Positions 1 through 64,000 of a stretch of 64,000 nucleotides of DNA are shown here, one piece after another. A program made the position numbers and the translations under genes. Position 1 is the first letter of the stretch; every line of letters starts with the position of its first letter. The stretch is taken from assembly GCA_027920525.1 (NCBI GenBank), contig CP115858.1, forward strand, positions 2,170,001-2,234,000, in the 5' to 3' direction. Source of the DNA: Chryseobacterium daecheongense (GTDB lineage Bacteria; Bacteroidota; Bacteroidia; Flavobacteriales; Weeksellaceae). Below the pieces are notes generated by a model. The model saw only the letters and a program-made list of their open reading frames with translations. It was not told the DNA's origin and did not search any database.

Positions 1-791
1 TTCTGTACTAATGGAATCGGTAAGAAAAAGGTATTTCTGTCATCAAGTTTCTTATAATATACTTTTGCGTAACCTTTATCAAATACATATTTTAAGTTCA
101 TCCTGATCTGTCCCCCGTCATTGGCCTTAAACCCTGTTTTCCTGATTCCGCTGTCCGTTCTGTAAAACCCTCCGATATTAAAGAACAATTTATCCTGTAC
201 CAAAGCGCCACCTACGTTTACATCAGTACGCATTAATCCATAAGTACTTGTTTCCAGTTTAGCACTTCCCCGGAAATCATTGGTTCCTTCTCTTGTAATA
301 AAGTTGATTAGCCCACCGGGAGAATTGTTAGCATAAATTGATCCCGAACCTCCTCTTAATGCTTCCAGTCGGTTTACAGAATTGTCAACCCGGAAGAAGT
401 TGTCAGCATTGGCAAACTGCAAAGCTCCATCTTCAAAAACCGGTAATCCATCTTCCTGTACCTGAACAAATTCGTATGCTCCGGCAGAAGGAATTCCTCT
501 TGCGAAAAGGTTATTTCCCACTTCCCCACCAGAAGTTTCAACAGCAAAACCCGGAACACGCTGCAGCAATGCCGCTGCACTGATAGGATTTTGTTTTTGG
601 ATTTCTTTTGCACTGAACGTAGAAATTGCCGTACTTGATTCTATTTTCTTTTTCGGGTTTGCATTACCCGTGATAACTACCTGATCAATAGATCCTGTTC
701 TGGTAGAATCCTTAACCGTTTCCTGTGCATACGCATTATTAAAATATAGCGTAGCGACTCCTGCGAGTAAAAAGATTGATTTTTTTTTCAT
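1..791 (-). CDS. TonB-dependent outer-membrane receptor (N-terminal part, runs off window)
   Basis: About 263 N-terminal residues are present; the gene continues past position 1. The protein starts with a signal peptide (MKKKSIFLLAGVATLYF, cleavage near AYAQ), then a TonB-box-like stretch (DQVVITG) and a plug domain with the usual LLQRVPGF, ARGI and LRGGSGSIY..SPGGLINFITR landmarks. No carboxypeptidase-like N-terminal extension is seen, so it resembles siderophore/vitamin-type receptors more than SusC. An in-frame ATG at 797 is an alternative start. It begins 17 bp after the trehalase stop on the same strand, so it is probably the last visible gene of a trehalose operon and may import trehalose or trehalose-bearing glycans. 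That substrate is inferred from context only. Confidence 0.85.
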   Translation of the reverse strand, partial: MKKKSIFLLAGVATLYFNNAYAQETVKDSTRTGSIDQVVITGNANPKKKIESSTAISTFSAKEIQKQNPISAAALLQRVPGFAVETSGGEVGNNLFARGIPSAGAYEFVQVQEDGLPVFEDGALQFANADNFFRVDNSVNRLEALRGGSGSIYANNSPGGLINFITREGTNDFRGSAKLETSTYGLMRTDVNVGGALVQDKLFFNIGGFYRTDSGIRKTGFKANDGGQIRMNLKYVFDKGYAKVYYKKLDDRNTFFLPIPLVQ

Positions 792-808
792 GCCCATATA
801 GAATTTAA

Positions 809-2287
809 TTATTGTTTTAATTTTAAATAGACTCCGTTTGTCCAACCAAATCCATCCTGATTAGGGTACTCTCCTCCTCCGGCTATCGCTTCATTGTCTA
901 ATGCATTGTATTTTTCCATAAGTTTACCTGTATTCGCATAAACTCTCTCGACATTAGAGCACCAGTTGTTTTTTATATCATTAGCTAATTGTGTAAATCC
1001 ATAATTTTTCATCGAAACAAACCCAAGCCATTGGTAAGGTGCCCAGGCATTCGGTAGATCCCATTGTTGGCCGGAACGTTTTGTTGTCGTAACGAGACCG
1101 CCTTTGTAAAGAAATTTTTCAGCGATAATTTCGGAAACCGCCTTTGCCTGTTCATCGCTGGCCAGACCTAAAAATAATGGATAAAGAGCAGCAATATGTT
1201 CGGACACTGTATTTTTGTGTTTCTTAATATGATAATCTTTGTAAGTCCGGGCATCCTGATCCCAGAAATATGTATCAATTACCTGTCTCCTTTTTGCTGC
1301 CCTTTCACTGAAATATTTTTCTTTTTCTTTAAAATGTTTAAGACCTGAAGCTTTCGCCAAAGTTTTTTCAAGATGCCACAAAAGGCAATTAACATCTATC
1401 TGCGAGATGTTCAGGGTTTCTATACTTTGTATGGTTTCCCCGTCTGAAAACCATCTGCTGGAAAAATCCCATCCGGACTCACAGCCACTTCTGATGTTTC
1501 TGTAGAACTCTTCTCCCGGAGCATTTTCATGATCTTCAATATCGATCAGGTAACTCTCGGGACGGGGTGTATTTTCAGCATCATAATATCTGTTCAGGAT
1601 ATCACCATTGTAGGTTTTCAACACCCTTTTGCTTTGGGTATCATTGTTTAAACCTTCTTCTCCATCCATCCAGAATTCATATTCTTTTTCAAGGGTATCA
1701 TAATATTCGATATAAACATTTTCATCCCCTGTACTCTCTGCAAGCAGATCAAGCATCAATGAAAAGTAAGGGGGCTGCGAACGGCTTAAGAAATGGGTCC
1801 TGCTCGCATTAGGAACAAATCCTATATTTCGAATTAAATAAGAACAGTTCTCAACGATATTTTTCATCATTTCAACCCTTCCAGAAACCTGCAATCCAAG
1901 CATAATAAAATAACTATCCCAATAAAAAAACTCATTGAACCGCCCTCCCGGAACGATATAAGGTTTTGGAAGCTTTAAAAGTGTTCCTCTTTCTTCATAA
2001 GCTGTCCTGGTAAGCTCATCCCATAGTTTTTCTATATGCTGATCAATCGGCAAATGATCCTCCCGTTGGATAGATACTGTGGCACCCAAAAAATCAAAGT
2101 TGGAAAGTACAAAAGCTTTAAGATCAAAATCTGGTGCAACTCTTTCCTTTTCATACTTCTCGTTGATTTCTGCGACAGGAAATAAAGGTACTGCATCTGT
2201 CATCATCTTTTGATCTTCAAAGATCCTTGATCTTTGGACATCATCAAAAAGTGCCTGAATATCCCTGATATAAAGTTGTGTATTCAT
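809..2287 (-). CDS. Trehalase (glycoside hydrolase family 37), probably cytoplasmic
   Basis: This 492-residue protein hydrolyses alpha,alpha-trehalose to two glucose molecules. Both GH37 signatures are present: PGGRFNEFFYWDSY from residue 113 and QWDLPNAWAP at 408-417. The catalytic acid should be Asp273 in ESGWDFSSRW, and the conserved C-terminal block GGGEYPNQDGFGWTNG lies at 470-485. There is no signal peptide, and the length fits the family, so hydrolysis probably happens in the cytoplasm after uptake by the MFS gene next door. That gene's stop lies one base before this ATG, which indicates translational coupling. E. coli has periplasmic TreA and cytoplasmic TreF; by location this one is TreF-like, but the exact orthology was not tested. 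Confidence 0.93.
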   Translation of the reverse strand: MNTQLYIRDIQALFDDVQRSRIFEDQKMMTDAVPLFPVAEINEKYEKERVAPDFDLKAFVLSNFDFLGATVSIQREDHLPIDQHIEKLWDELTRTAYEERGTLLKLPKPYIVPGGRFNEFFYWDSYFIMLGLQVSGRVEMMKNIVENCSYLIRNIGFVPNASRTHFLSRSQPPYFSLMLDLLAESTGDENVYIEYYDTLEKEYEFWMDGEEGLNNDTQSKRVLKTYNGDILNRYYDAENTPRPESYLIDIEDHENAPGEEFYRNIRSGCESGWDFSSRWFSDGETIQSIETLNISQIDVNCLLWHLEKTLAKASGLKHFKEKEKYFSERAAKRRQVIDTYFWDQDARTYKDYHIKKHKNTVSEHIAALYPLFLGLASDEQAKAVSEIIAEKFLYKGGLVTTTKRSGQQWDLPNAWAPYQWLGFVSMKNYGFTQLANDIKNNWCSNVERVYANTGKLMEKYNALDNEAIAGGGEYPNQDGFGWTNGVYLKLKQ

Positions 2288-2288
2288 T

Positions 2289-3518
2289 CTATTTTTTAGG
2301 GTTTATTTTTAATTTATTCATAATAACAGCTGATATGATCAACAGTGAGAGTGGTATCAATGAAAGATAAAAAGCACGCTGCCCGCTGAATTCCTGAAAT
2401 ACAAAACCGGTGATGATCGAACCTATCGTTCCTCCAATTGCGGAAAAAACAACAATAAGCCCGGACATTGCACTATGTAAATATTTAGGTATGGATGCTA
2501 AAATAACAGAATTGATACTCGGGTAGATCGGAGCCAACAGACCTCCCATAAGGGGAAACAGATAGACTACAACCGGGGCATTGAACCATGTTGTACCTGT
2601 ACTGATTTCAATGTTATGGGTTAGGGGTAAAACAAATAGTAAGCTTACGGCAAAACCTATCACACAAAATGACACAACATAAATCCAGCTGAATTTCTTG
2701 GAAAAGAAACCCGATAAAAACCTTCCCAATGCAAATGCTCCGGCTAAAACAGCCCCTGCCTGTATACTCATCGAAGTGGGTAATCTCAGGATCTCCTTAT
2801 AAAAAGTGGGTGTCCAGGTTTGAAAACTCTGCTCCACTAAGACAAACAGAAAAGCACACACAAGAAAAAACAATACTTTTTTGTAACTGAATAAGCTTAT
2901 GCTATTCTTAATATCTCCTAGTAAATCTGTCGTTTCACTTCTGGCTTCCTTCTCATTTAACCTTGAGAAGAATAAAAACAAAAACGACAGAGCAGACAAT
3001 GCACCCAGGACCCAATATACATTAAGCCAATGTGTGGATCTTGGATTATGATCATCAATAAATAAACTAAAAAGTACATTTCCCGCTAATACACCGATCA
3101 TGAAAAAGCCTTCTAGAAAACCCATAAAACTGGAATGTTCTTTATCAGTATTGGTCACAAGCCCGATGGATGTAAAAACTGAAATTTTAATCAATGCAAA
3201 GGAAACTCCTACAATGGCAAATAACAATTTGAAAAACCAGAATGCATTTGAAAAAGGCATGATAAAGCACATCCCACTAACCAGAAAAAGAGCAATCAGC
3301 ATGGAATTTTTAATTCCGATTTTGGGTAAGAATGAAGCAAGAATAAAGGAGCAGATAGCAATAGGTAGATCTTTAAAACCCTCCAAAACACTCGCTGAGG
3401 ATTTTGAAATCCCGAAATTCTGCTGGATCTGCAGGATCACCGTTCCTACTGAGTTCAGAAGAATGGCAAAAACAAAATAGTTTAAAAACAGAATAGCCTT
3501 TATGTTGAAATTTCGCAT
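2289..3518 (-). CDS. MFS transporter, putative trehalose/disaccharide permease
   Basis: This 409-residue protein has about 12 hydrophobic segments spread over its full length and ends in a short basic tail (MNKLKINPKK), as expected for a major facilitator permease. It is the first gene of the minus-strand run transporter, trehalase, TonB receptor, with 1-bp and 17-bp gaps. The simplest reading is proton- or solute-coupled import of trehalose across the inner membrane, feeding the trehalase. The substrate is inferred from the operon; the sequence alone only supports the MFS fold. The divergent AraC regulator starts 123 bp away. Confidence 0.85.
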   Translation of the reverse strand: MRNFNIKAILFLNYFVFAILLNSVGTVILQIQQNFGISKSSASVLEGFKDLPIAICSFILASFLPKIGIKNSMLIALFLVSGMCFIMPFSNAFWFFKLLFAIVGVSFALIKISVFTSIGLVTNTDKEHSSFMGFLEGFFMIGVLAGNVLFSLFIDDHNPRSTHWLNVYWVLGALSALSFLFLFFSRLNEKEARSETTDLLGDIKNSISLFSYKKVLFFLVCAFLFVLVEQSFQTWTPTFYKEILRLPTSMSIQAGAVLAGAFALGRFLSGFFSKKFSWIYVVSFCVIGFAVSLLFVLPLTHNIEISTGTTWFNAPVVVYLFPLMGGLLAPIYPSINSVILASIPKYLHSAMSGLIVVFSAIGGTIGSIITGFVFQEFSGQRAFYLSLIPLSLLIISAVIMNKLKINPKK

Positions 3519-3583
3519 TAAATTAATTTCTTGTTGGCTAAGATAGAAGCATTTGCCTTAACGTTAATTTAACATAGTAAATA

Positions 3584-3591
3584 TATATTTG
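3584..3591 (+). promoter_or_regulatory. -7 promoter element (TATATTTG) of the AraC regulator gene
   Basis: TATATTTG matches the Bacteroidota TAnnTTTG element and predicts a transcript start near 3595, about 47 nt before the ATG at 3642. No TTG lies at the expected upstream spacing. A perfect palindrome TTAACGTTAA sits just upstream at about 3559-3568 in this divergent intergenic region and could be a regulator site. Confidence 0.45.
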
Positions 3592-3641
3592 AACTATATT
3601 AATATAATTATTATTTTTATACCATAAATATCATTAATCTA

Positions 3642-4541
3642 ATGAAAGTTAGCTTTGAAAGAGTTTTACCTAATGAGAAAAGCTCCTTTCGCACATTACA
3701 TAATAACTCCCCCATTTCTGAATTTAAATGGGAATATCACTACCATCCCGAAATTGAATTGGTGTGCGTAATTTCCGGGAGTGGAACCCGGCACGTAGGC
3801 TATCACAAAAGCAATTATTCAAATGGAGATCTGGTACTGATAGGTTCGAATATTCCCCATTCCGGATTTGGTCTGAATTCCATTGATCCACATGAGGAAA
3901 TAGTCCTTCAGTTCCGTGAAGAGATATTACAATTCCCTGAACAGGAAATAGAAGCACGCTCTGTTAAAAACTTACTGGAGCTTTCCAAATATGGAATTCA
4001 TTTCAGCCCGGCTACAAAAAATGCATTACTGCCTAAGCTGAAAAAAATGCTGGAAACTGAAGGCTATAAAAGATATCTGCTTTTGCTTGATATTCTTTTT
4101 GATCTTTCTACCCGTAAGGATTATAATCTGCTCAATAAAGAGATTATGCCTTACACAATCATTTCAAAAAATAAGGCCAGGCTTGAAAATATATTCACCT
4201 ATGTGGAACATCACTACGATAAGGACATCAATATAGAAGACGTCGCAAAGCTTGCCAATCTTACGCTTCCGGCATTTTGCAATTTCTTCAAAAAAGCTAC
4301 ACAAATTACTTTTACAGAGTTTGTCAACCGTTACCGTATTAACAAAGCCTGCCTGCTGATGGTTCAGGATAAAAGCATTTCGGAATGCTGTTACAGCTGT
4401 GGTTTCAACAATGTAACTTATTTTAACAGGATGTTCAAAAAATACACCGAGCAAACACCTTCAGAGTTTATCAGGAATTCTTCACATGAGAAGATTGAGA
4501 GCGTGGACCCACCTCTAAAAGTAGTTCAGAAATCTTTTTAG
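3642..4541 (+). CDS. AraC family transcriptional regulator with N-terminal cupin
   Basis: The 299-residue protein has an N-terminal cupin-like sensing domain (YHYHPEIELV near residue 35, GDLVLIGSNIPH near 65) and a C-terminal AraC double helix-turn-helix from about residue 185. The second helix-turn-helix has the family-typical FNNVTYFNRMFKKYTEQTPSEF. It is divergent from the MFS-trehalase-TonB receptor operon, the usual position of a sugar-responsive activator, so it probably controls trehalose use. The ligand is not known from sequence. Confidence 0.88.
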   Translation: MKVSFERVLPNEKSSFRTLHNNSPISEFKWEYHYHPEIELVCVISGSGTRHVGYHKSNYSNGDLVLIGSNIPHSGFGLNSIDPHEEIVLQFREEILQFPEQEIEARSVKNLLELSKYGIHFSPATKNALLPKLKKMLETEGYKRYLLLLDILFDLSTRKDYNLLNKEIMPYTIISKNKARLENIFTYVEHHYDKDINIEDVAKLANLTLPAFCNFFKKATQITFTEFVNRYRINKACLLMVQDKSISECCYSCGFNNVTYFNRMFKKYTEQTPSEFIRNSSHEKIESVDPPLKVVQKSF

Positions 4542-4670
4542 ATATTTATACTTACACAAATAAAAAAGCCATTCCAAAAAGGAACAGCTTTACTATCTTA
4601 TCATTATAATATGTTGAAAAGAAAATATAAAATTCAGGTTTGAATTTCAATCCCTATTTCAATTCAATAA

Positions 4671-5225
4671 TTATTTCCATTTGATGTTACATCCCATGCT
4701 TGGTCTTTGAATCTCTTCCTGTGGTTCTCCCAACAGAAGGTTTTCAAAAGCAATGATCAGGTCTTCACCTGTAACATCTTTGTGATTTCCAGGTCTTGAA
4801 TCATCCATCTGACCTCTGTAAACAAGATCCAGTTTATCATCAAAGAAATAAAAATCCGGAGTACATGCTGCATCATAAGCCTTAGCAATACTTTGACTTT
4901 CATCATATAAATAAGGAAAATCAAATTTTCTTTCAATCTGGAACTCGATCATTTTTTCAGGAGAATCTGCGGGATACTTTTCAATGTCGTTTGCATTTAT
5001 AGCTATAAACTCAATCCCCTTTTCTTGATAGTCTTCATACAGCTCATTAATCTTATCGATTACATGCAAAACAAACGGACAATGGTTGCACATAAAGATC
5101 ACCAACGTTCCTTTTTCTCCTTTCAGATCATCCAATGACTGAATTTCATTACTTTTTGACGGATTAGGAAGTTCAAAAAACGGAGCTCTTGTTCCTAATG
5201 CCAACATATTTGAGGGAGTATTCAT
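4671..5225 (-). CDS. Thioredoxin-fold protein of the PRX_like1 type
   Basis: This 184-residue soluble protein has an AhpC/TSA-type fold with a CNHC motif (Cys46 and Cys49) in the sequence FMCNHCPFVLHV, typical of the PRX_like1 group of thioredoxin-family proteins. It probably acts in thiol redox or peroxide handling; the substrate is unknown. A longer reading frame begins at 5276, but a promoter (TTG-N20-TATCTTTG, 5246-5277) lies inside that extension. The start MNTPSN at 5225 is therefore preferred. The gene is monocistronic and divergent from the TetR gene. Confidence 0.85.
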   Translation of the reverse strand: MNTPSNMLALGTRAPFFELPNPSKSNEIQSLDDLKGEKGTLVIFMCNHCPFVLHVIDKINELYEDYQEKGIEFIAINANDIEKYPADSPEKMIEFQIERKFDFPYLYDESQSIAKAYDAACTPDFYFFDDKLDLVYRGQMDDSRPGNHKDVTGEDLIIAFENLLLGEPQEEIQRPSMGCNIKWK

Positions 5226-5245
5226 ATCCTTTATTTCTTTGCCTA

Positions 5246-5277
5246 CAAAGATAAAATTTCTTTTATGATTGGGCAAT
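5246..5277 (-). promoter_or_regulatory. Flavobacterial promoter of the PRX_like1 gene
   Basis: Read on the minus strand, TTG at 5277-5275 is followed after 20 bases by TATCTTTG (5253-5246). This matches the TTG-N17-23-TAnnTTTG consensus of Flavobacteriia. It predicts transcription from near 5242 and decides the start codon at 5225. Confidence 0.7.
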
Positions 5278-5333
5278 TCAGGTTTTTATAAAGTTCAGTT
5301 AAATGTTAAAATAAAAATATTATTCAATATTAT

Positions 5334-5365
5334 TTGGAAGTTACAAGTTAATATTCGTAGTTTTG
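5334..5365 (+). promoter_or_regulatory. Promoter of the tetR gene
   Basis: TTG at 5334-5336, a 21-base spacer, then TAGTTTTG at 5358-5365, a good match to the Bacteroidota consensus. The first TetR operator starts at the next base, so bound repressor would cover the transcription start. Confidence 0.65.
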
Positions 5366-5378
5366 CTAACGCTGTTAG
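5366..5378. promoter_or_regulatory. TetR operator copy 1 (CTAACGCTGTTAG)
   Basis: A perfect inverted repeat CTAAC-N3-GTTAG lies directly after the tetR -7 element and 12 bp before the tetR ATG. It matches three further copies at 6007, 6117 and 6252, all between tetR and the efflux operon. Its position predicts autorepression. Confidence 0.7.
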
Positions 5379-5390
5379 TAAAAAAATATC

Positions 5391-5987
5391 ATGGGATTAC
5401 ATGAACGCCGTCAAAGAGAAAAGGAGTCTATCCGTGCAAACATTTTGCAGGAGGCATTCACTTTGGCAAAAACAGAGGGCTGGGCTTCACTTTCCATTAG
5501 GAAAATAGCTGACGCGATTGAATACAGTGCTCCGGTTGTTTATGATTACTTTGAAAATAAAGAAGCTATTTTATTTGAGATTTCTTTAAATGGGTTTAAA
5601 CTTTTACACAAAGAATTGGTAAAAGCTCAGAAAAAATATGACAGTCCTGAAGAGCAGCTTACTGCCATTGTAGATACATATTGGAAATTTGCTTTTAAAA
5701 ATAAAGAATATTACCAGTTAATGTTTGGATTGGGAATGCAATGCAGTGGTAAAGGGCAAATGAAGGAAGAATTTTCTTCTTTCCAGGATATGATCTACGA
5801 CTGTACATACAATATTATTAAGAAAAACGGATCTAATCCGGATAATGCATGCCATATGTCACATGCTTTGTTTTCTGCGGTACATGGTTTAATATCAATT
5901 ATGATGATGCGTAATTCTGATATTCCTGCCACAATGAACAAAACTACCCTGGATGAAACAGTGGCAGCTTTTATTAAGTCTTTGTAA
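5391..5987 (+). CDS. TetR/AcrR family repressor of the adjacent efflux operon
   Basis: The 198-residue protein has an N-terminal TetR helix-turn-helix (residues about 8-55, with WASLSIRKIADAIEYSAPVVYDYFENKEAI) followed by an all-helical ligand-binding domain. It lies immediately upstream of an RND efflux operon in the same direction. Copies of a CTAAC/TTAAC-N3-GTTAG palindrome lie at its own promoter and in the downstream intergenic region. This supports a role as a local repressor that releases the pump genes, and itself, when a toxic ligand binds. The ligand cannot be read from sequence. Confidence 0.9.
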   Translation: MGLHERRQREKESIRANILQEAFTLAKTEGWASLSIRKIADAIEYSAPVVYDYFENKEAILFEISLNGFKLLHKELVKAQKKYDSPEEQLTAIVDTYWKFAFKNKEYYQLMFGLGMQCSGKGQMKEEFSSFQDMIYDCTYNIIKKNGSNPDNACHMSHALFSAVHGLISIMMMRNSDIPATMNKTTLDETVAAFIKSL

Positions 5988-6006
5988 ATTTTTTTTGAAC
6001 CAAACC

Positions 6007-6019
6007 TTAACACCGTTAG
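6007..6019. promoter_or_regulatory. TetR operator copy 2 (TTAACACCGTTAG)
   Basis: This is an imperfect copy of the palindrome (TTAAC-ACC-GTTAG), 19 bp after the tetR stop. The flanking bases GAAAAATAGCACA resemble those after copies 3 and 4, so the duplicated unit is longer than the operator core. Confidence 0.65.
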
Positions 6020-6116
6020 GAAAAATAGCACAATTAAATTGGATTTTTAAACAAAATTAGCATTAATAACTTCAAAGGATTTAACGATAATACAATCATA
6101 AATTCAACCCTGAACA

Positions 6117-6129
6117 TTAACACTGTTAG
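6117..6129. promoter_or_regulatory. TetR operator copy 3 (TTAACACTGTTAG)
   Basis: Third copy of the palindrome, 110 bp after copy 2. It is followed by TAAAATTAACGCGA, similar to the sequence after the other two downstream copies. Confidence 0.65.
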
Positions 6130-6251
6130 TAAAATTAACGCGATACACCTCACCTTTATATACTTAAAAACAACATTAAAAACTTTATGATTATGGAAAT
6201 GACGATCTAATTCTAGTATTAATAATTCTGTAATTTTTTTTAAACTTATCA

Positions 6252-6264
6252 TTAACACCGTTAG
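6252..6264. promoter_or_regulatory. TetR operator copy 4 (TTAACACCGTTAG)
   Basis: Fourth copy, identical in its 13-base core to copy 2 and 135 bp after copy 3. It lies 75 bp before the start of the membrane fusion protein gene. The 352-bp gap 5988-6339 is otherwise very AT-rich and contains no convincing gene; I found no clear TTG-TAnnTTTG promoter in it. Confidence 0.65.
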
Positions 6265-6339
6265 AAAAAATAACACGAATTATTAAAAAAAACAACATTA
6301 TTAAATTTTCAAACGCTTAACAAAACAAATTAAATTTTA

Positions 6340-7500
6340 ATGAAAATACCTGGAACAATGAGGATCTTATTACTTATAACAAGTATTATCCTTTTACAGA
6401 ACTGCAGTAAGGCCGCAGAAAATTCGAATCAGGCCCCTCCTGCACCAGAATTACCGGTTTATACTGTAATTACTTCTCCAGCTACAACATATCAGGAATT
6501 CCCGACTGCATTGGAAGGAAAAAACAATGTGGAAATCAGATCACAGGTGGATGGTTACCTGGATAAAATATATGTAGAAGAAGGAGCCTTCGTAAGAGCA
6601 GGCCAGCCCCTGTTCAAAATCGATTCAAGAGCTTATGGTGAACAAATGAATATGGCACAGGCCAATTTACAGGCTGCTAATGCTAATATTCAGAAAGCCA
6701 AAGTAGAAGTAGACCGCCTTCAGCCGTTAGTAGCTGCGAAAGTGGTATCTGATGTACAGCTTAAAACAGCAAAAGCAAATTATGCAGCCGCTGTTGCAGC
6801 CGCATCACAGGCTCAGGCATCGGTAGGAAATGCGAGAATCAATGTAGGATTTACAACAATCACAGCACCGGTAAGTGGTTATATTGGAAGAATTCCTTAT
6901 AAAAAAGGAAGTTTAATTTCAAGAACAGATCCAAACCCTTTAACTTTATTATCCGACATCAGCGAAATATATGCGTATTTTTCTCTAAGTGAACTTGATT
7001 TTATCGCTTTTCAAAAGAAATACCCGGGTGCGTCTCTGGAGGAAAAACTGAAAAATATGCCGATGGTAGAATTGGTAATCGCTGACAACACCATCTATTC
7101 TGAAAAAGGAAAAATGAGCATTGTAGACGGCCAGTTCGATAAAAGTACGGGAGCAATCAGTGTACGTGCGGTATTCCCAAACCCTCAGGGGGCACTAAGA
7201 ACGGGAAATACCGGAAGAGTGCGTATGCCTCAGCTTCTTACCAATATTGTGGTTATTCCACAGGAATCTACATTTGAGATTCAGGATAAAACATATGTAT
7301 ATGTCGTTGGAAAAGACAAAAAAGTAACGAGCAAACCAATCACTATTTCTGGAAAAACAGAAAGCTATTACTTCATTTCCGACGGAATTTCTGTAGGTGA
7401 CAAGATTGTATATCAAGGTCTTGGAAGCTTAAAAGATGGTGCTACGATACAACCGAAAGCAGTATCTTCTGACAGCTTGTTCAAATCAAAACCTTTGTAA
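6340..7500 (+). CDS. RND efflux periplasmic adaptor (membrane fusion protein), lipoprotein
   Basis: The 386-residue protein has a lipoprotein signal with the lipobox LLQNC (lipidated Cys22), then HlyD/AcrA-type lipoyl halves (VDGYLDKIYVEEGAFVRAGQPLFKID, and TAPVSGYIGRIPYKKGSLI), an alpha-helical hairpin between them rich in Ala and Gln, and a beta-barrel plus membrane-proximal domain. It couples the inner-membrane pump to the outer-membrane channel. A second in-frame ATG at 6358 would also give a plausible signal peptide. It is the first gene of the efflux operon, downstream of three TetR operator copies. Confidence 0.95.
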   Translation: MKIPGTMRILLLITSIILLQNCSKAAENSNQAPPAPELPVYTVITSPATTYQEFPTALEGKNNVEIRSQVDGYLDKIYVEEGAFVRAGQPLFKIDSRAYGEQMNMAQANLQAANANIQKAKVEVDRLQPLVAAKVVSDVQLKTAKANYAAAVAAASQAQASVGNARINVGFTTITAPVSGYIGRIPYKKGSLISRTDPNPLTLLSDISEIYAYFSLSELDFIAFQKKYPGASLEEKLKNMPMVELVIADNTIYSEKGKMSIVDGQFDKSTGAISVRAVFPNPQGALRTGNTGRVRMPQLLTNIVVIPQESTFEIQDKTYVYVVGKDKKVTSKPITISGKTESYYFISDGISVGDKIVYQGLGSLKDGATIQPKAVSSDSLFKSKPL

Positions 7501-7542
7501 ACACCTGTACCATTACAGAAGACTTAAAAAAATAAACTTCTT

Positions 7543-10500
7543 ATGTTAAAACAATTTATAGAAAGACCAGTGCTCTCTACGGTCATCTCCATAATATTAC
7601 TATTACTGGGAATACTGTCGGTTTTCAATCTTCCGATTACATTATTTCCGGATATCGCGCCTCCTACCGTTCAGGTAACGGCCTTTTATCCGGGTGCCAA
7701 TGCGGAAGTGGTAGCACGTTCTGTCGCTGTCCCTATTGAGGAAGCGGTGAACGGGGTTGAAAATATGACCTACATGACTTCCAATTCAAGTAACGACGGA
7801 TCGATGACTTTGAGCGTTTATTTCAAACAGGGCTCAGATCCTGACAATGCTGCGGTAAACGTTCAGAACAGGGTATCAAAGGCAATGAGCCAGCTTCCTC
7901 AGGAAGTGGTTCAGGCCGGAATATCAACTCAGAAAGTACAGAACAGTATGATCATGTTTATGGGATTATCCAGTGATGATCCGAAACAATATGACGAACT
8001 GTTTTTACAAAACTACCTTAAGATCAATGTAATTCCACAGATACAACGTATTCCGGGAGTTGCACAGGCACAGGTATTCGGTACACAGGATTATTCCATG
8101 CGTATATGGCTGAAACCGGATCGTCTGGCAGCTAATAATTTATCTCCGCAAGAGGTAATGACAGCTATTAAAGATCACAACCTTGAAGCTGCTCCGGGGC
8201 GTCTTGGCCAGGGAAGTAAGGAAACTTACGAATATATCCTTAAATATAAAGGAAAACTGAACAAGAATGCGGATTATGAAAACATAGCTATTAAGGCAAA
8301 TGATGATGGCTCCTTCCTGAGATTAAAAGATGTTGCAAGAGTAGAATTCGGCTCTTATACATATACAGCAACCAACAGGGTGGACGGAAAACCTGTAGCA
8401 GGTTTCGCAATTTTGCAGACTGCAGGTTCTAACGCGAATGAGATTCTTACTGAAATTGAAAAGCAGGTAGACGAGCTTAAAACTACACTGCCGAAAGGAG
8501 TCAATCCAATTATTATGTATAATTCCAAAGACTTCCTGGATGCTTCTATTGATCAGGTGGTGGAAACATTAGTGATTGCGTTTATCCTTGTATTTATCGT
8601 AGTTTATATCTTCCTTCAGGATTTCAGATCTACGTTAATCCCGGCGATTGCGGTTCCGGTAGCTATTATTGGTACCTTCTTCTTCCTGCAGTTATTCGGA
8701 TTCAGTATTAACATGCTTACTCTGTTTGCCTTAATTCTTGCGATTGGTATTGTGGTGGATGATGCCATTGTGGTGGTAGAAGCAGTCCATTCCAAGATGG
8801 AACATACAGGAATGCCTGTGGAAAACGCAACGGTAAACTCGATGAGTGAAATTTCTGGAGCGATCATTTCCATTACTTTAGTAATGTGTGCTGTATTTAT
8901 TCCTGTTGGTTTCATGCAGGGACCTGCTGGGGTCTTCTACAGACAGTTCGCTTTCACCTTGGTAATTGCGATCCTTATTTCAGCTGTAAATGCATTAACA
9001 TTAAGTCCTGCTTTATGTGCTCTTTTCTTAAAAGATCCACAGGATGGAGAGCATGGTCATGAGAAAAAAGGATTTGGTGCAAAATTCTTCAATGCATTCA
9101 ATACCAGCTTCAATAACATGACTCAAAAATATATCTATAGCCTTAAATTTTTAATTAAAAATAAATGGGTAGCTGTAGGTGGATTAGCCGTATTAATTGC
9201 AGCAAGTGTTATCTTAATTAAAAAGGCACCGTCAGGATTTATTCCAACAGAAGACCAAGGTTTTGTTTTATATGCGGTAAACACTCCTCCGGGAAGTTCA
9301 TTGGACAGAACCCAACGTGCAACAAAACAAATTGATAAAATCGTAAACGGAGAAAAAGCAACCAACCACTTATGGGTAGCGGATGGAGTAAACTTTATCA
9401 GTAATGCAAATGCTTCTCCTTACTCTGCCGGATTTATCAAATTAAAAGATATTGACAAAAGAGGTGATGTAAAAGATCCGGATCAGATTGCTGCCGGGTT
9501 AACGGGAAAAGTGAGCCAGGTAAAAGATGCCAGCGCATTCTTCTTTAACTTCCCTACAATTCAAGGTTTCGGTAACGTAAGTGGATTTGAGTTTATGTTA
9601 CAGGATAAAACCAACGGATCTTTTGAACAGTTGGGAGCTAATACCCAGGCGTTCATTGGTGAGCTGATGAAACGTAAAGAAATTGCATTTGCCTTCACCA
9701 CTTATGCTGCAGGAAATCCACAATACACTATAGAAGTGGATGCGGATAAAGCAAACCAGCTGGGTGTATCTGTTACGGATCTGATGCAGACCATGCAGAT
9801 TTATTTCGGTAGTAGCTTCGTTTCGGATTTCAACAGATTCGGTAAGTACTACAGAGTAATGGCACAGGCTGATATTCCTTATCGTACAGACATCAATTCT
9901 TTAGAGGGAATTTATGTTAAAAACAAACAGGGAGAAATGGTTCCTACCAAAACATTAGTAACCTTGAAAAGGACTTTCGGGCCGGAAACCGTAACAAGAA
10001 ATAACTTGTTCAATGCGGTAACCATTAACGGAACTCCAAAACCAGGATACAGTACCGGTGACGCGATTAAAGCTGTGGAAGAAGTCGCTAAACAGTCTCT
10101 TCCGCGTGGATATGGATATGAATGGACAGGTATTACCCGTGAAGAGATCAAAACCAGCGGACAAACTGCTTTCATCTTCATGTTGAGTATTTTATTTGTT
10201 TACTTCCTATTGGCTGCACAGTATGAAAGCTATATTCTTCCTTTTGCGATTATCCTTACCGTTCCGACGGGGATATTCGGAGTGTTTGCCTTCACAGGGT
10301 TAGCGGGAATAGATAATAATATTTATGTACAGGTGGGACTGATCATGCTCGTGGGATTACTGGCGAAAAATGCGATTCTTATTGTAGAATTTGCTGTTCA
10401 GAGGAGAAAAGCGGGAAAAACATTGATCGAGTCGGCTCTTCAGGCTTCAAGATTACGTTTAAGACCTATCTTAATGACCTCATTTGCCTTTATCATTGGT

Positions 10501-10713
10501 ATGCTTCCATTGGTTTGGACACAGGGAGCTTCCGCAAAGGGTAACCACTCTATCGGTATCAGTACTGTGGGGGGAATGCTAACCGGAGTAATTTTCGGGA
10601 TCTTCATTATCCCTGTGATGTATGTGATTTTCCAATATCTGCATGAAAAAATGCCTAGCAGAAAAAAACGCAGACTTCAAAAACAAAATCAGGCTTTAGC
10701 GCCAGGTCATTAA
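7543..10713 (+). CDS. RND multidrug efflux pump, HAE1 family inner-membrane permease
   Basis: At 1056 residues it has the full AcrB/MexB length. The N-terminus (FIERPVLSTVISIILLLLGI) is characteristic, and the proton-relay pair Asp406-Asp407 lies in TM4 within GIVVDDAIVVVEAV. Two large periplasmic loops and a C-terminal TM block (FFLLAAQYESYILP-like and LLAKNAILIVEFA) follow. It pumps drugs, solvents or toxic metabolites using the proton gradient. It follows the adaptor by 42 bp and precedes the outer-membrane factor by 21 bp. The substrate range cannot be told from sequence. Confidence 0.96.
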   Translation: MLKQFIERPVLSTVISIILLLLGILSVFNLPITLFPDIAPPTVQVTAFYPGANAEVVARSVAVPIEEAVNGVENMTYMTSNSSNDGSMTLSVYFKQGSDPDNAAVNVQNRVSKAMSQLPQEVVQAGISTQKVQNSMIMFMGLSSDDPKQYDELFLQNYLKINVIPQIQRIPGVAQAQVFGTQDYSMRIWLKPDRLAANNLSPQEVMTAIKDHNLEAAPGRLGQGSKETYEYILKYKGKLNKNADYENIAIKANDDGSFLRLKDVARVEFGSYTYTATNRVDGKPVAGFAILQTAGSNANEILTEIEKQVDELKTTLPKGVNPIIMYNSKDFLDASIDQVVETLVIAFILVFIVVYIFLQDFRSTLIPAIAVPVAIIGTFFFLQLFGFSINMLTLFALILAIGIVVDDAIVVVEAVHSKMEHTGMPVENATVNSMSEISGAIISITLVMCAVFIPVGFMQGPAGVFYRQFAFTLVIAILISAVNALTLSPALCALFLKDPQDGEHGHEKKGFGAKFFNAFNTSFNNMTQKYIYSLKFLIKNKWVAVGGLAVLIAASVILIKKAPSGFIPTEDQGFVLYAVNTPPGSSLDRTQRATKQIDKIVNGEKATNHLWVADGVNFISNANASPYSAGFIKLKDIDKRGDVKDPDQIAAGLTGKVSQVKDASAFFFNFPTIQGFGNVSGFEFMLQDKTNGSFEQLGANTQAFIGELMKRKEIAFAFTTYAAGNPQYTIEVDADKANQLGVSVTDLMQTMQIYFGSSFVSDFNRFGKYYRVMAQADIPYRTDINSLEGIYVKNKQGEMVPTKTLVTLKRTFGPETVTRNNLFNAVTINGTPKPGYSTGDAIKAVEEVAKQSLPRGYGYEWTGITREEIKTSGQTAFIFMLSILFVYFLLAAQYESYILPFAIILTVPTGIFGVFAFTGLAGIDNNIYVQVGLIMLVGLLAKNAILIVEFAVQRRKAGKTLIESALQASRLRLRPILMTSFAFIIGMLPLVWTQGASAKGNHSIGISTVGGMLTGVIFGIFIIPVMYVIFQYLHEKMPSRKKRRLQKQNQALAPGH

Positions 10714-10734
10714 GGTCCACTTAAAAGAAAAACA

Positions 10735-12147
10735 ATGAAATTAATAAAGAATATTTTTCTAACTTTTATATTGGCTGTAATAGCGGTTTCGTGTGTGACT
10801 AAGGTCGCTTACACGGAACCGGACTTACAGCTTCCGGAAGACTTTCGCTTTACGGCAACGGCTGATACAGCCAGTGTAGCGAATTTACAATGGAAAGATT
10901 TTTTTAAAGATCCTATTTTACAGGGATTAATAGAAAAAGGAATTGCAAATAACCTTGATCTGCAAATTGCTTTAAAACAAGTTGCATCATCACAGGAAAA
11001 ATTATTACAGGCTAAATACCTTCAATATCCGGATATAGGTTTTGCTGTCTCAGGACAGATTTCAAGGCCATCAAAAAACAGCATGAACGGGCAAAGTCTT
11101 AATCTTTTTATAGGAAAAAATCATGTAGAGGATTATAACGCAGCATTCAACCTTTCATGGGAAGCAGATATCTGGGGTAAAATAAAAAATCAGCAGGAAG
11201 TTTCAAGAATGCAGTATCTGCAAACTTATGAAGCGACCAAAGCAATCCAGACCCAGGTTGTTGCAGCTATTGCTCAGGGGTATTATAACCTGCTTATGCT
11301 GGATAAGCAGCTGACTATTGCACAATCTAACCTGGAACTAAGCACCAATACATTATCAATCACTGAAAAAATGTGGGAAAGTGGAGACACTACATCTCTT
11401 GGAGTTCAGCAGGCTACCGCTCAGAAGCAGTCTACAGAGCTTTTAATTTCTCAATTGCAGCAAAATATTGCAATCCAGGAAAATGCATTGAGCATATTGG
11501 TCGGTGAAGCTCCCAATAAAGTCAACAGAGGGATCGAAATGTCTGATACATCTTTGTCTCAGGATCTTTCCACAGGACTTCCGGCAAAAATGGTAAGCCG
11601 TCGCCCTGATGTACGCCAGCAGGAATTGGTATTACTGGAGTCCAACGCCATGGTAGGAATTGCACAAGCTAACATGTATCCTTCATTAAAGATTACAGCA
11701 AACGGCGGAATCAATTCTTTTAAATTTGACAATTGGTTCCAGATTCCGGCTTCATTATTCGGATCCGTTTTGGGAGGAATTACACAGCCGATCTTTCAAA
11801 AAAGACAGTTGAAAACCGATCTTGCGGTTGCAAAAATTCAGAGGGAGAAAAATGTACTGGCATTCCGTCAGTCTGTTTTAAATGCAATGGGAGAAGTTTC
11901 CGATGCGTTGGTTTCCAATGAAAATTTAAAAGTTCAGGAACAAAAAGCAACTGAGCAGGTAACTACATTAAAAGATGGTATTAAAAGTGCTCAAATGCTT
12001 TATAAAGGAGGTTTAGCTAATTATCTTGAAGTGATTACGGCGCAAGCCAACTCTCTTCAGGCAGAATTAAACCTGGCATCTGTAAAAAGACAAAGATTAA
12101 GCAGTATTGTTGATCTGTACAGAGCCTTAGGTGGAGGATGGAAGTAG
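10735..12147 (+). CDS. Outer-membrane efflux lipoprotein (TolC/NodT family)
   Basis: The 470-residue protein has a lipoprotein signal with lipobox AVSC (Cys20) and two tandem outer-membrane efflux protein repeats, with long Gln/Ala-rich helices forming a periplasmic tunnel. Motifs such as NLSWEADIWGKIKNQQEVS and PAKMVSRRPDVRQQE are typical of the NodT/OprM group. It completes the tripartite pump with the two upstream genes. A strong terminator follows at 12172. Confidence 0.95.
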   Translation: MKLIKNIFLTFILAVIAVSCVTKVAYTEPDLQLPEDFRFTATADTASVANLQWKDFFKDPILQGLIEKGIANNLDLQIALKQVASSQEKLLQAKYLQYPDIGFAVSGQISRPSKNSMNGQSLNLFIGKNHVEDYNAAFNLSWEADIWGKIKNQQEVSRMQYLQTYEATKAIQTQVVAAIAQGYYNLLMLDKQLTIAQSNLELSTNTLSITEKMWESGDTTSLGVQQATAQKQSTELLISQLQQNIAIQENALSILVGEAPNKVNRGIEMSDTSLSQDLSTGLPAKMVSRRPDVRQQELVLLESNAMVGIAQANMYPSLKITANGGINSFKFDNWFQIPASLFGSVLGGITQPIFQKRQLKTDLAVAKIQREKNVLAFRQSVLNAMGEVSDALVSNENLKVQEQKATEQVTTLKDGIKSAQMLYKGGLANYLEVITAQANSLQAELNLASVKRQRLSSIVDLYRALGGGWK

Positions 12148-12171
12148 TCAATTAAATTTAATATTGTTGAT

Positions 12172-12202
12172 AGTGCGGTCTTTAGGGATCGCACTTTTTT
12201 TT
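12172..12202 (+). terminator. Rho-independent terminator of the efflux operon
   Basis: The arms AGTGCGGTC and GATCGCACT pair with one G.T wobble around the loop TTTAGG, followed by a run of T. Confidence 0.85.
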
Positions 12203-12333
12203 AATCTTTAAGCGAAAAAAAATTCTGTAGGTATGGTTTTCTAAACAAAATCAAAGAGACGTTTCTTAATCTTAAAACATAGTTAAACTAAATTTACTTT
12301 TTAAGTTTAACAAGTACTAAAGACTAAAAAGAA

Positions 12334-13248
12334 TTATTGTAAAGCTTTCCGATTAATATATTCAATCAGGTTATTGAAATCATTTTGTGAATACCCTACC
12401 TGCAAATAATGAATATCATCCGCTTTCCGATACCAGGTCAATTGGCGTTTCGCATATCTCCGGCTATTTTTCTTAATTTCTTCAACAGCAAAATCAAGAC
12501 TCCAGGTTCCTTCAAAATATGTAAATAATTCTGCATAACCAACAGTATTCAAAGCAGTAAGATGTTTAAATTCTTCAAGCCCTTTAGCTTCATCCAGCAA
12601 ACCTTTCTCCATCATGATATCCACTCTCCTGTTGATTCTTTGATATAATTCTTCCCTGGGAGCTTCAATTCCCACCCTGATTACATTAAAATCACGGGAA
12701 TCCTGAGAAACAGATATCAGTTCCGAATACTTTCTGCCAGTTTGCCAGATGATATCAATGGCTCTTAAGAGTCTTCTATGATTATGAATATCAACAACTG
12801 AATAGTATTCCGGATCAAGTTCTTTTAAAATTTCCTGTAGTTTTTCAATGCCCTCAGTCTCAAAAATATCCTGTAATTTTTGTTGATTTTCTGGATTGGC
12901 CTCAGGAAGGTCGTTCAGTCCTTCGATGACCGCTTTTTCATACATCATGCTTCCTCCGACAAGAATCACGGTATTGTATTTCTTAAAAAGTTCGTTTAGT
13001 TTTTGTAAGGCGTCTTCTTCATATTGCCCGATAGAGTAATATTCTTTGACCGAAAGATTTCCAATAAAATGATGAGGAGCTTCGGCAAGTTCCTCTGCTG
13101 ATGGAGAGGCGGTACCTATTTTCATTTCCGCAAAAAACTGGCGTGAGTCACAGGAAATGATTTCCGTATTGAAATGCTTAGCCAGATCAATTGCCAGTCT
13201 TGTTTTTCCAATTCCGGTGGGTCCCACTACTGAAATCAAATTTTTCAT
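12334..13248 (-). CDS. miaA: tRNA dimethylallyltransferase
   Basis: This 304-residue enzyme transfers a dimethylallyl group to A37 of tRNAs that read U-starting codons. It has the P-loop VVGPTGIGKTRLA at residues 7-19, the DSRQFF substrate motif near residue 34, MKIGTASPS after it, and the HFIGNLSVKEYYSIGQYEED block. The length is normal. It is divergent from yicC with a 92-bp gap. A weak inverted repeat (GTTAAACT / AGTTTAAC, 12282-12311) lies downstream. Confidence 0.96.
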   Translation of the reverse strand: MKNLISVVGPTGIGKTRLAIDLAKHFNTEIISCDSRQFFAEMKIGTASPSAEELAEAPHHFIGNLSVKEYYSIGQYEEDALQKLNELFKKYNTVILVGGSMMYEKAVIEGLNDLPEANPENQQKLQDIFETEGIEKLQEILKELDPEYYSVVDIHNHRRLLRAIDIIWQTGRKYSELISVSQDSRDFNVIRVGIEAPREELYQRINRRVDIMMEKGLLDEAKGLEEFKHLTALNTVGYAELFTYFEGTWSLDFAVEEIKKNSRRYAKRQLTWYRKADDIHYLQVGYSQNDFNNLIEYINRKALQ

Positions 13249-13315
13249 CAGTTCACTTTCATTTTTTATCGTCAGATGGAATCTTTATAGATTTCACAGT
13301 GCTAATTTAAATGTT

Positions 13316-13323
13316 TATCTTTG
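13316..13323 (+). promoter_or_regulatory. -7 promoter element (TATCTTTG) of yicC
   Basis: TATCTTTG matches TAnnTTTG and predicts transcription from near 13327, about 14 nt before the yicC ATG. The upstream element would be the weak TTTC near 13293. Confidence 0.5.
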
Positions 13324-13340
13324 TACGACAATAAAAAACT

Positions 13341-14198
13341 ATGATTTTATCAATGACTGGCTTCGGTAGAGCCGAAGATGTTTTTGAAGGAAAAAAAATA
13401 TGCGTAGATATTAAATCACTGAACAGCAAGAGCTTTGATTTAAATATCAAAATACCGTTGCGCTATAAAGAAAAAGAATTCGAAATCAGAAAAATCCTTA
13501 ACGACAGAATTATCCGTGGAAAAGTAGATTGCTACATCTCTGTGGAAAATCTTGAAGAAACCAACGATGTAAAGATTAATAAAAATCTTATTGACTCTTA
13601 CATCAATGAACTTCGTGCTATCGCCTCAGACGGGCCGGATTTCGAATATCTTAAAATGGCAGTAAGACTTCCTGATGCCATCACTTCCAGACCCGACGAA
13701 CTAACAGAAGGTGAATGGGAAAATTTAGCTGCTATTGTCAACAGTTCAATTGACAGATTTGAAGAATTCAGAAAAGCAGAAGGAAAAACCTTACACCTTG
13801 AACTTGAAAAGAATATTCAGAATATCGACAAATATTTATCTGAAGTTGTTCCTTACGAAGAAGTAAGAATCAACAGTGTAAAGGAGCGTTATCAAAAGTC
13901 CCTGAAAGAGTTTGAAAATGTAGATGAAACACGTTTCTATCAGGAAATGGCATATTTCACGGAAAAACTTGATATTTCTGAGGAAAAGGTGAGACTTTCC
14001 CAACATTTAAAATATTACAAAGAGGTAATGGATAATGAAGATTTCAATGGGAAGAAATTAGGTTTCATTTCTCAGGAGATCGGAAGGGAAATCAATACAT
14101 TAGGTTCAAAAGCAAACCATGCTGAAATTCAGAAGCTGGTGGTGATGATGAAGGATGACCTGGAGAAGATTAAAGAACAAACGTTAAATGTATTATAA
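13341..14198 (+). CDS. yicC: YicC family endoribonuclease-like protein
   Basis: At 285 residues it matches the YicC family, with the diagnostic start MILSMTGFGRAE, the N-terminal YicC domain and a C-terminal DUF1732-type helical region (EKVRLSQHLKYYKEVM, GKKLGFISQEIGREINTLGSKA). E. coli YicC is reported as an endoribonuclease involved in small-RNA decay. The YicC-guanylate kinase gene pairing is common in bacteria and is seen here too. A palindromic spacer separates it from gmk. Confidence 0.93.
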   Translation: MILSMTGFGRAEDVFEGKKICVDIKSLNSKSFDLNIKIPLRYKEKEFEIRKILNDRIIRGKVDCYISVENLEETNDVKINKNLIDSYINELRAIASDGPDFEYLKMAVRLPDAITSRPDELTEGEWENLAAIVNSSIDRFEEFRKAEGKTLHLELEKNIQNIDKYLSEVVPYEEVRINSVKERYQKSLKEFENVDETRFYQEMAYFTEKLDISEEKVRLSQHLKYYKEVMDNEDFNGKKLGFISQEIGREINTLGSKANHAEIQKLVVMMKDDLEKIKEQTLNVL

Positions 14199-14200
14199 AA

Positions 14201-14266
14201 TAGTTGACAATTGATAGTTAACAGTTGAAAGTAACCTATTAACTATCAACCAGCAACTGACAACTA
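14201..14266. repeat. Imperfect palindromic intergenic repeat upstream of gmk
   Basis: The left arm TAGTTGACAATTGATAGTTAA (14201-14221) is matched by an inverted copy at 14239-14266 carrying a short insertion. The element fills the whole yicC-gmk gap and would form a hairpin directly before the gmk ATG at 14268. Dispersed elements of this look are common in this genus; that is from memory and was not tested. Confidence 0.55.
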
Positions 14267-14267
14267 T

Positions 14268-14831
14268 ATGGAAAAAGTGATCATATTTTCAGCACCTTCC
14301 GGGAGCGGGAAAACAACATTGGTAAAACATTCATTATCCGTATTTCCGGAGCTTAAATTCTCCATCTCCTGTACAACAAGACAGCCGAGAGGAGGTGAAG
14401 TACATGCTGTAGATTATCATTTTCTGACACCTGATGAATTCAGACAGAAAATCAGTGAAGAAGCTTTTGTAGAATATGAAGAAGTATATACAGACAAATA
14501 TTATGGTACTTTAAAATCTGAAGTAGAAAACATCTGGAAGCAAGGTAAAGTAGTTATTTTTGATGTCGATGTTAAAGGAGGGATCTCCTTAAAAAAATAT
14601 TTTGGAGAAAAAGCATTATCTATATTTATTGAACCTCCTTCCATTGAAGAATTGGAACGAAGATTGATCTCGAGAGATACAGATGATGCAGAAACCATTA
14701 AAACCCGTGTAGAAAAGGCGGAAGAGGAAATGACCTACGCCGGAGAATTTGATAAAATTGTCATCAATACGGATCTGGATCAAGCAAAAAAAGAAATAGA
14801 AAGTTTAATAAAAAGTTTTATCAGCAACTAA
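14268..14831 (+). CDS. gmk: Guanylate kinase
   Basis: The 187-residue enzyme phosphorylates GMP to GDP with ATP. It has the P-loop SAPSGSGKTTL at residues 8-18, the guanylate-kinase signature SISCTTRQPRGGEVHAVDYHF, and YGTLKSEVE. The length is normal for a bacterial Gmk. It follows yicC and precedes nadA, with palindromic intergenic sequences on both sides. Confidence 0.96.
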   Translation: MEKVIIFSAPSGSGKTTLVKHSLSVFPELKFSISCTTRQPRGGEVHAVDYHFLTPDEFRQKISEEAFVEYEEVYTDKYYGTLKSEVENIWKQGKVVIFDVDVKGGISLKKYFGEKALSIFIEPPSIEELERRLISRDTDDAETIKTRVEKAEEEMTYAGEFDKIVINTDLDQAKKEIESLIKSFISN

Positions 14832-14833
14832 TC

Positions 14834-14906
14834 GCTGGAAGATCAAAGTAAGAAATGAGCACTAATGCCCAAAATCACACTTCTGATTTCTAACCTCTAG
14901 CTTCTG
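14834..14906. repeat. Second palindromic intergenic element between gmk and nadA
   Basis: A left arm containing GCTGGAAG and GTAAGAAATGAG (14834-14859) pairs imperfectly with a right arm containing CTGATTTCTAAC and TAGCTTC (14881-14906). It is a different sequence family from the element at 14201. Confidence 0.45.
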
Positions 14907-14930
14907 GTAATTAAAAAAATTGAGGTTGAT

Positions 14931-15950
14931 ATGAGTACCGAAACATTAGAAAAAGCTAAATCTGCAATTCCTGTAAGGGGATTTTTAGATATTAAAGATA
15001 TAGCGATTCCTCAGGGAGAAGAGCTGGTGAAAGCTATTCTTAAGCTTAAAGAAGAGAAAAATGCGGTTATATTAGCGCATTATTACCAACCGGGAGAAAT
15101 TCAGGATATCGCAGATTTCCTGGGAGACTCTTTGCAGCTGGCAAGACAGGCTAAAGAAACCAATGCTGATATGATTGTATTCTGCGGTGTCCATTTTATG
15201 GCAGAGGCAGCTAAGATCCTTAACCCTACAAAAAAAGTTGTTCTTCCTGATACCATGGCCGGATGTTCATTGGCTGACGGGTGTAGTGGTGAAGGATTGA
15301 GAAAAATGCGCGAACAGCATCCAAATGCTTTAATCGCAACTTACATCAACTGTAATGCAGAAACGAAAGCAGAAAGTGATATTATTGTAACCAGCTCCAA
15401 TGCGGAAACGGTGATTGAGGCCTTACCTAAAGACCGACCTATCATCTTTGCACCAGATAAAAATCTTGGAAGATATCTTTCTAAAAAAACAGGCCGCGAT
15501 ATGATCCTTTGGGATGGAAGTTGTATAGTTCACGAAGCCTTTTCAATGGAAAGAATTGCTCAGCAATTGGCTGATAATCCGGATGCAAAACTAATTGCAC
15601 ATCCTGAAAGTGAAGAAGCTGTTTTAAAATTAGCCCACTTTATAGGTTCTACTTCTGCGTTATTAAACTATGTAGAAAAAGACGACTGCCAGAAATTCAT
15701 TATCGCTACAGAAGAAGGTATTCTGCACGAAATGAAAAAACGTGCTCCTCATAAGGAACTGATTCCGGCATTGGTTTTCGATGAAAGCTGCAACTGTTCA
15801 GAATGTTTCTATATGAAACGAAACACTATGGAAAAGCTCTATTTGTGTATGAAATATGAACTTCCGGAAATTCTTATCGACGAAGAACTTCGTTTGAAGG
15901 CCTTAAAGCCAATTGAAGCCATGCTTGATCTTTCAAAAAGCATCAAATAA
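14931..15950 (+). CDS. nadA: Quinolinate synthase
   Basis: The 339-residue enzyme condenses iminoaspartate with dihydroxyacetone phosphate to quinolinate in de novo NAD synthesis and carries a [4Fe-4S] cluster. Visible family blocks are ILAHYYQPGEIQDIADFLGDSL, FCGVHFMAEAAKILNP, DGCSGEGL, TYINCNAE and the C-terminal Cys-rich NCSECFYMKRNT. No nadB or nadC is in the window, so the gene stands apart from the rest of the pathway. A strong terminator follows. Confidence 0.96.
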   Translation: MSTETLEKAKSAIPVRGFLDIKDIAIPQGEELVKAILKLKEEKNAVILAHYYQPGEIQDIADFLGDSLQLARQAKETNADMIVFCGVHFMAEAAKILNPTKKVVLPDTMAGCSLADGCSGEGLRKMREQHPNALIATYINCNAETKAESDIIVTSSNAETVIEALPKDRPIIFAPDKNLGRYLSKKTGRDMILWDGSCIVHEAFSMERIAQQLADNPDAKLIAHPESEEAVLKLAHFIGSTSALLNYVEKDDCQKFIIATEEGILHEMKKRAPHKELIPALVFDESCNCSECFYMKRNTMEKLYLCMKYELPEILIDEELRLKALKPIEAMLDLSKSIK

Positions 15951-15952
15951 AT

Positions 15953-15983
15953 AAAAAGCACTGTTATCACAGTGCTTTTTTTG
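15953..15983 (+). terminator. Terminator of nadA
   Basis: A perfect 12-bp stem, AAAAAGCACTGT and ACAGTGCTTTTT, closes on the loop TATC and is followed by more T residues. The A-rich left arm means it could also stop the peptide transcripts coming from the opposite strand. Confidence 0.9.
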
Positions 15984-16022
15984 ATTTATTTTTATTCGAA
16001 ACAAAAAGTGTTTACCTCTGGA

Positions 16023-16196
16023 TTAACATGGAGGAAGTTCTATTAATCTCGCTTTACAGCATTCCGGCATTGCATTGAATACAGCACATGATTCCGGATC
16101 CGGACCAAACTGACCGGAAGGACAAACGTGATTACAATTCCCACTGCCATTAATTGCTTTTAAATGTTCTCTGTTTAAAATTTTAAAATTTTTCAT
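16023..16196 (-). CDS. Six-cysteine double-glycine-type leader peptide 1 (bacteriocin-like)
   Basis: A 57-residue reading frame, MKNFKILNREHLKAINGS followed by a Cys-rich core. It matches the three peptides upstream: a basic leader with a conserved [RK]-x2-LK-x2-N-G-[GS] end, then C-x3-C-P-x-G, and S-C-x8-C-C-x9-C. Here the usual Gly-Gly before the cleavage site is Gly-Ser. The core would be about 40 residues, with six cysteines and possibly three disulfides. It lies 53 bp after peptide 2 and is the last gene of the run. Function unknown; the leader suggests export by a peptidase-containing ABC transporter, but none is in this window. Confidence 0.75.
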   Translation of the reverse strand: MKNFKILNREHLKAINGSGNCNHVCPSGQFGPDPESCAVFNAMPECCKARLIELPPC

Positions 16197-16249
16197 GTCT
16201 GATCTATTTTTACATATAATATTTCATTCAGAATTACATCAGACATTTA

Positions 16250-16444
16250 CTAATTAGTAGTCAGGTCAAAACAATCAGCACTTACCAGTACTCTGGTTTT
16301 ACAACATTCCGGGAGCGCCTTAAAAGCATCACAAGAGTATGGGAATCCAGGTCCGTAAGGTCCCGGAGGACAGTTTTCATTGCATGTATCGCCACCAATG
16401 ACAGATTTTAAGTCCTTTCTGTTGATTCCTTTTAGATTTTTCAT
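16250..16444 (-). CDS. Six-cysteine double-glycine leader peptide 2 (bacteriocin-like)
   Basis: A 64-residue peptide starting MKNLKGINRKDLKSVIGG, then a core with CNENCPPGPYGPG, SCDAFKALPECC and a last Cys nine residues on. The cysteine spacing is identical to peptides 1, 3 and 4. An ATG at 16450 would add Met-Ala; alignment with the paralogues favours 16444. The core is very close to peptide 3, also at the nucleotide level over the PPGPYGPGFP stretch, suggesting a recent duplication. It lies 24-30 bp after peptide 3, probably in the same transcript. Confidence 0.8.
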   Translation of the reverse strand: MKNLKGINRKDLKSVIGGDTCNENCPPGPYGPGFPYSCDAFKALPECCKTRVLVSADCFDLTTN

Positions 16445-16474
16445 AGCCATTTTTTCATTTTTGATTAGTGAAAA

Positions 16475-16660
16475 TTAGTCCGGTGCACACTCGTAGCTTA
16501 ACAAAACTTTAGGTTTACAACATGCTGGCAAAGCATTATAGTCCGCACATGATCTGGGGAATCCAGGCCCGTAAGGCCCCGGAGGACAAGCATAGTTACA
16601 CGTTGCTCCTCCATTAACTGATTTTAATTTTTCCCGTTTTAATTTGATTAGATTTTTCAT
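16475..16660 (-). CDS. Six-cysteine double-glycine leader peptide 3 (bacteriocin-like)
   Basis: A 61-residue peptide with the leader MKNLIKLKREKLKSVNGG and a core containing CNYACPPGPYGPG, SCADYNALPACC and a final Cys after nine residues. It shares the C-x3-C-P...S-C-x8-C-C-x9-C frame exactly with its neighbours. The leader type resembles those labelled bacteriocin-like in other flavobacteria. It is separated from peptide 4 by a terminator-like hairpin, so peptides 3, 2 and 1 may form a unit of their own. Confidence 0.8.
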   Translation of the reverse strand: MKNLIKLKREKLKSVNGGATCNYACPPGPYGPGFPRSCADYNALPACCKPKVLLSYECAPD

Positions 16661-16734
16661 ATAATTCTATTAAGTTTGAATTATAAATATAGCAAATACA
16701 TTTGAATTTCAGATAATTAAACCTATTAAAACAT

Positions 16735-16770
16735 AAAAAAGGTTACTCATTTTGAATAACCTTTTTTTTT
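16735..16770 (-). terminator. Terminator-like hairpin between peptide 4 and peptide 3
   Basis: An A run, the arms GGTTA and TAACC around an 11-base middle part, and a T run on the other side. It reads as a terminator on either strand; on the minus strand it ends the peptide 4 gene. Confidence 0.65.
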
Positions 16771-16773
16771 ACG

Positions 16774-16968
16774 CTACATTGTAATTGGCCCGGCACATGC
16801 AGGGCTCAGAAACGCCTCATTCTTACAACACTGTGATAACAATTGATAGGCAGCACAGGAATGGGCAGCTCCTGAACCCGGTGGCCCATAAGTATTTCCC
16901 GCCGGACAGCCACCAGGGCAAGATCCTCCGTTAATCATTTTTAATTTTACTCGTGATAATTTTTTCAT
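16774..16968 (-). CDS. Six-cysteine double-glycine leader peptide 4 (bacteriocin-like)
   Basis: A 64-residue peptide, MKKLSRVKLKMINGG and then a core with CPGGCPAG, a Gly/Pro-rich insert, SCAAYQLLSQCC and a last Cys nine residues later. The frame is open from a TTG at 16986, but the ATG at 16968 aligns with the paralogues. The linker between the second and third cysteine is the longest of the four. Its own downstream hairpin suggests a separate transcript or differential expression. Confidence 0.78.
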   Translation of the reverse strand: MKKLSRVKLKMINGGSCPGGCPAGNTYGPPGSGAAHSCAAYQLLSQCCKNEAFLSPACAGPITM

Positions 16969-17009
16969 AATGAATATTTTAATCAATTTAAATTCTAAAA
17001 GTCAGATCA

Positions 17010-17177
17010 TCACACCATGGGTGGGTAACAGGTTCCTCCAGGGGTGCGCCAGCAACCCCAGCCTCCTTGTCTGAAACACACATATGCTGCTCCGCCACAA
17101 GTATCAATCTGAAATTGGGTAAATCCACCATTCACTTTTTTTTGCTCTTCTCTGGAGAGCTTCTTTAACTTTTCCAT
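17010..17177 (-). CDS. Double-glycine leader peptide 5, different core
   Basis: A 55-residue peptide, MEKLKKLSREEQKKVNGG, with a Gly/Trp-rich core holding four cysteines (TCGGAAYVC, GWGCWRTPGGTC). It does not share the six-Cys frame of peptides 1-4, but it has the same leader type, strand and location. It lies 41 bp upstream of peptide 4. This looks like a leader shared by different cargo peptides. Upstream DNA (17178-17490, about 300 bp) is AT-rich and I see no other gene in it. Confidence 0.7.
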   Translation of the reverse strand: MEKLKKLSREEQKKVNGGFTQFQIDTCGGAAYVCFRQGGWGCWRTPGGTCYPPMV

Positions 17178-17494
17178 ACACTCAAGTTTTGTTATTTGTA
17201 TTCGGATTAAATTTTTGATATAAAAGTGAGAATCATAAAATATAAAACAAAGCAGTATTTAATATCTGTACAGGATCAATAAGTAAGTGTAGAGGTTTTT
17301 ATTGTTTTCGTGATTTCCCAATAACCGTATATATAAAAGCAATCATTCTAACAGTCTAAAGGTGGTCATAAAAAAGAAATGCAAAATCGTATTTAGCTAT
17401 GTCTATCAAAGGATTACAATACATCTGCTAAAATTTGAGTCAAAAAAAATTATATTAAATTGGATTAAAAATTTTTATTTTCCAAAATAACTTC

Positions 17495-17502
17495 TACATT
17501 TG
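17495..17502 (+). promoter_or_regulatory. -7 promoter element (TACATTTG) of the threonine operon
   Basis: TACATTTG matches TAnnTTTG and would start transcription near 17506, about 8 nt before the leader peptide ATG and nearly 200 nt before thrA. A TTG at the expected upstream spacing was not found. Confidence 0.55.
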
Positions 17503-17513
17503 TTACTTCAAAG

Positions 17514-17612
17514 ATGCAATCAGTACAAAACATATCTGTAACTATTTATCCGGAGTTCTCTGCTTCGGTTGCATCATCCATTATTATTTCTACTACAACT
17601 ACAACCCCATAA
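17514..17612 (+). CDS. Threonine operon leader peptide (attenuator)
   Basis: A 32-residue reading frame directly after a promoter element and upstream of thrA-thrB-thrC. It starts MQSVQNISVT and ends IIISTTTTTP: three consecutive Ile codons, a Ser and five consecutive Thr codons just before the stop. This is the classic composition of a thr leader, as in E. coli thrL, where scarcity of charged tRNA-Thr or tRNA-Ile stalls the ribosome. The control codons overlap a hairpin and are followed by a terminator-like stem (17649-17683). The reading frame and repeats are seen directly; the regulatory role is inferred. Confidence 0.8.
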   Translation: MQSVQNISVTIYPEFSASVASSIIISTTTTTP

Positions 17613-17683
17613 CGGGGTAGATTTTCACATATTATTTCAGGTACCTCGTACTCTTTTTTTAAAGAGTAACATTTTTAATTTTT
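17604..17683 (+). promoter_or_regulatory. Putative Thr attenuator: competing hairpins and terminator
   Basis: Segment A, ACCCC (17604-17608, inside the last Thr and Pro codons), can pair with segment B, GGGGT (17614-17618). Segment B extended to GGGGTA (17614-17619) can instead pair, with G.U wobbles, with TACTCT (17649-17654). That stretch is the left arm of the terminator stem TACTCTTT / AAAGAGTA (17649-17656 and 17661-17668), which is followed by an AT stretch rich in T (to 17683). A ribosome stalled on the Thr codons would cover A, free B, and favour antitermination. Pairings were found by hand and not energy-tested. Confidence 0.6.
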
Positions 17684-17703
17684 CCCAACCTTAAAAATAT
17701 ACA

Positions 17704-20148
17704 ATGAAAGTCTTAAAATTCGGCGGAACTTCTGTTGCCCATGCACAGGCAGTTCTGCAAGTCGAAAAAATTATAAAAAAAGAATCTTCCGCTAAGCAAA
17801 TTGTCGTTGTAGTTTCAGCATTACATGGAGTAACAGATTTATTGATCAAGGCAGCAGAGCAAGCTTCCGAGGCTAATGACAGTTATCCTCATCATCTTAA
17901 AATCCTTGAAGAAAAACATCTGAACCTTGTAAAAGACCTTCTTCCCATTTCAGCACAAAGTGCATGGCTAAGTTTTGTAAAAAAGCACTTTAATGATATT
18001 GAAGATATTTGTAACGGGATATTCACCTTGGGAGAATTTACCCCCAGAATTAAAGATAAGATCGCTTCTTATGGCGAGTTCCTCTCTTCAAATATCATTA
18101 CGGCAAGGTTTGAATCTGCCGGGCTGGACGCCGTATGGATGAATTCAGCTGATTATATCAGAACAAATACCCATTATACACGGGCAAAAGTTGATTTTAA
18201 TGTGAGTAATAATAATCTCAGACATTATTTCGAAACCAATCCAAGGCAGATTTACGTAGCACCAGGCTTTATAGCAAGTGATGAACATGGCAACAGAACA
18301 ACTCTGGGAAGAGGAGGTTCAGACTACTCCGCTGCAATTATTGCTTCAGCCATTAACGCTGAGGAGCTTCAGATATGGACTGATGTCAGCGGAATGATGA
18401 CAGCCGATCCCAGGCTTGTATCCCAGGCAAAAGTTATTCCTGAAATAACTTATCAGGAAGCAATGGAATTATCCCATTTCGGAGCAAAAGTACTTTATCC
18501 GCCCACCATTCAGCCGGTCATGGTAAAGAATATAGATCTTCGTATCAAAAATACTTTTAATGCGGATGCTTCAGGAACTTTAATCTCTCATGATCTGCAG
18601 AATACTGATCCGGAACAAATAGCTGTTGGTATTTCCAATATGAATAATATTGCTCTTCTCACTCTTGAAGGAAGCGGAATGGTTGGAATTCCCGGAATCT
18701 CTGCCAAGCTTTTCCAGTGTTTAAGCCACGAAAAAATAAACGTTATTCTAATCACCCAAAGTTCTTCTGAGCATTCAATCACCCTTGCAATTGATGAAAA
18801 AGAGCTTTTTCACGCGGAAAGCGCAATTAATCTTGCATTTGAAGATGATTTGAAACTTCAGAGAATTGAACCTGTAAAAATTGAAAACAGGCTTTCCATT
18901 GTGGCGGTTGTAGGAGAAAATATGAAAAGCAGAAGCGGTGTAAGCGCCAAGATGTTCAGCTGTCTTGGAAATAACGGGATAAACATCAGGGCTATTGCAC
19001 AGGGTTCTTCGGAAAAAAATATCAGCATCGTAATTGCTGAAAATGACACAAAAAAAGCAGTAAACATTCTGCATGAAGAGTTTTTTGAGTCAGAAATCAA
19101 ACAGGTACATCTTTACATCTGCGGAACAGGAAATGTAGGCACTAAGCTTATACAGCAGGTGTATGCCCAGAATAAATACCTTAGAGATCATCTATCCCTT
19201 AACCTGAGAATCGCCGGTCTTTCCAACAGTCGGAAAATGGTATTTTTGAATGAAGGAATTCCGGAAAATGATTATGTCAACCTGCTTGAAAACGGAGAAA
19301 AAGCTTCTGCTCATCAATTTAGCAGAGAGATCATAACAAGAAATCTTAGAAACTCGGTCTTTGTAGACCTTACAGCCAATGCTGAGATCCCGGAAATTTA
19401 TGAGAACCTGTTAAAAAAGAGTGTCAACATTGTAGCCTGTAATAAAATAGCAGCCGCATCAGATTTTGAAAATTATAAAAAGCTGAAAAACCTAGCTAAA
19501 AACCACAATTGTAGATTTTTCTTTGAAACCAATGTAGGGGCAGGACTTCCTATTATCGGAACTATAAATGATCTGGTGAGAAGCGGCGATGCTATTACTT
19601 CCATTAAGGCCGTGTTAAGCGGTACTTTAAATTTTGTTTTTAATGAGTACGATGGAACCCAATCATTTTCAGAAGTTGTTGCCCGTGCTCAGAAAGAAGG
19701 ATTTACTGAACCCGACCCGAGACTGGATCTTGCCGGAACAGATGTGGCGAGAAAAATTTTAATACTTGCACGCGAAGCCGGTTTTCCTCTGCAGTTTAAT
19801 GAAATCGAGAACATTAGTTTTTTACCGGAAGAATGCATGCAGGGTGATGTAGAAAATTTTTATACCATGCTTGTAAAATATGAGGATCATTTTAAAAATC
19901 TATTTGACCAGGCTAAAAAGGTCGGAAAAATTTTAAAATATGTCGCAGAGTTTGACAATGGTAAAGCAAAAGTTGGATTACAGCATATAGCGCCCGACAG
20001 TGATTTGTTTCATCTGTACGGAAAAGACAATATTGTTATTTTCAAAACTTTAAGATATTCCGAGCAACCCCTGGTTGTAAAAGGTGCAGGTGCAGGTGCT
20101 GAAGTTACAGCAAGTGGTGTTTTTGCAGATATTGTACGTTCCGTTTAA
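17704..20148 (+). CDS. thrA: Bifunctional aspartokinase / homoserine dehydrogenase
   Basis: The 814-residue fusion catalyses the first and third steps from aspartate to threonine. The N-terminal aspartokinase has KFGGTS at residues 5-10, GRGGSDYSAA near 200 and two ACT-type regulatory segments in the middle (about 300-455). The C-terminal homoserine dehydrogenase begins with a Rossmann motif (YICGTGNVGTK, near 473) and has FETNVGAGLPIIGT and KAVLSGTLNFVFN. The ACT region implies feedback by threonine. It is the first structural gene of the operon, downstream of the attenuator and 9 bp from thrB. Confidence 0.96.
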   Translation: MKVLKFGGTSVAHAQAVLQVEKIIKKESSAKQIVVVVSALHGVTDLLIKAAEQASEANDSYPHHLKILEEKHLNLVKDLLPISAQSAWLSFVKKHFNDIEDICNGIFTLGEFTPRIKDKIASYGEFLSSNIITARFESAGLDAVWMNSADYIRTNTHYTRAKVDFNVSNNNLRHYFETNPRQIYVAPGFIASDEHGNRTTLGRGGSDYSAAIIASAINAEELQIWTDVSGMMTADPRLVSQAKVIPEITYQEAMELSHFGAKVLYPPTIQPVMVKNIDLRIKNTFNADASGTLISHDLQNTDPEQIAVGISNMNNIALLTLEGSGMVGIPGISAKLFQCLSHEKINVILITQSSSEHSITLAIDEKELFHAESAINLAFEDDLKLQRIEPVKIENRLSIVAVVGENMKSRSGVSAKMFSCLGNNGINIRAIAQGSSEKNISIVIAENDTKKAVNILHEEFFESEIKQVHLYICGTGNVGTKLIQQVYAQNKYLRDHLSLNLRIAGLSNSRKMVFLNEGIPENDYVNLLENGEKASAHQFSREIITRNLRNSVFVDLTANAEIPEIYENLLKKSVNIVACNKIAAASDFENYKKLKNLAKNHNCRFFFETNVGAGLPIIGTINDLVRSGDAITSIKAVLSGTLNFVFNEYDGTQSFSEVVARAQKEGFTEPDPRLDLAGTDVARKILILAREAGFPLQFNEIENISFLPEECMQGDVENFYTMLVKYEDHFKNLFDQAKKVGKILKYVAEFDNGKAKVGLQHIAPDSDLFHLYGKDNIVIFKTLRYSEQPLVVKGAGAGAEVTASGVFADIVRSV

Positions 20149-20157
20149 AAAAAATCT

Positions 20158-21087
20158 ATGAAAAGTATAAAAATTAAAGTCCCGGCAACCGTCGCTAATC
20201 TGGTTTGTGGTTTTGATATCCTGGGCATGGCGATCAACGAGCCATATGATGAAATGGAAGTAAGACTATTGGAAACACCTGATATTATTGTCCGCCATAC
20301 CGATGGCTTCAATCTTCCGGAAGAAGCTTCAAAAAATGTAGCAGGAATTGTCCTTATGAAAATGCAGGAACATCTTCACCTGAAGAACGGATTTGAAGTC
20401 ATTATTCATAAACACATCAAGCCCGGCAGCGGCCTCGGTTCCAGTGCTGCCAGTGCTGCAGGTGCCGCTTTTGCGGCAAATATCCTGATAGGAAATATTT
20501 TGTCCAGGGAAGAAACAATTCATTTTGCGATGTTTGGAGAAGAGCTCGCTTCCGGAGTACGGCATGCGGACAATATTGCGCCGTGTATTTATGGGGGGAT
20601 CACCCTTGTGAAATCCTCTGATCCTATTGATATTATTTCCCTGAATACTCCTGGTTTGTTCATTGCCGCTGTGCATCCGCAGGTTGAAGTAAAAACATCT
20701 GACGCAAGACAGATCCTTAAAAAAAATATTCAGCTGAAAGATGCCATAACGCAATGGGGAAATATTGCCGGGCTCATTGCCGGTATTGAGAAAAATGATC
20801 TATTCCTGATTGGGAGAAGCCTGAATGATGTTATTGTAGAACCGGTTCGAAGCATTTTGATTCCGGAATTTGATACCATTAAAAGAAAAAGCCTGGAAAT
20901 GGGAGCACTGGGGGGAGGAATTTCAGGATCAGGGCCTTCTGTTTTCATGTTAACGGAAAAGAAAAAAACAGCCGGGGATATTGCCATGATGATGAAATCG
21001 GTTTATGATCAGATCAACATCAATAGCATGGTGTATGTATCGGATATTAATTCTACCGGGATCATCATAGAAGAACAGAATAACTAA
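20158..21087 (+). CDS. thrB: Homoserine kinase
   Basis: The 309-residue GHMP kinase phosphorylates homoserine to O-phosphohomoserine. It has the ATP-binding loop PGSGLGSSAASAAG near residue 90 and the C-terminal motif GGGISGSGPSVFML. Its length is typical. It lies between thrA and thrC with gaps of 9 and 11 bp, consistent with one transcript. Confidence 0.96.
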   Translation: MKSIKIKVPATVANLVCGFDILGMAINEPYDEMEVRLLETPDIIVRHTDGFNLPEEASKNVAGIVLMKMQEHLHLKNGFEVIIHKHIKPGSGLGSSAASAAGAAFAANILIGNILSREETIHFAMFGEELASGVRHADNIAPCIYGGITLVKSSDPIDIISLNTPGLFIAAVHPQVEVKTSDARQILKKNIQLKDAITQWGNIAGLIAGIEKNDLFLIGRSLNDVIVEPVRSILIPEFDTIKRKSLEMGALGGGISGSGPSVFMLTEKKKTAGDIAMMMKSVYDQININSMVYVSDINSTGIIIEEQNN

Positions 21088-21098
21088 AAAACAGAAAG

Positions 21099-22403
21099 AT
21101 GAACTATTACAATTTAAAAGATAAAAAGGAAAAGGTAAGTTTTAAAACCGCTTCAATTAAGGGGCAGGGAAAAGAAAAAGGGCTGTTTTTTCCGGAAAAT
21201 ATTCCGTTGTTCAATACCTATTTCATTCAGAATCTGAACCGGTTTTCAGATGAAGAGATTGCTTTTCAATGCATGAAAGACTTTGTGGATGAGGAAATTC
21301 CGGAAAATGAATTACGACAAATTATTTCGGAAACAATTTCTTTTGACATTCCTTTAAAAAAAATTACGGATAGCATATCCGTACTCGAATTATTCCACGG
21401 TCCTACCCTCGCCTTCAAAGATGTAGGAGCAAGGTTTATGAGCCGCTGCTTATCTTACTTCTTAAAAGGAGGACAGAAAAAAGTAACAGTCCTGGTTGCT
21501 ACATCCGGGGATACCGGAGGGGCTGTTGCCCATGGTTTTTATAATGTGGATGGAATCGATGTGGTTATTTTGTATCCGAAAGAAAGAGTAAGTCCTGTTC
21601 AGGAAAAACAATTGACAGCCTTAGGAGGAAACATTACCGCTTTAGAAGTAAATGGAACTTTCGATGACTGCCAGAGCCTTGTAAAACAGGCATTTTCAGA
21701 TCCGGAAGTCAATAATGAATTATTCCTTACTTCTGCCAATTCCATTAACATTGCGAGATGGTTACCACAACAGATCTATTATCTGCTGGCTTTAAAACAG
21801 TGGCAAAAAACTGAAAAAGAAAATCCTGTCATTTGTGTCCCCAGCGGAAATTTCGGAAACATCTGCGCCGGATTGATGACTTACATGAGAGGACTTCCTG
21901 CAGACCATTTTATCGCTGCATGTAACGCCAATGATGTAGTGCCCCATTATTTAAAAACACAAATCTTTGAACCTAAAGAAACAGTAGCAACCCTTTCCAA
22001 TGCAATGGATGTCGGAAATCCCAGCAATTTCATCCGTATTCTTGAAATGTTCCAGCACCAATTTGAAGATCTCAATCATATTATTTCCGGATATTCCGTA
22101 AATGACGAAGAAACTTTAGCAACCGTCAGGAAAGTCTGGAAACATCATGCATATCTTCTCGAACCCCATGGAGCAGTTGCCTATACTTCTTTAGAAAACT
22201 ATCTGAAGCAAAATCCTGAAAAGAAAGGTTTTATCCTGGAGACAGCTCATCCTGTAAAATTCCCCGATGCTGTGGAAAAAGCCATTGCACAAGAAATTGA
22301 TATTCCGGAATCATTGGCAGATTTAATGAAAAAGGATAAAAAAACCGTTGAAATTAATTCAGATTTTCAAGAATTAAAACGATTTTTGCTGAACAAAAAC
22401 TGA
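21099..22403 (+). CDS. thrC: Threonine synthase
   Basis: The 434-residue PLP enzyme converts O-phosphohomoserine to threonine. It has the threonine-synthase N-terminal domain, the PLP-lysine motif HGPTLAFKDVGA near residue 105, and ATSGDTGGAVAHGF for phosphate binding. It completes the threonine pathway started by thrA. folB follows after 5 bp. Confidence 0.96.
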   Translation: MNYYNLKDKKEKVSFKTASIKGQGKEKGLFFPENIPLFNTYFIQNLNRFSDEEIAFQCMKDFVDEEIPENELRQIISETISFDIPLKKITDSISVLELFHGPTLAFKDVGARFMSRCLSYFLKGGQKKVTVLVATSGDTGGAVAHGFYNVDGIDVVILYPKERVSPVQEKQLTALGGNITALEVNGTFDDCQSLVKQAFSDPEVNNELFLTSANSINIARWLPQQIYYLLALKQWQKTEKENPVICVPSGNFGNICAGLMTYMRGLPADHFIAACNANDVVPHYLKTQIFEPKETVATLSNAMDVGNPSNFIRILEMFQHQFEDLNHIISGYSVNDEETLATVRKVWKHHAYLLEPHGAVAYTSLENYLKQNPEKKGFILETAHPVKFPDAVEKAIAQEIDIPESLADLMKKDKKTVEINSDFQELKRFLLNKN

Positions 22404-22408
22404 ATTTT

Positions 22409-22777
22409 ATGAGCAAGATCTTTTTGGAAGATGTGAAAATATATGCGTACCATGGTGTTTTACCTGAAGAAAACATCATCGGTACGTACTACATTTTAAA
22501 TCTAGAGATCCATACCGATCTCTGGAAAGCTGCAGAATCAGATGATCTGAATGATACCATCAGCTATGCGGATATCAATGATATTATCCTTGAAGAAATG
22601 AAAGTTAAATCAAAACTTCTGGAACATGTGGCCGGAAGAATTATTTCAAAAATTAATGAAAACTTTCCTGAGGTTTCTTATATCAAGCTTAAAATCACCA
22701 AAACAGCTCCTCCTATGCAGGGAGAAATGAAAGGTGCAAGTATTGAACTGGAAAAAAGTTTTAATCCAAATAATTAA
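22409..22777 (+). CDS. folB: Dihydroneopterin aldolase
   Basis: The 122-residue protein matches the compact FolB fold, with EDVKIYAYHGVLPEEN at the N-terminus, the central Tyr and Glu motif (SYADINDII) and the C-terminal KITKTAPPM. It cleaves dihydroneopterin in folate synthesis. It follows thrC by 5 bp, so it is probably co-transcribed with the threonine genes. I see no pathway reason for this beyond shared expression. Confidence 0.92.
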   Translation: MSKIFLEDVKIYAYHGVLPEENIIGTYYILNLEIHTDLWKAAESDDLNDTISYADINDIILEEMKVKSKLLEHVAGRIISKINENFPEVSYIKLKITKTAPPMQGEMKGASIELEKSFNPNN

Positions 22778-22810
22778 AATCATTAATTTCACTCTCTAAA
22801 ATTTAAAGAA

Positions 22811-24175
22811 TTGAAATCCATTAAAATTATATTATTACTGCTTTGTATCAATATTTTTGGCCAGGCTAAAGTTGACAACCAGCTGGCTGATTATAATTTT
22901 CCAAAGATAAAATCCAGCATTACCATGCCGGTTACCATTCCGCTTGCCGAAATTGGTAATATCATCAATTCTTCAGTAAAAGAATTGATCTATCAGGATG
23001 ATTCCTACACGGATAACAACAATGACCAGTTTAAAGTAAAAGTATGGAAAACCCGGCCTATACGACTTGTAGGGGGAACGAATCAGAACCTTTTAATTGA
23101 AGTTCCTTTGAAAATATGGGCAGAGAAAGGGATTGGTACCCTGGGACTTTATACTTACCAGAATACTACATTTGAAACGGTAATGTATTTCAATACCTCC
23201 CTTAATTTCAAAAATAACTGGACTATTGTTACCAATACGCAGCCTATGGGATTCAAATGGGTTACCAAACCGGTTCTTGATTATGGAAAGATACAGATCC
23301 CGATTACCGCACTTGTTGAAAAAAGCCTGAAAGAGCAACAACTGAAATTTTGCAAAACAATAGATCAGCAAATGGGTACCCAGCTTAATTTCCAGCAATA
23401 TGCAGTAATGGCCTGGAATGTTTTCGCGCAGCCTTTTAACATTTCGGAGGAATACAACACATGGCTGAAAGTAACCCCTGTAAATGTAAATATTACTCCA
23501 TTGAAATTCTATGGAAATCAGATTGATGCCAATATCGGAATTGACATTTACTCCGAAACCTTTACCGGAAGTAAACCGGCATCTTCAGCTCCTATTAAAA
23601 CGGCAGCTAACTTCAATTTCACCCCTGTACTTGGAGACCAGTTTTCGCTTCAGACAACAGCCAATGTTCCTTTTACCGAAGCGTCTAATATTGCCAGAAA
23701 AATGTTCCTAGGAAAAGAATATGATGTTCGCGATTCTAAAGTAAAAATTACCGATATCAGGGTATACGGCATTGAGAACAGAATTATGATCGAAGCTCAG
23801 ACCGAAGGGTATATAAAAGGAACTGCACTTATTTCGGGCATTCCTGTTTATGATGATGCCAGGAAAAAAATTGTACTGTCCGATACTAAGTTTAAGCTGA
23901 AGACAATGAATATCCTCCAAAAAACAGCAAGCCTTCTATTTCAGGGAAAAATCGTAAGAATGATAGAAGAAGAATATGGTATCCCAACACAGGAACTGGT
24001 GGATACTTCAAAGAAAAGTATTGAAGAAGCTTTTAATAAAGAATATTATAAAGGGCTAAAGATGAATGGAAGGGTTTTTAATCTGAAGCCAGGCCAGATC
24101 CTTCTCGGTACATCAGGAATTACTGCAGTCATTGATACTAACGCTTCTTTAAAACTCATTATCAATGGCATTTAA
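22811..24175 (+). CDS. DUF4403-like secreted or periplasmic protein, TTG start
   Basis: The 454-residue protein has a short signal peptide (MKSIKIILLLLCINIFGQ) and a repeated beta-rich body with two similar halves (PVTIPLAEIGNIINSSVKEL and VPFTEASNIARKM), the look of DUF4403 proteins. I cannot assign a function. The frame starts at TTG 22811; no ATG is in frame upstream, and the signal peptide begins at this codon, so a UUG start is likely. It is 33 bp after folB. Confidence 0.65.
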   Translation: MKSIKIILLLLCINIFGQAKVDNQLADYNFPKIKSSITMPVTIPLAEIGNIINSSVKELIYQDDSYTDNNNDQFKVKVWKTRPIRLVGGTNQNLLIEVPLKIWAEKGIGTLGLYTYQNTTFETVMYFNTSLNFKNNWTIVTNTQPMGFKWVTKPVLDYGKIQIPITALVEKSLKEQQLKFCKTIDQQMGTQLNFQQYAVMAWNVFAQPFNISEEYNTWLKVTPVNVNITPLKFYGNQIDANIGIDIYSETFTGSKPASSAPIKTAANFNFTPVLGDQFSLQTTANVPFTEASNIARKMFLGKEYDVRDSKVKITDIRVYGIENRIMIEAQTEGYIKGTALISGIPVYDDARKKIVLSDTKFKLKTMNILQKTASLLFQGKIVRMIEEEYGIPTQELVDTSKKSIEEAFNKEYYKGLKMNGRVFNLKPGQILLGTSGITAVIDTNASLKLIINGI

Positions 24176-24209
24176 ATAAAAAAACAACACCAAAAACTAA
24201 ACTATTACC

Positions 24210-24725
24210 ATGAGAAAATACTTACAGATTGTTGACAGACACAGAGCGTCGCAAGGCCTCAGACTTGCGAATTATATTATTGACCTTATTTTCAGTTATA
24301 TTCTGATCCTTATATTATTAGGTGTATTGGGAATTACCTATGCATTTATTACAGGAAATACCGTAGAAGAAATAGGTTATAGAATGGAAAATATGAATCC
24401 TTTACTGGACCGGCTGATCACCTTATCCGCTTACCTTCTGATGATGTTCCTCACAGAGCTGATCACCCAGGGAAGAAGCTTAGGGAAACTGATCACCGGA
24501 ACAAAGGTGGTCATGATAGACGGAACGTCTCCCGGTGCCGGTAATTATCTCCTTAGAAATATCATCCGAGGAATCCCTTTCGTAGATCAGTTATCTTTTT
24601 TAGCAGATAAAAGTGGATTCCATGATAAATGGAGTGAAACCTGCGTTGTTGTAAAGAAAAATTATGAAGCTGAGTTACAGTTAAAAAGCGATATAAACAC
24701 GTTGGGAACTAAAGAAAATATCTAA
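24210..24725 (+). CDS. RDD family membrane protein
   Basis: The 171-residue protein has about three hydrophobic segments and the RDD-type arrangement: an Arg in ASQGLRLANYIIDLIFSY, then GRSLGKLITGTKVV, and RNIIRGIPFVDQL. RDD proteins are inner-membrane proteins of mostly unknown function, some linked to ion exchange. It lies 34 bp after the DUF4403-like gene and just upstream of tRNA-Cys. Confidence 0.8.
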   Translation: MRKYLQIVDRHRASQGLRLANYIIDLIFSYILILILLGVLGITYAFITGNTVEEIGYRMENMNPLLDRLITLSAYLLMMFLTELITQGRSLGKLITGTKVVMIDGTSPGAGNYLLRNIIRGIPFVDQLSFLADKSGFHDKWSETCVVVKKNYEAELQLKSDINTLGTKENI

Positions 24726-24731
24726 AAAACT

Positions 24732-24761
24732 TTGATTAAGTCAGAAAAATTTTTATATTTG
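24732..24761 (+). promoter_or_regulatory. Promoter of tRNA-Cys
   Basis: TTG at 24732-24734, a 19-base spacer and TATATTTG at 24754-24761, a full match to the flavobacterial consensus. It places transcription near 24765, about 11 nt before the mature tRNA end. Confidence 0.75.
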
Positions 24762-24775
24762 CACACCTCAAAAAT

Positions 24776-24846
24776 GGTACTTTGGCCGAGCGGCTAGGCA
24801 GTGGTCTGCAACACCATCTACAGCGGTTCGAATCCGCTAGGTACCT
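24776..24846 (+). tRNA. tRNA-Cys (GCA anticodon)
   Basis: The 71-base gene folds as a cloverleaf. The acceptor arms GGTACTT and AGGTACC pair with one G.T wobble. The anticodon arm is GGT-CTGCAAC-ACC with GCA in the loop, and the T loop is GTTCGAATC. The base after the acceptor stem is T, the U73 expected for bacterial tRNA-Cys. CCA is not encoded. Confidence 0.95.
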
Positions 24847-24847
24847 C

Positions 24848-24882
24848 AAAGCTTTCCTTTATTTTATTGGAAAGCTTTTTTT
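24848..24882 (+). terminator. Terminator of tRNA-Cys
   Basis: Arms AAAGCTTTCC and GGAAAGCTTT form a perfect 10-bp stem around an AT loop, followed by a T run. It begins two bases after the tRNA. Confidence 0.9.
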
Positions 24883-26015
24883 ATATATCTATGATATTAA
24901 ATTTCAAATATAATTCACCTTCTTATGATCTCAGTCATAAAAAAAATCAAAAACTACTAGTAAGTTTGTTGTACAATCCTTTAATAATCATCACTTAGTG
25001 TCTTTAACTAAAATGGATAATTATTACTTCCTCTTTATGGGGAAGTTTTTATGTGAAACACTTTTTTAGATCTTATAATATTACAGCCCCTGGAGTCTTT
25101 CAATTTTTGGAAGGCTCCTTTTTTTGTAGAAAACTAATAATAAACATTTATGATTTAAGTCATAAATAAGCTTGAAGGTTCAGAATATATTTGATTAGAG
25201 TTCATCACGATCTCGCAACCCTATTTTAAACAAATACTTATAAATTTATTTTACGTCCTAAACGTCTTTTAAAATTAAAGTACATCTTTGAATAAAAAAT
25301 CCCCAACCGAAGTTGAGGATAAAAACTAATAACCATGAAAACTCAATTTAAACATGAGTTACATTTTACATTGAAATATCGTGCCAAGAATTTCATTTAT
25401 TTTATTTTAACTTAATTTTAAGATTTCGCATTAAATAAATATTATTTCTTAACATTAAAAGACCCCTCAAATTGAGGGGGCAAACTTTTACCTTTGTTCA
25501 AGGTTACAACATATATGGAACAGTAAAGATACCTGAACCGGAAAATACACATTATGATCAGAATCATAATTACTAATATTACTTAGTTTCAATACATTCC
25601 GCTATAGTATTCCTCTTTTGCCAGGAGGTTTTAATTTTAATTGAGAATTTACCTTTAAATATATTTGTAAGCTTGGAGTTATATGATGGTACAGTATCAT
25701 AAAACAAGACCTCCCGTCATTAATACAAGAGGTCTCAAAAACAATAAAAACTTTTATATCATATCATCATATTACCTGTGTATACAATCATCCAATTCTT
25801 AATAAGATCGTTTGACTTTTTGTTTAAGTTTGTCTCATCTTGGCTAAATGCTTATCTAACAAAATTGAAAACTAACACTCAGAAAAATCAAAAACTCATT
25901 TAATAAGAAATAAACAACTGAATACCACACCATTAAAGGTAAGATTTTATTTTTAAATATTTCAACATTTATTGAAATATTTTCCTTTGCTTTGTAACAG
26001 TGACTTGAGAAAAAA
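24883..26015. other. Gene-poor AT-rich stretch with five orphan hairpins
   Basis: No convincing gene is seen in this 1.1 kb. It holds five GC-richer hairpins in AT-rich DNA: 25026-25050 (terminator-like, T run), 25092-25125 (GGAG.../...CTCC, T run), 25299-25320, 25463-25479 (CCCCTC/GAGGGG) and 25707-25735 (AGACCTC/GAGGTCT). A 26-codon frame follows the 25299 hairpin at about 25335, but it has no further support. Small RNAs or relics of short genes are possible. Confidence 0.5.
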
Positions 26016-26048
26016 AATAAGCTCCCATATTTGGGAGCTTATTTTTTA
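26016..26048. terminator. Bidirectional terminator after the adhesin gene
   Basis: A perfect 12-bp stem AATAAGCTCCCA / TGGGAGCTTATT with the loop TATT, an A run on the left and a T run on the right. It works for the minus-strand adhesin gene ending at 26065. Confidence 0.85.
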
Positions 26049-26064
26049 CTAATTATTTAATGTA

Positions 26065-29000
26065 TTATTCCTTGATAAATTTCTTTTGGGCTGTACCCTG
26101 AGTATCATCAATATCGATAACATATACTCCGTGGATCAGGCTGCTTACATCTATTTTGTTATTTAAGATGATCCCGCTTGTCACAAGCTGACCCGCCGCA
26201 TTGTATATCTTATAATTAGCTCTTTTGCTAATATTTTTCACATTCAATATTGTATGTACCGGGTTAGGATAAATCAATATTTCCGTTTGGTTGGTTGCAT
26301 TAGGTACCGGATTTTTAGAGATTCTTACTGTATAATCCTCAACTTCCCCGTTGGCAAATCCTGTACAATTTACAGGGATACCATCTCTTTGCATGGCAAC
26401 TCTCATTACAACATACTTATAATCTGTCGTACTTATAAACGCATCAGAAGGCACACTGAACGTTCCTGTAATAGGTGTTGTCGTATTAGGTGAAGACACA
26501 AGAATTCTCTCATTGATATCAAAGCTTCCGTTCCTGTCAAAATCAATCCATACAGCAATACCTTCATTATATGTATTTCCTGTCCAAGACTTTTCAATGG
26601 AAATCTCATTACCTGTAGATCCCTGAATCAGCTGAATAAATTTGGATGTATCAGCTGTAAAGTCTGAATACGTAGTGGCATCTGTACTGCTCTCCATAGT
26701 CGGTTTACCGCTTGGTTTTACCGTAACTTTTGAAATATATTCAGATGCTGAGCTTCCGGATTTCATCGGGCAATAGATTACTGTAGGTGTTGTGAAGTAG
26801 TAAGGAAGTGTATAAGTTCCCGGTGTACCACTACAAACATTGGCTACTTCCATTTCATATTTTGTTAACTCCAATAATCCTGTGATCACATAATTATTGT
26901 TCGTTACTGCAACTGTTGTCCAGCTTGGTATACCCACTTTTCTATATCTTAAGATATAAGTTGCACCAGGGAAAGAATCCCAAACTACAGTAGCGGTAGT
27001 AGTTGTAAGATTAGTAATTGTTAATCCTGGAGGAGGTAAATCACATGTTCTTTCAGTTGTGAATACAGCAGGAGAAGACCATCCGTTATAAGTTGTTTCA
27101 TTATCACACTTATTGGCAATCTGAACCTCGTAAGTTGTATAGACATTCAACCCGCTTAATAAGTACGTATTTGTCGGCGCTAATGGTAAAATAATATCAG
27201 CGCTCCATCCTGCATTACCACTTCCTACAATTCTATATCTCATTTTATAAGATGAACTTACCGCAAGTGGCGACCATGTGATCAATGCAGATGTTGTCGT
27301 AATGTTACTTGCTGTAACATTCGGAGGTGTCGGGTCACATTTCGTTAAAAATTCATTATGAGAATATGTTCCAGGAATACTGTTACAAACTGCCGCTACT
27401 TCTACTTCATATAGTGTAGCCGGTAATAAACCTGCCAGGTTATATGTATTAGTAGTTGCAGGAGCCGCTGCCGCTGCCACACTTACCTGAGTCCATGCAC
27501 TACTAGAACCTACCGGTCTGTATCTCACAATGTATGAAGCTCCACCGCTATCTTGTGGCCATGTTAATATTGCTGTATTATGTGTAATAGCACTTACAGC
27601 TACAGTTGGTGTTGCTGTGCTACAGATTAGTAATTTAATATTGTCTACAGCTACAGGAGGCTGATTACCACCACTGCTGTCGTTTCTCCATTCAAATACC
27701 AGACGCATTGTTGTTCCTGCAAAGCTGCTGATGTTTAATGTACTGTTAAGATATGACTGCCATGTGGTTTGCTGGTTATAGTTATTTCCTAACTGAATTC
27801 TTCCCGCACCTGCAGTAATCTGAGCTCCCGCAACAGGCATAAAAGATGATGGAACTAACCAAACTCTTAGGTAATCATAAGAACTTTCTCCATCTGCTTT
27901 CCAGTCAAAAGATAATGTGGCAATCGAAGCTCCGGCCGGTACAAGAATATCACGGTAAGCCTGTACTACACTCGTAGAACTTGTAGAATATTCATTCGTA
28001 GTTCCGTTTGTATTGGATATATAAATGGAATTAGCAGGGTTTCCGGTTGCTGAACCATAAGCCCATTTATTGGTTTGAGTTCCGTTGATGAATCCAAAAT
28101 CATTCGCTCCTGTAAAGTTTTGATTATATGGGATCGTTGCCGGAATCTGCGTAGTACTGAAACTTGGACCCCCAATCCAGAAACTGCTGTCCGTAGGGCT
28201 ACATACAGACTTCACCCACCAGTAATAAGTGGTATTTGGCGTTAATGTCGTTAAGTTTACAGAAGTCGTAGCACTTGTTCCTGTTGGAGCAGTACCTGCA
28301 ACAGGCGGAGTATTCGTTGTTGTAAGATAATAAGCATATCCATTGGCAGGTGCCGGCGTCGGACCTGTCCAGCTCAGTACAGCACCTGTTGCAGTTACCC
28401 CATTTACAGCCAAAGCTGAAGGTACCACACAAGTAGGAATTGCTAAATTGATATTATCTAAAGCTACAGGAGGCTGAGTACCACCACTGCTATCATTTCT
28501 CCATTCGAATACCAAACGCATTGTAGTTCCGGCAAAACTGCTCAGGTCTAAGTTGGTATTAAAATAAGTCTGCCAGGTCGTTTGCTGATTATAATTACCT
28601 CCAACCTGGATTCTTCCTCCTCCGGCAGTAATCTGAGTTCCTGCTACAGGCATAAAAGATGCCGGAACCAGCCAGACTCTTAAATAGTCATAAGAACTTT
28701 CCCCATCTGCTTTCCAGTCGAAAGACAAAGTCGTTGCAGTAGTTCCTGCCGGGATAATTATATCTCTGTAAGCCTGAACAATACTGGTTGTTCCTGTAGA
28801 ATAAGTATTATCGGTTCCGTTATTCGATATATAGATGGAATTCGCAGGATTTCCTGTTGCAGAACCATATACCCATTTATTAACCTGGGTTCCATTCGTG
28901 AATCCCAGATCATTCCCAGTCGAGAAGTTTTGACTGTATGGAATAGTTGCCGGTATTTGAGTCGTGGTAAAATTATCTCCATTCGCCCAGATACTGCTGT

Positions 29001-29832
29001 CTGTAGGGCTACATATTGCTTTTACCCACCAATAATAAGTAGTATTAGGAGTTAAAGTTGTTAAGTTCACAGAAGTTGCAGTAGTAGTTCCTGTAGGGGT
29101 TGTTCCTGCAACTGGCGGAGTATTTGTAGTCGTAAGGTAATAAGCATATCCGTTCGCAGGTGCAGGCGTAGGTGCTGTCCACGATATCGTTGCAGAATTG
29201 GCTGTAATGGCTGAAACCGGTGATACTGTAGGAAGTAAACATGTTGGAATCGACAGATTAATATTATCGATTGCAACAGGTGGCTGGGTTCCTACACTTC
29301 CGTCATTTCTCCATTCAAACACTAAACGCATAGTACTTCCTGCGAAGCTGCTGATGTTCAAACTTGTATTTAAATACGTTTGCCAGGTTGACTGCTGATT
29401 AAACTGTCCCAGCTGAATATTTCCCCCACCAGTGCCAATCTGTGCACCGGCAGTTGGAGTTAATGTAGCCGGAACTAACCAAACTCTTAAATAATCATAT
29501 GTACTTTCCCCATCTGCTTTCCAATCAAATGCTAAAGTTGCAATTGTGGATCCTGCAGGAATTGTGATATCTCTATATGCTTGTACAACGCTGGAACTTC
29601 CAGTATCATAAGCATTCGCCGTTCCTCCGTTATTTGAAATATAAATGGAATTGGCGGCATTTCCTGTTGCGGAACCATATTCCCATTTATTTGTTTGACT
29701 TCCATTAACCAATGTCAGATCATTTGCCGTCGAAAAGTCCTGAATATACGGCAGCGTGGCGGGGGCTTGCGCAAGCAAGTTCACGTTGATCAAACAAAGA
29801 AGAAGTATTAAAAAAATAGAAAATCTCTTCAT
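26065..29832 (-). CDS. Large T9SS-secreted adhesin-like protein with three tandem jelly-roll/FN3 units
   Basis: The 1255-residue protein has a signal peptide (residues 1-22). Three tandem units follow, each with a lectin-like jelly-roll domain and a fibronectin type III domain (about 27-290, 296-560, 566-830). Two more FN3 domains (835-928, 931-1016), a GEVED-type domain ending NGEVEDYTVRI (1020-1172) and a T9SS C-terminal sorting domain (1183-1255, IYPNP...KKFIKE) complete it. The jelly-roll segments share FDWKADGES-YDYLRVWLVP and MRLVFEWRND nearly unchanged. It should be exported by the type IX system and attached to the surface, acting in adhesion or glycan binding. It stands alone between gene-poor stretches. 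Confidence 0.85.
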   Translation of the reverse strand: MKRFSIFLILLLCLINVNLLAQAPATLPYIQDFSTANDLTLVNGSQTNKWEYGSATGNAANSIYISNNGGTANAYDTGSSSVVQAYRDITIPAGSTIATLAFDWKADGESTYDYLRVWLVPATLTPTAGAQIGTGGGNIQLGQFNQQSTWQTYLNTSLNISSFAGSTMRLVFEWRNDGSVGTQPPVAIDNINLSIPTCLLPTVSPVSAITANSATISWTAPTPAPANGYAYYLTTTNTPPVAGTTPTGTTTATSVNLTTLTPNTTYYWWVKAICSPTDSSIWANGDNFTTTQIPATIPYSQNFSTGNDLGFTNGTQVNKWVYGSATGNPANSIYISNNGTDNTYSTGTTSIVQAYRDIIIPAGTTATTLSFDWKADGESSYDYLRVWLVPASFMPVAGTQITAGGGRIQVGGNYNQQTTWQTYFNTNLDLSSFAGTTMRLVFEWRNDSSGGTQPPVALDNINLAIPTCVVPSALAVNGVTATGAVLSWTGPTPAPANGYAYYLTTTNTPPVAGTAPTGTSATTSVNLTTLTPNTTYYWWVKSVCSPTDSSFWIGGPSFSTTQIPATIPYNQNFTGANDFGFINGTQTNKWAYGSATGNPANSIYISNTNGTTNEYSTSSTSVVQAYRDILVPAGASIATLSFDWKADGESSYDYLRVWLVPSSFMPVAGAQITAGAGRIQLGNNYNQQTTWQSYLNSTLNISSFAGTTMRLVFEWRNDSSGGNQPPVAVDNIKLLICSTATPTVAVSAITHNTAILTWPQDSGGASYIVRYRPVGSSSAWTQVSVAAAAAPATTNTYNLAGLLPATLYEVEVAAVCNSIPGTYSHNEFLTKCDPTPPNVTASNITTTSALITWSPLAVSSSYKMRYRIVGSGNAGWSADIILPLAPTNTYLLSGLNVYTTYEVQIANKCDNETTYNGWSSPAVFTTERTCDLPPPGLTITNLTTTTATVVWDSFPGATYILRYRKVGIPSWTTVAVTNNNYVITGLLELTKYEMEVANVCSGTPGTYTLPYYFTTPTVIYCPMKSGSSASEYISKVTVKPSGKPTMESSTDATTYSDFTADTSKFIQLIQGSTGNEISIEKSWTGNTYNEGIAVWIDFDRNGSFDINERILVSSPNTTTPITGTFSVPSDAFISTTDYKYVVMRVAMQRDGIPVNCTGFANGEVEDYTVRISKNPVPNATNQTEILIYPNPVHTILNVKNISKRANYKIYNAAGQLVTSGIILNNKIDVSSLIHGVYVIDIDDTQGTAQKKFIKE

Positions 29833-30860
29833 AAGTTATCATTATTAATATTAATCCTACAAATCTAAATCGTTTTTTTATAACATTTAGTATATAAATT
29901 AATATTTTTTATATGAATGTTATAAATAACAAATATTGAGATAGCGGAAAAAAGTACGGATTAATCACTCTTTACAGAAATGGCAACCAACAAAAAAAAC
30001 TGGAGTTCCCATTTAACTCTACTTTTTTACTGAAAAAATGAATTGTAAAATTCAATGCTGGAAATTATTTTTTACTAAAATTAAAAAACAAACGGCCTCC
30101 TGAGAGGCCGCAAAAAACACAAATGATGAAAAAAATCTATTTCTAGAGTCGAAATAGAATATCTTAAATATAAAATTTAGCTTTCTATTGCTTTTGATCC
30201 GCTCAATTAATGCTGTATCATATACTCATTAAGCTTATTAAACTTGTAATTATTGAATTTAAACTACAATGTACGATCAAAATTTGTATAAATATAATTT
30301 TTAAAAAACCAAAAATACTATTTATTTCTAAAATCCATTAATAAAATACTGTTAAATCCCATTTTAGGAAATGATCACAATACTTTGCCGTACTTAATTT
30401 CATCAACAATATTTCAAAAATATACTTATCCTCAAAAGTACTTATTTAATATGAATTTAATCAAAACCCATAATTAAATGAAATGTACATTATAAAAGAT
30501 CCCTGGTATATCCGAGGGATCTTGATGAATAATATTTTAGAAGATTAAAACTTTTTAATGATTAAAAGCTTTGGATTATGCCGCAATTTTCATGCCTACC
30601 CATAAAAAATTAACATCCTTCACAATAAATTAACTTTCTTATGATTTTATTATAAACAACTAATCCACAACCAACTGACAATAAAACACTTACAAACAAA
30701 ACCCTCTTGTTTTCTGAAATTTTTAAAATATATTTTTACTTTTTCTGATTCCTTTCTAATTTTTTAACTTTTGTTAACTAAAATTTGGCTTCATAATTGA
30801 AAATACCTAGAAAGCTATCATCTTTTTGATGAGGCAACCTTAGATTAAAAAATTTGAATT
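29833..30860. other. Gene-poor AT-rich stretch with three orphan hairpins
   Basis: About 1 kb without a convincing gene. It contains the promoter region of the adhesin at its left end and hairpins at 29994-30028 (terminator-like), 30093-30110 (CGGCCTC/GAGGCCG) and 30496-30523 (AAGATCCCT/AGGGATCTT). The 30093 hairpin is followed after about 12 bases by ATGATGAAAAAAATC, which ends after a few codons. This mirrors the arrangement at 25299. Confidence 0.5.
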
Positions 30861-31412
30861 ATGAAGAATATAGTAATAACAGGTTTATTGTCAGTATTTT
30901 TACTGACAGCTTGTAAAAAGGATGATCAGGTGGCGGAAAAGTCACTGGAACAACAGAAAATTGAATTCCAGGCCAAACAACTTGAAATAGAAAAACAAAA
31001 GTTGGCGATTGAAAAAGAGAAAATGGCCTATGAATCTCAAAAGAAAGCAGACAGTATTGTGGAATCCAATAAAGCAAAAGCTGTAGCTGCAAGAAATTCA
31101 GAACCAAGAGTCATCACAAAAACCCGAACCATATATAGAGACAGAGAATCAGGTTCAAGCAATAGTAATAATGGAAACTACGCAAACAACGGAAGCAATG
31201 CTTCTCAGGGAACAACTCAGAAAAGAGGAATGAGTAAGGCTGCTAAGGGAACCATTATCGGTACGGTAGGTGGAGCGGCTGCTGGGGCTATTATCAGTAA
31301 AAACAACAGAGGTTTAGGAGCTGTAATTGGTGGTGTTGTAGGTGGTGCAACGGGATATGCAATTGGTAGATCCGGAGACAGAAAGGACGGAAGAGTACAA
31401 CCTCGTAATTAA
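30861..31412 (+). CDS. Lipoprotein with coiled coil and glycine zipper
   Basis: The 183-residue protein starts with a lipoprotein signal (lipobox LTAC, Cys18). A charged coiled coil (about 25-75, rich in EKQKLAIEKEKM-type heptads), an Asn/Ser-rich linker and a C-terminal glycine zipper (GTIIGTVGGAAAGAII...GAVIGGVVGGATGYAIG) follow. Glycine-zipper lipoproteins are membrane-associated and often envelope-stress related; no specific role can be read. A terminator follows directly at 31433. Confidence 0.7.
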   Translation: MKNIVITGLLSVFLLTACKKDDQVAEKSLEQQKIEFQAKQLEIEKQKLAIEKEKMAYESQKKADSIVESNKAKAVAARNSEPRVITKTRTIYRDRESGSSNSNNGNYANNGSNASQGTTQKRGMSKAAKGTIIGTVGGAAAGAIISKNNRGLGAVIGGVVGGATGYAIGRSGDRKDGRVQPRN

Positions 31413-31432
31413 TAATTATACATAAAAGAATA

Positions 31433-31464
31433 AAAGATTGCTTATTTTTAAGCAATCTTTTTTT
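31433..31464 (+). terminator. Terminator between the lipoprotein and the membrane protein gene
   Basis: A perfect 12-bp stem AAAGATTGCTTA / TAAGCAATCTTT with a T run ending at 31464. The next gene's ATG is the very next base. Confidence 0.85.
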
Positions 31465-33105
31465 ATGATTCTAATTCTGTTTTCCTCTGTAATTATTATC
31501 TCCACCCTTCTGGGATGGGGAAAAATTATGGATATGCTTTCAGGAACTTTATTTTCAGGTATTTCAGGAAAAGCTTTTTCGGGAATATTTATCATAAGTG
31601 TTATATGGACCTTAATCGCATTTTTCATTCCGCTCAATATCAACTTAGAAATAACAACGATTGCAATAGGTTTGTTCTTTTTTTTTAAAGATAAACTCTA
31701 TCTGGAATATTATCGGTTTTCAAAAAAAGATATGATTCTTCTGACTGCCATCGTGTTGATCATTCTTTTTTGTGGTTCTTATTATCCTTATATTCTGGAT
31801 CACTTCGGCTATTATGTACCCTCTATAAAATGGCTCACGGAATACGGCCTTGTTAAAGGAATCTCTAATCTAGACCTTACATTAGGGCAAATGTCGGTAT
31901 GGCATATATTCCAGGCAGGGTTTTCTAACTTTTCTGATCCTTTTCTACGGATCAACGTCATCATATTAATCATTTATGCATTTTATATCATTGAAAAAAA
32001 ATCCTGGATTCAACTTGGGTTTCTTCCGGTTATGCTTCTCTTCTCTCAGTCCCCAAGCCCGGATCTGCCGGTTATTATTTTTTCGCTGATTATTTTAAAT
32101 GAAATTTTATCAGAAAATAAAAAATCAGCTCTCCTTTTCGCACTCTCTGTTTTTATTTTCACAATAAAGCCAACCATGATCTGGCTTCCCGTTCTTAGTT
32201 TTCTTTATTCAGTCTTTATTATCAAATCGCCTGTAAAGAATATTTTTTTGGGTGTGGTAATACTTATTTTGTTTTTCGTAAAAAATATCTGGACATTCGG
32301 GTATCCTGTATTTCCAATTGCTTTTGTTGACCTGGGAATATCATGGAAAACCAACCCTGAAATACTTAAAAGATCATCTCAGTTTGCCATTCAGAAAACC
32401 TATGACATGCAATACACTTTTGAAGAAATTCAAAAGTTTTCTTCAATAGATTATATTAAAAACTGGCTCTTTTTAAAAGGCATTAAAGCAAAGATCAATA
32501 TTTTATTTATAGTGACTCTTCTTCTTTTGATATTGTATTCTGTTCGAAAGAAAAACAGAGTTATTAATCTTATCACCATTTCAATAATTATCAAGACAAT
32601 CCTTGTTCTTTTATTCTCTGCACAGTACCGGTTCTTCATTGATGTTTTCTTTATTGTAGCCTTTATTTTATTATCTCATTATATTAACAGAAGTAAATCA
32701 ATAGCCATATTTTTAATAGCGGGCGCTTGTGTTATATTCTTTTTCTTATTTCCATCATTGATTGCAACGCATATTCCAAGCTACAAAATGGCCCGTTTCA
32801 TGGGTAAGTTTGAAAAAAAACAGATTTACCAACCCTCTGTATATCAATATACCCCGTTCAGGTCTTTCAGAATCGGAAATCTTATCTTTAATGTTCCTGA
32901 AAACTATCCTTATAGTTTTGGCACTCCACTTCCTTCTATGACCGTTAGTTATATTATTGATAATGCTAACGCAAACATCTTTCCGCAACCCATCAATAAA
33001 AATAATATCCGGGAAGGCTTTGTATGGAAAACGATGAATATGAAGGAGAAAAAAGAAGCAATGCGGGTTATCAATATTATCATTAACCACAATAAACAGA
33101 ACTAA
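31465..33105 (+). CDS. Polytopic membrane protein of unknown function
   Basis: The 546-residue protein has many hydrophobic segments (about a dozen) and a C-terminal soluble tail after residue 460. It resembles the large glycosyltransferase-like or LIC_10190-type integral membrane proteins, but I cannot place it. The frame is open from a TTG at 31438, which lies inside the terminator stem. I therefore start at ATG 31465 (MILILFSS), which abuts the T run. It may depend on terminator read-through for expression. Confidence 0.6.
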   Translation: MILILFSSVIIISTLLGWGKIMDMLSGTLFSGISGKAFSGIFIISVIWTLIAFFIPLNINLEITTIAIGLFFFFKDKLYLEYYRFSKKDMILLTAIVLIILFCGSYYPYILDHFGYYVPSIKWLTEYGLVKGISNLDLTLGQMSVWHIFQAGFSNFSDPFLRINVIILIIYAFYIIEKKSWIQLGFLPVMLLFSQSPSPDLPVIIFSLIILNEILSENKKSALLFALSVFIFTIKPTMIWLPVLSFLYSVFIIKSPVKNIFLGVVILILFFVKNIWTFGYPVFPIAFVDLGISWKTNPEILKRSSQFAIQKTYDMQYTFEEIQKFSSIDYIKNWLFLKGIKAKINILFIVTLLLLILYSVRKKNRVINLITISIIIKTILVLLFSAQYRFFIDVFFIVAFILLSHYINRSKSIAIFLIAGACVIFFFLFPSLIATHIPSYKMARFMGKFEKKQIYQPSVYQYTPFRSFRIGNLIFNVPENYPYSFGTPLPSMTVSYIIDNANANIFPQPINKNNIREGFVWKTMNMKEKKEAMRVINIIINHNKQN

Positions 33106-33138
33106 ACACAAAGGCATTATTATATTAATAAAAAGCCG

Positions 33139-33146
33139 TAAATTTG
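33139..33146 (+). promoter_or_regulatory. -7 element (TAAATTTG) of aroC
   Basis: TAAATTTG matches TAnnTTTG and ends only 4 bases before the aroC ATG, implying an almost leaderless mRNA if used. No TTG at the expected upstream distance. Confidence 0.5.
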
Positions 33147-33150
33147 TGCT

Positions 33151-34221
33151 ATGTTCAATACTTTAGGTAATCTTCTCAGTCTTACAACATTTGGAGAAAG
33201 TCACGGTGTGGCTTATGGTGGAATAATCAATAACTTTCCGGCAGGTTTAACAGTTGATCTCGATCAGGTTCAATATGAACTGGATCGTCGCAAGCCTGGC
33301 CAGTCTGCTATCGTTACTCAGCGAAAGGAAAGTGATACGGTAAAATTTCTTTCCGGAATATTTGAAGGAAAAACCACAGGTACTCCCATTGGTTTTATCA
33401 TCGAAAATGAAAATCAGAAATCAAAAGATTATGATCATATTGCTAATGCATACCGTCCAAGTCATGCAGATTTTACATATGATCAGAAGTTTGGGATCAG
33501 GGATTACCGCGGAGGTGGAAAATCATCTGCCCGGGAAACAATCAACTGGGTTGTAGCCGGAGCGCTTGCAAAACAGCTCTTATCAGATATCGATATCAAT
33601 GCTTATGTTTCTTCCGTAGGTGACATCTTCTGTGAGAAGCCTTATCAGGATTTGGATTTTTCCAAAACAGAAAGCAATGATGTACGTTGTCCTGATACTG
33701 AGACAGCTGAAAAAATGATTGCCCGAATTAAAGAAATTAAAAAAGAAGGAAATACCATCGGGGGAACCATCACCTGTGTTATAAAAAACGTTCCTGTAGG
33801 AATTGGAGAACCTATTTTTTCCAAATTGCAGGCTGAACTTGCAAAGGCAATGCTGAATATCAATGCCTGTAAAGGCTTTGAATATGGAAGTGGTTTTTGT
33901 GGGGCTAAGATGACCGGTAAAGAACATAATGATGCCTTTAATCCCGATTTTACTACAAAATCTAATCTTTCTGGGGGAATACAAGGTGGTATTTCCAATG
34001 GTATGGATATTTATTTCAGAGTAGCTTTCAAACCTGTAGCCACCATATTAAGACCACAGGACAGCATAGACAAAGATGGAAATCCTGTTGTTGTTGAAGG
34101 AAAAGGAAGACATGATCCATGTGTCGTTCCAAGAGCGGTTCCCGTAGTTGAAAGTTTAGCCGCATTTGTATTAGCCGACTTATTTTTGATCAACAAAACA
34201 AGAAATCTAAATAACTTTTAA
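33151..34221 (+). CDS. aroC: Chorismate synthase
   Basis: The 356-residue enzyme makes chorismate from EPSP with reduced FMN, the last common step of aromatic amino-acid synthesis. Family blocks are [13 protein letters not shown] at residues 12-24, [27 protein letters not shown] and the C-terminal [16 protein letters not shown]. The N-terminus fixes the start. It is followed after 17 bp by a thioredoxin-fold gene in the same direction. Confidence 0.97.
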
Positions 34222-34238
34222 ACACAATAATATACACC

Positions 34239-34802
34239 ATGAAAGATTATTGGGATAAAGCAATCAATTTTGAAGAATATGTTCATATTGGAAGACAAAG
34301 ACTTGAAACTCCCGACAACCAACATGACATCGATTATAAACAATATTATGAACTGGGGCTTCAAAGGATGGACAGAACCCTAAAAAAATATATCCTTGAC
34401 GAAAACCAGGTTAACGAATTAAAATCTAAGAATTTTAACGGGAAAATTCTGATTATTTCAGAAGTATGGTGTGGTGACGCCAGCTCTACGGTACCGGCAC
34501 TTGTTAAATTTTTTGAGGGTCATAATGAGGTAAGAATTTTCCTGAGAGACAGTGATAAAAGTTTAATTAATCAGTTTCTAACGAATGGAACAGAGTCTAT
34601 TCCTAAAGTTATCATCCTGAATGATGATTTTACGGTAAAGAACTCATGGGGACCCCGACCTCAGTACGGCAAAGAATTGTTAATGAAATATAAGGCAGAT
34701 CCGGAGGCTTATCCTAAAGATCAGTTTTATAATGATCTGCAAATTTACTATGCTAAAAACAGAGGTAAGGATGCTGTTCAGGAAATACTGGAGTTATTGT
34801 AA
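34239..34802 (+). CDS. Thioredoxin-fold protein with a single active-site cysteine
   Basis: The 187-residue cytosolic protein has a thioredoxin fold in which the active site reads EVWCGDAS: Cys78 is present but the second Cys of CxxC is Asp/Ala. The cis-Pro region (ESIPKVIIL) is kept. Such proteins may act as mono-thiol or non-redox adaptors; a precise role is unknown. It sits between aroC and a TlpA-like gene, the three in one direction with 17- and 38-bp gaps. Confidence 0.75.
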   Translation: MKDYWDKAINFEEYVHIGRQRLETPDNQHDIDYKQYYELGLQRMDRTLKKYILDENQVNELKSKNFNGKILIISEVWCGDASSTVPALVKFFEGHNEVRIFLRDSDKSLINQFLTNGTESIPKVIILNDDFTVKNSWGPRPQYGKELLMKYKADPEAYPKDQFYNDLQIYYAKNRGKDAVQEILELL

Positions 34803-34840
34803 TAAATGTATGCGTCAGAAATGACAATAAAAAATAGCAG

Positions 34841-35380
34841 ATGAAAAAAAATATACCATATCTTGTACTTATCATTATTATAGGAATTATTGCTTTTATT
34901 CCAGGAGTAAGAAATTTTGTGAAGGACCAGTTCTTTCCTGTTGCTACTATAGAAAATGCAGTAACTGTAAGTAAGGAAGATTATGATATCGATTTACAGG
35001 GGATTAACGTTCCAAGTACAAATCTGAAGAACTTTAAAGATAAGCCTATCTTTCTAAATTTCTGGGGAACCTGGTGCCCGCCATGCAGAAAAGAATGGCC
35101 AACCATTCAAAAGCTTTACGACACCAGAAAAGGGAATGTAGACTTTGTACTGATTGCTATGAAAGATGAAGAATATGCAGTAAGGAAATTCCTTCAGGAA
35201 AATAATTATACGGTCCCTGTTTATATTGCCCAAAGTCCGATTTCAGAAAAGCTGTTACCAAAAGCATTCCCGACAACATTTTTACTGGATAAATCGGGAA
35301 GGATCCTGATCAAAGAAGACGCGTACAGAGATTGGAATACAGAGTCTGTACATCAGTTCATTGACAATATTATTAAATAA
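34841..35380 (+). CDS. TlpA-type membrane-anchored thiol-disulfide oxidoreductase
   Basis: The 179-residue protein has an N-terminal membrane anchor (residues 6-22) and a periplasmic TlpA/ResA-like thioredoxin domain with WCPPC (Cys79 and Cys82) and a cis-Pro near FPTTFLLD. It reduces or isomerises disulfides outside the cytoplasm. It follows the single-Cys thioredoxin-fold gene by 38 bp. Confidence 0.88.
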   Translation: MKKNIPYLVLIIIIGIIAFIPGVRNFVKDQFFPVATIENAVTVSKEDYDIDLQGINVPSTNLKNFKDKPIFLNFWGTWCPPCRKEWPTIQKLYDTRKGNVDFVLIAMKDEEYAVRKFLQENNYTVPVYIAQSPISEKLLPKAFPTTFLLDKSGRILIKEDAYRDWNTESVHQFIDNIIK

Positions 35381-35463
35381 ATCTTTTAACGAATTTTTAT
35401 AATTATTTGGTATAGAATTTGCGAATTTTGTAAAGTCAAGAATTTATTTAAACCAAACACAAA

Positions 35464-35811
35464 ATGAAATATTCTAAATTAAACCTGGCTAAAGAAGCCA
35501 TCAACCATAAGGGCTTTGTCAAAAAAATACCTGACATTTTCAGAATGGTTAAATATTGGAGAAAAGGAATTTATCCTATGAAATCCATTGATATTATTTT
35601 ACCGATGTTAGGGATTTTATATATCATTTCTCCAATCGACTTAATTCCAGAAGTAGCTGTTCCTGTTTTGGGAGTCCTAGATGATCTGGCTGTTTTATAC
35701 TTAGTGATCCCTAAACTAATCAAAGAAGTGGACAAGTTTTTACTTTGGGAAGCTGAACAAAAACTAAATACAGGTAATACTAAGATAATCGATGCTCAAA
35801 TTATAAAATAA
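35464..35811 (+). CDS. YkvA-like (DUF1232) small membrane protein
   Basis: The 115-residue protein has the DUF1232 signature, a hydrophobic segment with LGILYIISPIDLIPEVAVPVLGVLDD followed by a basic-acidic tail. Family members are small membrane-associated proteins of unknown function. It lies 83 bp after the TlpA gene and is followed by a terminator. Confidence 0.82.
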   Translation: MKYSKLNLAKEAINHKGFVKKIPDIFRMVKYWRKGIYPMKSIDIILPMLGILYIISPIDLIPEVAVPVLGVLDDLAVLYLVIPKLIKEVDKFLLWEAEQKLNTGNTKIIDAQIIK

Positions 35812-35832
35812 TTGACGCAAATATATTATTTG

Positions 35833-35865
35833 AAGCCATTCCAAAAATTTGGGATGGCTTTTTAT
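35833..35865 (+). terminator. Terminator after the YkvA-like gene
   Basis: Arms AAGCCATTCC and GGGATGGCTT pair with one G.T, then a T run. Confidence 0.8.
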
Positions 35866-35886
35866 TTATAATTTAGGGATAAATTT

Positions 35887-35915
35887 TTGAGCCTTATTAC
35901 AAATCCTTAAATTTG
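35887..35915 (+). promoter_or_regulatory. Promoter of the UMP synthase gene
   Basis: TTG at 35887-35889, an 18-base spacer and TAAATTTG at 35908-35915, a full consensus match. Transcription would start near 35919, about 16 nt before the ATG. Confidence 0.75.
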
Positions 35916-35934
35916 CAACATCTAATAAAAAATA

Positions 35935-37302
35935 ATGGAAAGTAAAAAAGAGTTCTTTTTAGAGTGCTACAAGCTAGGTATCATTAAATTTGGGAGGTTC
36001 ACTTTAAAAAGCGGTATTGAAAGTCCGTTCTACGTAGATCTGAGACCTTTGGCTTCTGATCCTAAAATTTTGAAAAATCTTGCAAATTATTTATTGGAAA
36101 TGCTTCCTCTGGATAATTTTGACCTTATTTGTGGAGTTCCTTATGCCGCCCTTCCTATGGCTACAGCCATGTCTCTGGAAAGTTATATTCCACTTATCAT
36201 TAAAAGAAAGGAGGCTAAAGATTACGGGACCAAGAAAATGATCGAAGGAATTTATCAGAAAGGACAAAACTGTTTATTGGTAGAAGATGTGATCACTTCC
36301 GGAAAATCTTTATTAGAAACCATTGCTGAAGTAGAACAGGAAGATCTAAAAGTAGCAGATATCGTTGTAGTTCTTGACAGGGAACAGGGAGGAAAGCAAC
36401 TTTTGGAAAGTAAAGGATTCAGAGTTCATACCCTATTTAATATTTCAGAAGTATGTACTATTCTTCAGGAAACAGGAGAATTATCAGATGAAGAAGTAAA
36501 AAGGATCCAGGATTTCCTTTTAGGAAACCACATTCAATTTGAAGAAAAAATCAGAGCTTCTTATGAGCAGAAATTAAAATCCACTCAACATTCTGTTTCT
36601 AAAAAATTATTAGAACTAGCCATCAGTAAAGAATCGAACCTTATCGCTTCAGCAGATGTTACCACAACCAGAGAGTTACTGGAATTTGCTGAAAAAGTAG
36701 GACCTCATATTATTGCTCTCAAAACACATATCGACATCATCTCAGATTTCGAATTTGAAAAAACAATTACTCCGTTAAAAGAATTAGCCGAAAAGCATAA
36801 ATTCTTACTCATGGAAGATAGAAAATTTGCAGATATTGGAAACACACAGGAATTACAATTCACGAGTGGAGTTTTTAAAATTACCGACTGGGCAGATTTT
36901 GTAACGTCACAGGTTATCGGTGGTTTTGAATCTCTTGACTGCTTTAAGAATGTAGGTGTTGTTGCAATTATAGGAATGTCTTCAAAAGGAACGTTAACAA
37001 CGAATAGCTACCGTGAAGAAGCTCTTAAAGTATCTCTATCCCATCCTAATGTAATCGGAGGAGTTTCTCAAAACCCAATTCCTGAAGAATTATTGTTATT
37101 CACTCCGGGAGTAAATCTTTCAGATTCGGGAGATGGAAAAGGACAGCAGTACAATACTCCTGAACATGTTTTTAAAAGCCTGAATACTGATTTTATAATC
37201 GTAGGAAGAGGAATTTACAAATCTGAAAATCCTGAAGCTGCCGCATTAACTTATAAAAACGAAGGCTGGAAAGCTTATATAAGTTCTTTAAAAAAAGGTT
37301 AA
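35935..37302 (+). CDS. Bifunctional UMP synthase: orotate phosphoribosyltransferase fused to OMP decarboxylase
   Basis: The 455-residue fusion catalyses the last two steps to UMP. The N-terminal OPRT has the PRPP loop VEDVITSGKS (residues 116-125). The C-terminal decarboxylase has the catalytic lysine/aspartate set, ALKTHID (261-267) and DRKFADIGNT (295-304). Most bacteria have separate pyrE and pyrF. This order and the decarboxylase motif DRKFADIG match the fused enzyme of eukaryotes and of some Bacteroidota. Both halves are full-length in one open frame with no sign of frameshift. Confidence 0.95.
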   Translation: MESKKEFFLECYKLGIIKFGRFTLKSGIESPFYVDLRPLASDPKILKNLANYLLEMLPLDNFDLICGVPYAALPMATAMSLESYIPLIIKRKEAKDYGTKKMIEGIYQKGQNCLLVEDVITSGKSLLETIAEVEQEDLKVADIVVVLDREQGGKQLLESKGFRVHTLFNISEVCTILQETGELSDEEVKRIQDFLLGNHIQFEEKIRASYEQKLKSTQHSVSKKLLELAISKESNLIASADVTTTRELLEFAEKVGPHIIALKTHIDIISDFEFEKTITPLKELAEKHKFLLMEDRKFADIGNTQELQFTSGVFKITDWADFVTSQVIGGFESLDCFKNVGVVAIIGMSSKGTLTTNSYREEALKVSLSHPNVIGGVSQNPIPEELLLFTPGVNLSDSGDGKGQQYNTPEHVFKSLNTDFIIVGRGIYKSENPEAAALTYKNEGWKAYISSLKKG

Positions 37303-37340
37303 TTCGAGAATAAAAATTTATAAGTCTATACAAAATGAGT

Positions 37341-37348
37341 TATATTTG
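37341..37348 (+). promoter_or_regulatory. -7 element (TATATTTG) of the M1-like gene
   Basis: TATATTTG matches the consensus and would start transcription near 37352. The ATG at 37349 is out of frame with the gene, so the TTG at 37365 is the supported start. Confidence 0.5.
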
Positions 37349-37364
37349 ATGCTTTATCACCACA

Positions 37365-40184
37365 TTGAGAAAGATCAGTATTTGTCTTATTTTGTTTTTG
37401 GGAATTGTGCAGGTTTCTGCGCAAAAAGACAGCATTTCTATTGAAGCGAAGTTATCTTCAGATAAAAAAACGCTGGATATAAATCAGGAAATTGTTTATT
37501 ACAATAACTCTGAAAAAGATTTAAGTACCGTTAAACTTTTAAACTGGGTTTCTGCTTATCAAAAAAGAGGAACTTCACTTGTTTACAGAAAACTGGAAGA
37601 TCGTAATACTGATCTTCATTTCGCAAAACCTGAACAACTGGGGAAACTTTTACAATTTAGCATAAAAGGACCTGATGATGAGGCTATTCCTGTAAATAAT
37701 TTAAGTGCGGAAAATCTTTTTATTCCTTTAAATGCACCTCTTCAACCGGGAAAAAGCATAAGACTAAAACTGCAGTATCAGATACAGCTTCCGGATAAAA
37801 AATTTACTGGATACGGTACAGCTGATCGAAATATAGCTTTAAAATATTTCTTTATTGTTCCGGATCATTTTGATCCGGACAATATTTTAGGAAGATATTA
37901 CCATGATATCGAAGAGTCCGTAAGTTTCAATACCTACTGGACCGTCCAATTTGACCTTCCTGCCCAATCTTTTATTGAAAGTAATCTTCACCAGGATCAA
38001 TCCAATTTATTCAAAGGTTATCTGGATTCAGATCCCGAGTTTATCATTTCCCAGGACGAATACCCTTTCATTAATGTAAATACAGGAGATATAAGCACAG
38101 AAGTACGGTTTGGATATCCTCTAACACCCCAGGAAAAGGAAAATTTAGAATTCTATCTTCCGCTGCATTTAAAATTTATAAAGGAACAGATCGGTTATCT
38201 TCCATCAAGACTTTTTATTTCTGAAAAGTTCAGAGCGAATGAAGATTTTTTTGGTAATAATGATATTAGTTTCTGGAAATTCCGGTTTCAATTATTTACA
38301 GATGCAGAAAAGGCAGATCTCGATTATCTGGGAATTATCACCAAAAAAGTCCTTGACGAAAGTATTATTACAGATAAACAGGATAATCACTGGTTTAAGA
38401 ATGGATTGAAATCCTATATAGAAATTCAATACATCAAAAAATTCTATGGCGAAACAAAGCTGCTGGGAAAACTACCTGAATCAAAAATATTTGGAATCAG
38501 ACCATTAAAATTATTTCATGCCTCTAATTTGAAATTAATTGATCGCTACGGCCTTACCTACCAATATATTATGTCTCAGAATCTGGATCAGAAAATCGGA
38601 GAAAAGTTTACTGTACTGAGCAATTTCAATGTAATGGCTATAAGTAGCTTTGAAACAGGAAGCTTATTCAACTATTCTGCTGATAAAATGGGATATGAAA
38701 ACTTCAATACCCTGTTGCAGAACTACATAGCTAAAAATACAGACAAGCAAATTGATCCTAAAGATTTCCTCAGAGAACTTGCAGAAAAAGATAACAGGAC
38801 CGCTTATTTAACCGATTTTTTAAAACAAAAAAACAGGGTTAACTTTAAGCTTCAGAAATTGAAGAAACAAGACGATTCACTGCATATTAAAATCAATAAA
38901 AATACCTCTGCTCCTATTCCTGTTAAATTAGAAACAAAAACGAGAGAGGATGAAAAAAAAGAATACTGGGTAGAGACCAACGGTGAGGAAATGACAAAAA
39001 CGGTTTCCATTCCCGCATTAGATATATACAAGATCACTTTAAATAATGATTATATCTTTCCAGAGTCGAATTACAGAGACAACTTCCTTTACTCCAAAGG
39101 CTTATTCTCAAATGCAAAAAAAATAAAACTTAAACTTATAAAGGATATTCCCAATCCTGAGTTTAATGAAATCTACATCAGTCCAAGAATCCGTTTCAAT
39201 AATACTTATGATAAATTTCTTTTAGGATTTAATTTCAAAAACCAATCTTTTTTTGATCAGAAATTCCTTTATTCTATTACACCTACGTACAGTACAGGAA
39301 CCGGAAAATTAACGGGTTCAGGTGCCGTTTCATATTCTTTTCTTCCTGCAGAAAGTATTATCCGCAGTTTAACCTTCGGAGTATCCGGGGCATATTACCA
39401 TTATGATTATAATCTTGCTTACAGGAAAGGCTCTGTTTTTTCCAATATCAGTTTTAGAAAGAATCCGAGAAGTACGGTAAGCAGAGGAATAAGCATGTCA
39501 TATAATTATTTCGAGAGAGACCTGAGCCCTCTTATGATAGCTAATAATGACTATGACAAGTATAATCTGTGGAGTATCGGATATGGATATACGGATAACC
39601 AGATGATCCATGAAAAAAGTCTCAGCATCAGCACCCAGGGAATGGAAGACTTTAATAAAATAACTGCCGAAGGATTTTACAGATGGGAATTTGCACCTAA
39701 ACAAAAGCTCAGCCTAAGATTATTTGCAGGATATTTCATAAGAAATGACACGAGAAATAATACTTTTAATTATGGGATTTCCAGGGTTTCCAATTACTCT
39801 TTTTCATATAATCTTTTAGGGGAAAGTGCCAACAGTGGTTTTCTTTCACAGCAGTTTATTCTTGCTGACGGAGGATTTAAATCTTTTATTCCCGGAAGTG
39901 TAAATCAATGGATTACTTCTTTAAATGTTGATACCAGCGTATGGAAGATATTCCATTTGTATGCTGATGCAGGAATTTATAAGAACAGAAACAACCCTAC
40001 CCAATTTATCTGGGATAGCGGAATTAAATTAAAAATAGTTCCTGATTTCCTCGAAATTTATTTCCCAATCCAATCCTCTCTGGGATTTGAACCCGCATTT
40101 AAAGATTATGGAAGACGAATCAGATATACTTTAGTTCTCAATCTCGGATCCATTATCAATGCCGCAAGAAGAGGATGGTATTAA
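37365..40184 (+). CDS. M1-aminopeptidase-like protein with degenerate active site
   Basis: The 939-residue protein has a signal peptide (to residue 19, QVSAQ), an N-terminal beta-rich region like M1 (gluzincin) peptidases, and a helical region where HWFKNGLKSYIE (342-352) lines up with the M1 WLxEGxAxYxE motif. Its zinc Glu is replaced by Asn346, and no HEXXH is present (LDESI at 330 is the closest). The last 300 residues look like a beta-barrel. It is likely a non-catalytic surface or outer-membrane protein. TTG start at 37365, supported by the promoter element. Confidence 0.55.
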   Translation: MRKISICLILFLGIVQVSAQKDSISIEAKLSSDKKTLDINQEIVYYNNSEKDLSTVKLLNWVSAYQKRGTSLVYRKLEDRNTDLHFAKPEQLGKLLQFSIKGPDDEAIPVNNLSAENLFIPLNAPLQPGKSIRLKLQYQIQLPDKKFTGYGTADRNIALKYFFIVPDHFDPDNILGRYYHDIEESVSFNTYWTVQFDLPAQSFIESNLHQDQSNLFKGYLDSDPEFIISQDEYPFINVNTGDISTEVRFGYPLTPQEKENLEFYLPLHLKFIKEQIGYLPSRLFISEKFRANEDFFGNNDISFWKFRFQLFTDAEKADLDYLGIITKKVLDESIITDKQDNHWFKNGLKSYIEIQYIKKFYGETKLLGKLPESKIFGIRPLKLFHASNLKLIDRYGLTYQYIMSQNLDQKIGEKFTVLSNFNVMAISSFETGSLFNYSADKMGYENFNTLLQNYIAKNTDKQIDPKDFLRELAEKDNRTAYLTDFLKQKNRVNFKLQKLKKQDDSLHIKINKNTSAPIPVKLETKTREDEKKEYWVETNGEEMTKTVSIPALDIYKITLNNDYIFPESNYRDNFLYSKGLFSNAKKIKLKLIKDIPNPEFNEIYISPRIRFNNTYDKFLLGFNFKNQSFFDQKFLYSITPTYSTGTGKLTGSGAVSYSFLPAESIIRSLTFGVSGAYYHYDYNLAYRKGSVFSNISFRKNPRSTVSRGISMSYNYFERDLSPLMIANNDYDKYNLWSIGYGYTDNQMIHEKSLSISTQGMEDFNKITAEGFYRWEFAPKQKLSLRLFAGYFIRNDTRNNTFNYGISRVSNYSFSYNLLGESANSGFLSQQFILADGGFKSFIPGSVNQWITSLNVDTSVWKIFHLYADAGIYKNRNNPTQFIWDSGIKLKIVPDFLEIYFPIQSSLGFEPAFKDYGRRIRYTLVLNLGSIINAARRGWY

Positions 40185-40214
40185 ATAAAAAATCTAAAAT
40201 TTTATAAAAACAAA

Positions 40215-40240
40215 ACGGCCGCTTTAAAAGCGGCCGTGTT
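40215..40240. terminator. Bidirectional terminator between convergent genes
   Basis: Near-perfect 10-bp stem ACGGCCGCTT / AAGCGGCCGT. It separates the plus-strand M1-like gene from the minus-strand T9SS gene. Confidence 0.85.
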
Positions 40241-40258
40241 TATATCTGAAAAGTAGAA

Positions 40259-41029
40259 TTAATCTTTTAAAATTTTCTGCGAAACAGGCTCATTGTTCAC
40301 AATTCCCGTTACGATATAATTTCCTTTTTGTAATTCTGAAACATGTAAAACCTCATTTTCTTTTACAGAAGCTGTTTTTACAACCTGTCCGTACATATTA
40401 TAAATTTTCACATCACGAGACTGAGCTCCAAACGTTATACCATCATTCTGAATAAAAGTATTTTTAACAAGCCTGTGTTTAGATACAGAAACCTCGCCGG
40501 TTGCCAATGTTCCGGTTGTCAATGAAAAGTCATCAAAGCTAACGGTTGAATTGCTGTATGCACGAAGATGTAGCTGTAATCTATTAACATTGGCCGGTGC
40601 CGTAAATGTGATTACTTTTTGTTGCCAGGCTGCACTTTTAGGTAAATATTGATTGTTATTTCTCAATGGGTCATTAGCAGCGTCCGTTACAAGATTAACC
40701 GGATTATCACCAGCATCTAAAAAATTACTCCAGATTCTTCCTCCATTACCTGAGCCGCTTATTTTATACCAAAAGCTAAGTGTATATTGCGTTCCGGCTG
40801 TAATATTAACATTTTGAAAAAAACCAGTCGTAGCTGTTGGTACATAATTAGCTCCAAAAGAGCCGGTGTGTGCATCTGCTGTAATATTAGGTGCTGTATA
40901 TACCGTATTCCAGCCAGCAGCCCAAGGTGCTAAAGTTCCTGTTTCAAAACCAGGATTTTGTACGAGATTTTGTGCATTCGCAAAAATCAATGATGTAGCA
41001 ATGCTTAAAATTGTAAAGATTTTTCTCAT
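40259..41029 (-). CDS. T9SS-secreted carbohydrate-binding-like protein
   Basis: The 256-residue protein has a signal peptide (cleaved after FANAQ), one CBM4/9-like jelly-roll domain (NLVQNPGFETGTLAPW, YTLSFWYKIS, FDDFSL; about residues 20-170) and a T9SS C-terminal sorting domain (about 185-256, ending NEPVSQKILKD). It is predicted to be exported by the type IX system to the surface or medium and to bind glycans. Its C-terminus is nearly identical to that of the next gene. Confidence 0.8.
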   Translation of the reverse strand: MRKIFTILSIATSLIFANAQNLVQNPGFETGTLAPWAAGWNTVYTAPNITADAHTGSFGANYVPTATTGFFQNVNITAGTQYTLSFWYKISGSGNGGRIWSNFLDAGDNPVNLVTDAANDPLRNNNQYLPKSAAWQQKVITFTAPANVNRLQLHLRAYSNSTVSFDDFSLTTGTLATGEVSVSKHRLVKNTFIQNDGITFGAQSRDVKIYNMYGQVVKTASVKENEVLHVSELQKGNYIVTGIVNNEPVSQKILKD

Positions 41030-41153
41030 AATTTTTCTTTTTTATGTTTGTTTTTTTAATCTCTACAACAAAATTACACCTAAATTAAAGCGACTAAATT
41101 AAGGATGGATTAAGTTTCTATTAAGAATATTAAATCAATATGCTATTATTATA

Positions 41154-41185
41154 AAAAAACCACCGCTTTTTAAACGGTGGTTTTT
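41154..41185 (-). terminator. Terminator of the second T9SS gene
   Basis: Arms AACCACCG and CGGTGGTT flank an AT loop; A and T runs on both sides make it work in either direction. It lies just after the minus-strand gene ending at 41203. Confidence 0.8.
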
Positions 41186-41202
41186 CCATTCAAAAATCAA
41201 AA

Positions 41203-42042
41203 TTAATCTTTCAGAATTTTCTGTGATACCGGTTGATTATTGACGATACCTGTAACAATATAATTTCCTTTTTGTAGCTCAGAAATATCCAAAGTCTGAT
41301 TTTTACTGACCTTAGCTGTTTTTATAACCTGTCCATACATATTAAATATCTTGATATCCTTCACTTTTGTTCCGAAAACAATACCTTCATTTTTGATGAA
41401 TGTATTTTTTATAAAACTAAATTTCTCACTACCGGCATCAAGAACAGATAAAGTAGTGGATGCTGTTCCGGATATGGTTACATTATCCACCCTGGCGGCT
41501 CCGCTTGTACTGTAATTTGATGAGGGACCCACCGCCGTGTAAGTACTGCTGTTCGCAGGATCAAACACGGATACAATCCTTACCGCAAATTGTGTGTTAT
41601 TATTGGCTCCAGCCGGAATAGAATTATTCATGCTGACCCAATTAGAGGATGATGTAGGTCCGATTTCAATTACATTCCCTACATCAAACCATTCCGTACC
41701 ATTGGTTGTGTATTGCATTTGAAAATATTTTGAGCTCGTATTGGAGCCCGCAATATTAAGAGATACGGAGATTGCCGAATATCCTGAAGTATCTACTTCA
41801 AATTTGAAACCCGCGGTACCCGATGAAGACCCTTGTCCAGGAAACCCATTCACACTCCATGCTCTGCCCGGAGACCCTGAAGCAAATGTTGGATTATTAC
41901 TTACTCCGAAAACACTTGCTGTTCCCGAACCTGTGGTGGCAGCATTTGTATTTCCATCAAAATTCCATTGAGTAATAACAGACTGTGCGGACATAACTGT
42001 TGTGGTTGCCAAAGCAACAAATAGAGAATAAATCTTTTTCAT
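41203..42042 (-). CDS. T9SS-secreted jelly-roll protein
   Basis: The 279-residue protein has a signal peptide (MKKIYSLFVALATTTVMSAQ), a beta-rich extracellular domain (about 22-195) with W-N-F-D-G-N and SAISVSLNIAGS segments, and a T9SS sorting tail (about 205-279) ending NNQPVSQKILKD. The tail shares almost every residue with the neighbouring gene at 40259 (KIFNMYGQVIKTA, LQKGNYIVTGIVNN), while the N-terminal domains differ. The function of the domain is unknown. It lies 173 bp upstream of its neighbour and has its own terminator. Confidence 0.75.
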   Translation of the reverse strand: MKKIYSLFVALATTTVMSAQSVITQWNFDGNTNAATTGSGTASVFGVSNNPTFASGSPGRAWSVNGFPGQGSSSGTAGFKFEVDTSGYSAISVSLNIAGSNTSSKYFQMQYTTNGTEWFDVGNVIEIGPTSSSNWVSMNNSIPAGANNNTQFAVRIVSVFDPANSSTYTAVGPSSNYSTSGAARVDNVTISGTASTTLSVLDAGSEKFSFIKNTFIKNEGIVFGTKVKDIKIFNMYGQVIKTAKVSKNQTLDISELQKGNYIVTGIVNNQPVSQKILKD

Positions 42043-42177
42043 CTTTGTATTTTTTATAATTTTCTATTTTTAAAAATAAGAGTATTCTCTGACGAAAAAC
42101 AATAAATATGGCGATTTTTTGTTAATAAAGCTAAACTGGCTACCTTTAACATTTTTTAAGTATTTTTACCAATTATT

Positions 42178-45100
42178 TTGGAAAATTTGCGGAATTTTAT
42201 TCTTGTATTCTTGTTTCTTTTCATGGGCACATTGGTAACAAATGCTCAGATTTTCTCATGGAAGAACCCCAATATTCCCGAAGACACCATAAAAAAGGAT
42301 AGTATTTTAGCAGCAAGGCTTGAACAGGATATTTTTTCAAAGGACACACTGGATTTCGTAAGAACAAGAAACAGAATAATTGTAGATGAGGCCGTACTTG
42401 CCAAAAATGACAAAAAAAGGTTCTTAGGCGAGCTCAACTCAAAAGGTTCCATCATCCGGGGAATTACCTTCGGAAACAATCAGGGACAATCTGTACAAAG
42501 TTCAATGGACCTTCAGATATCGGGAAGACTTTCTAAAGACGTTACCATCCTTGCGAGTATTTCTGATCATAACCTTCCCATCCAGGCCGATGGTTATACT
42601 CAAACACTCGAAGAGTTTGATAAAATCTACATGCAGCTGAACATTAAGGATAAATCCATCCTTAGAGCGGGACATCTGGACTTGGTGGAAGCTAAGAATT
42701 ATTTTGCAAAATACCAGCGACGTAGCATGGGACTTGAGTTCCAGACGGAATTTGGGAATGAAAACAAAACATTTGTAGATGTTTCAATGGGTGTGGCCCG
42801 AAGTGAGTTTCACAGGGTACGTTTTCAAGGGGTTGAAGGTAACCAGGGCCCTTATCGTTTAACGGGAAAAAATGGAGAGCAGTTCATTACTCTGATTTCA
42901 GGATCTGAACAGGTATTTATTGACGGAATATTAATGAAGCGTGGTGAAAACCAGGACTACATCATAAATTACAACACCGGTGAAGTTACTTTCACCAGTT
43001 TCCGACCAATTTTCCAACAGAACTTTATTACTATTTCTTACAATTACACCAACAGAAACTATTCCAGATATCTTTTCACAGGAAAAGTGGAACACCGTAG
43101 AGAGAAAATGAAGGTAGGCTTAAGCTGGTTCATGGAAAACGATAATAAAAATGCACCGCTTGCTCTGAATTTATCTAAAGAGGATGAGCAAATTCTGGCC
43201 AATGCCGGAAATGATCCTAATCTGATGTATGCCCCGTCAGGAGTCATTACAGAATATGATGTTAATAAGATCCTGTATCGATTGGTTCAGAATTCAGGAG
43301 TCAGCCATTATGAATTTTCCACTAATTCTGCCGAAACACTTTACCAGGTATCATTTACTTATTTTGGCCCTAATCTGGGAGATTATAAATTATCCCAGAC
43401 CACAAATAACGGTCGTGTTTTTGAATATACAGGACCAAATTCAGGAGATTACAGAGCAGTAAGAAAACTGCCTTCACCCCAGAAATCACAGGTGTTTTCT
43501 GTCAATTCAGAGTTTTTACTTAAAGAGGGTAAAATTGGCGCTGATATATCTTTGAGTAACTACGATGTCAATTTATTTTCTTCGAAGGATTCAGATCAGA
43601 ATATAGGCTATGCAGGCCGGATTTACGGGAATAAAACTTTCACTAAAAATAACTGGAAAGGAACACCAAGTTTTGAGTATCAATATATAGATAAGCAATT
43701 TCACATTCTTGATAGAATTAATGATGTAGAATTCTCCAGAGATTTCAACTTAGCTCAGGAATTCAGCCAGAAAACACAGAACCGATTCATATTCAGCTTC
43801 CTTAACAAGTGGAATAACAAATCAACTTTAAATTATCGCCTTAACTATCTGGATGAACAAAACTCATACAAAGGTTTTAAAAATGATCTTGATTTTGGCT
43901 GGATTAAAGGAAAGTTTTTCACAAAGGGAAATCTGTCTTACTTAAGTACCAATGCTATTCTCCAGGACACGAAGTTCATACGAGGGGGAGCTTCTACAGA
44001 ATATACCGGAAAAAAAGGAAGCTGGGCCTTTGGTGGAAGTATGGAACATAACGAAAAAAAATACAATGATTCTCAGCTGATGGATGTCACCAGTTTCAGC
44101 TGGAAAGAGCTTTTTCTTCAAAAGAAGATTGGTGACAGTACAAGAACAAAACTGCTTGCGAAAGTATATATGAGGGATAATGATTCAGTTCGTGACAACA
44201 GGCTGCAGAATATGAATAATATCCTGGGAGTCATGGCGGAAAGTCAACTGATCAAAAATGAAAAAACAACCTTGAATGTGTTAGTGCATTACAGGAAGTT
44301 TTTCTATCAGATTCAGGATATGCAAACAAGTCGAAACAATGATTTTGTTGTTGGGAACATTCTTTATAATCAGCAGCTTTTCAGAAATGGTATGCGTTTA
44401 CAGGCATTCTATGAACTCGGAAACGGACAGGAAGCACAAAGAGAGTTCCAATATATCAAAGTAACCGATGGACAGGGAGTTTACAAATGGACGGATTACA
44501 ATGGGGATGGCATCCAGCAGCTCGATGAATTTGAGATTGCCGAATATTCCGATCTGGCCAAGTACATCCGGGTATACACCAATTCTGTCCGGTATATCCC
44601 ATCCAACAAGAATAAATTACAGCTGGCGTTGTTTGTTAACCCGGCCATTGTCCTTAATTCTGAAAATGCATTTTTAAAACGGTGGAATTTTAATATTTCC
44701 TTGAATTCTCAAAACTCTTTTTATAAAAAAGATAAGGTCCTGGTCATCAACCCGTTCGAAAAAAACAGCGACCAGATTCTAAAAAATCAAAATATCCTGG
44801 CTTCCGTACAGTTTAACCCTACGGAAAAATCGGGTTGGAATGGAAATTACCGGTTTATCTCGAATGATAATCTCATCAATGCCAATTTCAGTAATGAAGA
44901 ACGGGAGCAGACCTCCCACTTCCTGAATTTAGGATATTGGTTCAATAAAGAATTCAGAGTCGACTGGGAAAATTCCGTTCATGATATTAAAAATTCTTCA
45001 CAATTATTTGCGACCAGGGATTACAGACTGAATAACTTTGAAACCAAGCCAAAAGCTACCTATAAATTTACAGACGCCATACAGGCAGAGCTTTCCTCCG

Positions 45101-45420
45101 CCTTCCGCCAGAAACAGAGAATAGACGGAGAGGAGTTACTAAAAGCTTTTGATGTTACTGGAACCATACAATGGGAGCGTAAAAAAACCTCTATCAGAGG
45201 AAATTTCTCATTCATCAACAACAACTTTACCGGAAACAACTTCAGTATTGTAGGAAATCAGATGCTGGACGGCCTTAAGCCTGGAAAAAATCAGGTTTGG
45301 AGTGTCTTTATTCAGCAGGCAATCAACTCATTCTTACAGCTGAACCTGAACTATGAAGGACGTAATTCCGGAGACCGTACCATACATATTGGTAGCATGC
45401 AGGTAAAAGCAAGTTTTTAA
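42178..45420 (+). CDS. Large protein of unknown function, probably outer-membrane beta-barrel
   Basis: The 1080-residue protein has a signal peptide (RNFILVFLFLFMGTLVTNAQ) and a long beta-rich body dominated by alternating aromatic/polar strands, as in outer-membrane barrels. An N-terminal conserved-looking block reads GSIIRGITFGNNQGQ, followed by ADGYTQTLEEFDKI and RAGHLDLVEAK. A calcium-loop-like DYNGDGIQQLDEFEIAEY lies near residue 770. I do not recognise the family. The only in-frame start before the signal is TTG at 42178. Confidence 0.5.
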   Translation: MENLRNFILVFLFLFMGTLVTNAQIFSWKNPNIPEDTIKKDSILAARLEQDIFSKDTLDFVRTRNRIIVDEAVLAKNDKKRFLGELNSKGSIIRGITFGNNQGQSVQSSMDLQISGRLSKDVTILASISDHNLPIQADGYTQTLEEFDKIYMQLNIKDKSILRAGHLDLVEAKNYFAKYQRRSMGLEFQTEFGNENKTFVDVSMGVARSEFHRVRFQGVEGNQGPYRLTGKNGEQFITLISGSEQVFIDGILMKRGENQDYIINYNTGEVTFTSFRPIFQQNFITISYNYTNRNYSRYLFTGKVEHRREKMKVGLSWFMENDNKNAPLALNLSKEDEQILANAGNDPNLMYAPSGVITEYDVNKILYRLVQNSGVSHYEFSTNSAETLYQVSFTYFGPNLGDYKLSQTTNNGRVFEYTGPNSGDYRAVRKLPSPQKSQVFSVNSEFLLKEGKIGADISLSNYDVNLFSSKDSDQNIGYAGRIYGNKTFTKNNWKGTPSFEYQYIDKQFHILDRINDVEFSRDFNLAQEFSQKTQNRFIFSFLNKWNNKSTLNYRLNYLDEQNSYKGFKNDLDFGWIKGKFFTKGNLSYLSTNAILQDTKFIRGGASTEYTGKKGSWAFGGSMEHNEKKYNDSQLMDVTSFSWKELFLQKKIGDSTRTKLLAKVYMRDNDSVRDNRLQNMNNILGVMAESQLIKNEKTTLNVLVHYRKFFYQIQDMQTSRNNDFVVGNILYNQQLFRNGMRLQAFYELGNGQEAQREFQYIKVTDGQGVYKWTDYNGDGIQQLDEFEIAEYSDLAKYIRVYTNSVRYIPSNKNKLQLALFVNPAIVLNSENAFLKRWNFNISLNSQNSFYKKDKVLVINPFEKNSDQILKNQNILASVQFNPTEKSGWNGNYRFISNDNLINANFSNEEREQTSHFLNLGYWFNKEFRVDWENSVHDIKNSSQLFATRDYRLNNFETKPKATYKFTDAIQAELSSAFRQKQRIDGEELLKAFDVTGTIQWERKKTSIRGNFSFINNNFTGNNFSIVGNQMLDGLKPGKNQVWSVFIQQAINSFLQLNLNYEGRNSGDRTIHIGSMQVKASF

Positions 45421-45548
45421 AAACTTTAGACCCACATTTAATTCTTTTTTGTTCCTACCATAAGACGCTTATTGTATACAATTGGGTTCTCAAACTCATC
45501 ATTCACACCAATAGATAATATCAGTCTTTATGAAAGTTTAGAATTTCG

Positions 45549-45556
45549 TAAATTTG
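45549..45556 (+). promoter_or_regulatory. -7 element (TAAATTTG) of dusB
   Basis: TAAATTTG, then CACC, then the dusB ATG. As for aroC, the predicted transcript would be leaderless. Confidence 0.5.
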
Positions 45557-45560
45557 CACC

Positions 45561-46556
45561 ATGATAAAAATAGGCAACATAGAACTGCCGGAATTTCCGC
45601 TTTTACTGGCTCCTATGGAGGACGTGAGTGATCCACCATTCAGACGTTTGTGCAAAATGCATGGAGCTGATATGATGTACTCGGAGTTTATTTCTTCCGA
45701 GGGCTTAATTCGTGATGCAATAAAGAGCCGTAAAAAACTGGATATTTTCGATTATGAGAGACCAGTCGGAATACAGATTTTTGGAGGTGATGAGGAGGCT
45801 ATGGCCATGTCAGCAAGAATTGTGGAAACAGTAAATCCTGATTTGGTAGATATCAATTTCGGATGCCCTGTTAAAAAAGTAGTTTGCAAAGGAGCGGGAG
45901 CTGGAGTACTAAAAGATATAGACCTGATGGTTCGTCTTACAAAAGCTGTTGTAAGCTCTACGCACCTGCCTGTAACTGTAAAGACCCGTTTAGGATGGGA
46001 CAGTACTTCTATTAATATTGATGAAGTAGCAGAACGTTTACAGGAAACAGGTATTAAAGCTTTAACCATACACGCAAGAACAAGAGCCCAGATGTATAAA
46101 GGGGAAGCTGATTGGGAACATATTTCAAGAATAAAACAAAATCCTAATATTGAAATTCCTATTTTCGGAAACGGTGATATTGACTCTCCGGAAAAAGCAT
46201 TGGAATACAAACAAAAATACGCTTGTGACGGTGTAATGATTGGCCGTGCCGCTATAGGATATCCATGGATTTTTAATGAAATCAAACATTTCTTTAAAAC
46301 CGGAGAACATCTTCCTGAACCCACTATTTCGGATAGGTTACTGGCGGTTCGCCAGCATGCGGAATGGAGTGCGGAATGGAAAGGTGAAAGATTAGGCCTG
46401 ATAGAAATGAGACAGCATTACAGCAACTATTTCCGTGGTGTTCCTCATTTCAAAGAATTCAGAAAAAAATTCCTTGAAGTATTCACTCTTGCTGAGATGG
46501 ATGCTCTGATCAAAGAAACCCAACATTTCTACGAAGAATATCAGGAAAAAGTATAA
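45561..46556 (+). CDS. dusB: tRNA-dihydrouridine synthase (DusB-like)
   Basis: The 331-residue FMN enzyme reduces uridines to dihydrouridine in tRNA. It has LAPMEDVSDPPFRRLC at residues 16-31, the catalytic Cys102 in NFGCPVKKV, VKTRLGW, and GNGDIDSPEKAL. The protein is typical for the Dus family. The DusB assignment rests on overall similarity and is less certain than the Dus activity itself. It ends at a terminator shared with deoC. Confidence 0.9.
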   Translation: MIKIGNIELPEFPLLLAPMEDVSDPPFRRLCKMHGADMMYSEFISSEGLIRDAIKSRKKLDIFDYERPVGIQIFGGDEEAMAMSARIVETVNPDLVDINFGCPVKKVVCKGAGAGVLKDIDLMVRLTKAVVSSTHLPVTVKTRLGWDSTSINIDEVAERLQETGIKALTIHARTRAQMYKGEADWEHISRIKQNPNIEIPIFGNGDIDSPEKALEYKQKYACDGVMIGRAAIGYPWIFNEIKHFFKTGEHLPEPTISDRLLAVRQHAEWSAEWKGERLGLIEMRQHYSNYFRGVPHFKEFRKKFLEVFTLAEMDALIKETQHFYEEYQEKV

Positions 46557-46560
46557 AATA

Positions 46561-46588
46561 AAAAACCATCAGATGCTGATGGTTTTTT
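46561..46588. terminator. Bidirectional terminator between dusB and deoC
   Basis: A perfect 12-bp stem AAAAACCATCAG / CTGATGGTTTTT with the loop ATG, between convergent genes. Confidence 0.9.
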
Positions 46589-46615
46589 ATTTTATAATTA
46601 TAATTGAATTATTTT

Positions 46616-47359
46616 TTAGTAAGCTTCAGAGGCTGACTGATTTTTGATTAAAGATAGAGCTGAAGAAGTTCCTATCCTCTTTACTCCCATCCCGATCATT
46701 TTCTCCGCATCTTCAGGTGTTCTTACTCCACCAGCTGCTTTTACCGGAAGTCTGCCGGCGTTATCAAGCATTATTCTGATACCTTCGAAGGTTGCGCCAT
46801 TTGGCTTTCCATCTGTAGTTTCATAAAAACCGGTAGAAGACTTTACAAAAATGGAAGATAAGTCCTGGTCAGAAAAATTTTCTGCTGCCCATTCTGAGAT
46901 ATGTTTAGTAAGGTCTGCAATTTGTTCATTGGTTAAAGCGGCAATTTCAATAATCCATTTGGCTACTTTATGATGTTGTACACATAATGCAGTACATTGT
47001 ATAAATTCTTTTTTTACTAAATCTACATCTCCATTGAGATAAGCATTATAATTAATCACAAAATCCAGTTCGTCGGCTCCGTCATTAATTGCCTTTGTTG
47101 CTTCTGCCATCTTTTCTTCCACAGAATACGTTCCTTCGTGGAAACCAATCACAGTACCAACAACAACATTTGAATTCTTTTCCAGAATATATTTTTTGAT
47201 CGCGGATACATAATCCGGACGGATCATCACTGCAAAAATACCATTATCAATAGCTTCCTGCGTAAGATCTATATCTTTCTGTAAAGTTTCATTTTCTGAT
47301 ATCCCCGACTGTGCAGGAGTTTTCAGGTATGTTGAATCCAAATATTGGGCAATATTCAT
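46616..47359 (-). CDS. deoC: Deoxyribose-phosphate aldolase
   Basis: The 247-residue aldolase cleaves 2-deoxyribose 5-phosphate into glyceraldehyde 3-phosphate and acetaldehyde. The Schiff-base lysine should be Lys173 in FVKSSTGF. Lys207 in VKAAGGVRTPEDA is the second conserved lysine, and DELDFVINYNAYLNG is the central block. It lies 6 bp after an Lrp-type regulator gene in the same transcript, suggesting that the regulator responds to a nucleoside or amino-acid signal. Confidence 0.95.
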   Translation of the reverse strand: MNIAQYLDSTYLKTPAQSGISENETLQKDIDLTQEAIDNGIFAVMIRPDYVSAIKKYILEKNSNVVVGTVIGFHEGTYSVEEKMAEATKAINDGADELDFVINYNAYLNGDVDLVKKEFIQCTALCVQHHKVAKWIIEIAALTNEQIADLTKHISEWAAENFSDQDLSSIFVKSSTGFYETTDGKPNGATFEGIRIMLDNAGRLPVKAAGGVRTPEDAEKMIGMGVKRIGTSSALSLIKNQSASEAY

Positions 47360-47365
47360 AACTTA

Positions 47366-47836
47366 TTATACTTTCAGTTGTCTGCTTATTCCCTGTTCCA
47401 GAGATATAAATGTTTCGGTTCTTGTTACTCCTTTTAACTTTTGAAGTTTACTAAGGATCTGCATCAAGTGGTCATTGTCTTTACAAAGAACTTTAAGGAA
47501 AATAGTATAATTTCCTGTGGTGTAATGAGCTTCTACTACTTCATTAACTTCTTTTAAAGATTTTACTACATCTGGGTAGTGGCTAGGCTGATCCAAAAAG
47601 ATTCCGATATAAGAAATAACTTTATATCCTATTTTTTTTGGATTTAAAAATGAAATAGAATTCTCAATAACTCCCGCGTGCTCAAGCTTTTTGATTCTTT
47701 GGTGCACTGCAGTTGTCGAAATCCCTACATGTTTTGAGATATGGGCTAAAGAAGTTTTAGCATTATCCATCAGCATGTAGATAATTTCTTTGTCGATTGA
47801 GTCTAAATGATAGCTAGCATTTGTTGAATTTTTCAT
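47366..47836 (-). CDS. Lrp/AsnC family transcriptional regulator
   Basis: The 156-residue protein has an N-terminal winged helix (IDKEIIYMLMDNAKTSLAHISKHVGISTTAVHQRIKKLEHAGVI) and a C-terminal RAM/AsnC ligand-binding domain. It is the middle gene of a nuclease-like, regulator, deoC run. Members of this family usually sense amino acids. The promoter was not located. Confidence 0.93.
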   Translation of the reverse strand: MKNSTNASYHLDSIDKEIIYMLMDNAKTSLAHISKHVGISTTAVHQRIKKLEHAGVIENSISFLNPKKIGYKVISYIGIFLDQPSHYPDVVKSLKEVNEVVEAHYTTGNYTIFLKVLCKDNDHLMQILSKLQKLKGVTRTETFISLEQGISRQLKV

Positions 47837-47867
47837 CTTGTAATTTTTTTTATTATTTATGTTTTTT

Positions 47868-48812
47868 TTATTCTTTAAATTTTACAAAAACCGGAAAATG
47901 ATCACTATATCCACCTAAATATCGCGTACCTGCATATGTTCTGAAAGGTCGACCTGAAAATTGTTTATTCCGGCTGCTTATCTTTTCAGATTTAAATATT
48001 TCGGCACTTTGAAATGACAATCCTATATTGTTCTGATCATTGAAAAATGACTTCGACAATATAATCTGATCAAACAATAAGCCAGATTTATAATGAAAAG
48101 TAGAAAAATTTCCTGTTGAAAACAATTCATTAAACGGATTTTCTAATATTTTATTATGATTATCATCATAAAGGATATTAGTTAAATTTTCATCATCCGG
48201 ATTTTCATTAAAATCGCCGCACAAAACAACATGCTCATTGCTGCTATTCACAATATTTAAAATTCTGTTACGAATTTCTGCTAATATAAAGTCTCTCTTA
48301 GGCTTATTAACATCTTTTTCTCTCTTTGAGGGAAGGTGAGCGATAAAGACATTAATAATCTCTCCTTTATATTTTAATTTTGAATAGAGTACATCTCTAG
48401 TTGTATCGTAATATTCTGTGTTTTTATTTTTAATTTCAAAAAAGAATGTAATAGCCTCCGAGTCTATTACTTCTATTTTGCTTTTATCATATAGCATGGC
48501 TACATCTACCTTTCTTTCATCCATGGAGTTATAATGCACAATTCCAAATTCAGAATGAAAAGGATCCATCTTCACAAGATCTTCCAGTACTTTCCTTCCG
48601 GAAACCTCGGACAGACCAATTAAAAATGGTAAGACCCCATTTTCTTCTTTGATCAATTGAAATACATTTGCTATCTTGAAAAGCTTATTATTATATTTAC
48701 GTTCATCCCAATTCCTCAAACCCGATTTCGTCGGATCTAATTTATGAATTGGTTTTATGTCCGGTAAAAATAAATTTTCTACATTATAAAAAGTAAAAAG
48801 CTCCATCAACAC
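47868..48812 (-). CDS. Endonuclease/exonuclease/phosphatase family protein
   Basis: The 314-residue protein has the EEP fold with FYNVENLF at the N-terminus, a GLSEVSGRKVLEDLV segment holding the metal Glu, AHLPSKR, CGDFNENPDD with the catalytic Asp/Asn, and the C-terminal SDHFPVFVKF. It may act on nucleic acids or phosphate esters; the substrate is unknown. There is no signal peptide, so it is probably cytoplasmic. The lrp gene starts 31 bp after its stop. A second ATG at 48806 is possible. Confidence 0.85.
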   Translation of the reverse strand: MLMELFTFYNVENLFLPDIKPIHKLDPTKSGLRNWDERKYNNKLFKIANVFQLIKEENGVLPFLIGLSEVSGRKVLEDLVKMDPFHSEFGIVHYNSMDERKVDVAMLYDKSKIEVIDSEAITFFFEIKNKNTEYYDTTRDVLYSKLKYKGEIINVFIAHLPSKREKDVNKPKRDFILAEIRNRILNIVNSSNEHVVLCGDFNENPDDENLTNILYDDNHNKILENPFNELFSTGNFSTFHYKSGLLFDQIILSKSFFNDQNNIGLSFQSAEIFKSEKISSRNKQFSGRPFRTYAGTRYLGGYSDHFPVFVKFKE

Positions 48813-49016
48813 ATATTTCTATTCAATCAATAGTTTTAATTTTGAAATTACGAATTTTTCCCGGGTTAAATTACGAAATATTCGTTTTGATTTTGTCTTA
48901 AAAAGAAATTTTTTTCAAACAGTTTAATCAAATCAATATAATATATTAAAACTTTTAACAAATTCGTTTTAAAATCGCACAAAGCAAAATCAAAACAGCA
49001 AATAATACTTAATATT
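48813..49016. other. AT-rich intergenic region upstream of the nuclease-like gene
   Basis: Together with the hairpin at 49017-49050, this makes up a 340-bp gap before trmD. It is strongly AT-rich. I see no gene, and no consensus promoter could be pointed to with confidence. Confidence 0.5.
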
Positions 49017-49050
49017 AATTAAAAACAACTATAAAAACATAATAGTTGTT
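49017..49050 (-). terminator. Terminator of the ndh-trmD transcript
   Basis: On the minus strand AACAACTAT pairs with ATAGTTGTT (9 bp, loop about 9) and is followed by T residues. It lies about 100 bp after the trmD stop. Confidence 0.65.
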
Positions 49051-49152
49051 ATTTTATTATTCTGCTTTCTATAGCAATTATTATTCCATTTTTATATGAA
49101 ATTGCAAAAAAAGAAAAAAAACAGGACGAAATTTAAAAATATGATCAATAAA

Positions 49153-49824
49153 TTATAGCAAGTCAGGACGTTTCTGTTTTGTTATTCTAACGGCCTCTTC
49201 ATGTCTCCATTCTTCTATTTGCTTAAAATTCCCGCTTAACAAAACCTTGGGAACCTCTAATCCTTTATAATTTTCCGGTCTTGTATAAATCGGAGGTGAA
49301 AGAAGATCATCCTGAAAACTATCCGTTAAAGCACTCTGTTCATCGTTAAGCACTCCCGGAATCAGCCGGATGATAGAGTCAGCCAAGACACACGCCGCAA
49401 GTTCTCCCCCGGTTAGAACATAATCTCCGATTGAAATTTCTTTGGTAACATGCAGATCTCTTACTCTTTGATCTATTCCTTTATAATGTCCGCAAATAAA
49501 AATCAGGTTATTTTTTATAGAAAGGGAGTTTGCAATTTTCTGATTAAGGGTAACCCCATCAGGGGTAAGATAGATCACTTCATCATAACTTCTCTCTGAC
49601 TTAAGTTGGGAGATGCATTTATCCAATGGCTCAACCATCATTACCATACCGGCTCCTCCTCCATAAGGCTCATCATCGATTTGCCTGTGCTTGTTTATTG
49701 CCCATTCTCTCAGGTGGTGAAAATGTACTTCTACTAACCCTTTTTCCATTGCTCTTCTCAAAATAGAAGTCTGAAATGGACTTTCCATCAACTCAGGAAG
49801 TACGCTTATAATATCAATTCTCAT
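49153..49824 (-). CDS. trmD: tRNA (guanine-37-N1)-methyltransferase
   Basis: The 223-residue SPOUT methyltransferase modifies G37 of tRNAs reading CNN codons. It has the family blocks [23 protein letters not shown] (about residues 44-66), [12 protein letters not shown] and the deep-knot SAM site [14 protein letters not shown]. The length is typical. The start ATG overlaps the stop of ndh (ATGA), so the two are translationally coupled. Confidence 0.96.
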
Positions 49825-51083
49825 TGTAATGTTCCATTTTTCTTAGTAGGTGAGATAATGAGCCTCAGGGACGAATCTTTATTAAAATAGCTCCACATCC
49901 AATTGAAAAATACCGCCAGCTTATTTCTTACACTTAAAATAAGCATTAAGTGTAAAAACATCCAGAAATACCATGCCAGGAACCCCTGAAATTTAATAAA
50001 TGGTAAATCTACTACTGCCCGATGTTTTCCAATGGTTGCCAAAGAACCCTTATCTTTATACTCGTATTCTTTCCACTCACTTTCATTGTTTTTCAAAAGA
50101 TTTTTACCCAGATTTTTTGCCTGATTTATCGCTACATTCGCAACCTGAGGGTGACCATGCGGATATTTAGGCGTTTCCATATAAGCAATATCTCCGATCG
50201 CAAAAATGTTATCGTATCCTTTAACTCTGTTATATCGATCTACTATATATCTGTTTCTGATTAATTTTTCTTCAGGAAATCCTTCTACTACATTTCCCGT
50301 AACACCTGCAGCCCAGATCACATTGTTCGAAGGGATTTCTTTTCCACTTTTCATCATTACCTTATCTCCGTTATATTCGGTAACAACTTCTCCACTTAGA
50401 AAAGTTACCCCCAGGTCCTTAAGGTATTTTTCAGATTTATTCTGAGCTTCGTCACTCATTACGGCAAGTGGTTTTTCCGTCGAACTGACCAGAATAATTT
50501 TAAGCTGGTCAAAATTCATGTAAGGATAATCCCTCGGCAGGATTTCTTTTTTCATTTCGGCAAAGGCTCCAGCCAGCTCTACACCGGTGGGACCACTACC
50601 TACAATAACGATGTTCCAGTTTCCATCGTCACTTCTGCTTTTCTCAAGAATTAGTTTCTCAAAAGTCATTAAGACATGATTTCTGATACTAATCGCTTCC
50701 TGAGTATTTTTCATTCCAAAAGCTTTACCCTCCAGATCTTTATTCCCAAAGAAATTAGTCTTACAGCCGGTTGCGATAATTAATTTATCATAACGAAACT
50801 CTGCTTCATCGGTAATCACTTTATTCTGAGAAGGATCGATCTCTTTAACATCTGTCAAACGAAATTGAATATTTCTGGATCTCTGGAAAATTTTCCTGAA
50901 CGGAAAGGAAATATTGGAAGGTTCAATCCTTCCACACGCTACCTGATAAAAAAGCGGCTGAAACATATGATGGTTTACCCTGTCGAGAACAATTACTTTT
51001 TTATTTTTATTGTTCAGTGTTTTCGCAAGTTGTAGCCCCGCAAAACCTCCTCCGATGATGATGATCTTTTCGCGTGTTTCCAT
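49821..51083 (-). CDS. ndh: Type II NADH dehydrogenase (NAD(P)/FAD oxidoreductase)
   Basis: The protein transfers electrons from NADH to the quinone pool without pumping protons. It has two Rossmann motifs, [13 protein letters not shown] near the N-terminus and [17 protein letters not shown] around residue 165. A C-terminal hydrophobic segment ([16 protein letters not shown]) can anchor it to the membrane. The frame is open from 51092, but a TAAATTTG element (51090-51097) overlaps that codon. METREK at 51083 is preferred, which gives 420 residues and an almost leaderless mRNA. Confidence 0.88.
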
Positions 51084-51089
51084 AGTATA

Positions 51090-51097
51090 CAAATTTA
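51090..51097 (-). promoter_or_regulatory. -7 element (TAAATTTG) of ndh
   Basis: On the minus strand TAAATTTG (51097-51090) is followed by six bases and the ATG at 51083. It decides the ndh start and predicts a very short 5' leader. Confidence 0.5.
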
Positions 51098-51131
51098 CAG
51101 ATTTTATTTAGCATTTTACTTGTTAAAAAGT

Positions 51132-51139
51132 TAGTTTTG
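51132..51139 (+). promoter_or_regulatory. -7 element (TAGTTTTG) of the GH25 gene
   Basis: TAGTTTTG matches TAnnTTTG and predicts transcription near 51143. That rules out the TTG at 51137 as start and supports ATG 51149. Confidence 0.5.
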
Positions 51140-51148
51140 CAAAACTTT

Positions 51149-52012
51149 ATGACGAAAAAAAAGTACACCAAAAAAGCGGCCAAAAACATTCATAATAAAA
51201 GACGGAAAAACTATTTATTTCGTCGAAAGATTTTATTGGCTATTCTTATCGTAGCACTTATTGGCACAGGTTTTTACCTTAAACAATCCATCAGTTACTA
51301 TTATGCTTTGTACTTTAATAAGTTTACCCATAAAAAGCTTCATAATAATGAAAAGGAAACTCTGAGAATTCAAAAAATCCTCACTGATAATCTCGATAAA
51401 ACATACGGATTCGATATTTCCCATTATCAAAATAAAGAAGATATCAAATGGGATAGTTTAAGCATTGGAAACAAAACCATTCCGTTGGAATTTGTGGTTA
51501 TGAGGGCTACCATGGGAAATAAAAATGCTGATAAACATTTTGATGAATTCTGGTCCCAGGCCAAAAAGCATGAGCTTATAAGAGGCGCATATCACTTTTA
51601 CAGAGCAGATGAAGACCCTATTATTCAGGCTAATAACTTTCTTGCCAATGTAAAGCTGGAAACCGGAGACCTCCCTCCTATTCTGGACATTGAAAAAATT
51701 CCAAAACGAAAAACCAATAAAAAACTGGTTGAAGACCTTAAGGTATGGTGTAAAATCATAGAAGAGACATACGGTACTAAACCCATTATCTATACTTACT
51801 ACCATTATTATAAAGATTTTCTGAAAGGTGAATTCGACGGATATCCTCTGTGGCTGGCAAATTATAATGATGTACCCACTCCGTCTCCTGATGACGCTTG
51901 GGATTTCTGGCAATTTACTGAAAACGGAATCGTCCACGGAATCAATACTAAAGTTGACCTGGATATGTACAATGGTAGTTCCTGGTCTATGAAAAGAATG
52001 ACATTGGATTAA
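51149..52012 (+). CDS. GH25 family lysozyme, membrane-anchored
   Basis: The 287-residue protein has a basic N-terminus, one membrane anchor (about residues 28-45, LLAILIVALIGTGFYL) and an extracytoplasmic GH25 (Chalaropsis-type) muramidase domain. Motifs are YGFDISHYQ, RGAYHFYRADEDP, LPPILDIE (catalytic acidic pair) and PLWLANYN. It probably cleaves peptidoglycan during wall remodelling or against other bacteria. Its TAA is directly adjacent to the stop of the convergent gene at 52013. Confidence 0.88.
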   Translation: MTKKKYTKKAAKNIHNKRRKNYLFRRKILLAILIVALIGTGFYLKQSISYYYALYFNKFTHKKLHNNEKETLRIQKILTDNLDKTYGFDISHYQNKEDIKWDSLSIGNKTIPLEFVVMRATMGNKNADKHFDEFWSQAKKHELIRGAYHFYRADEDPIIQANNFLANVKLETGDLPPILDIEKIPKRKTNKKLVEDLKVWCKIIEETYGTKPIIYTYYHYYKDFLKGEFDGYPLWLANYNDVPTPSPDDAWDFWQFTENGIVHGINTKVDLDMYNGSSWSMKRMTLD

Positions 52013-53653
52013 TTATTTTCCCAGAAACTTCATCATATCTTCATTCAGCTGTTGAGCTTCTTCAAACGGCACAAAATGGGTTGCATTTTTGTATATCCTC
52101 AGTTTTGCATTCGGAATTTCTCTGGCGATCAATTCGGTATGGTCTTTTTTTATCACATCATTTTCACCCGCTATAACCAACACGGGATTATGGATTTTAT
52201 GTAAAGATCCTGTACTGATGTTAGGTTCCTTGAGCATAATCTTTAAAATCCTGGTCTGATTAAACTTTTGAGGATTATTTTCAATTTCTAAAACCTGAAG
52301 TTCTGTTTTCATATGGTTTACAAGACGCTTATCTACACCATCAGGCTGAATGTTAGCTCCGATAATCACTAATTTGTTCACCCGTTCAGGGTATTTCAGA
52401 ACAAACTCCAAGGCTGTATTCCCGCCATCACTCCAGCCTGCTATATGTATCTTTTCAAGTCCTAAATGATCAATCACCGCTTTAAGGTCATCGGCAAATC
52501 CCGAATAAGTCAAATCTTTTTTCGATGAATCTGTACTTTTTCCCTGACCTCTTGTATCTAAAGCAATAACCTTGTAATGTTTGGAAAGAACAGGAATCTG
52601 CTGATAAAAATCTTTAATACTTCCTGAATTTCCATGCAGCAGTACCAGTGGTTCTCCTTCACCATATACCTCATAGTATAAATCTGCATTTTTCACTTTA
52701 ACTATTTTACCTATGTCCTGATTTTTACCATAACCTGATTGATCTGCCTCACCAAAATATTTGCTAAGGTCGGGAATCAGATCAGCAAGACTCTCATCCT
52801 CCAATTGTTCTTCCATGTTTTTTCCTGTTTTATCTACTTTTACATCGATATTTATCGCAGGAGCAGCTAAGGTTACTTTTTGCCATTCCCCGTAAAACTT
52901 CCTCAGGAAGCCTGTTCTGAAGAGAGCGGCACTGATATTCACTTTACCGTTAAACTCCTGTAAAAACTGAATTCCTATAAAAAATTTACCCTGTACCCAA
53001 ATATTACGATCATCAACACTCAATGTATATGTTCCGGATTGTATCATATCTTCTGTAAGCTTTACTGTAATCTCTTCATTGAGGATGTTCTTGTCCGGAA
53101 AACCATTCTTTTCACTATAAATACTGTAACGCATTAACACGGGCCTGTCGGAAACATAACTTGCAACATTCAGGTTGATATTCTTTATTTTTGATCTTTT
53201 GTTTGCATTAAATTCCAATGCTGTTTCACCCAAAAAGTCTTCCTTCTTAAATTGTGGATTTACAGAGTACATGACACTTTTCGTCTTTGTATTGACACCC
53301 CAGTTTTTATCTACTAACTTTTTAGGGGACAATTTCACTTCCCGGATATGCTGTACTTTTTCCTTTAAAAAAATCTTTTGTGTACTGTTTTTTATAAAAT
53401 CCTGAAAACCTACTGTATAACTATCATATCCCGGAACTTCTATCCTTATCTTTCCTGAAGTATTCACCTTGGAAAGGTCAATAGTAAAATTACCTTTCTC
53501 ATCGGAAATTACACCTATATTTTCTTTTTCAACTCCTATTTTAACATAAGGAATAGGCCGGTTTTCATCTCTCGAAAGGACAGTTCCTGAAATTATCTGG
53601 GCATTAGCAAACAACACACAGAATAGGAACAATAAGGAATTAAGTTTTTTCAT
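52013..53653 (-). CDS. Secreted alpha/beta hydrolase with N-terminal carboxypeptidase-like regulatory domain
   Basis: The 546-residue protein has a signal peptide (MKKLNSLLFLFCVLFANAQ). A CarboxypepD_reg-like beta-sandwich (about residues 20-105, IISGTVLSRDENRPIPYVKI), a middle beta-rich region, and a C-terminal alpha/beta hydrolase (about 320-546) follow. The hydrolase has VLLHGNSGS, the nucleophile elbow AGWSDGGN (about 405), VIAGENDVI with the acid, and ATHFVPFEE with the histidine. The longer frame from 53671 adds residues before the signal peptide, so MKKLNS is preferred. Substrate unknown, probably an ester or peptide. Confidence 0.75.
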   Translation of the reverse strand: MKKLNSLLFLFCVLFANAQIISGTVLSRDENRPIPYVKIGVEKENIGVISDEKGNFTIDLSKVNTSGKIRIEVPGYDSYTVGFQDFIKNSTQKIFLKEKVQHIREVKLSPKKLVDKNWGVNTKTKSVMYSVNPQFKKEDFLGETALEFNANKRSKIKNINLNVASYVSDRPVLMRYSIYSEKNGFPDKNILNEEITVKLTEDMIQSGTYTLSVDDRNIWVQGKFFIGIQFLQEFNGKVNISAALFRTGFLRKFYGEWQKVTLAAPAINIDVKVDKTGKNMEEQLEDESLADLIPDLSKYFGEADQSGYGKNQDIGKIVKVKNADLYYEVYGEGEPLVLLHGNSGSIKDFYQQIPVLSKHYKVIALDTRGQGKSTDSSKKDLTYSGFADDLKAVIDHLGLEKIHIAGWSDGGNTALEFVLKYPERVNKLVIIGANIQPDGVDKRLVNHMKTELQVLEIENNPQKFNQTRILKIMLKEPNISTGSLHKIHNPVLVIAGENDVIKKDHTELIAREIPNAKLRIYKNATHFVPFEEAQQLNEDMMKFLGK

Positions 53654-53718
53654 GGTAAAGGTTTGACACAAAAATCTTTATTTACAGGATTAAAAGCTCA
53701 TAACATATTATTAAATTT

Positions 53719-53726
53719 TATCTTTG
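53719..53726 (+). promoter_or_regulatory. -7 element (TATCTTTG) of the AraC gene at 53803
   Basis: TATCTTTG matches the consensus and lies 76 bp before the ATG, predicting a leader of about 73 nt. No TTG upstream at the expected distance. Confidence 0.45.
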
Positions 53727-53802
53727 TTTAGTTAAATTTTTCAAAAGCAATACGATAAGCTATCGCAGTAAGACCTTATTAGCTTTGATTTTATAATTCA
53801 AC

Positions 53803-54669
53803 ATGAGACAGACAATTCCCACCTACGATCTCAGTACGATCTCCGATCATGGTTTTATTGTGGAAAGAATCACGGACCGAATCAACAGTTCGGAGGATAA
53901 TCTTTTAGATAAAGGAATCCACAGGGATAGTCATTATATCTTTACATTTCTCCAAACCGGACATGTAAAAATGATGGTGGATTTTAAAATCATTGAGGCT
54001 AAAAACGGACATATTTACTGTGTTTTACCTGGTCAGGTCCATCAGGGCCTTCTTATGAATAATGCTTGTGGATGGTTCATTGCTTTAAACGTTGACCTGG
54101 TTCCTGACTTTGTCCGCTCAGCTTTTGAAGAATATCTCGTGGATATTATGCCTTTACCTGTAAGCAATTCCGAGTCTGAAAAATTCAACAAATTGGCTCA
54201 GGTTCTTTTTGAATCATGCACAGAAGAGATGATGGCCACAAAAGAAAATTTCTTTATCATAAAATCTTTGCTTAATGCTTATACCGGAATGTTTGCTTCT
54301 CACTTTCTGAATGAAAGCTCTCATAAAAAACAAAAAGAAAACAGAACATTAGAGTTGGCCAGACAATTCAGGATCCTGGTAAGAAAAAATTTCATTACAC
54401 AGAAAAGCGCATCTGGGTATGCAGAAATCATGAACATTTCACCAGGATATTTAACTGAGGTAATCAGCAAGGCAACAGGAAAATCTCCATCATACTGGAT
54501 TCAACAGGAAGTTTTGATAGAAGCTAAAAGATTATTGTTTTTCACCAATTGCACGGTTAAAGAAATAGCCTATCAGCTGGGATATAATGATCATACTTAC
54601 TTTTCACGTCTCTTTTCCAGATCGGAAGGAGTCTCTCCATTATCTTTCCGTAATAAAAGCAAAAAGTAA
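53803..54669 (+). CDS. AraC family regulator, probably iron or siderophore related
   Basis: The 288-residue protein has an N-terminal cupin-like sensing domain and a C-terminal AraC helix-turn-helix pair (from about residue 190; SASGYAEIMNISPGYLTEVI and EIAYQLGYNDHTYFSRLFSRSEGVSPLSFR). It is followed after 89 bp by a siderophore-interacting-type flavoprotein, which suggests that the regulator controls it. The inducer is not known. Confidence 0.88.
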   Translation: MRQTIPTYDLSTISDHGFIVERITDRINSSEDNLLDKGIHRDSHYIFTFLQTGHVKMMVDFKIIEAKNGHIYCVLPGQVHQGLLMNNACGWFIALNVDLVPDFVRSAFEEYLVDIMPLPVSNSESEKFNKLAQVLFESCTEEMMATKENFFIIKSLLNAYTGMFASHFLNESSHKKQKENRTLELARQFRILVRKNFITQKSASGYAEIMNISPGYLTEVISKATGKSPSYWIQQEVLIEAKRLLFFTNCTVKEIAYQLGYNDHTYFSRLFSRSEGVSPLSFRNKSKK

Positions 54670-54758
54670 TTCGTAAACCACGAATAGTCCAATCAATTCC
54701 ATAAAATGGCCATTGATATTTTTGTCATTTGCAGCTTCCTTTGCAATAAAATATCATT

Positions 54759-55481
54759 ATGTCTAGTTTACCAAAATGGATCAACGACGCTGTTGAAAAT
54801 CTATTACCATCAAAATTTAAAGACTGTACCGTTACAAGAACTACCTATATTTCAGATGATCTTAAACAGATAACTTTTGAAACCGACCTCTCAGATGTTT
54901 ACTTTGAACCTGCATATGCGGTAGGGTTCCGTATCAATGACCGGGATTTCAGAAACTATTCCCCTTTTCATTTTGATAAAGAAAAAGGAAGTTTTGATAT
55001 CCTTTTCCATGTACATGACACCCAAGCTGCAGGATGTCACTTCATCAACCAACTGACAGCCGGGGATTCTATTAAAATGATTATACCGCGTGGAAAAAGA
55101 TTCTTTGATCATGAGGCTAAAATTCATTTTTCAATCGGAGATGAGACTTCCCTGGGAAGTTCAATTGCCATCCGGGAGGCCGCAGAAAAAACTTCTAAAT
55201 CCTTTGTTTGCCTGCATGAGCTTGAAGATCCTTTAAGCCTCGAAAAACTTGATTTATACGGCTACTATACTTCTAAAAACAACTGGATGGCAATATTAAA
55301 TCAAATCAATGAATTTCTCCACGAAGAGCGAAAAGCCATTGAAAACCAAGAAGTCACGTTTTATTTGACAGGAAACGGAAAAACGATGTCCTTTTTACGC
55401 AGATATCTGAAAGAAAAAGGTGTTCATTCCACCAATGTAAGATCACAGGCTTATTGGATCGAAGGTAAAAAAGGATTATAA
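54759..55481 (+). CDS. Siderophore-interacting protein-like FAD-binding protein
   Basis: The 240-residue protein resembles SIP-type NADPH:ferric-siderophore reductases. It has a ferredoxin-reductase-type beta-barrel with RDFRNYSPFHF (flavin-binding RxYS-like) and a nucleotide-binding half with IGDETSLGSSIAIREA. It probably reduces ferric siderophores in the cytoplasm or, alternatively, a related cofactor. It is preceded by the AraC regulator at 53803. Confidence 0.75.
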   Translation: MSSLPKWINDAVENLLPSKFKDCTVTRTTYISDDLKQITFETDLSDVYFEPAYAVGFRINDRDFRNYSPFHFDKEKGSFDILFHVHDTQAAGCHFINQLTAGDSIKMIIPRGKRFFDHEAKIHFSIGDETSLGSSIAIREAAEKTSKSFVCLHELEDPLSLEKLDLYGYYTSKNNWMAILNQINEFLHEERKAIENQEVTFYLTGNGKTMSFLRRYLKEKGVHSTNVRSQAYWIEGKKGL

Positions 55482-55559
55482 ATTAGCAAACAAAATCTGT
55501 CAGCCCTTTACCTCATTCAAAAAACCAAAGAAAATATTTTATCCAGTAAAACCTTCAAT

Positions 55560-55584
55560 ATTTCGTATTTTCGCGCTACGAAAT
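55560..55584. promoter_or_regulatory. Inverted repeat ATTTCGTA-N9-TACGAAAT upstream of the ABC-F gene
   Basis: A perfect 8-bp inverted repeat with a 9-base spacer, ending 10 bp before the ABC-F ATG. It could be an operator overlapping the promoter (TATTTTCG) or a hairpin in the 5' leader. Confidence 0.45.
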
Positions 55585-55594
55585 CTTTATAGAA

Positions 55595-57487
55595 ATGAAT
55601 TACGTTGCTGCTGAAAACCTTACCAAATCTTACGGACTAAAAGTTTTATTCAAAAATATTTCTTTCAATATTAATGAAGGAGACAAAATAGCCATTGTTG
55701 CTAAAAACGGAAGTGGAAAATCTACCCTGCTCAAGATCCTTATGGGAAAAGAAATTGCAGATAGTGGAAATGTAATTATCAATAAAGATATACAGGTTGT
55801 TTTATTTGACCAGGAAATTGATTATGATCCGACACTTACCATTGAGGAATTCATGATGACCCTTGATTCAGCTCCCATTACAGCGCTTAAAAATTATCAT
55901 CAGTCACTCCACTCAACGGACCTTGATTTTATCGAGAAGGCTCTTGCGGATATGGAGGCCCATAAAGCCTGGGATCTGGAAAATGAGATGAAACAAATCC
56001 TTTCCCAACTTAAGATCACAAATCTCGAAGCCAGGATGGGAACACTTTCCGGAGGACAGATCAAGCGCGTTGCACTGGCCAAGCTTTTAACGGAAACCAG
56101 GGCAGAACATCGTCATACATTACTGATAATGGACGAGCCAACCAACCATTTGGATGTGGAAATGGTAGAGTGGCTTGAAAACTATCTTAATAAAGCCAAG
56201 ATTACTTTACTGCTCGTAACCCACGACCGTTATTTCCTTGATAGTGTCTGCGGTATTATCTGGGAGATGGAAGACGGAAACCTTTATTTCCATAATGGTT
56301 CTTATGCTACCTATCTGGAAAATAAGATGATCAGAGAGGATAATCTTAATGCTACCATTGACAAGGCTAATAATCTTTACAGAAAAGAGCTGGAGTGGAT
56401 GCGAAGACAGCCTAAGGCAAGAACCACGAAATCTAAAAGCAGAATTGATGCTTTTTACGAAACTGAAAAAGTAGCAAAAACAGACACTTCAAAACAAGGT
56501 CTGGAACTGGATTTTGAAATGAAACGCCTTGGCAATAAAATTCTAGAATTAAAGAATATAGATAAAAGTTTTGGTGAGAAGGTTTTACTAAAAGATTTTA
56601 GTTATTCTTTCCAACGTGGGGAGAAAGTTGGAATCGTAGGTAAAAACGGAGCGGGAAAATCTACTCTTTTAAATATTATCCAGGGCCTTGAAAAAGCAGA
56701 TAAAGGAGAAATAGAAACAGGAGAAACCATTTCTTTTGGTTATTTTTCGCAAAAAGGGCTCACTTACAAAGAAGATGAGAGAGTCATTGACTTTATTAAA
56801 GAAATTGCCGAGTTCTATCCTTTAGCCAACGGAAAGAGTCTTTCGGCATCACAGTTTTTAAGGTTGTTTTTATTTGATGATCAAACGCAATATTCTCCTA
56901 TTTCAAAATTATCCGGTGGGGAAAAAAGAAGATTGCACCTGATGTATATCCTGTATCAGAATCCTAATTTTTTGATTTTTGATGAGCCTACGAATGATCT
57001 TGATCTTCCAACATTAACAGTCCTTGAAAACTTCCTTCAACAGTTCCAGGGATCTTTGATTATAGTTTCCCACGACAGATATTTCATGGACAGAATTGTA
57101 GATCATGTTTTGGCTTTTGAAGGCAATGGAAAAATCAGAGATTTTGTAGGGACCTTCTCAGAATACAGGGAAGCCAGAAGTCGCGAGGAAGCATTAGAAA
57201 AAAATACGGCTGTAAAGACTGAGCCGGTTAAGGAAACTGTTCCTGTAGTGGAAAATACACCACCTTCCAGTACGAAACGAAAATTAAGTTTCAAAGAGCA
57301 GAGGGAACTTGACACGATTGAAAAAGAAATGCCTGAACTTGAAGAACAGCGCTCCAAAATTCTGGACAAACTTAACAATGAAGTAGATTATGAGAAAATA
57401 GCTAAGCTTTCTTCAGAGTTGGAAACGGTTTCAGAAAAACTGGAAAACCATGAAATGAGATGGCTGGAACTTCAGGAGCTCCTTTAA
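55595..57487 (+). CDS. ABC-F ATPase (Uup/EttA type)
   Basis: The 630-residue protein has two ABC ATPase domains and no membrane segment. Walker A AKNGSGKST is at residues 36-44 and GKNGAGKST near 347. Signatures are LSGGQ (about 151) and LSGGE (about 442), with Walker B LIMDEPTNHLD and LIFDEPTNDLD. The linker (about 240-320) is helical, and a C-terminal coiled coil (560-630) is of the Uup type. ABC-F proteins act on the ribosome or on DNA branching rather than transport; a role in antibiotic protection cannot be shown here. Confidence 0.92.
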   Translation: MNYVAAENLTKSYGLKVLFKNISFNINEGDKIAIVAKNGSGKSTLLKILMGKEIADSGNVIINKDIQVVLFDQEIDYDPTLTIEEFMMTLDSAPITALKNYHQSLHSTDLDFIEKALADMEAHKAWDLENEMKQILSQLKITNLEARMGTLSGGQIKRVALAKLLTETRAEHRHTLLIMDEPTNHLDVEMVEWLENYLNKAKITLLLVTHDRYFLDSVCGIIWEMEDGNLYFHNGSYATYLENKMIREDNLNATIDKANNLYRKELEWMRRQPKARTTKSKSRIDAFYETEKVAKTDTSKQGLELDFEMKRLGNKILELKNIDKSFGEKVLLKDFSYSFQRGEKVGIVGKNGAGKSTLLNIIQGLEKADKGEIETGETISFGYFSQKGLTYKEDERVIDFIKEIAEFYPLANGKSLSASQFLRLFLFDDQTQYSPISKLSGGEKRRLHLMYILYQNPNFLIFDEPTNDLDLPTLTVLENFLQQFQGSLIIVSHDRYFMDRIVDHVLAFEGNGKIRDFVGTFSEYREARSREEALEKNTAVKTEPVKETVPVVENTPPSSTKRKLSFKEQRELDTIEKEMPELEEQRSKILDKLNNEVDYEKIAKLSSELETVSEKLENHEMRWLELQELL

Positions 57488-57591
57488 AATAAAACGATCA
57501 GTTATGAATGAGTCCAAAGAGTTAGAGAGTAGGAGGAATTTATTTTTAAAGAATATCAACCATAAACTTTGAACTCATTCACAATTGATCT

Positions 57592-58647
57592 TTATAGTTT
57601 AATTACTTTTTCTTCTTTTGCACTTTCTAAAGAAGCATCAATGATTTTCATATTCTGAATAACTTCTTTTCCAGGAGATGGCAATGCATATCCAAACACG
57701 ATATGTTCGTAAATCTGCTGATAGTAATTCATATAATCTCCAGCTTCACTTGAGGTAAGCACTCTTTCTGTTTCTGAATGATCATTCAAAAAGTTTAAAA
57801 TTCCATCCGCTTCTTTCAAAGGCTGTGTCCATTCCTTTCCGTACGTGGGAACAGCGCCTCCTACCAATTCATTTTCCTGATTATCGGTTCTCTCCTGCAG
57901 GAAAGTTCCCCGGTCTCCATGAATGGTATAGGCATAATGACCTTCTTTACTAAAAACAGAAGATTTAAGCCTTACTCTCAAAGCGTCTTTATAAAATAAC
58001 AGAATCTCAAAATAATCGTTGGCAAACGTCGCTCCTTTCATAGAAAATACATCTGCAAAAAGTTTTTCAGGATATCCAAAATATTGTACAGCCTGATCTA
58101 CCAAATGAGCTCCTAAATCATGAAGTGACCCGGCTCCCAATTGATCGGGGCTTTCTTTATGTTGTTTTCCGCTGGGTGTAGTCCGGAACCGGTCAAAACG
58201 GATCTCAACCTCTTTAATGTTTCCTAATTTTCCTTCACCCAGAATTTTTTGAACCTGTAAAAAATCCCGGTCAAATCTTCGGTTTTGATATACACTAAGA
58301 AACAGTCCTTTTTCCTCAGCCAGTTGTACCAGTTCTTCCGCTTCAGAAACATTTACGGTAAAAGGTTTTTCCACAATAATGTTCTTACCCGCTTCCAATG
58401 CTTTTTTGGCATATTCATAATGTGTCTGAACCGGTGTATTGATAATGACCAGCTCTACATCTGCATGCTGAAGCATTTCTTCCACAGAACGGTAAATGGT
58501 TGCTTCCGGATATTGATCCTTAGACTCTTCTTTACTTCTTTCAACCACAGCAGCAATAAAAAATCCCGGATGCTCCTTCAAAAAGGGTGCATGGAAAATT
58601 TTTCCACTCATTCCAAAGGCACAAAGCCCTGCTTTTACCAATTGCAT
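57592..58647 (-). CDS. Gfo/Idh/MocA family oxidoreductase
   Basis: The protein has an N-terminal Rossmann fold (LVKAGLCAFGMSGKIFHAPFL; about residues 3-30), VEKPFTVNVSEAEEL and the C-terminal GFO/IDH domain (HDLGAHLVDQAVQYFG). It reduces or oxidises a sugar or polyol with NAD(P). The frame extends to 58722, but the alignment begins at MQLVKAG (58647). A TATATTTG element (58662-58669, minus strand) sits directly upstream of that start, so this gives 351 residues. Confidence 0.88.
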   Translation of the reverse strand: MQLVKAGLCAFGMSGKIFHAPFLKEHPGFFIAAVVERSKEESKDQYPEATIYRSVEEMLQHADVELVIINTPVQTHYEYAKKALEAGKNIIVEKPFTVNVSEAEELVQLAEEKGLFLSVYQNRRFDRDFLQVQKILGEGKLGNIKEVEIRFDRFRTTPSGKQHKESPDQLGAGSLHDLGAHLVDQAVQYFGYPEKLFADVFSMKGATFANDYFEILLFYKDALRVRLKSSVFSKEGHYAYTIHGDRGTFLQERTDNQENELVGGAVPTYGKEWTQPLKEADGILNFLNDHSETERVLTSSEAGDYMNYYQQIYEHIVFGYALPSPGKEVIQNMKIIDASLESAKEEKVIKL

Positions 58648-58661
58648 ATTATAATTTTTAA

Positions 58662-58669
58662 CAAATATA
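58662..58669 (-). promoter_or_regulatory. -7 element (TATATTTG) of the oxidoreductase gene
   Basis: On the minus strand TATATTTG lies about 14 bases before the ATG at 58647. It supports the shorter start; no TTG was found at the expected upstream spacing. Confidence 0.5.
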
Positions 58670-58786
58670 TTCATAAAAACTTCTCTATTCCCCGATCTAA
58701 AGGAACTATAGAAATAATCCATCTCACCAAGTCGGAAAATATGATTAAAATCATAAAACTATTTTTATCTATTCTAAACAAATACT

Positions 58787-58818
58787 TACATTTGCGGCTT
58801 ATTTAAAACTGTTCTATA
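58787..58818 (+). promoter_or_regulatory. -7 element and Fur-like palindrome before the TonB siderophore receptor
   Basis: TACATTTG (58787-58794) predicts transcription near 58800. A 17-base imperfect palindrome TTTAAAACTGTTCTATA (58802-58818) lies at the start site. It is in the right place for an iron-responsive repressor, but it was not matched to a defined Fur motif. Confidence 0.4.
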
Positions 58819-58828
58819 TAAAAATAAA

Positions 58829-61021
58829 ATGAAAAGACAATTACTTTCTTTAGGTCTTCTATTTACTGCTGTTTCAGTGAGTTCACAGATGAAAAATGCT
58901 GAAGCAGACACCATCAGAATTCAAACCATTGAGGACATCAATCTTCATAAAACAGGAAATCCTAACCAGGCAAGAACATTATCTACAAAATCAAACCTGA
59001 CAGTAATGGAAAACCCTCAGCCCATAGCTATTGTAACTCATGAAATTATTGAGCAGCAACAAGCAAAGCAGCTAAGTGATGTTATTAAAAATGTGAATGG
59101 TATTTATTTGACATCTGCAAGAGGAGGATCTCAGGATAGCTTTGGAGGAAGAGGTTTTATATTTGGAAATGATAATATCTTCAAAAATGGAGCAAGAGTA
59201 AACAGTGGAGTTTTTCCTGAAGTAAGTGGACTTGAAAGAGTTGAAGTTTTAAAAGGTGCAAATGCTATGTTATATGGTAATGTAGGGCCAGGTGGAATTG
59301 TAAACCTTATAACTAAAAAACCAAGATTTGAATTTGGTGGATCTGTCGGATTAAACGGTGGAAGCTGGAATTCTTATAAACCTGTATTTGACATTTATGG
59401 ACCTTTAAGCCAAAAGGTAGCCTTCAGAGTCAATGGAACTTATGAATATGCCGAAAGTTTCAGAGATATGGTAGAATCTAAAAAGCATTATTTCAACCCG
59501 TCTTTTGTTTTTAATTTGAGTGAAAACACACAACTAATTGTAGAGGGTGATTATTTATATCATAATTTCACTCCTGATTTTGGAATTGGAAGTGTTACTG
59601 ATAAAACCACTGGAATATCCAGGTTAGCTACTGAAGTTGACCGCAGGAGTTTTTTAGGTGCCAACTGGCAATATCAAACCAACCAACAAGCCACTACAGA
59701 CGTTGTTTTAAACCATCAATTGAACAGTAAATGGAGTCTAAATGCAGTTGCTTCCTACCAGAATTATACAAAAGATTATTTTTCAACAGAAAGAATTCAA
59801 TGGCAGTATGAATCCGCAAAAGGAAATTTTGACCCATCCTGGAACAGAACTTTGGGAAGAAATTATACTGAACAAAATTACACTTCATTACAAGTTAACC
59901 TAAATGGAGAATTTAAAACCGGAAATATTATCCATAAGGTTCTATTTGGAGCAGATGGAGACTATGGTTTAGCTGATACTTATGCTTACAACTTTACTAA
60001 TCCTACCAGCATTAACTATGGAACATTATATTTAAATAATTCTTCCACATGGTCTAATGAAGGTGTTATGCCTGAAACTTATAGATCATCAAGAAACAGA
60101 ATAGCGACGAAAAGATTTGGTCTTTATGCACAAGACTTGATCAGCCTCAGCAAAGAGTTTAAAGTATTGGCAGGAATAAGATGGTCTTATTTAAAAAATG
60201 AAGATACAGAAGTAAAAGATTTCTTAAAAGGAACAGAAACGCCTACAGTAAACAGCGGTTTACAAGCTCATGCCTTATCGCCAAAAGTAGGATTAATCTA
60301 TAATCCTAATGATAATTTATCTGTTTTTGCAACGTATACTAATTCATTCTCACCTAATTCAGGGTTTGATGTAAACAATCTATCTTTAAAAGCATCAACA
60401 ATTGATCAATACGAAGTAGGGGTTAAGAAAAATTTATGGAACAATGCTATCGCTGTAAACTTAACAGCTTATCAAATAAATAACAGGGATGCTTACACAT
60501 CTCCATATCTTGCAGATAACAAGGTGGCATTATATAAAGTATATGCCGGCAATATAAGAAGTAGAGGTGTTGAATTGGATATCACAGGAAACCCAACAAA
60601 ATACCTGTCTTTAATAGGAGGTATTTCTTACAATAATACTGTGTATACAAAAACTCCAGATAACGGATTTGTTGAAGATCAAAGATTGGTAAGAACTCCT
60701 GCCCTTACAGCAAATGCGTCTATTTTTTATACCTTCACGGATTTTGCAAAAGGCCTGAAGCTAGGAGCTACAGCATTCTATACCGGAAAAAGACAAGCAG
60801 GCTGGAATGATGTAAAAGGGCAATTACAACAAACAAGAATGATTGATATTAATGGATTCACGACGGTTGATATAAGTGTCGGTTACAGTTGGAATAAGTT
60901 CTCTATTCAGGGTAAAGTGGGCAACCTGTTTGATGTCGTAAACTACAATGTTCATGAGAATTATTCAGTGAATCCGATCACACCTAGAAACTATTATTTT
61001 ACATTGACATACAGACTTTAG
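58829..61021 (+). CDS. TonB-dependent siderophore receptor
   Basis: The 730-residue protein has a signal peptide (MKRQLLSLGLLFTAVSVSSQ), a plug domain (about 50-160, KQLSDVIKNVNGIYL, GRGFIFGNDNIFKNGARVNSG, LYGNVGPGGIVNLITKKP) and a 22-strand barrel, ending ITPRNYYFTLTYRL with the terminal aromatic pattern. Features such as GRGF and NGARV are typical of ferric-siderophore receptors. It is followed by a terminator and a PepSY gene and is likely iron-regulated. Confidence 0.92.
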   Translation: MKRQLLSLGLLFTAVSVSSQMKNAEADTIRIQTIEDINLHKTGNPNQARTLSTKSNLTVMENPQPIAIVTHEIIEQQQAKQLSDVIKNVNGIYLTSARGGSQDSFGGRGFIFGNDNIFKNGARVNSGVFPEVSGLERVEVLKGANAMLYGNVGPGGIVNLITKKPRFEFGGSVGLNGGSWNSYKPVFDIYGPLSQKVAFRVNGTYEYAESFRDMVESKKHYFNPSFVFNLSENTQLIVEGDYLYHNFTPDFGIGSVTDKTTGISRLATEVDRRSFLGANWQYQTNQQATTDVVLNHQLNSKWSLNAVASYQNYTKDYFSTERIQWQYESAKGNFDPSWNRTLGRNYTEQNYTSLQVNLNGEFKTGNIIHKVLFGADGDYGLADTYAYNFTNPTSINYGTLYLNNSSTWSNEGVMPETYRSSRNRIATKRFGLYAQDLISLSKEFKVLAGIRWSYLKNEDTEVKDFLKGTETPTVNSGLQAHALSPKVGLIYNPNDNLSVFATYTNSFSPNSGFDVNNLSLKASTIDQYEVGVKKNLWNNAIAVNLTAYQINNRDAYTSPYLADNKVALYKVYAGNIRSRGVELDITGNPTKYLSLIGGISYNNTVYTKTPDNGFVEDQRLVRTPALTANASIFYTFTDFAKGLKLGATAFYTGKRQAGWNDVKGQLQQTRMIDINGFTTVDISVGYSWNKFSIQGKVGNLFDVVNYNVHENYSVNPITPRNYYFTLTYRL

Positions 61022-61047
61022 AATTCTTAATATAAAAATTATTCAAT

Positions 61048-61084
61048 AAAAGTGGGAACTGCATTTTTGCAGTTTCCACTTTTG
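61048..61084 (+). terminator. Terminator of the siderophore receptor gene
   Basis: A 16-bp stem AAAAGTGGGAACTGCA / TGCAGTTTCCACTTTT with one G.T and the loop TTTT, closing on a T run. Confidence 0.9.
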
Positions 61085-61117
61085 AAATTTAAAAAAATAA
61101 AAGCAAAACGATAAAAT

Positions 61118-61633
61118 ATGGATAAAATAAAAGATACCAGAAGTTTCATGAGGATTACGCATCGTTACTTAGGATACTTCCTTGCGGGAATTATGGCTGT
61201 TTATGCGATAAGCGGTGTATTGCTGGTTTACAGGGATACAGACTTTTTAAAAAAGGAGAAAAATTACGACAAAATTGTAGCTAAAAACCTTTCTGAAAAG
61301 GAATTGGGAAAAGAATTAAAAATTAAAAACCTAGAAATCGAAAATAGAATCGGAAACATCGCATATTTCAAACAGGGAGCCTATAACCTGGTAACCGGGG
61401 AGGCAAAGTACGTAAAAAAAGAGCTGCCATTTGTCCTGGATAAAATGACAAAACTTCATAAATCCCAGTCAAAAGAGACACTATCACCTCTTAACACTTT
61501 TTTTGGAATTGCCCTATTCTTCTTTGTGATCTCAAGCTTCTGGATGTTTAATCCAAAAACAAAAGCATTCAAACGCGGAATGCTTTTTACTGCTCTAGGA
61601 CTGGTTGTTTCCATTATATTACTTCTTGTCTAA
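61118..61633 (+). CDS. PepSY-domain membrane protein
   Basis: The 171-residue protein has an N-terminal membrane segment with RITHRYLGYFLAGIMAVYAISG, a periplasmic PepSY-like domain, and a C-terminal pair of hydrophobic segments. It resembles the PepSY_TM proteins that often accompany TonB siderophore receptors, possibly as ferric reductases or partner proteins. It follows the receptor after a terminator, so it may have its own promoter. Confidence 0.75.
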   Translation: MDKIKDTRSFMRITHRYLGYFLAGIMAVYAISGVLLVYRDTDFLKKEKNYDKIVAKNLSEKELGKELKIKNLEIENRIGNIAYFKQGAYNLVTGEAKYVKKELPFVLDKMTKLHKSQSKETLSPLNTFFGIALFFFVISSFWMFNPKTKAFKRGMLFTALGLVVSIILLLV

Positions 61634-61794
61634 AATTATATTTTATTCAATAAAACAAGGAAATTAATTTGATTTTCATTTTTCTTAATTTAACATTATT
61701 TTAGTAAAATTAGCTAAAAATGAGTACTATGGCACATTTATTGATTTTCACCACCCATAGAATAAATAAGCATTAATTATTAAAATTATAAATT

Positions 61795-62388
61795 ATGAAA
61801 AAACTAATTTTAGCAGGAATAGTAGCGGTAGCAGGATTAACAACAACAGCCAATGCTCAGATTCAAAAAGGTAACTGGATGGTTGGTAGTAGTATTGTAG
61901 CTAGTAATTTTGGTCTTAATACGGGAGGAGGATATAACATCTCTTTACAACCGAAAGCGGCTTATTTCATTGAAGATAACGTAGCACTTGGAGGATATGT
62001 TGATTTAGGATTTAACAAAGTTGCAAAAGGATCACCTACAAACTTTGTCTACAAAGTAGGGGCTTTAGGTCGTTACTATGTATCACCAGGTGAAAAAGGT
62101 ATAGATAATCTTTTACATCACGGACGTTGGTTCTTCGAAGGTAACGTTGGTATTGGAGGAACGTCTACCGAAGGAGGAAACTCTACCACTGGGTTAGATT
62201 TCGGTGCAGGTCCGGGATACTCTTACTTCATTACACCTAACATCGGTGTTGAAGGACTTGTTAAATACAATGGTGTTGCAGGTTTCGGTAAAAACGGTTT
62301 AACTTCTACCCTTACCTTCAACGTAGGATTTAGCATTTTCTTACCTACATCTAAAGGAAAACAAATCATAAACGACGTTAAAAACTAG
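61795..62388 (+). CDS. Small outer-membrane beta-barrel protein
   Basis: The 197-residue protein has a signal peptide (MKKLILAGIVAVAGLTTTANAQ) and alternating Gly/aromatic strands with a C-terminal NVGFSIFLPTSKG, as in eight-stranded OmpA/OmpX-like barrels. The function is unknown, probably a structural or surface protein. It is monocistronic with a terminator downstream. Confidence 0.75.
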   Translation: MKKLILAGIVAVAGLTTTANAQIQKGNWMVGSSIVASNFGLNTGGGYNISLQPKAAYFIEDNVALGGYVDLGFNKVAKGSPTNFVYKVGALGRYYVSPGEKGIDNLLHHGRWFFEGNVGIGGTSTEGGNSTTGLDFGAGPGYSYFITPNIGVEGLVKYNGVAGFGKNGLTSTLTFNVGFSIFLPTSKGKQIINDVKN

Positions 62389-62420
62389 TCGTTAAGAAAA
62401 TTATTTTTCTTAAAAAAGAT

Positions 62421-62453
62421 AAAAGCGTCTCGAATAATTTCGAGGCGCTTTTC
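62421..62453 (+). terminator. Terminator of the outer-membrane protein gene
   Basis: Arms AAAAGCGTCTCGA and TCGAGGCGCTTTT pair with one G.T around an AT loop. A second AT-rich palindrome (TTAAGAAAA / TTTCTTAA) lies at 62391-62412. Confidence 0.75.
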
Positions 62454-62490
62454 GTACAAATTAAAACTAAACTATAAAAAATCAAATAAA

Positions 62491-63126
62491 TCATGTATTC
62501 GGTTGAGGCGTATATCTTAAATACGGCTTTATTTCTGTAACGCCTTTAGGAAAAATTTCCCGGGCTTCTTCTGTTGATATAGACGGTGGAATAATGACAT
62601 CTTCTCCATTTTTCCAGTTTACAGGGGTAGCCACTTTATGGGAATCCACCAATTGAAGAGAGTCAAGAACCCTTATAATTTCATTAAAATTCCTTCCCGT
62701 AGAAGCAGGATAAGTTATAATCAAACGTACTTTTTTATCCGGATCAATGATAAGCAAAGAGCGTACGGTTGCAGTTGCTGAAGCATTAGGATGGATGAAA
62801 TCATACAATTCCGAAATTTTCCTGTCTTTATCTGCAATAATAGGAAATTGCACATCCGTATTTTGAGTTTCATTAATGTCCCGGATCCAGTTCTGATGGT
62901 CTTCTACTCCATCTACACTCAATGCAATTACTTTGGTTTTCCTTGCTTCAAATTCGGACTTTAGCTTTGATGTAAAGCCAAGCTCCGTAGTGCAAACCGG
63001 AGTATAATCTGCAGGGTGCGAGAATAAAATCCCCCAGGAATCTCCCAGATAATTATAAAAGTCAAGATCACCGGCAGTAGTTTCTGCCTGAAAATTGGGT
63101 GCGGTATCTCCTAGTTTGATTGACAT
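62491..63126 (-). CDS. 1-Cys peroxiredoxin (Prx6 type)
   Basis: The 211-residue protein has the active site HPADYTPVCTTELGF with Cys45, the only cysteine in the protein, so it belongs to the 1-Cys group. It has the C-terminal extension typical of Prx6 (TPVNWKNGEDVIIPPS). It reduces hydrogen peroxide and alkyl hydroperoxides in the cytosol. Its promoter is covered by a perfect palindrome (63143-63163). Confidence 0.93.
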   Translation of the reverse strand: MSIKLGDTAPNFQAETTAGDLDFYNYLGDSWGILFSHPADYTPVCTTELGFTSKLKSEFEARKTKVIALSVDGVEDHQNWIRDINETQNTDVQFPIIADKDRKISELYDFIHPNASATATVRSLLIIDPDKKVRLIITYPASTGRNFNEIIRVLDSLQLVDSHKVATPVNWKNGEDVIIPPSISTEEAREIFPKGVTEIKPYLRYTPQPNT

Positions 63127-63142
63127 AACATTATCGTTTATT

Positions 63143-63178
63143 AGTCTACAAATTTAGTAGACTTTTTGAAACTGGCAA
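63143..63178 (-). promoter_or_regulatory. Peroxiredoxin promoter embedded in a palindrome
   Basis: On the minus strand TTG (63178-63176), a 19-base spacer and TAAATTTG (63156-63149). The -7 element is wholly overlapped by a perfect inverted repeat AGTCTAC-N7-GTAGACT (63143-63149 and 63157-63163). A regulator bound there would block RNA polymerase directly. Confidence 0.7.
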
Positions 63179-63223
63179 AATTTTTGATGAAAAATTACAT
63201 ATTAAATTAAAAAAAATTAATAC

Positions 63224-64000
63224 ATGGAGAAAATTGGTTTAAGCTATGTTGAAGTGGTCTACAGAGTTCTACAAAGCTGGTATTTAAAATTTGCAGAACT
63301 GACCCCTAAATTGATTGTGGGCATACTGGTTTTTTCTTTCTTCTTATTTTCAAGTAAATATTTAAGTAAACTTGCCGTAAAGCTCTTTCATAAATTATTT
63401 CCTAAAAGTGAAAAAGAAAGTTCATTGGTAACTTTACTGGCCGTATTCCGGTTTATCATTATGCTAATGGGTAGTTTTATTGCATTAGAAATAATGGGAT
63501 TCAGCAGTTTTCTATGGAAATTCATCGGAAGTCTGGGAGTTGCAGGGGTTATCGCCGGGGTTGCTTTAAAGGATCTGGTGTCCAGTATATTTTCAGGAAT
63601 GCTTATTGGAATCGATAAAGCCTTTAAAGTGGGTGATTATGTATCTATCGGTAATAACTCAGGAACAGTACAGGAAATTGGTTTTCTGACAACAAAGATT
63701 ATAACCGATGACGGTAAAAAGGTTTATATTCCCAATCAGGTCATTTTTAATTCTCCTTTTTCAAATATCACTGCTTCTCCGCAGAGAAGAATAATCCTGA
63801 ATTTTGAAATTCCGGCTGATGAAGATATCAACAAGGCGCAAATGGGAATTCTGGAAGTAATAAAAGGATTAGAATATGTAGACAAACTGGATACTGCTGA
63901 GGTTGTATTTACCGATCTTAAACAAGGGATATTCAATCTACAGGCTAAATTCTGGATGACCATTGGAGCCAACATCACCCGCGTAAAGAGTGATGCATAT
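63224..64000 (+). CDS. Mechanosensitive ion channel, MscS type (partial)
   Basis: The first 259 residues are present and the gene runs off the window. Three N-terminal membrane segments are followed by the pore-lining TM3 (GVAGVIAGVALKDLVSSIFSG, around residue 105) and the beta domain (DKAFKVGDYVSIGNNSGTVQEIGFLTTKI). MscS channels open under membrane tension to release solutes during osmotic downshock. Confidence 0.92.
   Translation, partial: MEKIGLSYVEVVYRVLQSWYLKFAELTPKLIVGILVFSFFLFSSKYLSKLAVKLFHKLFPKSEKESSLVTLLAVFRFIIMLMGSFIALEIMGFSSFLWKFIGSLGVAGVIAGVALKDLVSSIFSGMLIGIDKAFKVGDYVSIGNNSGTVQEIGFLTTKIITDDGKKVYIPNQVIFNSPFSNITASPQRRIILNFEIPADEDINKAQMGILEVIKGLEYVDKLDTAEVVFTDLKQGIFNLQAKFWMTIGANITRVKSDAY

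Follow-up and report, generated by a model that had tools for sequence, protein, structure and literature searches.

The window, i.e., the whole stretch of 64 kb of DNA that was analysed, contains a cluster of five small genes, p1 to p5, which lies within positions 15951-17703 with nadA on one side and thrA on the other (Table 1). The names of these two genes and of the other neighbours were assigned by eye, with no family search. For p1 to p4, four tandem genes on the minus strand, a first-pass annotation had described leaders ending in Gly-Gly or Gly-Ser and a shared cysteine frame, C-x3-C-P...S-C-x8-CC-x9-C, and this description was confirmed. The gaps between the cysteines are 3, 11, 8, 0, and 9 residues in p1, 3, 12, 8, 0, and 9 in p2 and p3, and 3, 16, 8, 0, and 9 in p4. 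The latter is the divergent member, with a longer first loop (16 residues as compared to 11, 12, and 12 in p1-p3), and has conserved counterparts in relatives. The first gene of the cluster, p5, was absent from that annotation and has a core unlike that of p1-p4. For p2 an in-frame ATG two codons upstream (16450) would be an alternative start, yielding 66 amino acids. The six-cysteine frame occurs in four open reading frames of the window and in none from 20 dinucleotide-preserving shuffles of the 64 kb, and a regular expression for the leader together with at least two cysteines gave five occurrences in the window as compared to one across all 20 shuffles. Between 15850 and 17750 five terminator-like sites were found, the shuffle mean being 1.2. 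From the positions of the two hairpins given in Table 1, of which the second splits the cluster, two transcription units, p5-p4 and p3-p2-p1, are suggested.

Table 1: Genes and hairpins at the precursor locus (positions in the window).
Feature	Position	Strand	Description
nadA	14931-15950	+	Flanks the cluster; named by eye
Terminator-like hairpin, two-way	15953-15980		Between nadA and p1
p1, six-cysteine precursor	16023-16196	-	57 aa; 18-aa leader with GS at its end, 39-aa mature part
p2, six-cysteine precursor	16250-16444	-	64 aa; 18-aa leader with GG at its end, 46-aa mature part
p3, six-cysteine precursor	16475-16660	-	61 aa; 18-aa leader with GG at its end, 43-aa mature part
Terminator-like hairpin	16735-16767	-	After p4
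p4, six-cysteine precursor	16774-16968	-	64 aa; 15-aa leader with GG at its end, 49-aa mature part
p5, GG-leader precursor	17010-17177	-	55 aa; leader 18 aa; mature part 37 aa with four cysteines
32-codon open reading frame	17514-17612	+	Upstream of thrA
Hairpin	17604-17618		Spans the stop codon of the 32-codon frame
thrA, aspartokinase/homoserine dehydrogenase-like	17704-20148	+	Flanks the cluster; named by eye

The leaders are of a class that already has a name, and the earlier reading of the products as secreted-type peptides with a double-glycine leader is supported. With the model NF047798 (leader_Chryseo, "bacteriocin-like protein"), p1 (28.6 bits) and p5 (30.6 bits) pass the cut-off of 23.5 bits. 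p2 (20.2 bits), p3 (20.2 bits), and p4 (13.9 bits) score below it; they align across the same 14-18 residues as its leader and are treated as sub-threshold paralogues, not as members. NF047798 models an 18-residue leader and nothing beyond it, neither a core nor an exporter, an oxidase, or a tested activity being given; the regular expression used here for the subfamily, p5-type, linkage, and parity counts is looser than this model. A similar leader is found in the CCPGW family of putative bacteriocins (NCBIfam NF047792), the match of which to p3 (E 0.0017, residues 1-22) covers the leader only and reaches 18.3 bits as compared to a cut-off of 80 bits. The family TIGR04149 (GG_sam_targ_CFB, RiPPs modified by radical-SAM enzymes) was rejected: p2 and p3, which share with it a GG-type leader of Bacteroidota, score 14.9 and 13.3 bits against a cut-off of 25 bits, and p1, p4, and p5 were not listed at an E value of 1. 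Inspection of the neighbours by eye revealed neither a radical-SAM partner nor another modification enzyme beside the cluster, and the further post-translational modification that had been considered is with these two results not supported. No Pfam family matched the cluster peptides at its cut-off. A word-limited search of 5.8 billion proteins yielded eight homologues of p3, one of which is named "bacteriocin-like protein" and one "Bacteriocin" in its source.

Relatives of p1-p4, termed here subfamily A, were collected with profiles and patterns built from p1-p4-type peptides themselves, and among 97 loci 69 open reading frames fitted a looser six-cysteine pattern (gaps 2-5, 6-25, 6-10, 0, and 6-12), all 69 of them with the spacing 3, 9-20, 8, 0, and 9. 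As the looser pattern still demands the adjacent cysteine pair it cannot find a sister subfamily, of which 27 distinct peptides with C-x2-CP...C-x9-C-x2-C-x6-C are present in the same loci. The expectation that homologues keep the cysteine spacing thus holds exactly within subfamily A and fails for the sister subfamily. The 69 frames correspond to 45 distinct full-length peptides with an unbroken reading frame, a set which includes p1-p4 (p4 by way of an identical copy) and was drawn from fetched loci in which several species are present twice. In these 45 sequences P26, G28, P29, G31, G33, P35, S37, A43, L44, and P45 are each at least 91% conserved. That most of the other residues in the core are variable, as remarked earlier, goes too far for the subfamily; it is p4 that diverges. 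The pN/pS ratio is 0.25 in the leader and about 0.26 in the core (from those 48 of the 990 pairs whose dS is below 0.8), and the subfamily is under purifying selection.

A joint alignment of 72 cores of both types (A2, in the row L031 of which the trimmed first residue is M for L, TTG being read as start) has five of the six cysteine columns invariant. The position of the sixth cysteine differs: in p1-p4 it immediately precedes the fourth invariant cysteine, and in the sister type it comes four residues later, a shift which would be compatible with one turn of a helix. An AlphaFold2 model of mature p3 (mean pLDDT 84.6, pTM 0.59) had no match in the PDB, which excludes nothing. In 26 of the 30 loci L038-L067 nadA lies in the same 3.2-kb stretch, and thrA alone in one more; these loci, like L068-L097, are the best-scoring ones of their respective search, not random ones. 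The composition of the cassettes at the nadA locus differs between species. A core-only profile (E 1e-5) found the six-cysteine cores in 111 of 296 genomes of the family, all of them from the own genus (1 of 33 genera), and the 13 loci in named genome records are all from Chryseobacterium. The same nadA-thrA island also harbours a further type of six-cysteine precursor, C-x5-C-x4-C-x2-C...C...C, for example CVVDLDCGPTGCAVCTDLKGRRVC, which was found in L027, L028, L030-L032, L034, L045, L051, L054, and L057. Cores of the p5 type (approximately FTQxQIDxCGGxAxVCFxxGGWGCWRxxGGTCYxPMV) are strongly conserved across species (L024-L059) while the neighbouring cassettes vary, hinting at a distinct role for this type.

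Precursors with this leader are by no means confined to the cluster. NF047798 gave 36 matches in the own genome at an E value of 10 or less, 16 of them above the cut-off. The 32 matches that were read, five in the window and 27 elsewhere, each have at least four cysteines past the leader (the totals for L018 and L020 count residues upstream of the start), so the genome encodes at least 32 cysteine-rich precursors with related leaders. Within the genus leader matches (E 1e-3) occur in 160 of 173 genomes, with 1 to 47 per genome. The loci that were fetched yielded 217 distinct cores containing two or more cysteines, which form 98 clusters at 60% identity. The number of cysteines is even in 95 of these 98 clusters, as compared to a mean of 51% and a maximum of 68% in 2000 runs of a binomial simulation; for the control residues the counts are even in 39 of 82 (glycine), 47 of 87 (proline), and 33 of 62 clusters (serine). 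Full pairing of the cysteines into disulfides predicts even numbers, which fit it. Besides the frames already described, 21 distinct cores with the same leader class have a frame C-x5/6-C-x5-CC-x3/4-C-xn-C, which we take to be cystine-knot-like. In the own genome such precursors are found at L002 7062-7517 (three in tandem), L005 5440-5580, and L018 5196-5309, and elsewhere in L036, L076-L097 (ten loci), L111, and L123. An AlphaFold2 model of one core of this kind (mean pLDDT 82, pTM 0.38) gave PDB matches which were not significant.

As had been noted before, no exporter lies beside the genes; matches to a C39 transporter or to VKOR are absent from the window. Three C39-peptidase ABC transporters are encoded elsewhere in the own genome, and the earlier proposal that maturation would come from another place in the genome is supported by a candidate hub at about 3.69 Mb (G000:C1 3691544-3697217), some 1.5 Mb away from p1-p5. 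Its exporter (C1:3693167-3695359) sits between an HlyD gene and the only VKOR gene of the genome, and a leader-type precursor scoring 21.7 bits with NF047798, just under the cut-off, is encoded between the exporter gene and that of HlyD. C15, H89, D106, a Walker A motif, and VSGGQ are present in the exporter, and the oxidase, a VKOR-thioredoxin protein, has CRVC (253) and a thioredoxin-type CGFC (365). No leader match was found near the other two C39 transporters. One of these belongs to a separate locus of the radical-SAM/SPASM cyclophane type (L119 5139-8787, G000:C1 about 4330138-4333786), which comprises an XyeA-like precursor of 56 amino acids and a YhhB/FxsB-like maturase, both below their NCBIfam cut-offs. 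The other (L118 6881-10410) directly follows the gene of an unnamed 442-amino-acid protein that had no NCBIfam match, and no precursor was recognised there among open reading frames of at least 45 amino acids.

The connection between leader class and hub becomes apparent when other genomes are considered. In 18 of the 30 best-scoring oxidase loci a leader peptide is encoded within 1.5 kb, chance expectation being about 0.02 leaders per oxidase locus (some 25 leaders per 4.8 Mb); the locus of the own genome is among the remaining 12. At least one leader peptide is contained in 17 of 20 wider stretches (L012, L098-L116), which were hand-picked, about half of them for a nearby leader match and L115 and L116 for none, and 15 of the 20 have all three hub genes. 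L117, which was picked along with L098-L116, does not represent a hub. Within the genus the usual arrangement runs VKOR, peptides, exporter, sometimes further peptides, and HlyD. VKOR, peptides, and exporter follow each other in L098, which is from another genus; the same parts are arranged in other orders in L100 and L104, and L101 has the three hub genes with no peptide.

With thresholds of E 1e-20 for the oxidase and 1e-3 for the leader, 159 of 173 genus genomes have leader and oxidase, 1 the leader only, 3 the oxidase only, and 10 neither. The respective figures for 147 genomes of the family outside the genus (oxidase 1e-60, leader 1e-4; the 149 genomes of the own genus in the sample were counted from the listing) are 10, 3, 3, and 131. 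Fisher p values of 6e-13 within and 8e-11 outside the genus ignore shared ancestry and overstate the association because related genomes are not independent. Across the phylum this type of oxidase is scattered (27 of 296 genomes, 8 of 139 genera, E 1e-30). The leader-cutting ABC exporter and the oxidase are thus linked to the same leader class, with a few exceptions. G069 has four leader matches and a six-cysteine precursor by nadA (L117 5196-5402) and lacks both a full-length hub exporter and, at E 1e-20, an oxidase; it is a real counterexample, for which recent loss, an assembly gap, or another exporter are possible explanations. A complete hub with no leader match is found in G089 and G137, and the hub exporter is kept, 91% identical, in G004 and G030 with no close oxidase, the match in G030 being weak (1e-34) and counted as oxidase only. 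Together with the even cysteine numbers, the linkage of a VKOR-thioredoxin oxidase to the leader class supports the disulfides that had been suggested for these peptides.

How a single oxidase could act on such different precursors may be explained by its N-terminal domain. The first 118 residues of the oxidase of the own genome have no Pfam match. Of five homologues scanned, three distant ones (L127-L129) match Peptidase_C39 at the N-terminus, just under the cut-off (E 2.4e-4 to 8.2e-4), and the other two have no such match there. Comparison of the N-terminus of the oxidase with the C39 domain of the exporter by hhalign gave probabilities of 51% (local) and 30% (global) from shallow alignments, and an E value of about 1e-4 in one comparison. 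The own oxidase contains no cysteine before residue 174. We propose that its N-terminus is an inactive C39-like domain, lacking the catalytic cysteine, which would dock the same leaders as the exporter. Such docking would allow one oxidase to serve many unlike cores.

We consider it probable that p1-p5 are precursors of exported peptides which are oxidised to disulfides and cut in trans by the hub, and infer that it is this hub which serves these particular precursors. The first 15-18 residues would act as a docking leader that brings the precursor to the hub, where the VKOR-thioredoxin oxidase would close the disulfides. The C39-peptidase ABC transporter would then cut after Gly-Gly or Gly-Ser and export the peptide through a channel which the HlyD protein would complete. 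From p1-p4 peptides of 39-49 residues with three disulfides of presumed connectivity would result. The chances are about even for the wider reading that disulfide-rich peptides, often by the tens, are encoded at scattered places in most Chryseobacterium genomes as a library with one leader class, and that a single hub, whose oxidase reads the leader via the inactive C39 domain, oxidises, cuts, and exports all of them in trans; the cores of this library would be unlike each other, mostly with four or six cysteines and several with knottin-like frames. Such a library would correspond, in bacteria, to a repertoire of venoms or defensins that relies on one line of secretion.

The nearest known counterparts are the bacteroidetocins of class IIf. 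According to two reports (PMC6671954, PMC8546649) they have in common with the system of p1-p4 a GG leader, a mature size near 42 amino acids, a disulfide-forming oxidoreductase with a C39 ABC transporter, and the absence of an immunity gene. For toxin production in E. coli no more is needed than a GG peptide, a transmembrane protein, a thiol oxidoreductase, and a transporter of the C39 ABC type, loss of the oxidoreductase attenuates the activity, and no immunity gene was found (PMC6671954); the target is given as BamA (PMC8546649). Bacteroidetocins A and B have four cysteines in the mature peptide and p1-p4 have six; the mature part of p5, with four, can be set beside them by cysteine count alone. 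Their leader has 15-16 residues, while that of p4 has 15 and those of p1-p3 and p5 have 18, p1 ending in GS. The genes for oxidoreductase and C39 ABC transporter adjoin the peptide gene in bacteroidetocins, whereas the hub is 1.5 Mb away from p1-p5. Unlike bacteroidetocins, precursors of the p1-p5 type are many per genome, and the hub includes HlyD. Bacteroidetocins kill Bacteroidales, whereas p1-p5 are known here from their genes alone. The pediocin-like bacteriocins of class IIa likewise combine a GG leader, export by a C39 ABC transporter, and disulfides. Their motif YGNGV (PMC3546714) is absent from the mature N-terminus of p1-p5, and p1-p4 differ from them by six cysteines, by the lack of a recognisable immunity gene, and by a hub with VKOR and HlyD.

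Because of the analogy with bacteroidetocins, receptor-specific antagonism between related bacteria may be taken as a first guess for the role of the peptides, a tentative one that falls somewhat short of an even chance. For the oxidised mature peptides the calculated monoisotopic masses are 4126.74 (p1), 4952.10 (p2), 4515.96 (p3), 4752.01 (p4), and 4055.75 (p5), to which reduction would add about 6.05 in p1-p4 and 4.03 in p5. The net charge of the mature parts at pH 7 is -2.2 for p1, -3.3 for p2, -0.3 for p3, and -0.5 for p4. Most membrane-active bacteriocins are unlike p1-p4 in this respect, and charges in this acidic to neutral range speak against a bacteriocin of the generic, membrane-active kind. 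Signals or kin-recognition factors that are secreted, share this biogenesis, and would address receptors on sister cells instead of killing appear less probable. The acidic to neutral charge would suit them as well, as would the purifying selection on the precursors, the variation of the cassettes at the nadA locus between species, and the fact that nadA-thrA leaves only short overlapping or unlinked open reading frames (41-49 amino acids) for an immunity gene. On the other hand, no sensor kinase or receptor gene was recognised by eye among the neighbours, and bacteroidetocins kill although they lack immunity genes (PMC6671954), so that the absence of such a gene decides nothing.

It is unlikely that the peptides are stable disulfide scaffolds aimed at eukaryotes or predators, i.e., inhibitors of proteases or effectors of the knottin kind directed at amoebae, nematodes, or fungi. 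The cystine-knot-like frame of other precursors with this leader would be in line with such a use, as would weak matches to Pfam Conotoxin (E 0.03, 15.7 bits as compared to 25.1) and, with Foldseek, to hevein-like peptides of plants and a peptide from spider venom (E 3 to 7.5), but these matches are not significant and concern other cores, the model of p3 has no match in the PDB, and nothing connects p1-p4 to a eukaryotic target. Still more improbable are enzymatically modified RiPP precursors with thioether or radical-SAM cross-links at the cysteines, introduced by enzymes from elsewhere in the genome. A weak similarity of p2 (E 0.019) and p3 (E 0.059) to TIGR04149 points this way, and the genome does have the cyclophane-type locus with its own C39 ABC transporter; yet this similarity stays well under the family cut-off, the radical-SAM locus has its own unrelated precursor, the even cysteine numbers fit pairing of cysteine with cysteine, and leaders of this class go together with a disulfide oxidase. 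That the genes are residual, nonfunctional small reading frames kept beside nadA by chance, for which one might cite that the peptides are known from genes alone and that G069 retains one with no hub, is hardly credible given a frame found in 0 of 20 shuffles, a pN/pS of about 0.25 in leader and core, and 45 distinct sequences with an unbroken reading frame.

The leader class and the biochemistry are of kinds already known. No description of a six-cysteine system with a hub acting in trans was found among the matches listed from the openly licensed literature in PubMed Central, which is weak evidence of novelty. As far as this literature shows, the six-cysteine cores, the attribution of tens of dispersed precursors to one hub acting in trans, the evidence from cysteine parity, and a C39-like domain on an oxidase in this setting are new. 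An orphan family of small peptides, known in the databases searched by its leader, is thereby joined to a specific candidate system for oxidation and export. The arrangement suggests that megabases may separate precursors from their machinery, and mining of neighbouring genes alone would therefore miss most of the precursors. If the proposed scheme is true, small disulfide scaffolds which a Gram-negative bacterium itself makes and exports would become available from a natural source.

Apart from the precursors, the 32-codon open reading frame upstream of thrA deserves mention. It ends in ...SSIIISTTTTTP-stop, and the hairpin which spans its stop codon has the sequence CCCCATAACGGGG. No Rfam match was obtained at this site, which looks like an attenuation leader of a threonine operon. 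Threonine-rich open reading frames with a GGGG run past the stop codon were found in 14 of 42 loci scanned, the own genome included and some species present twice.
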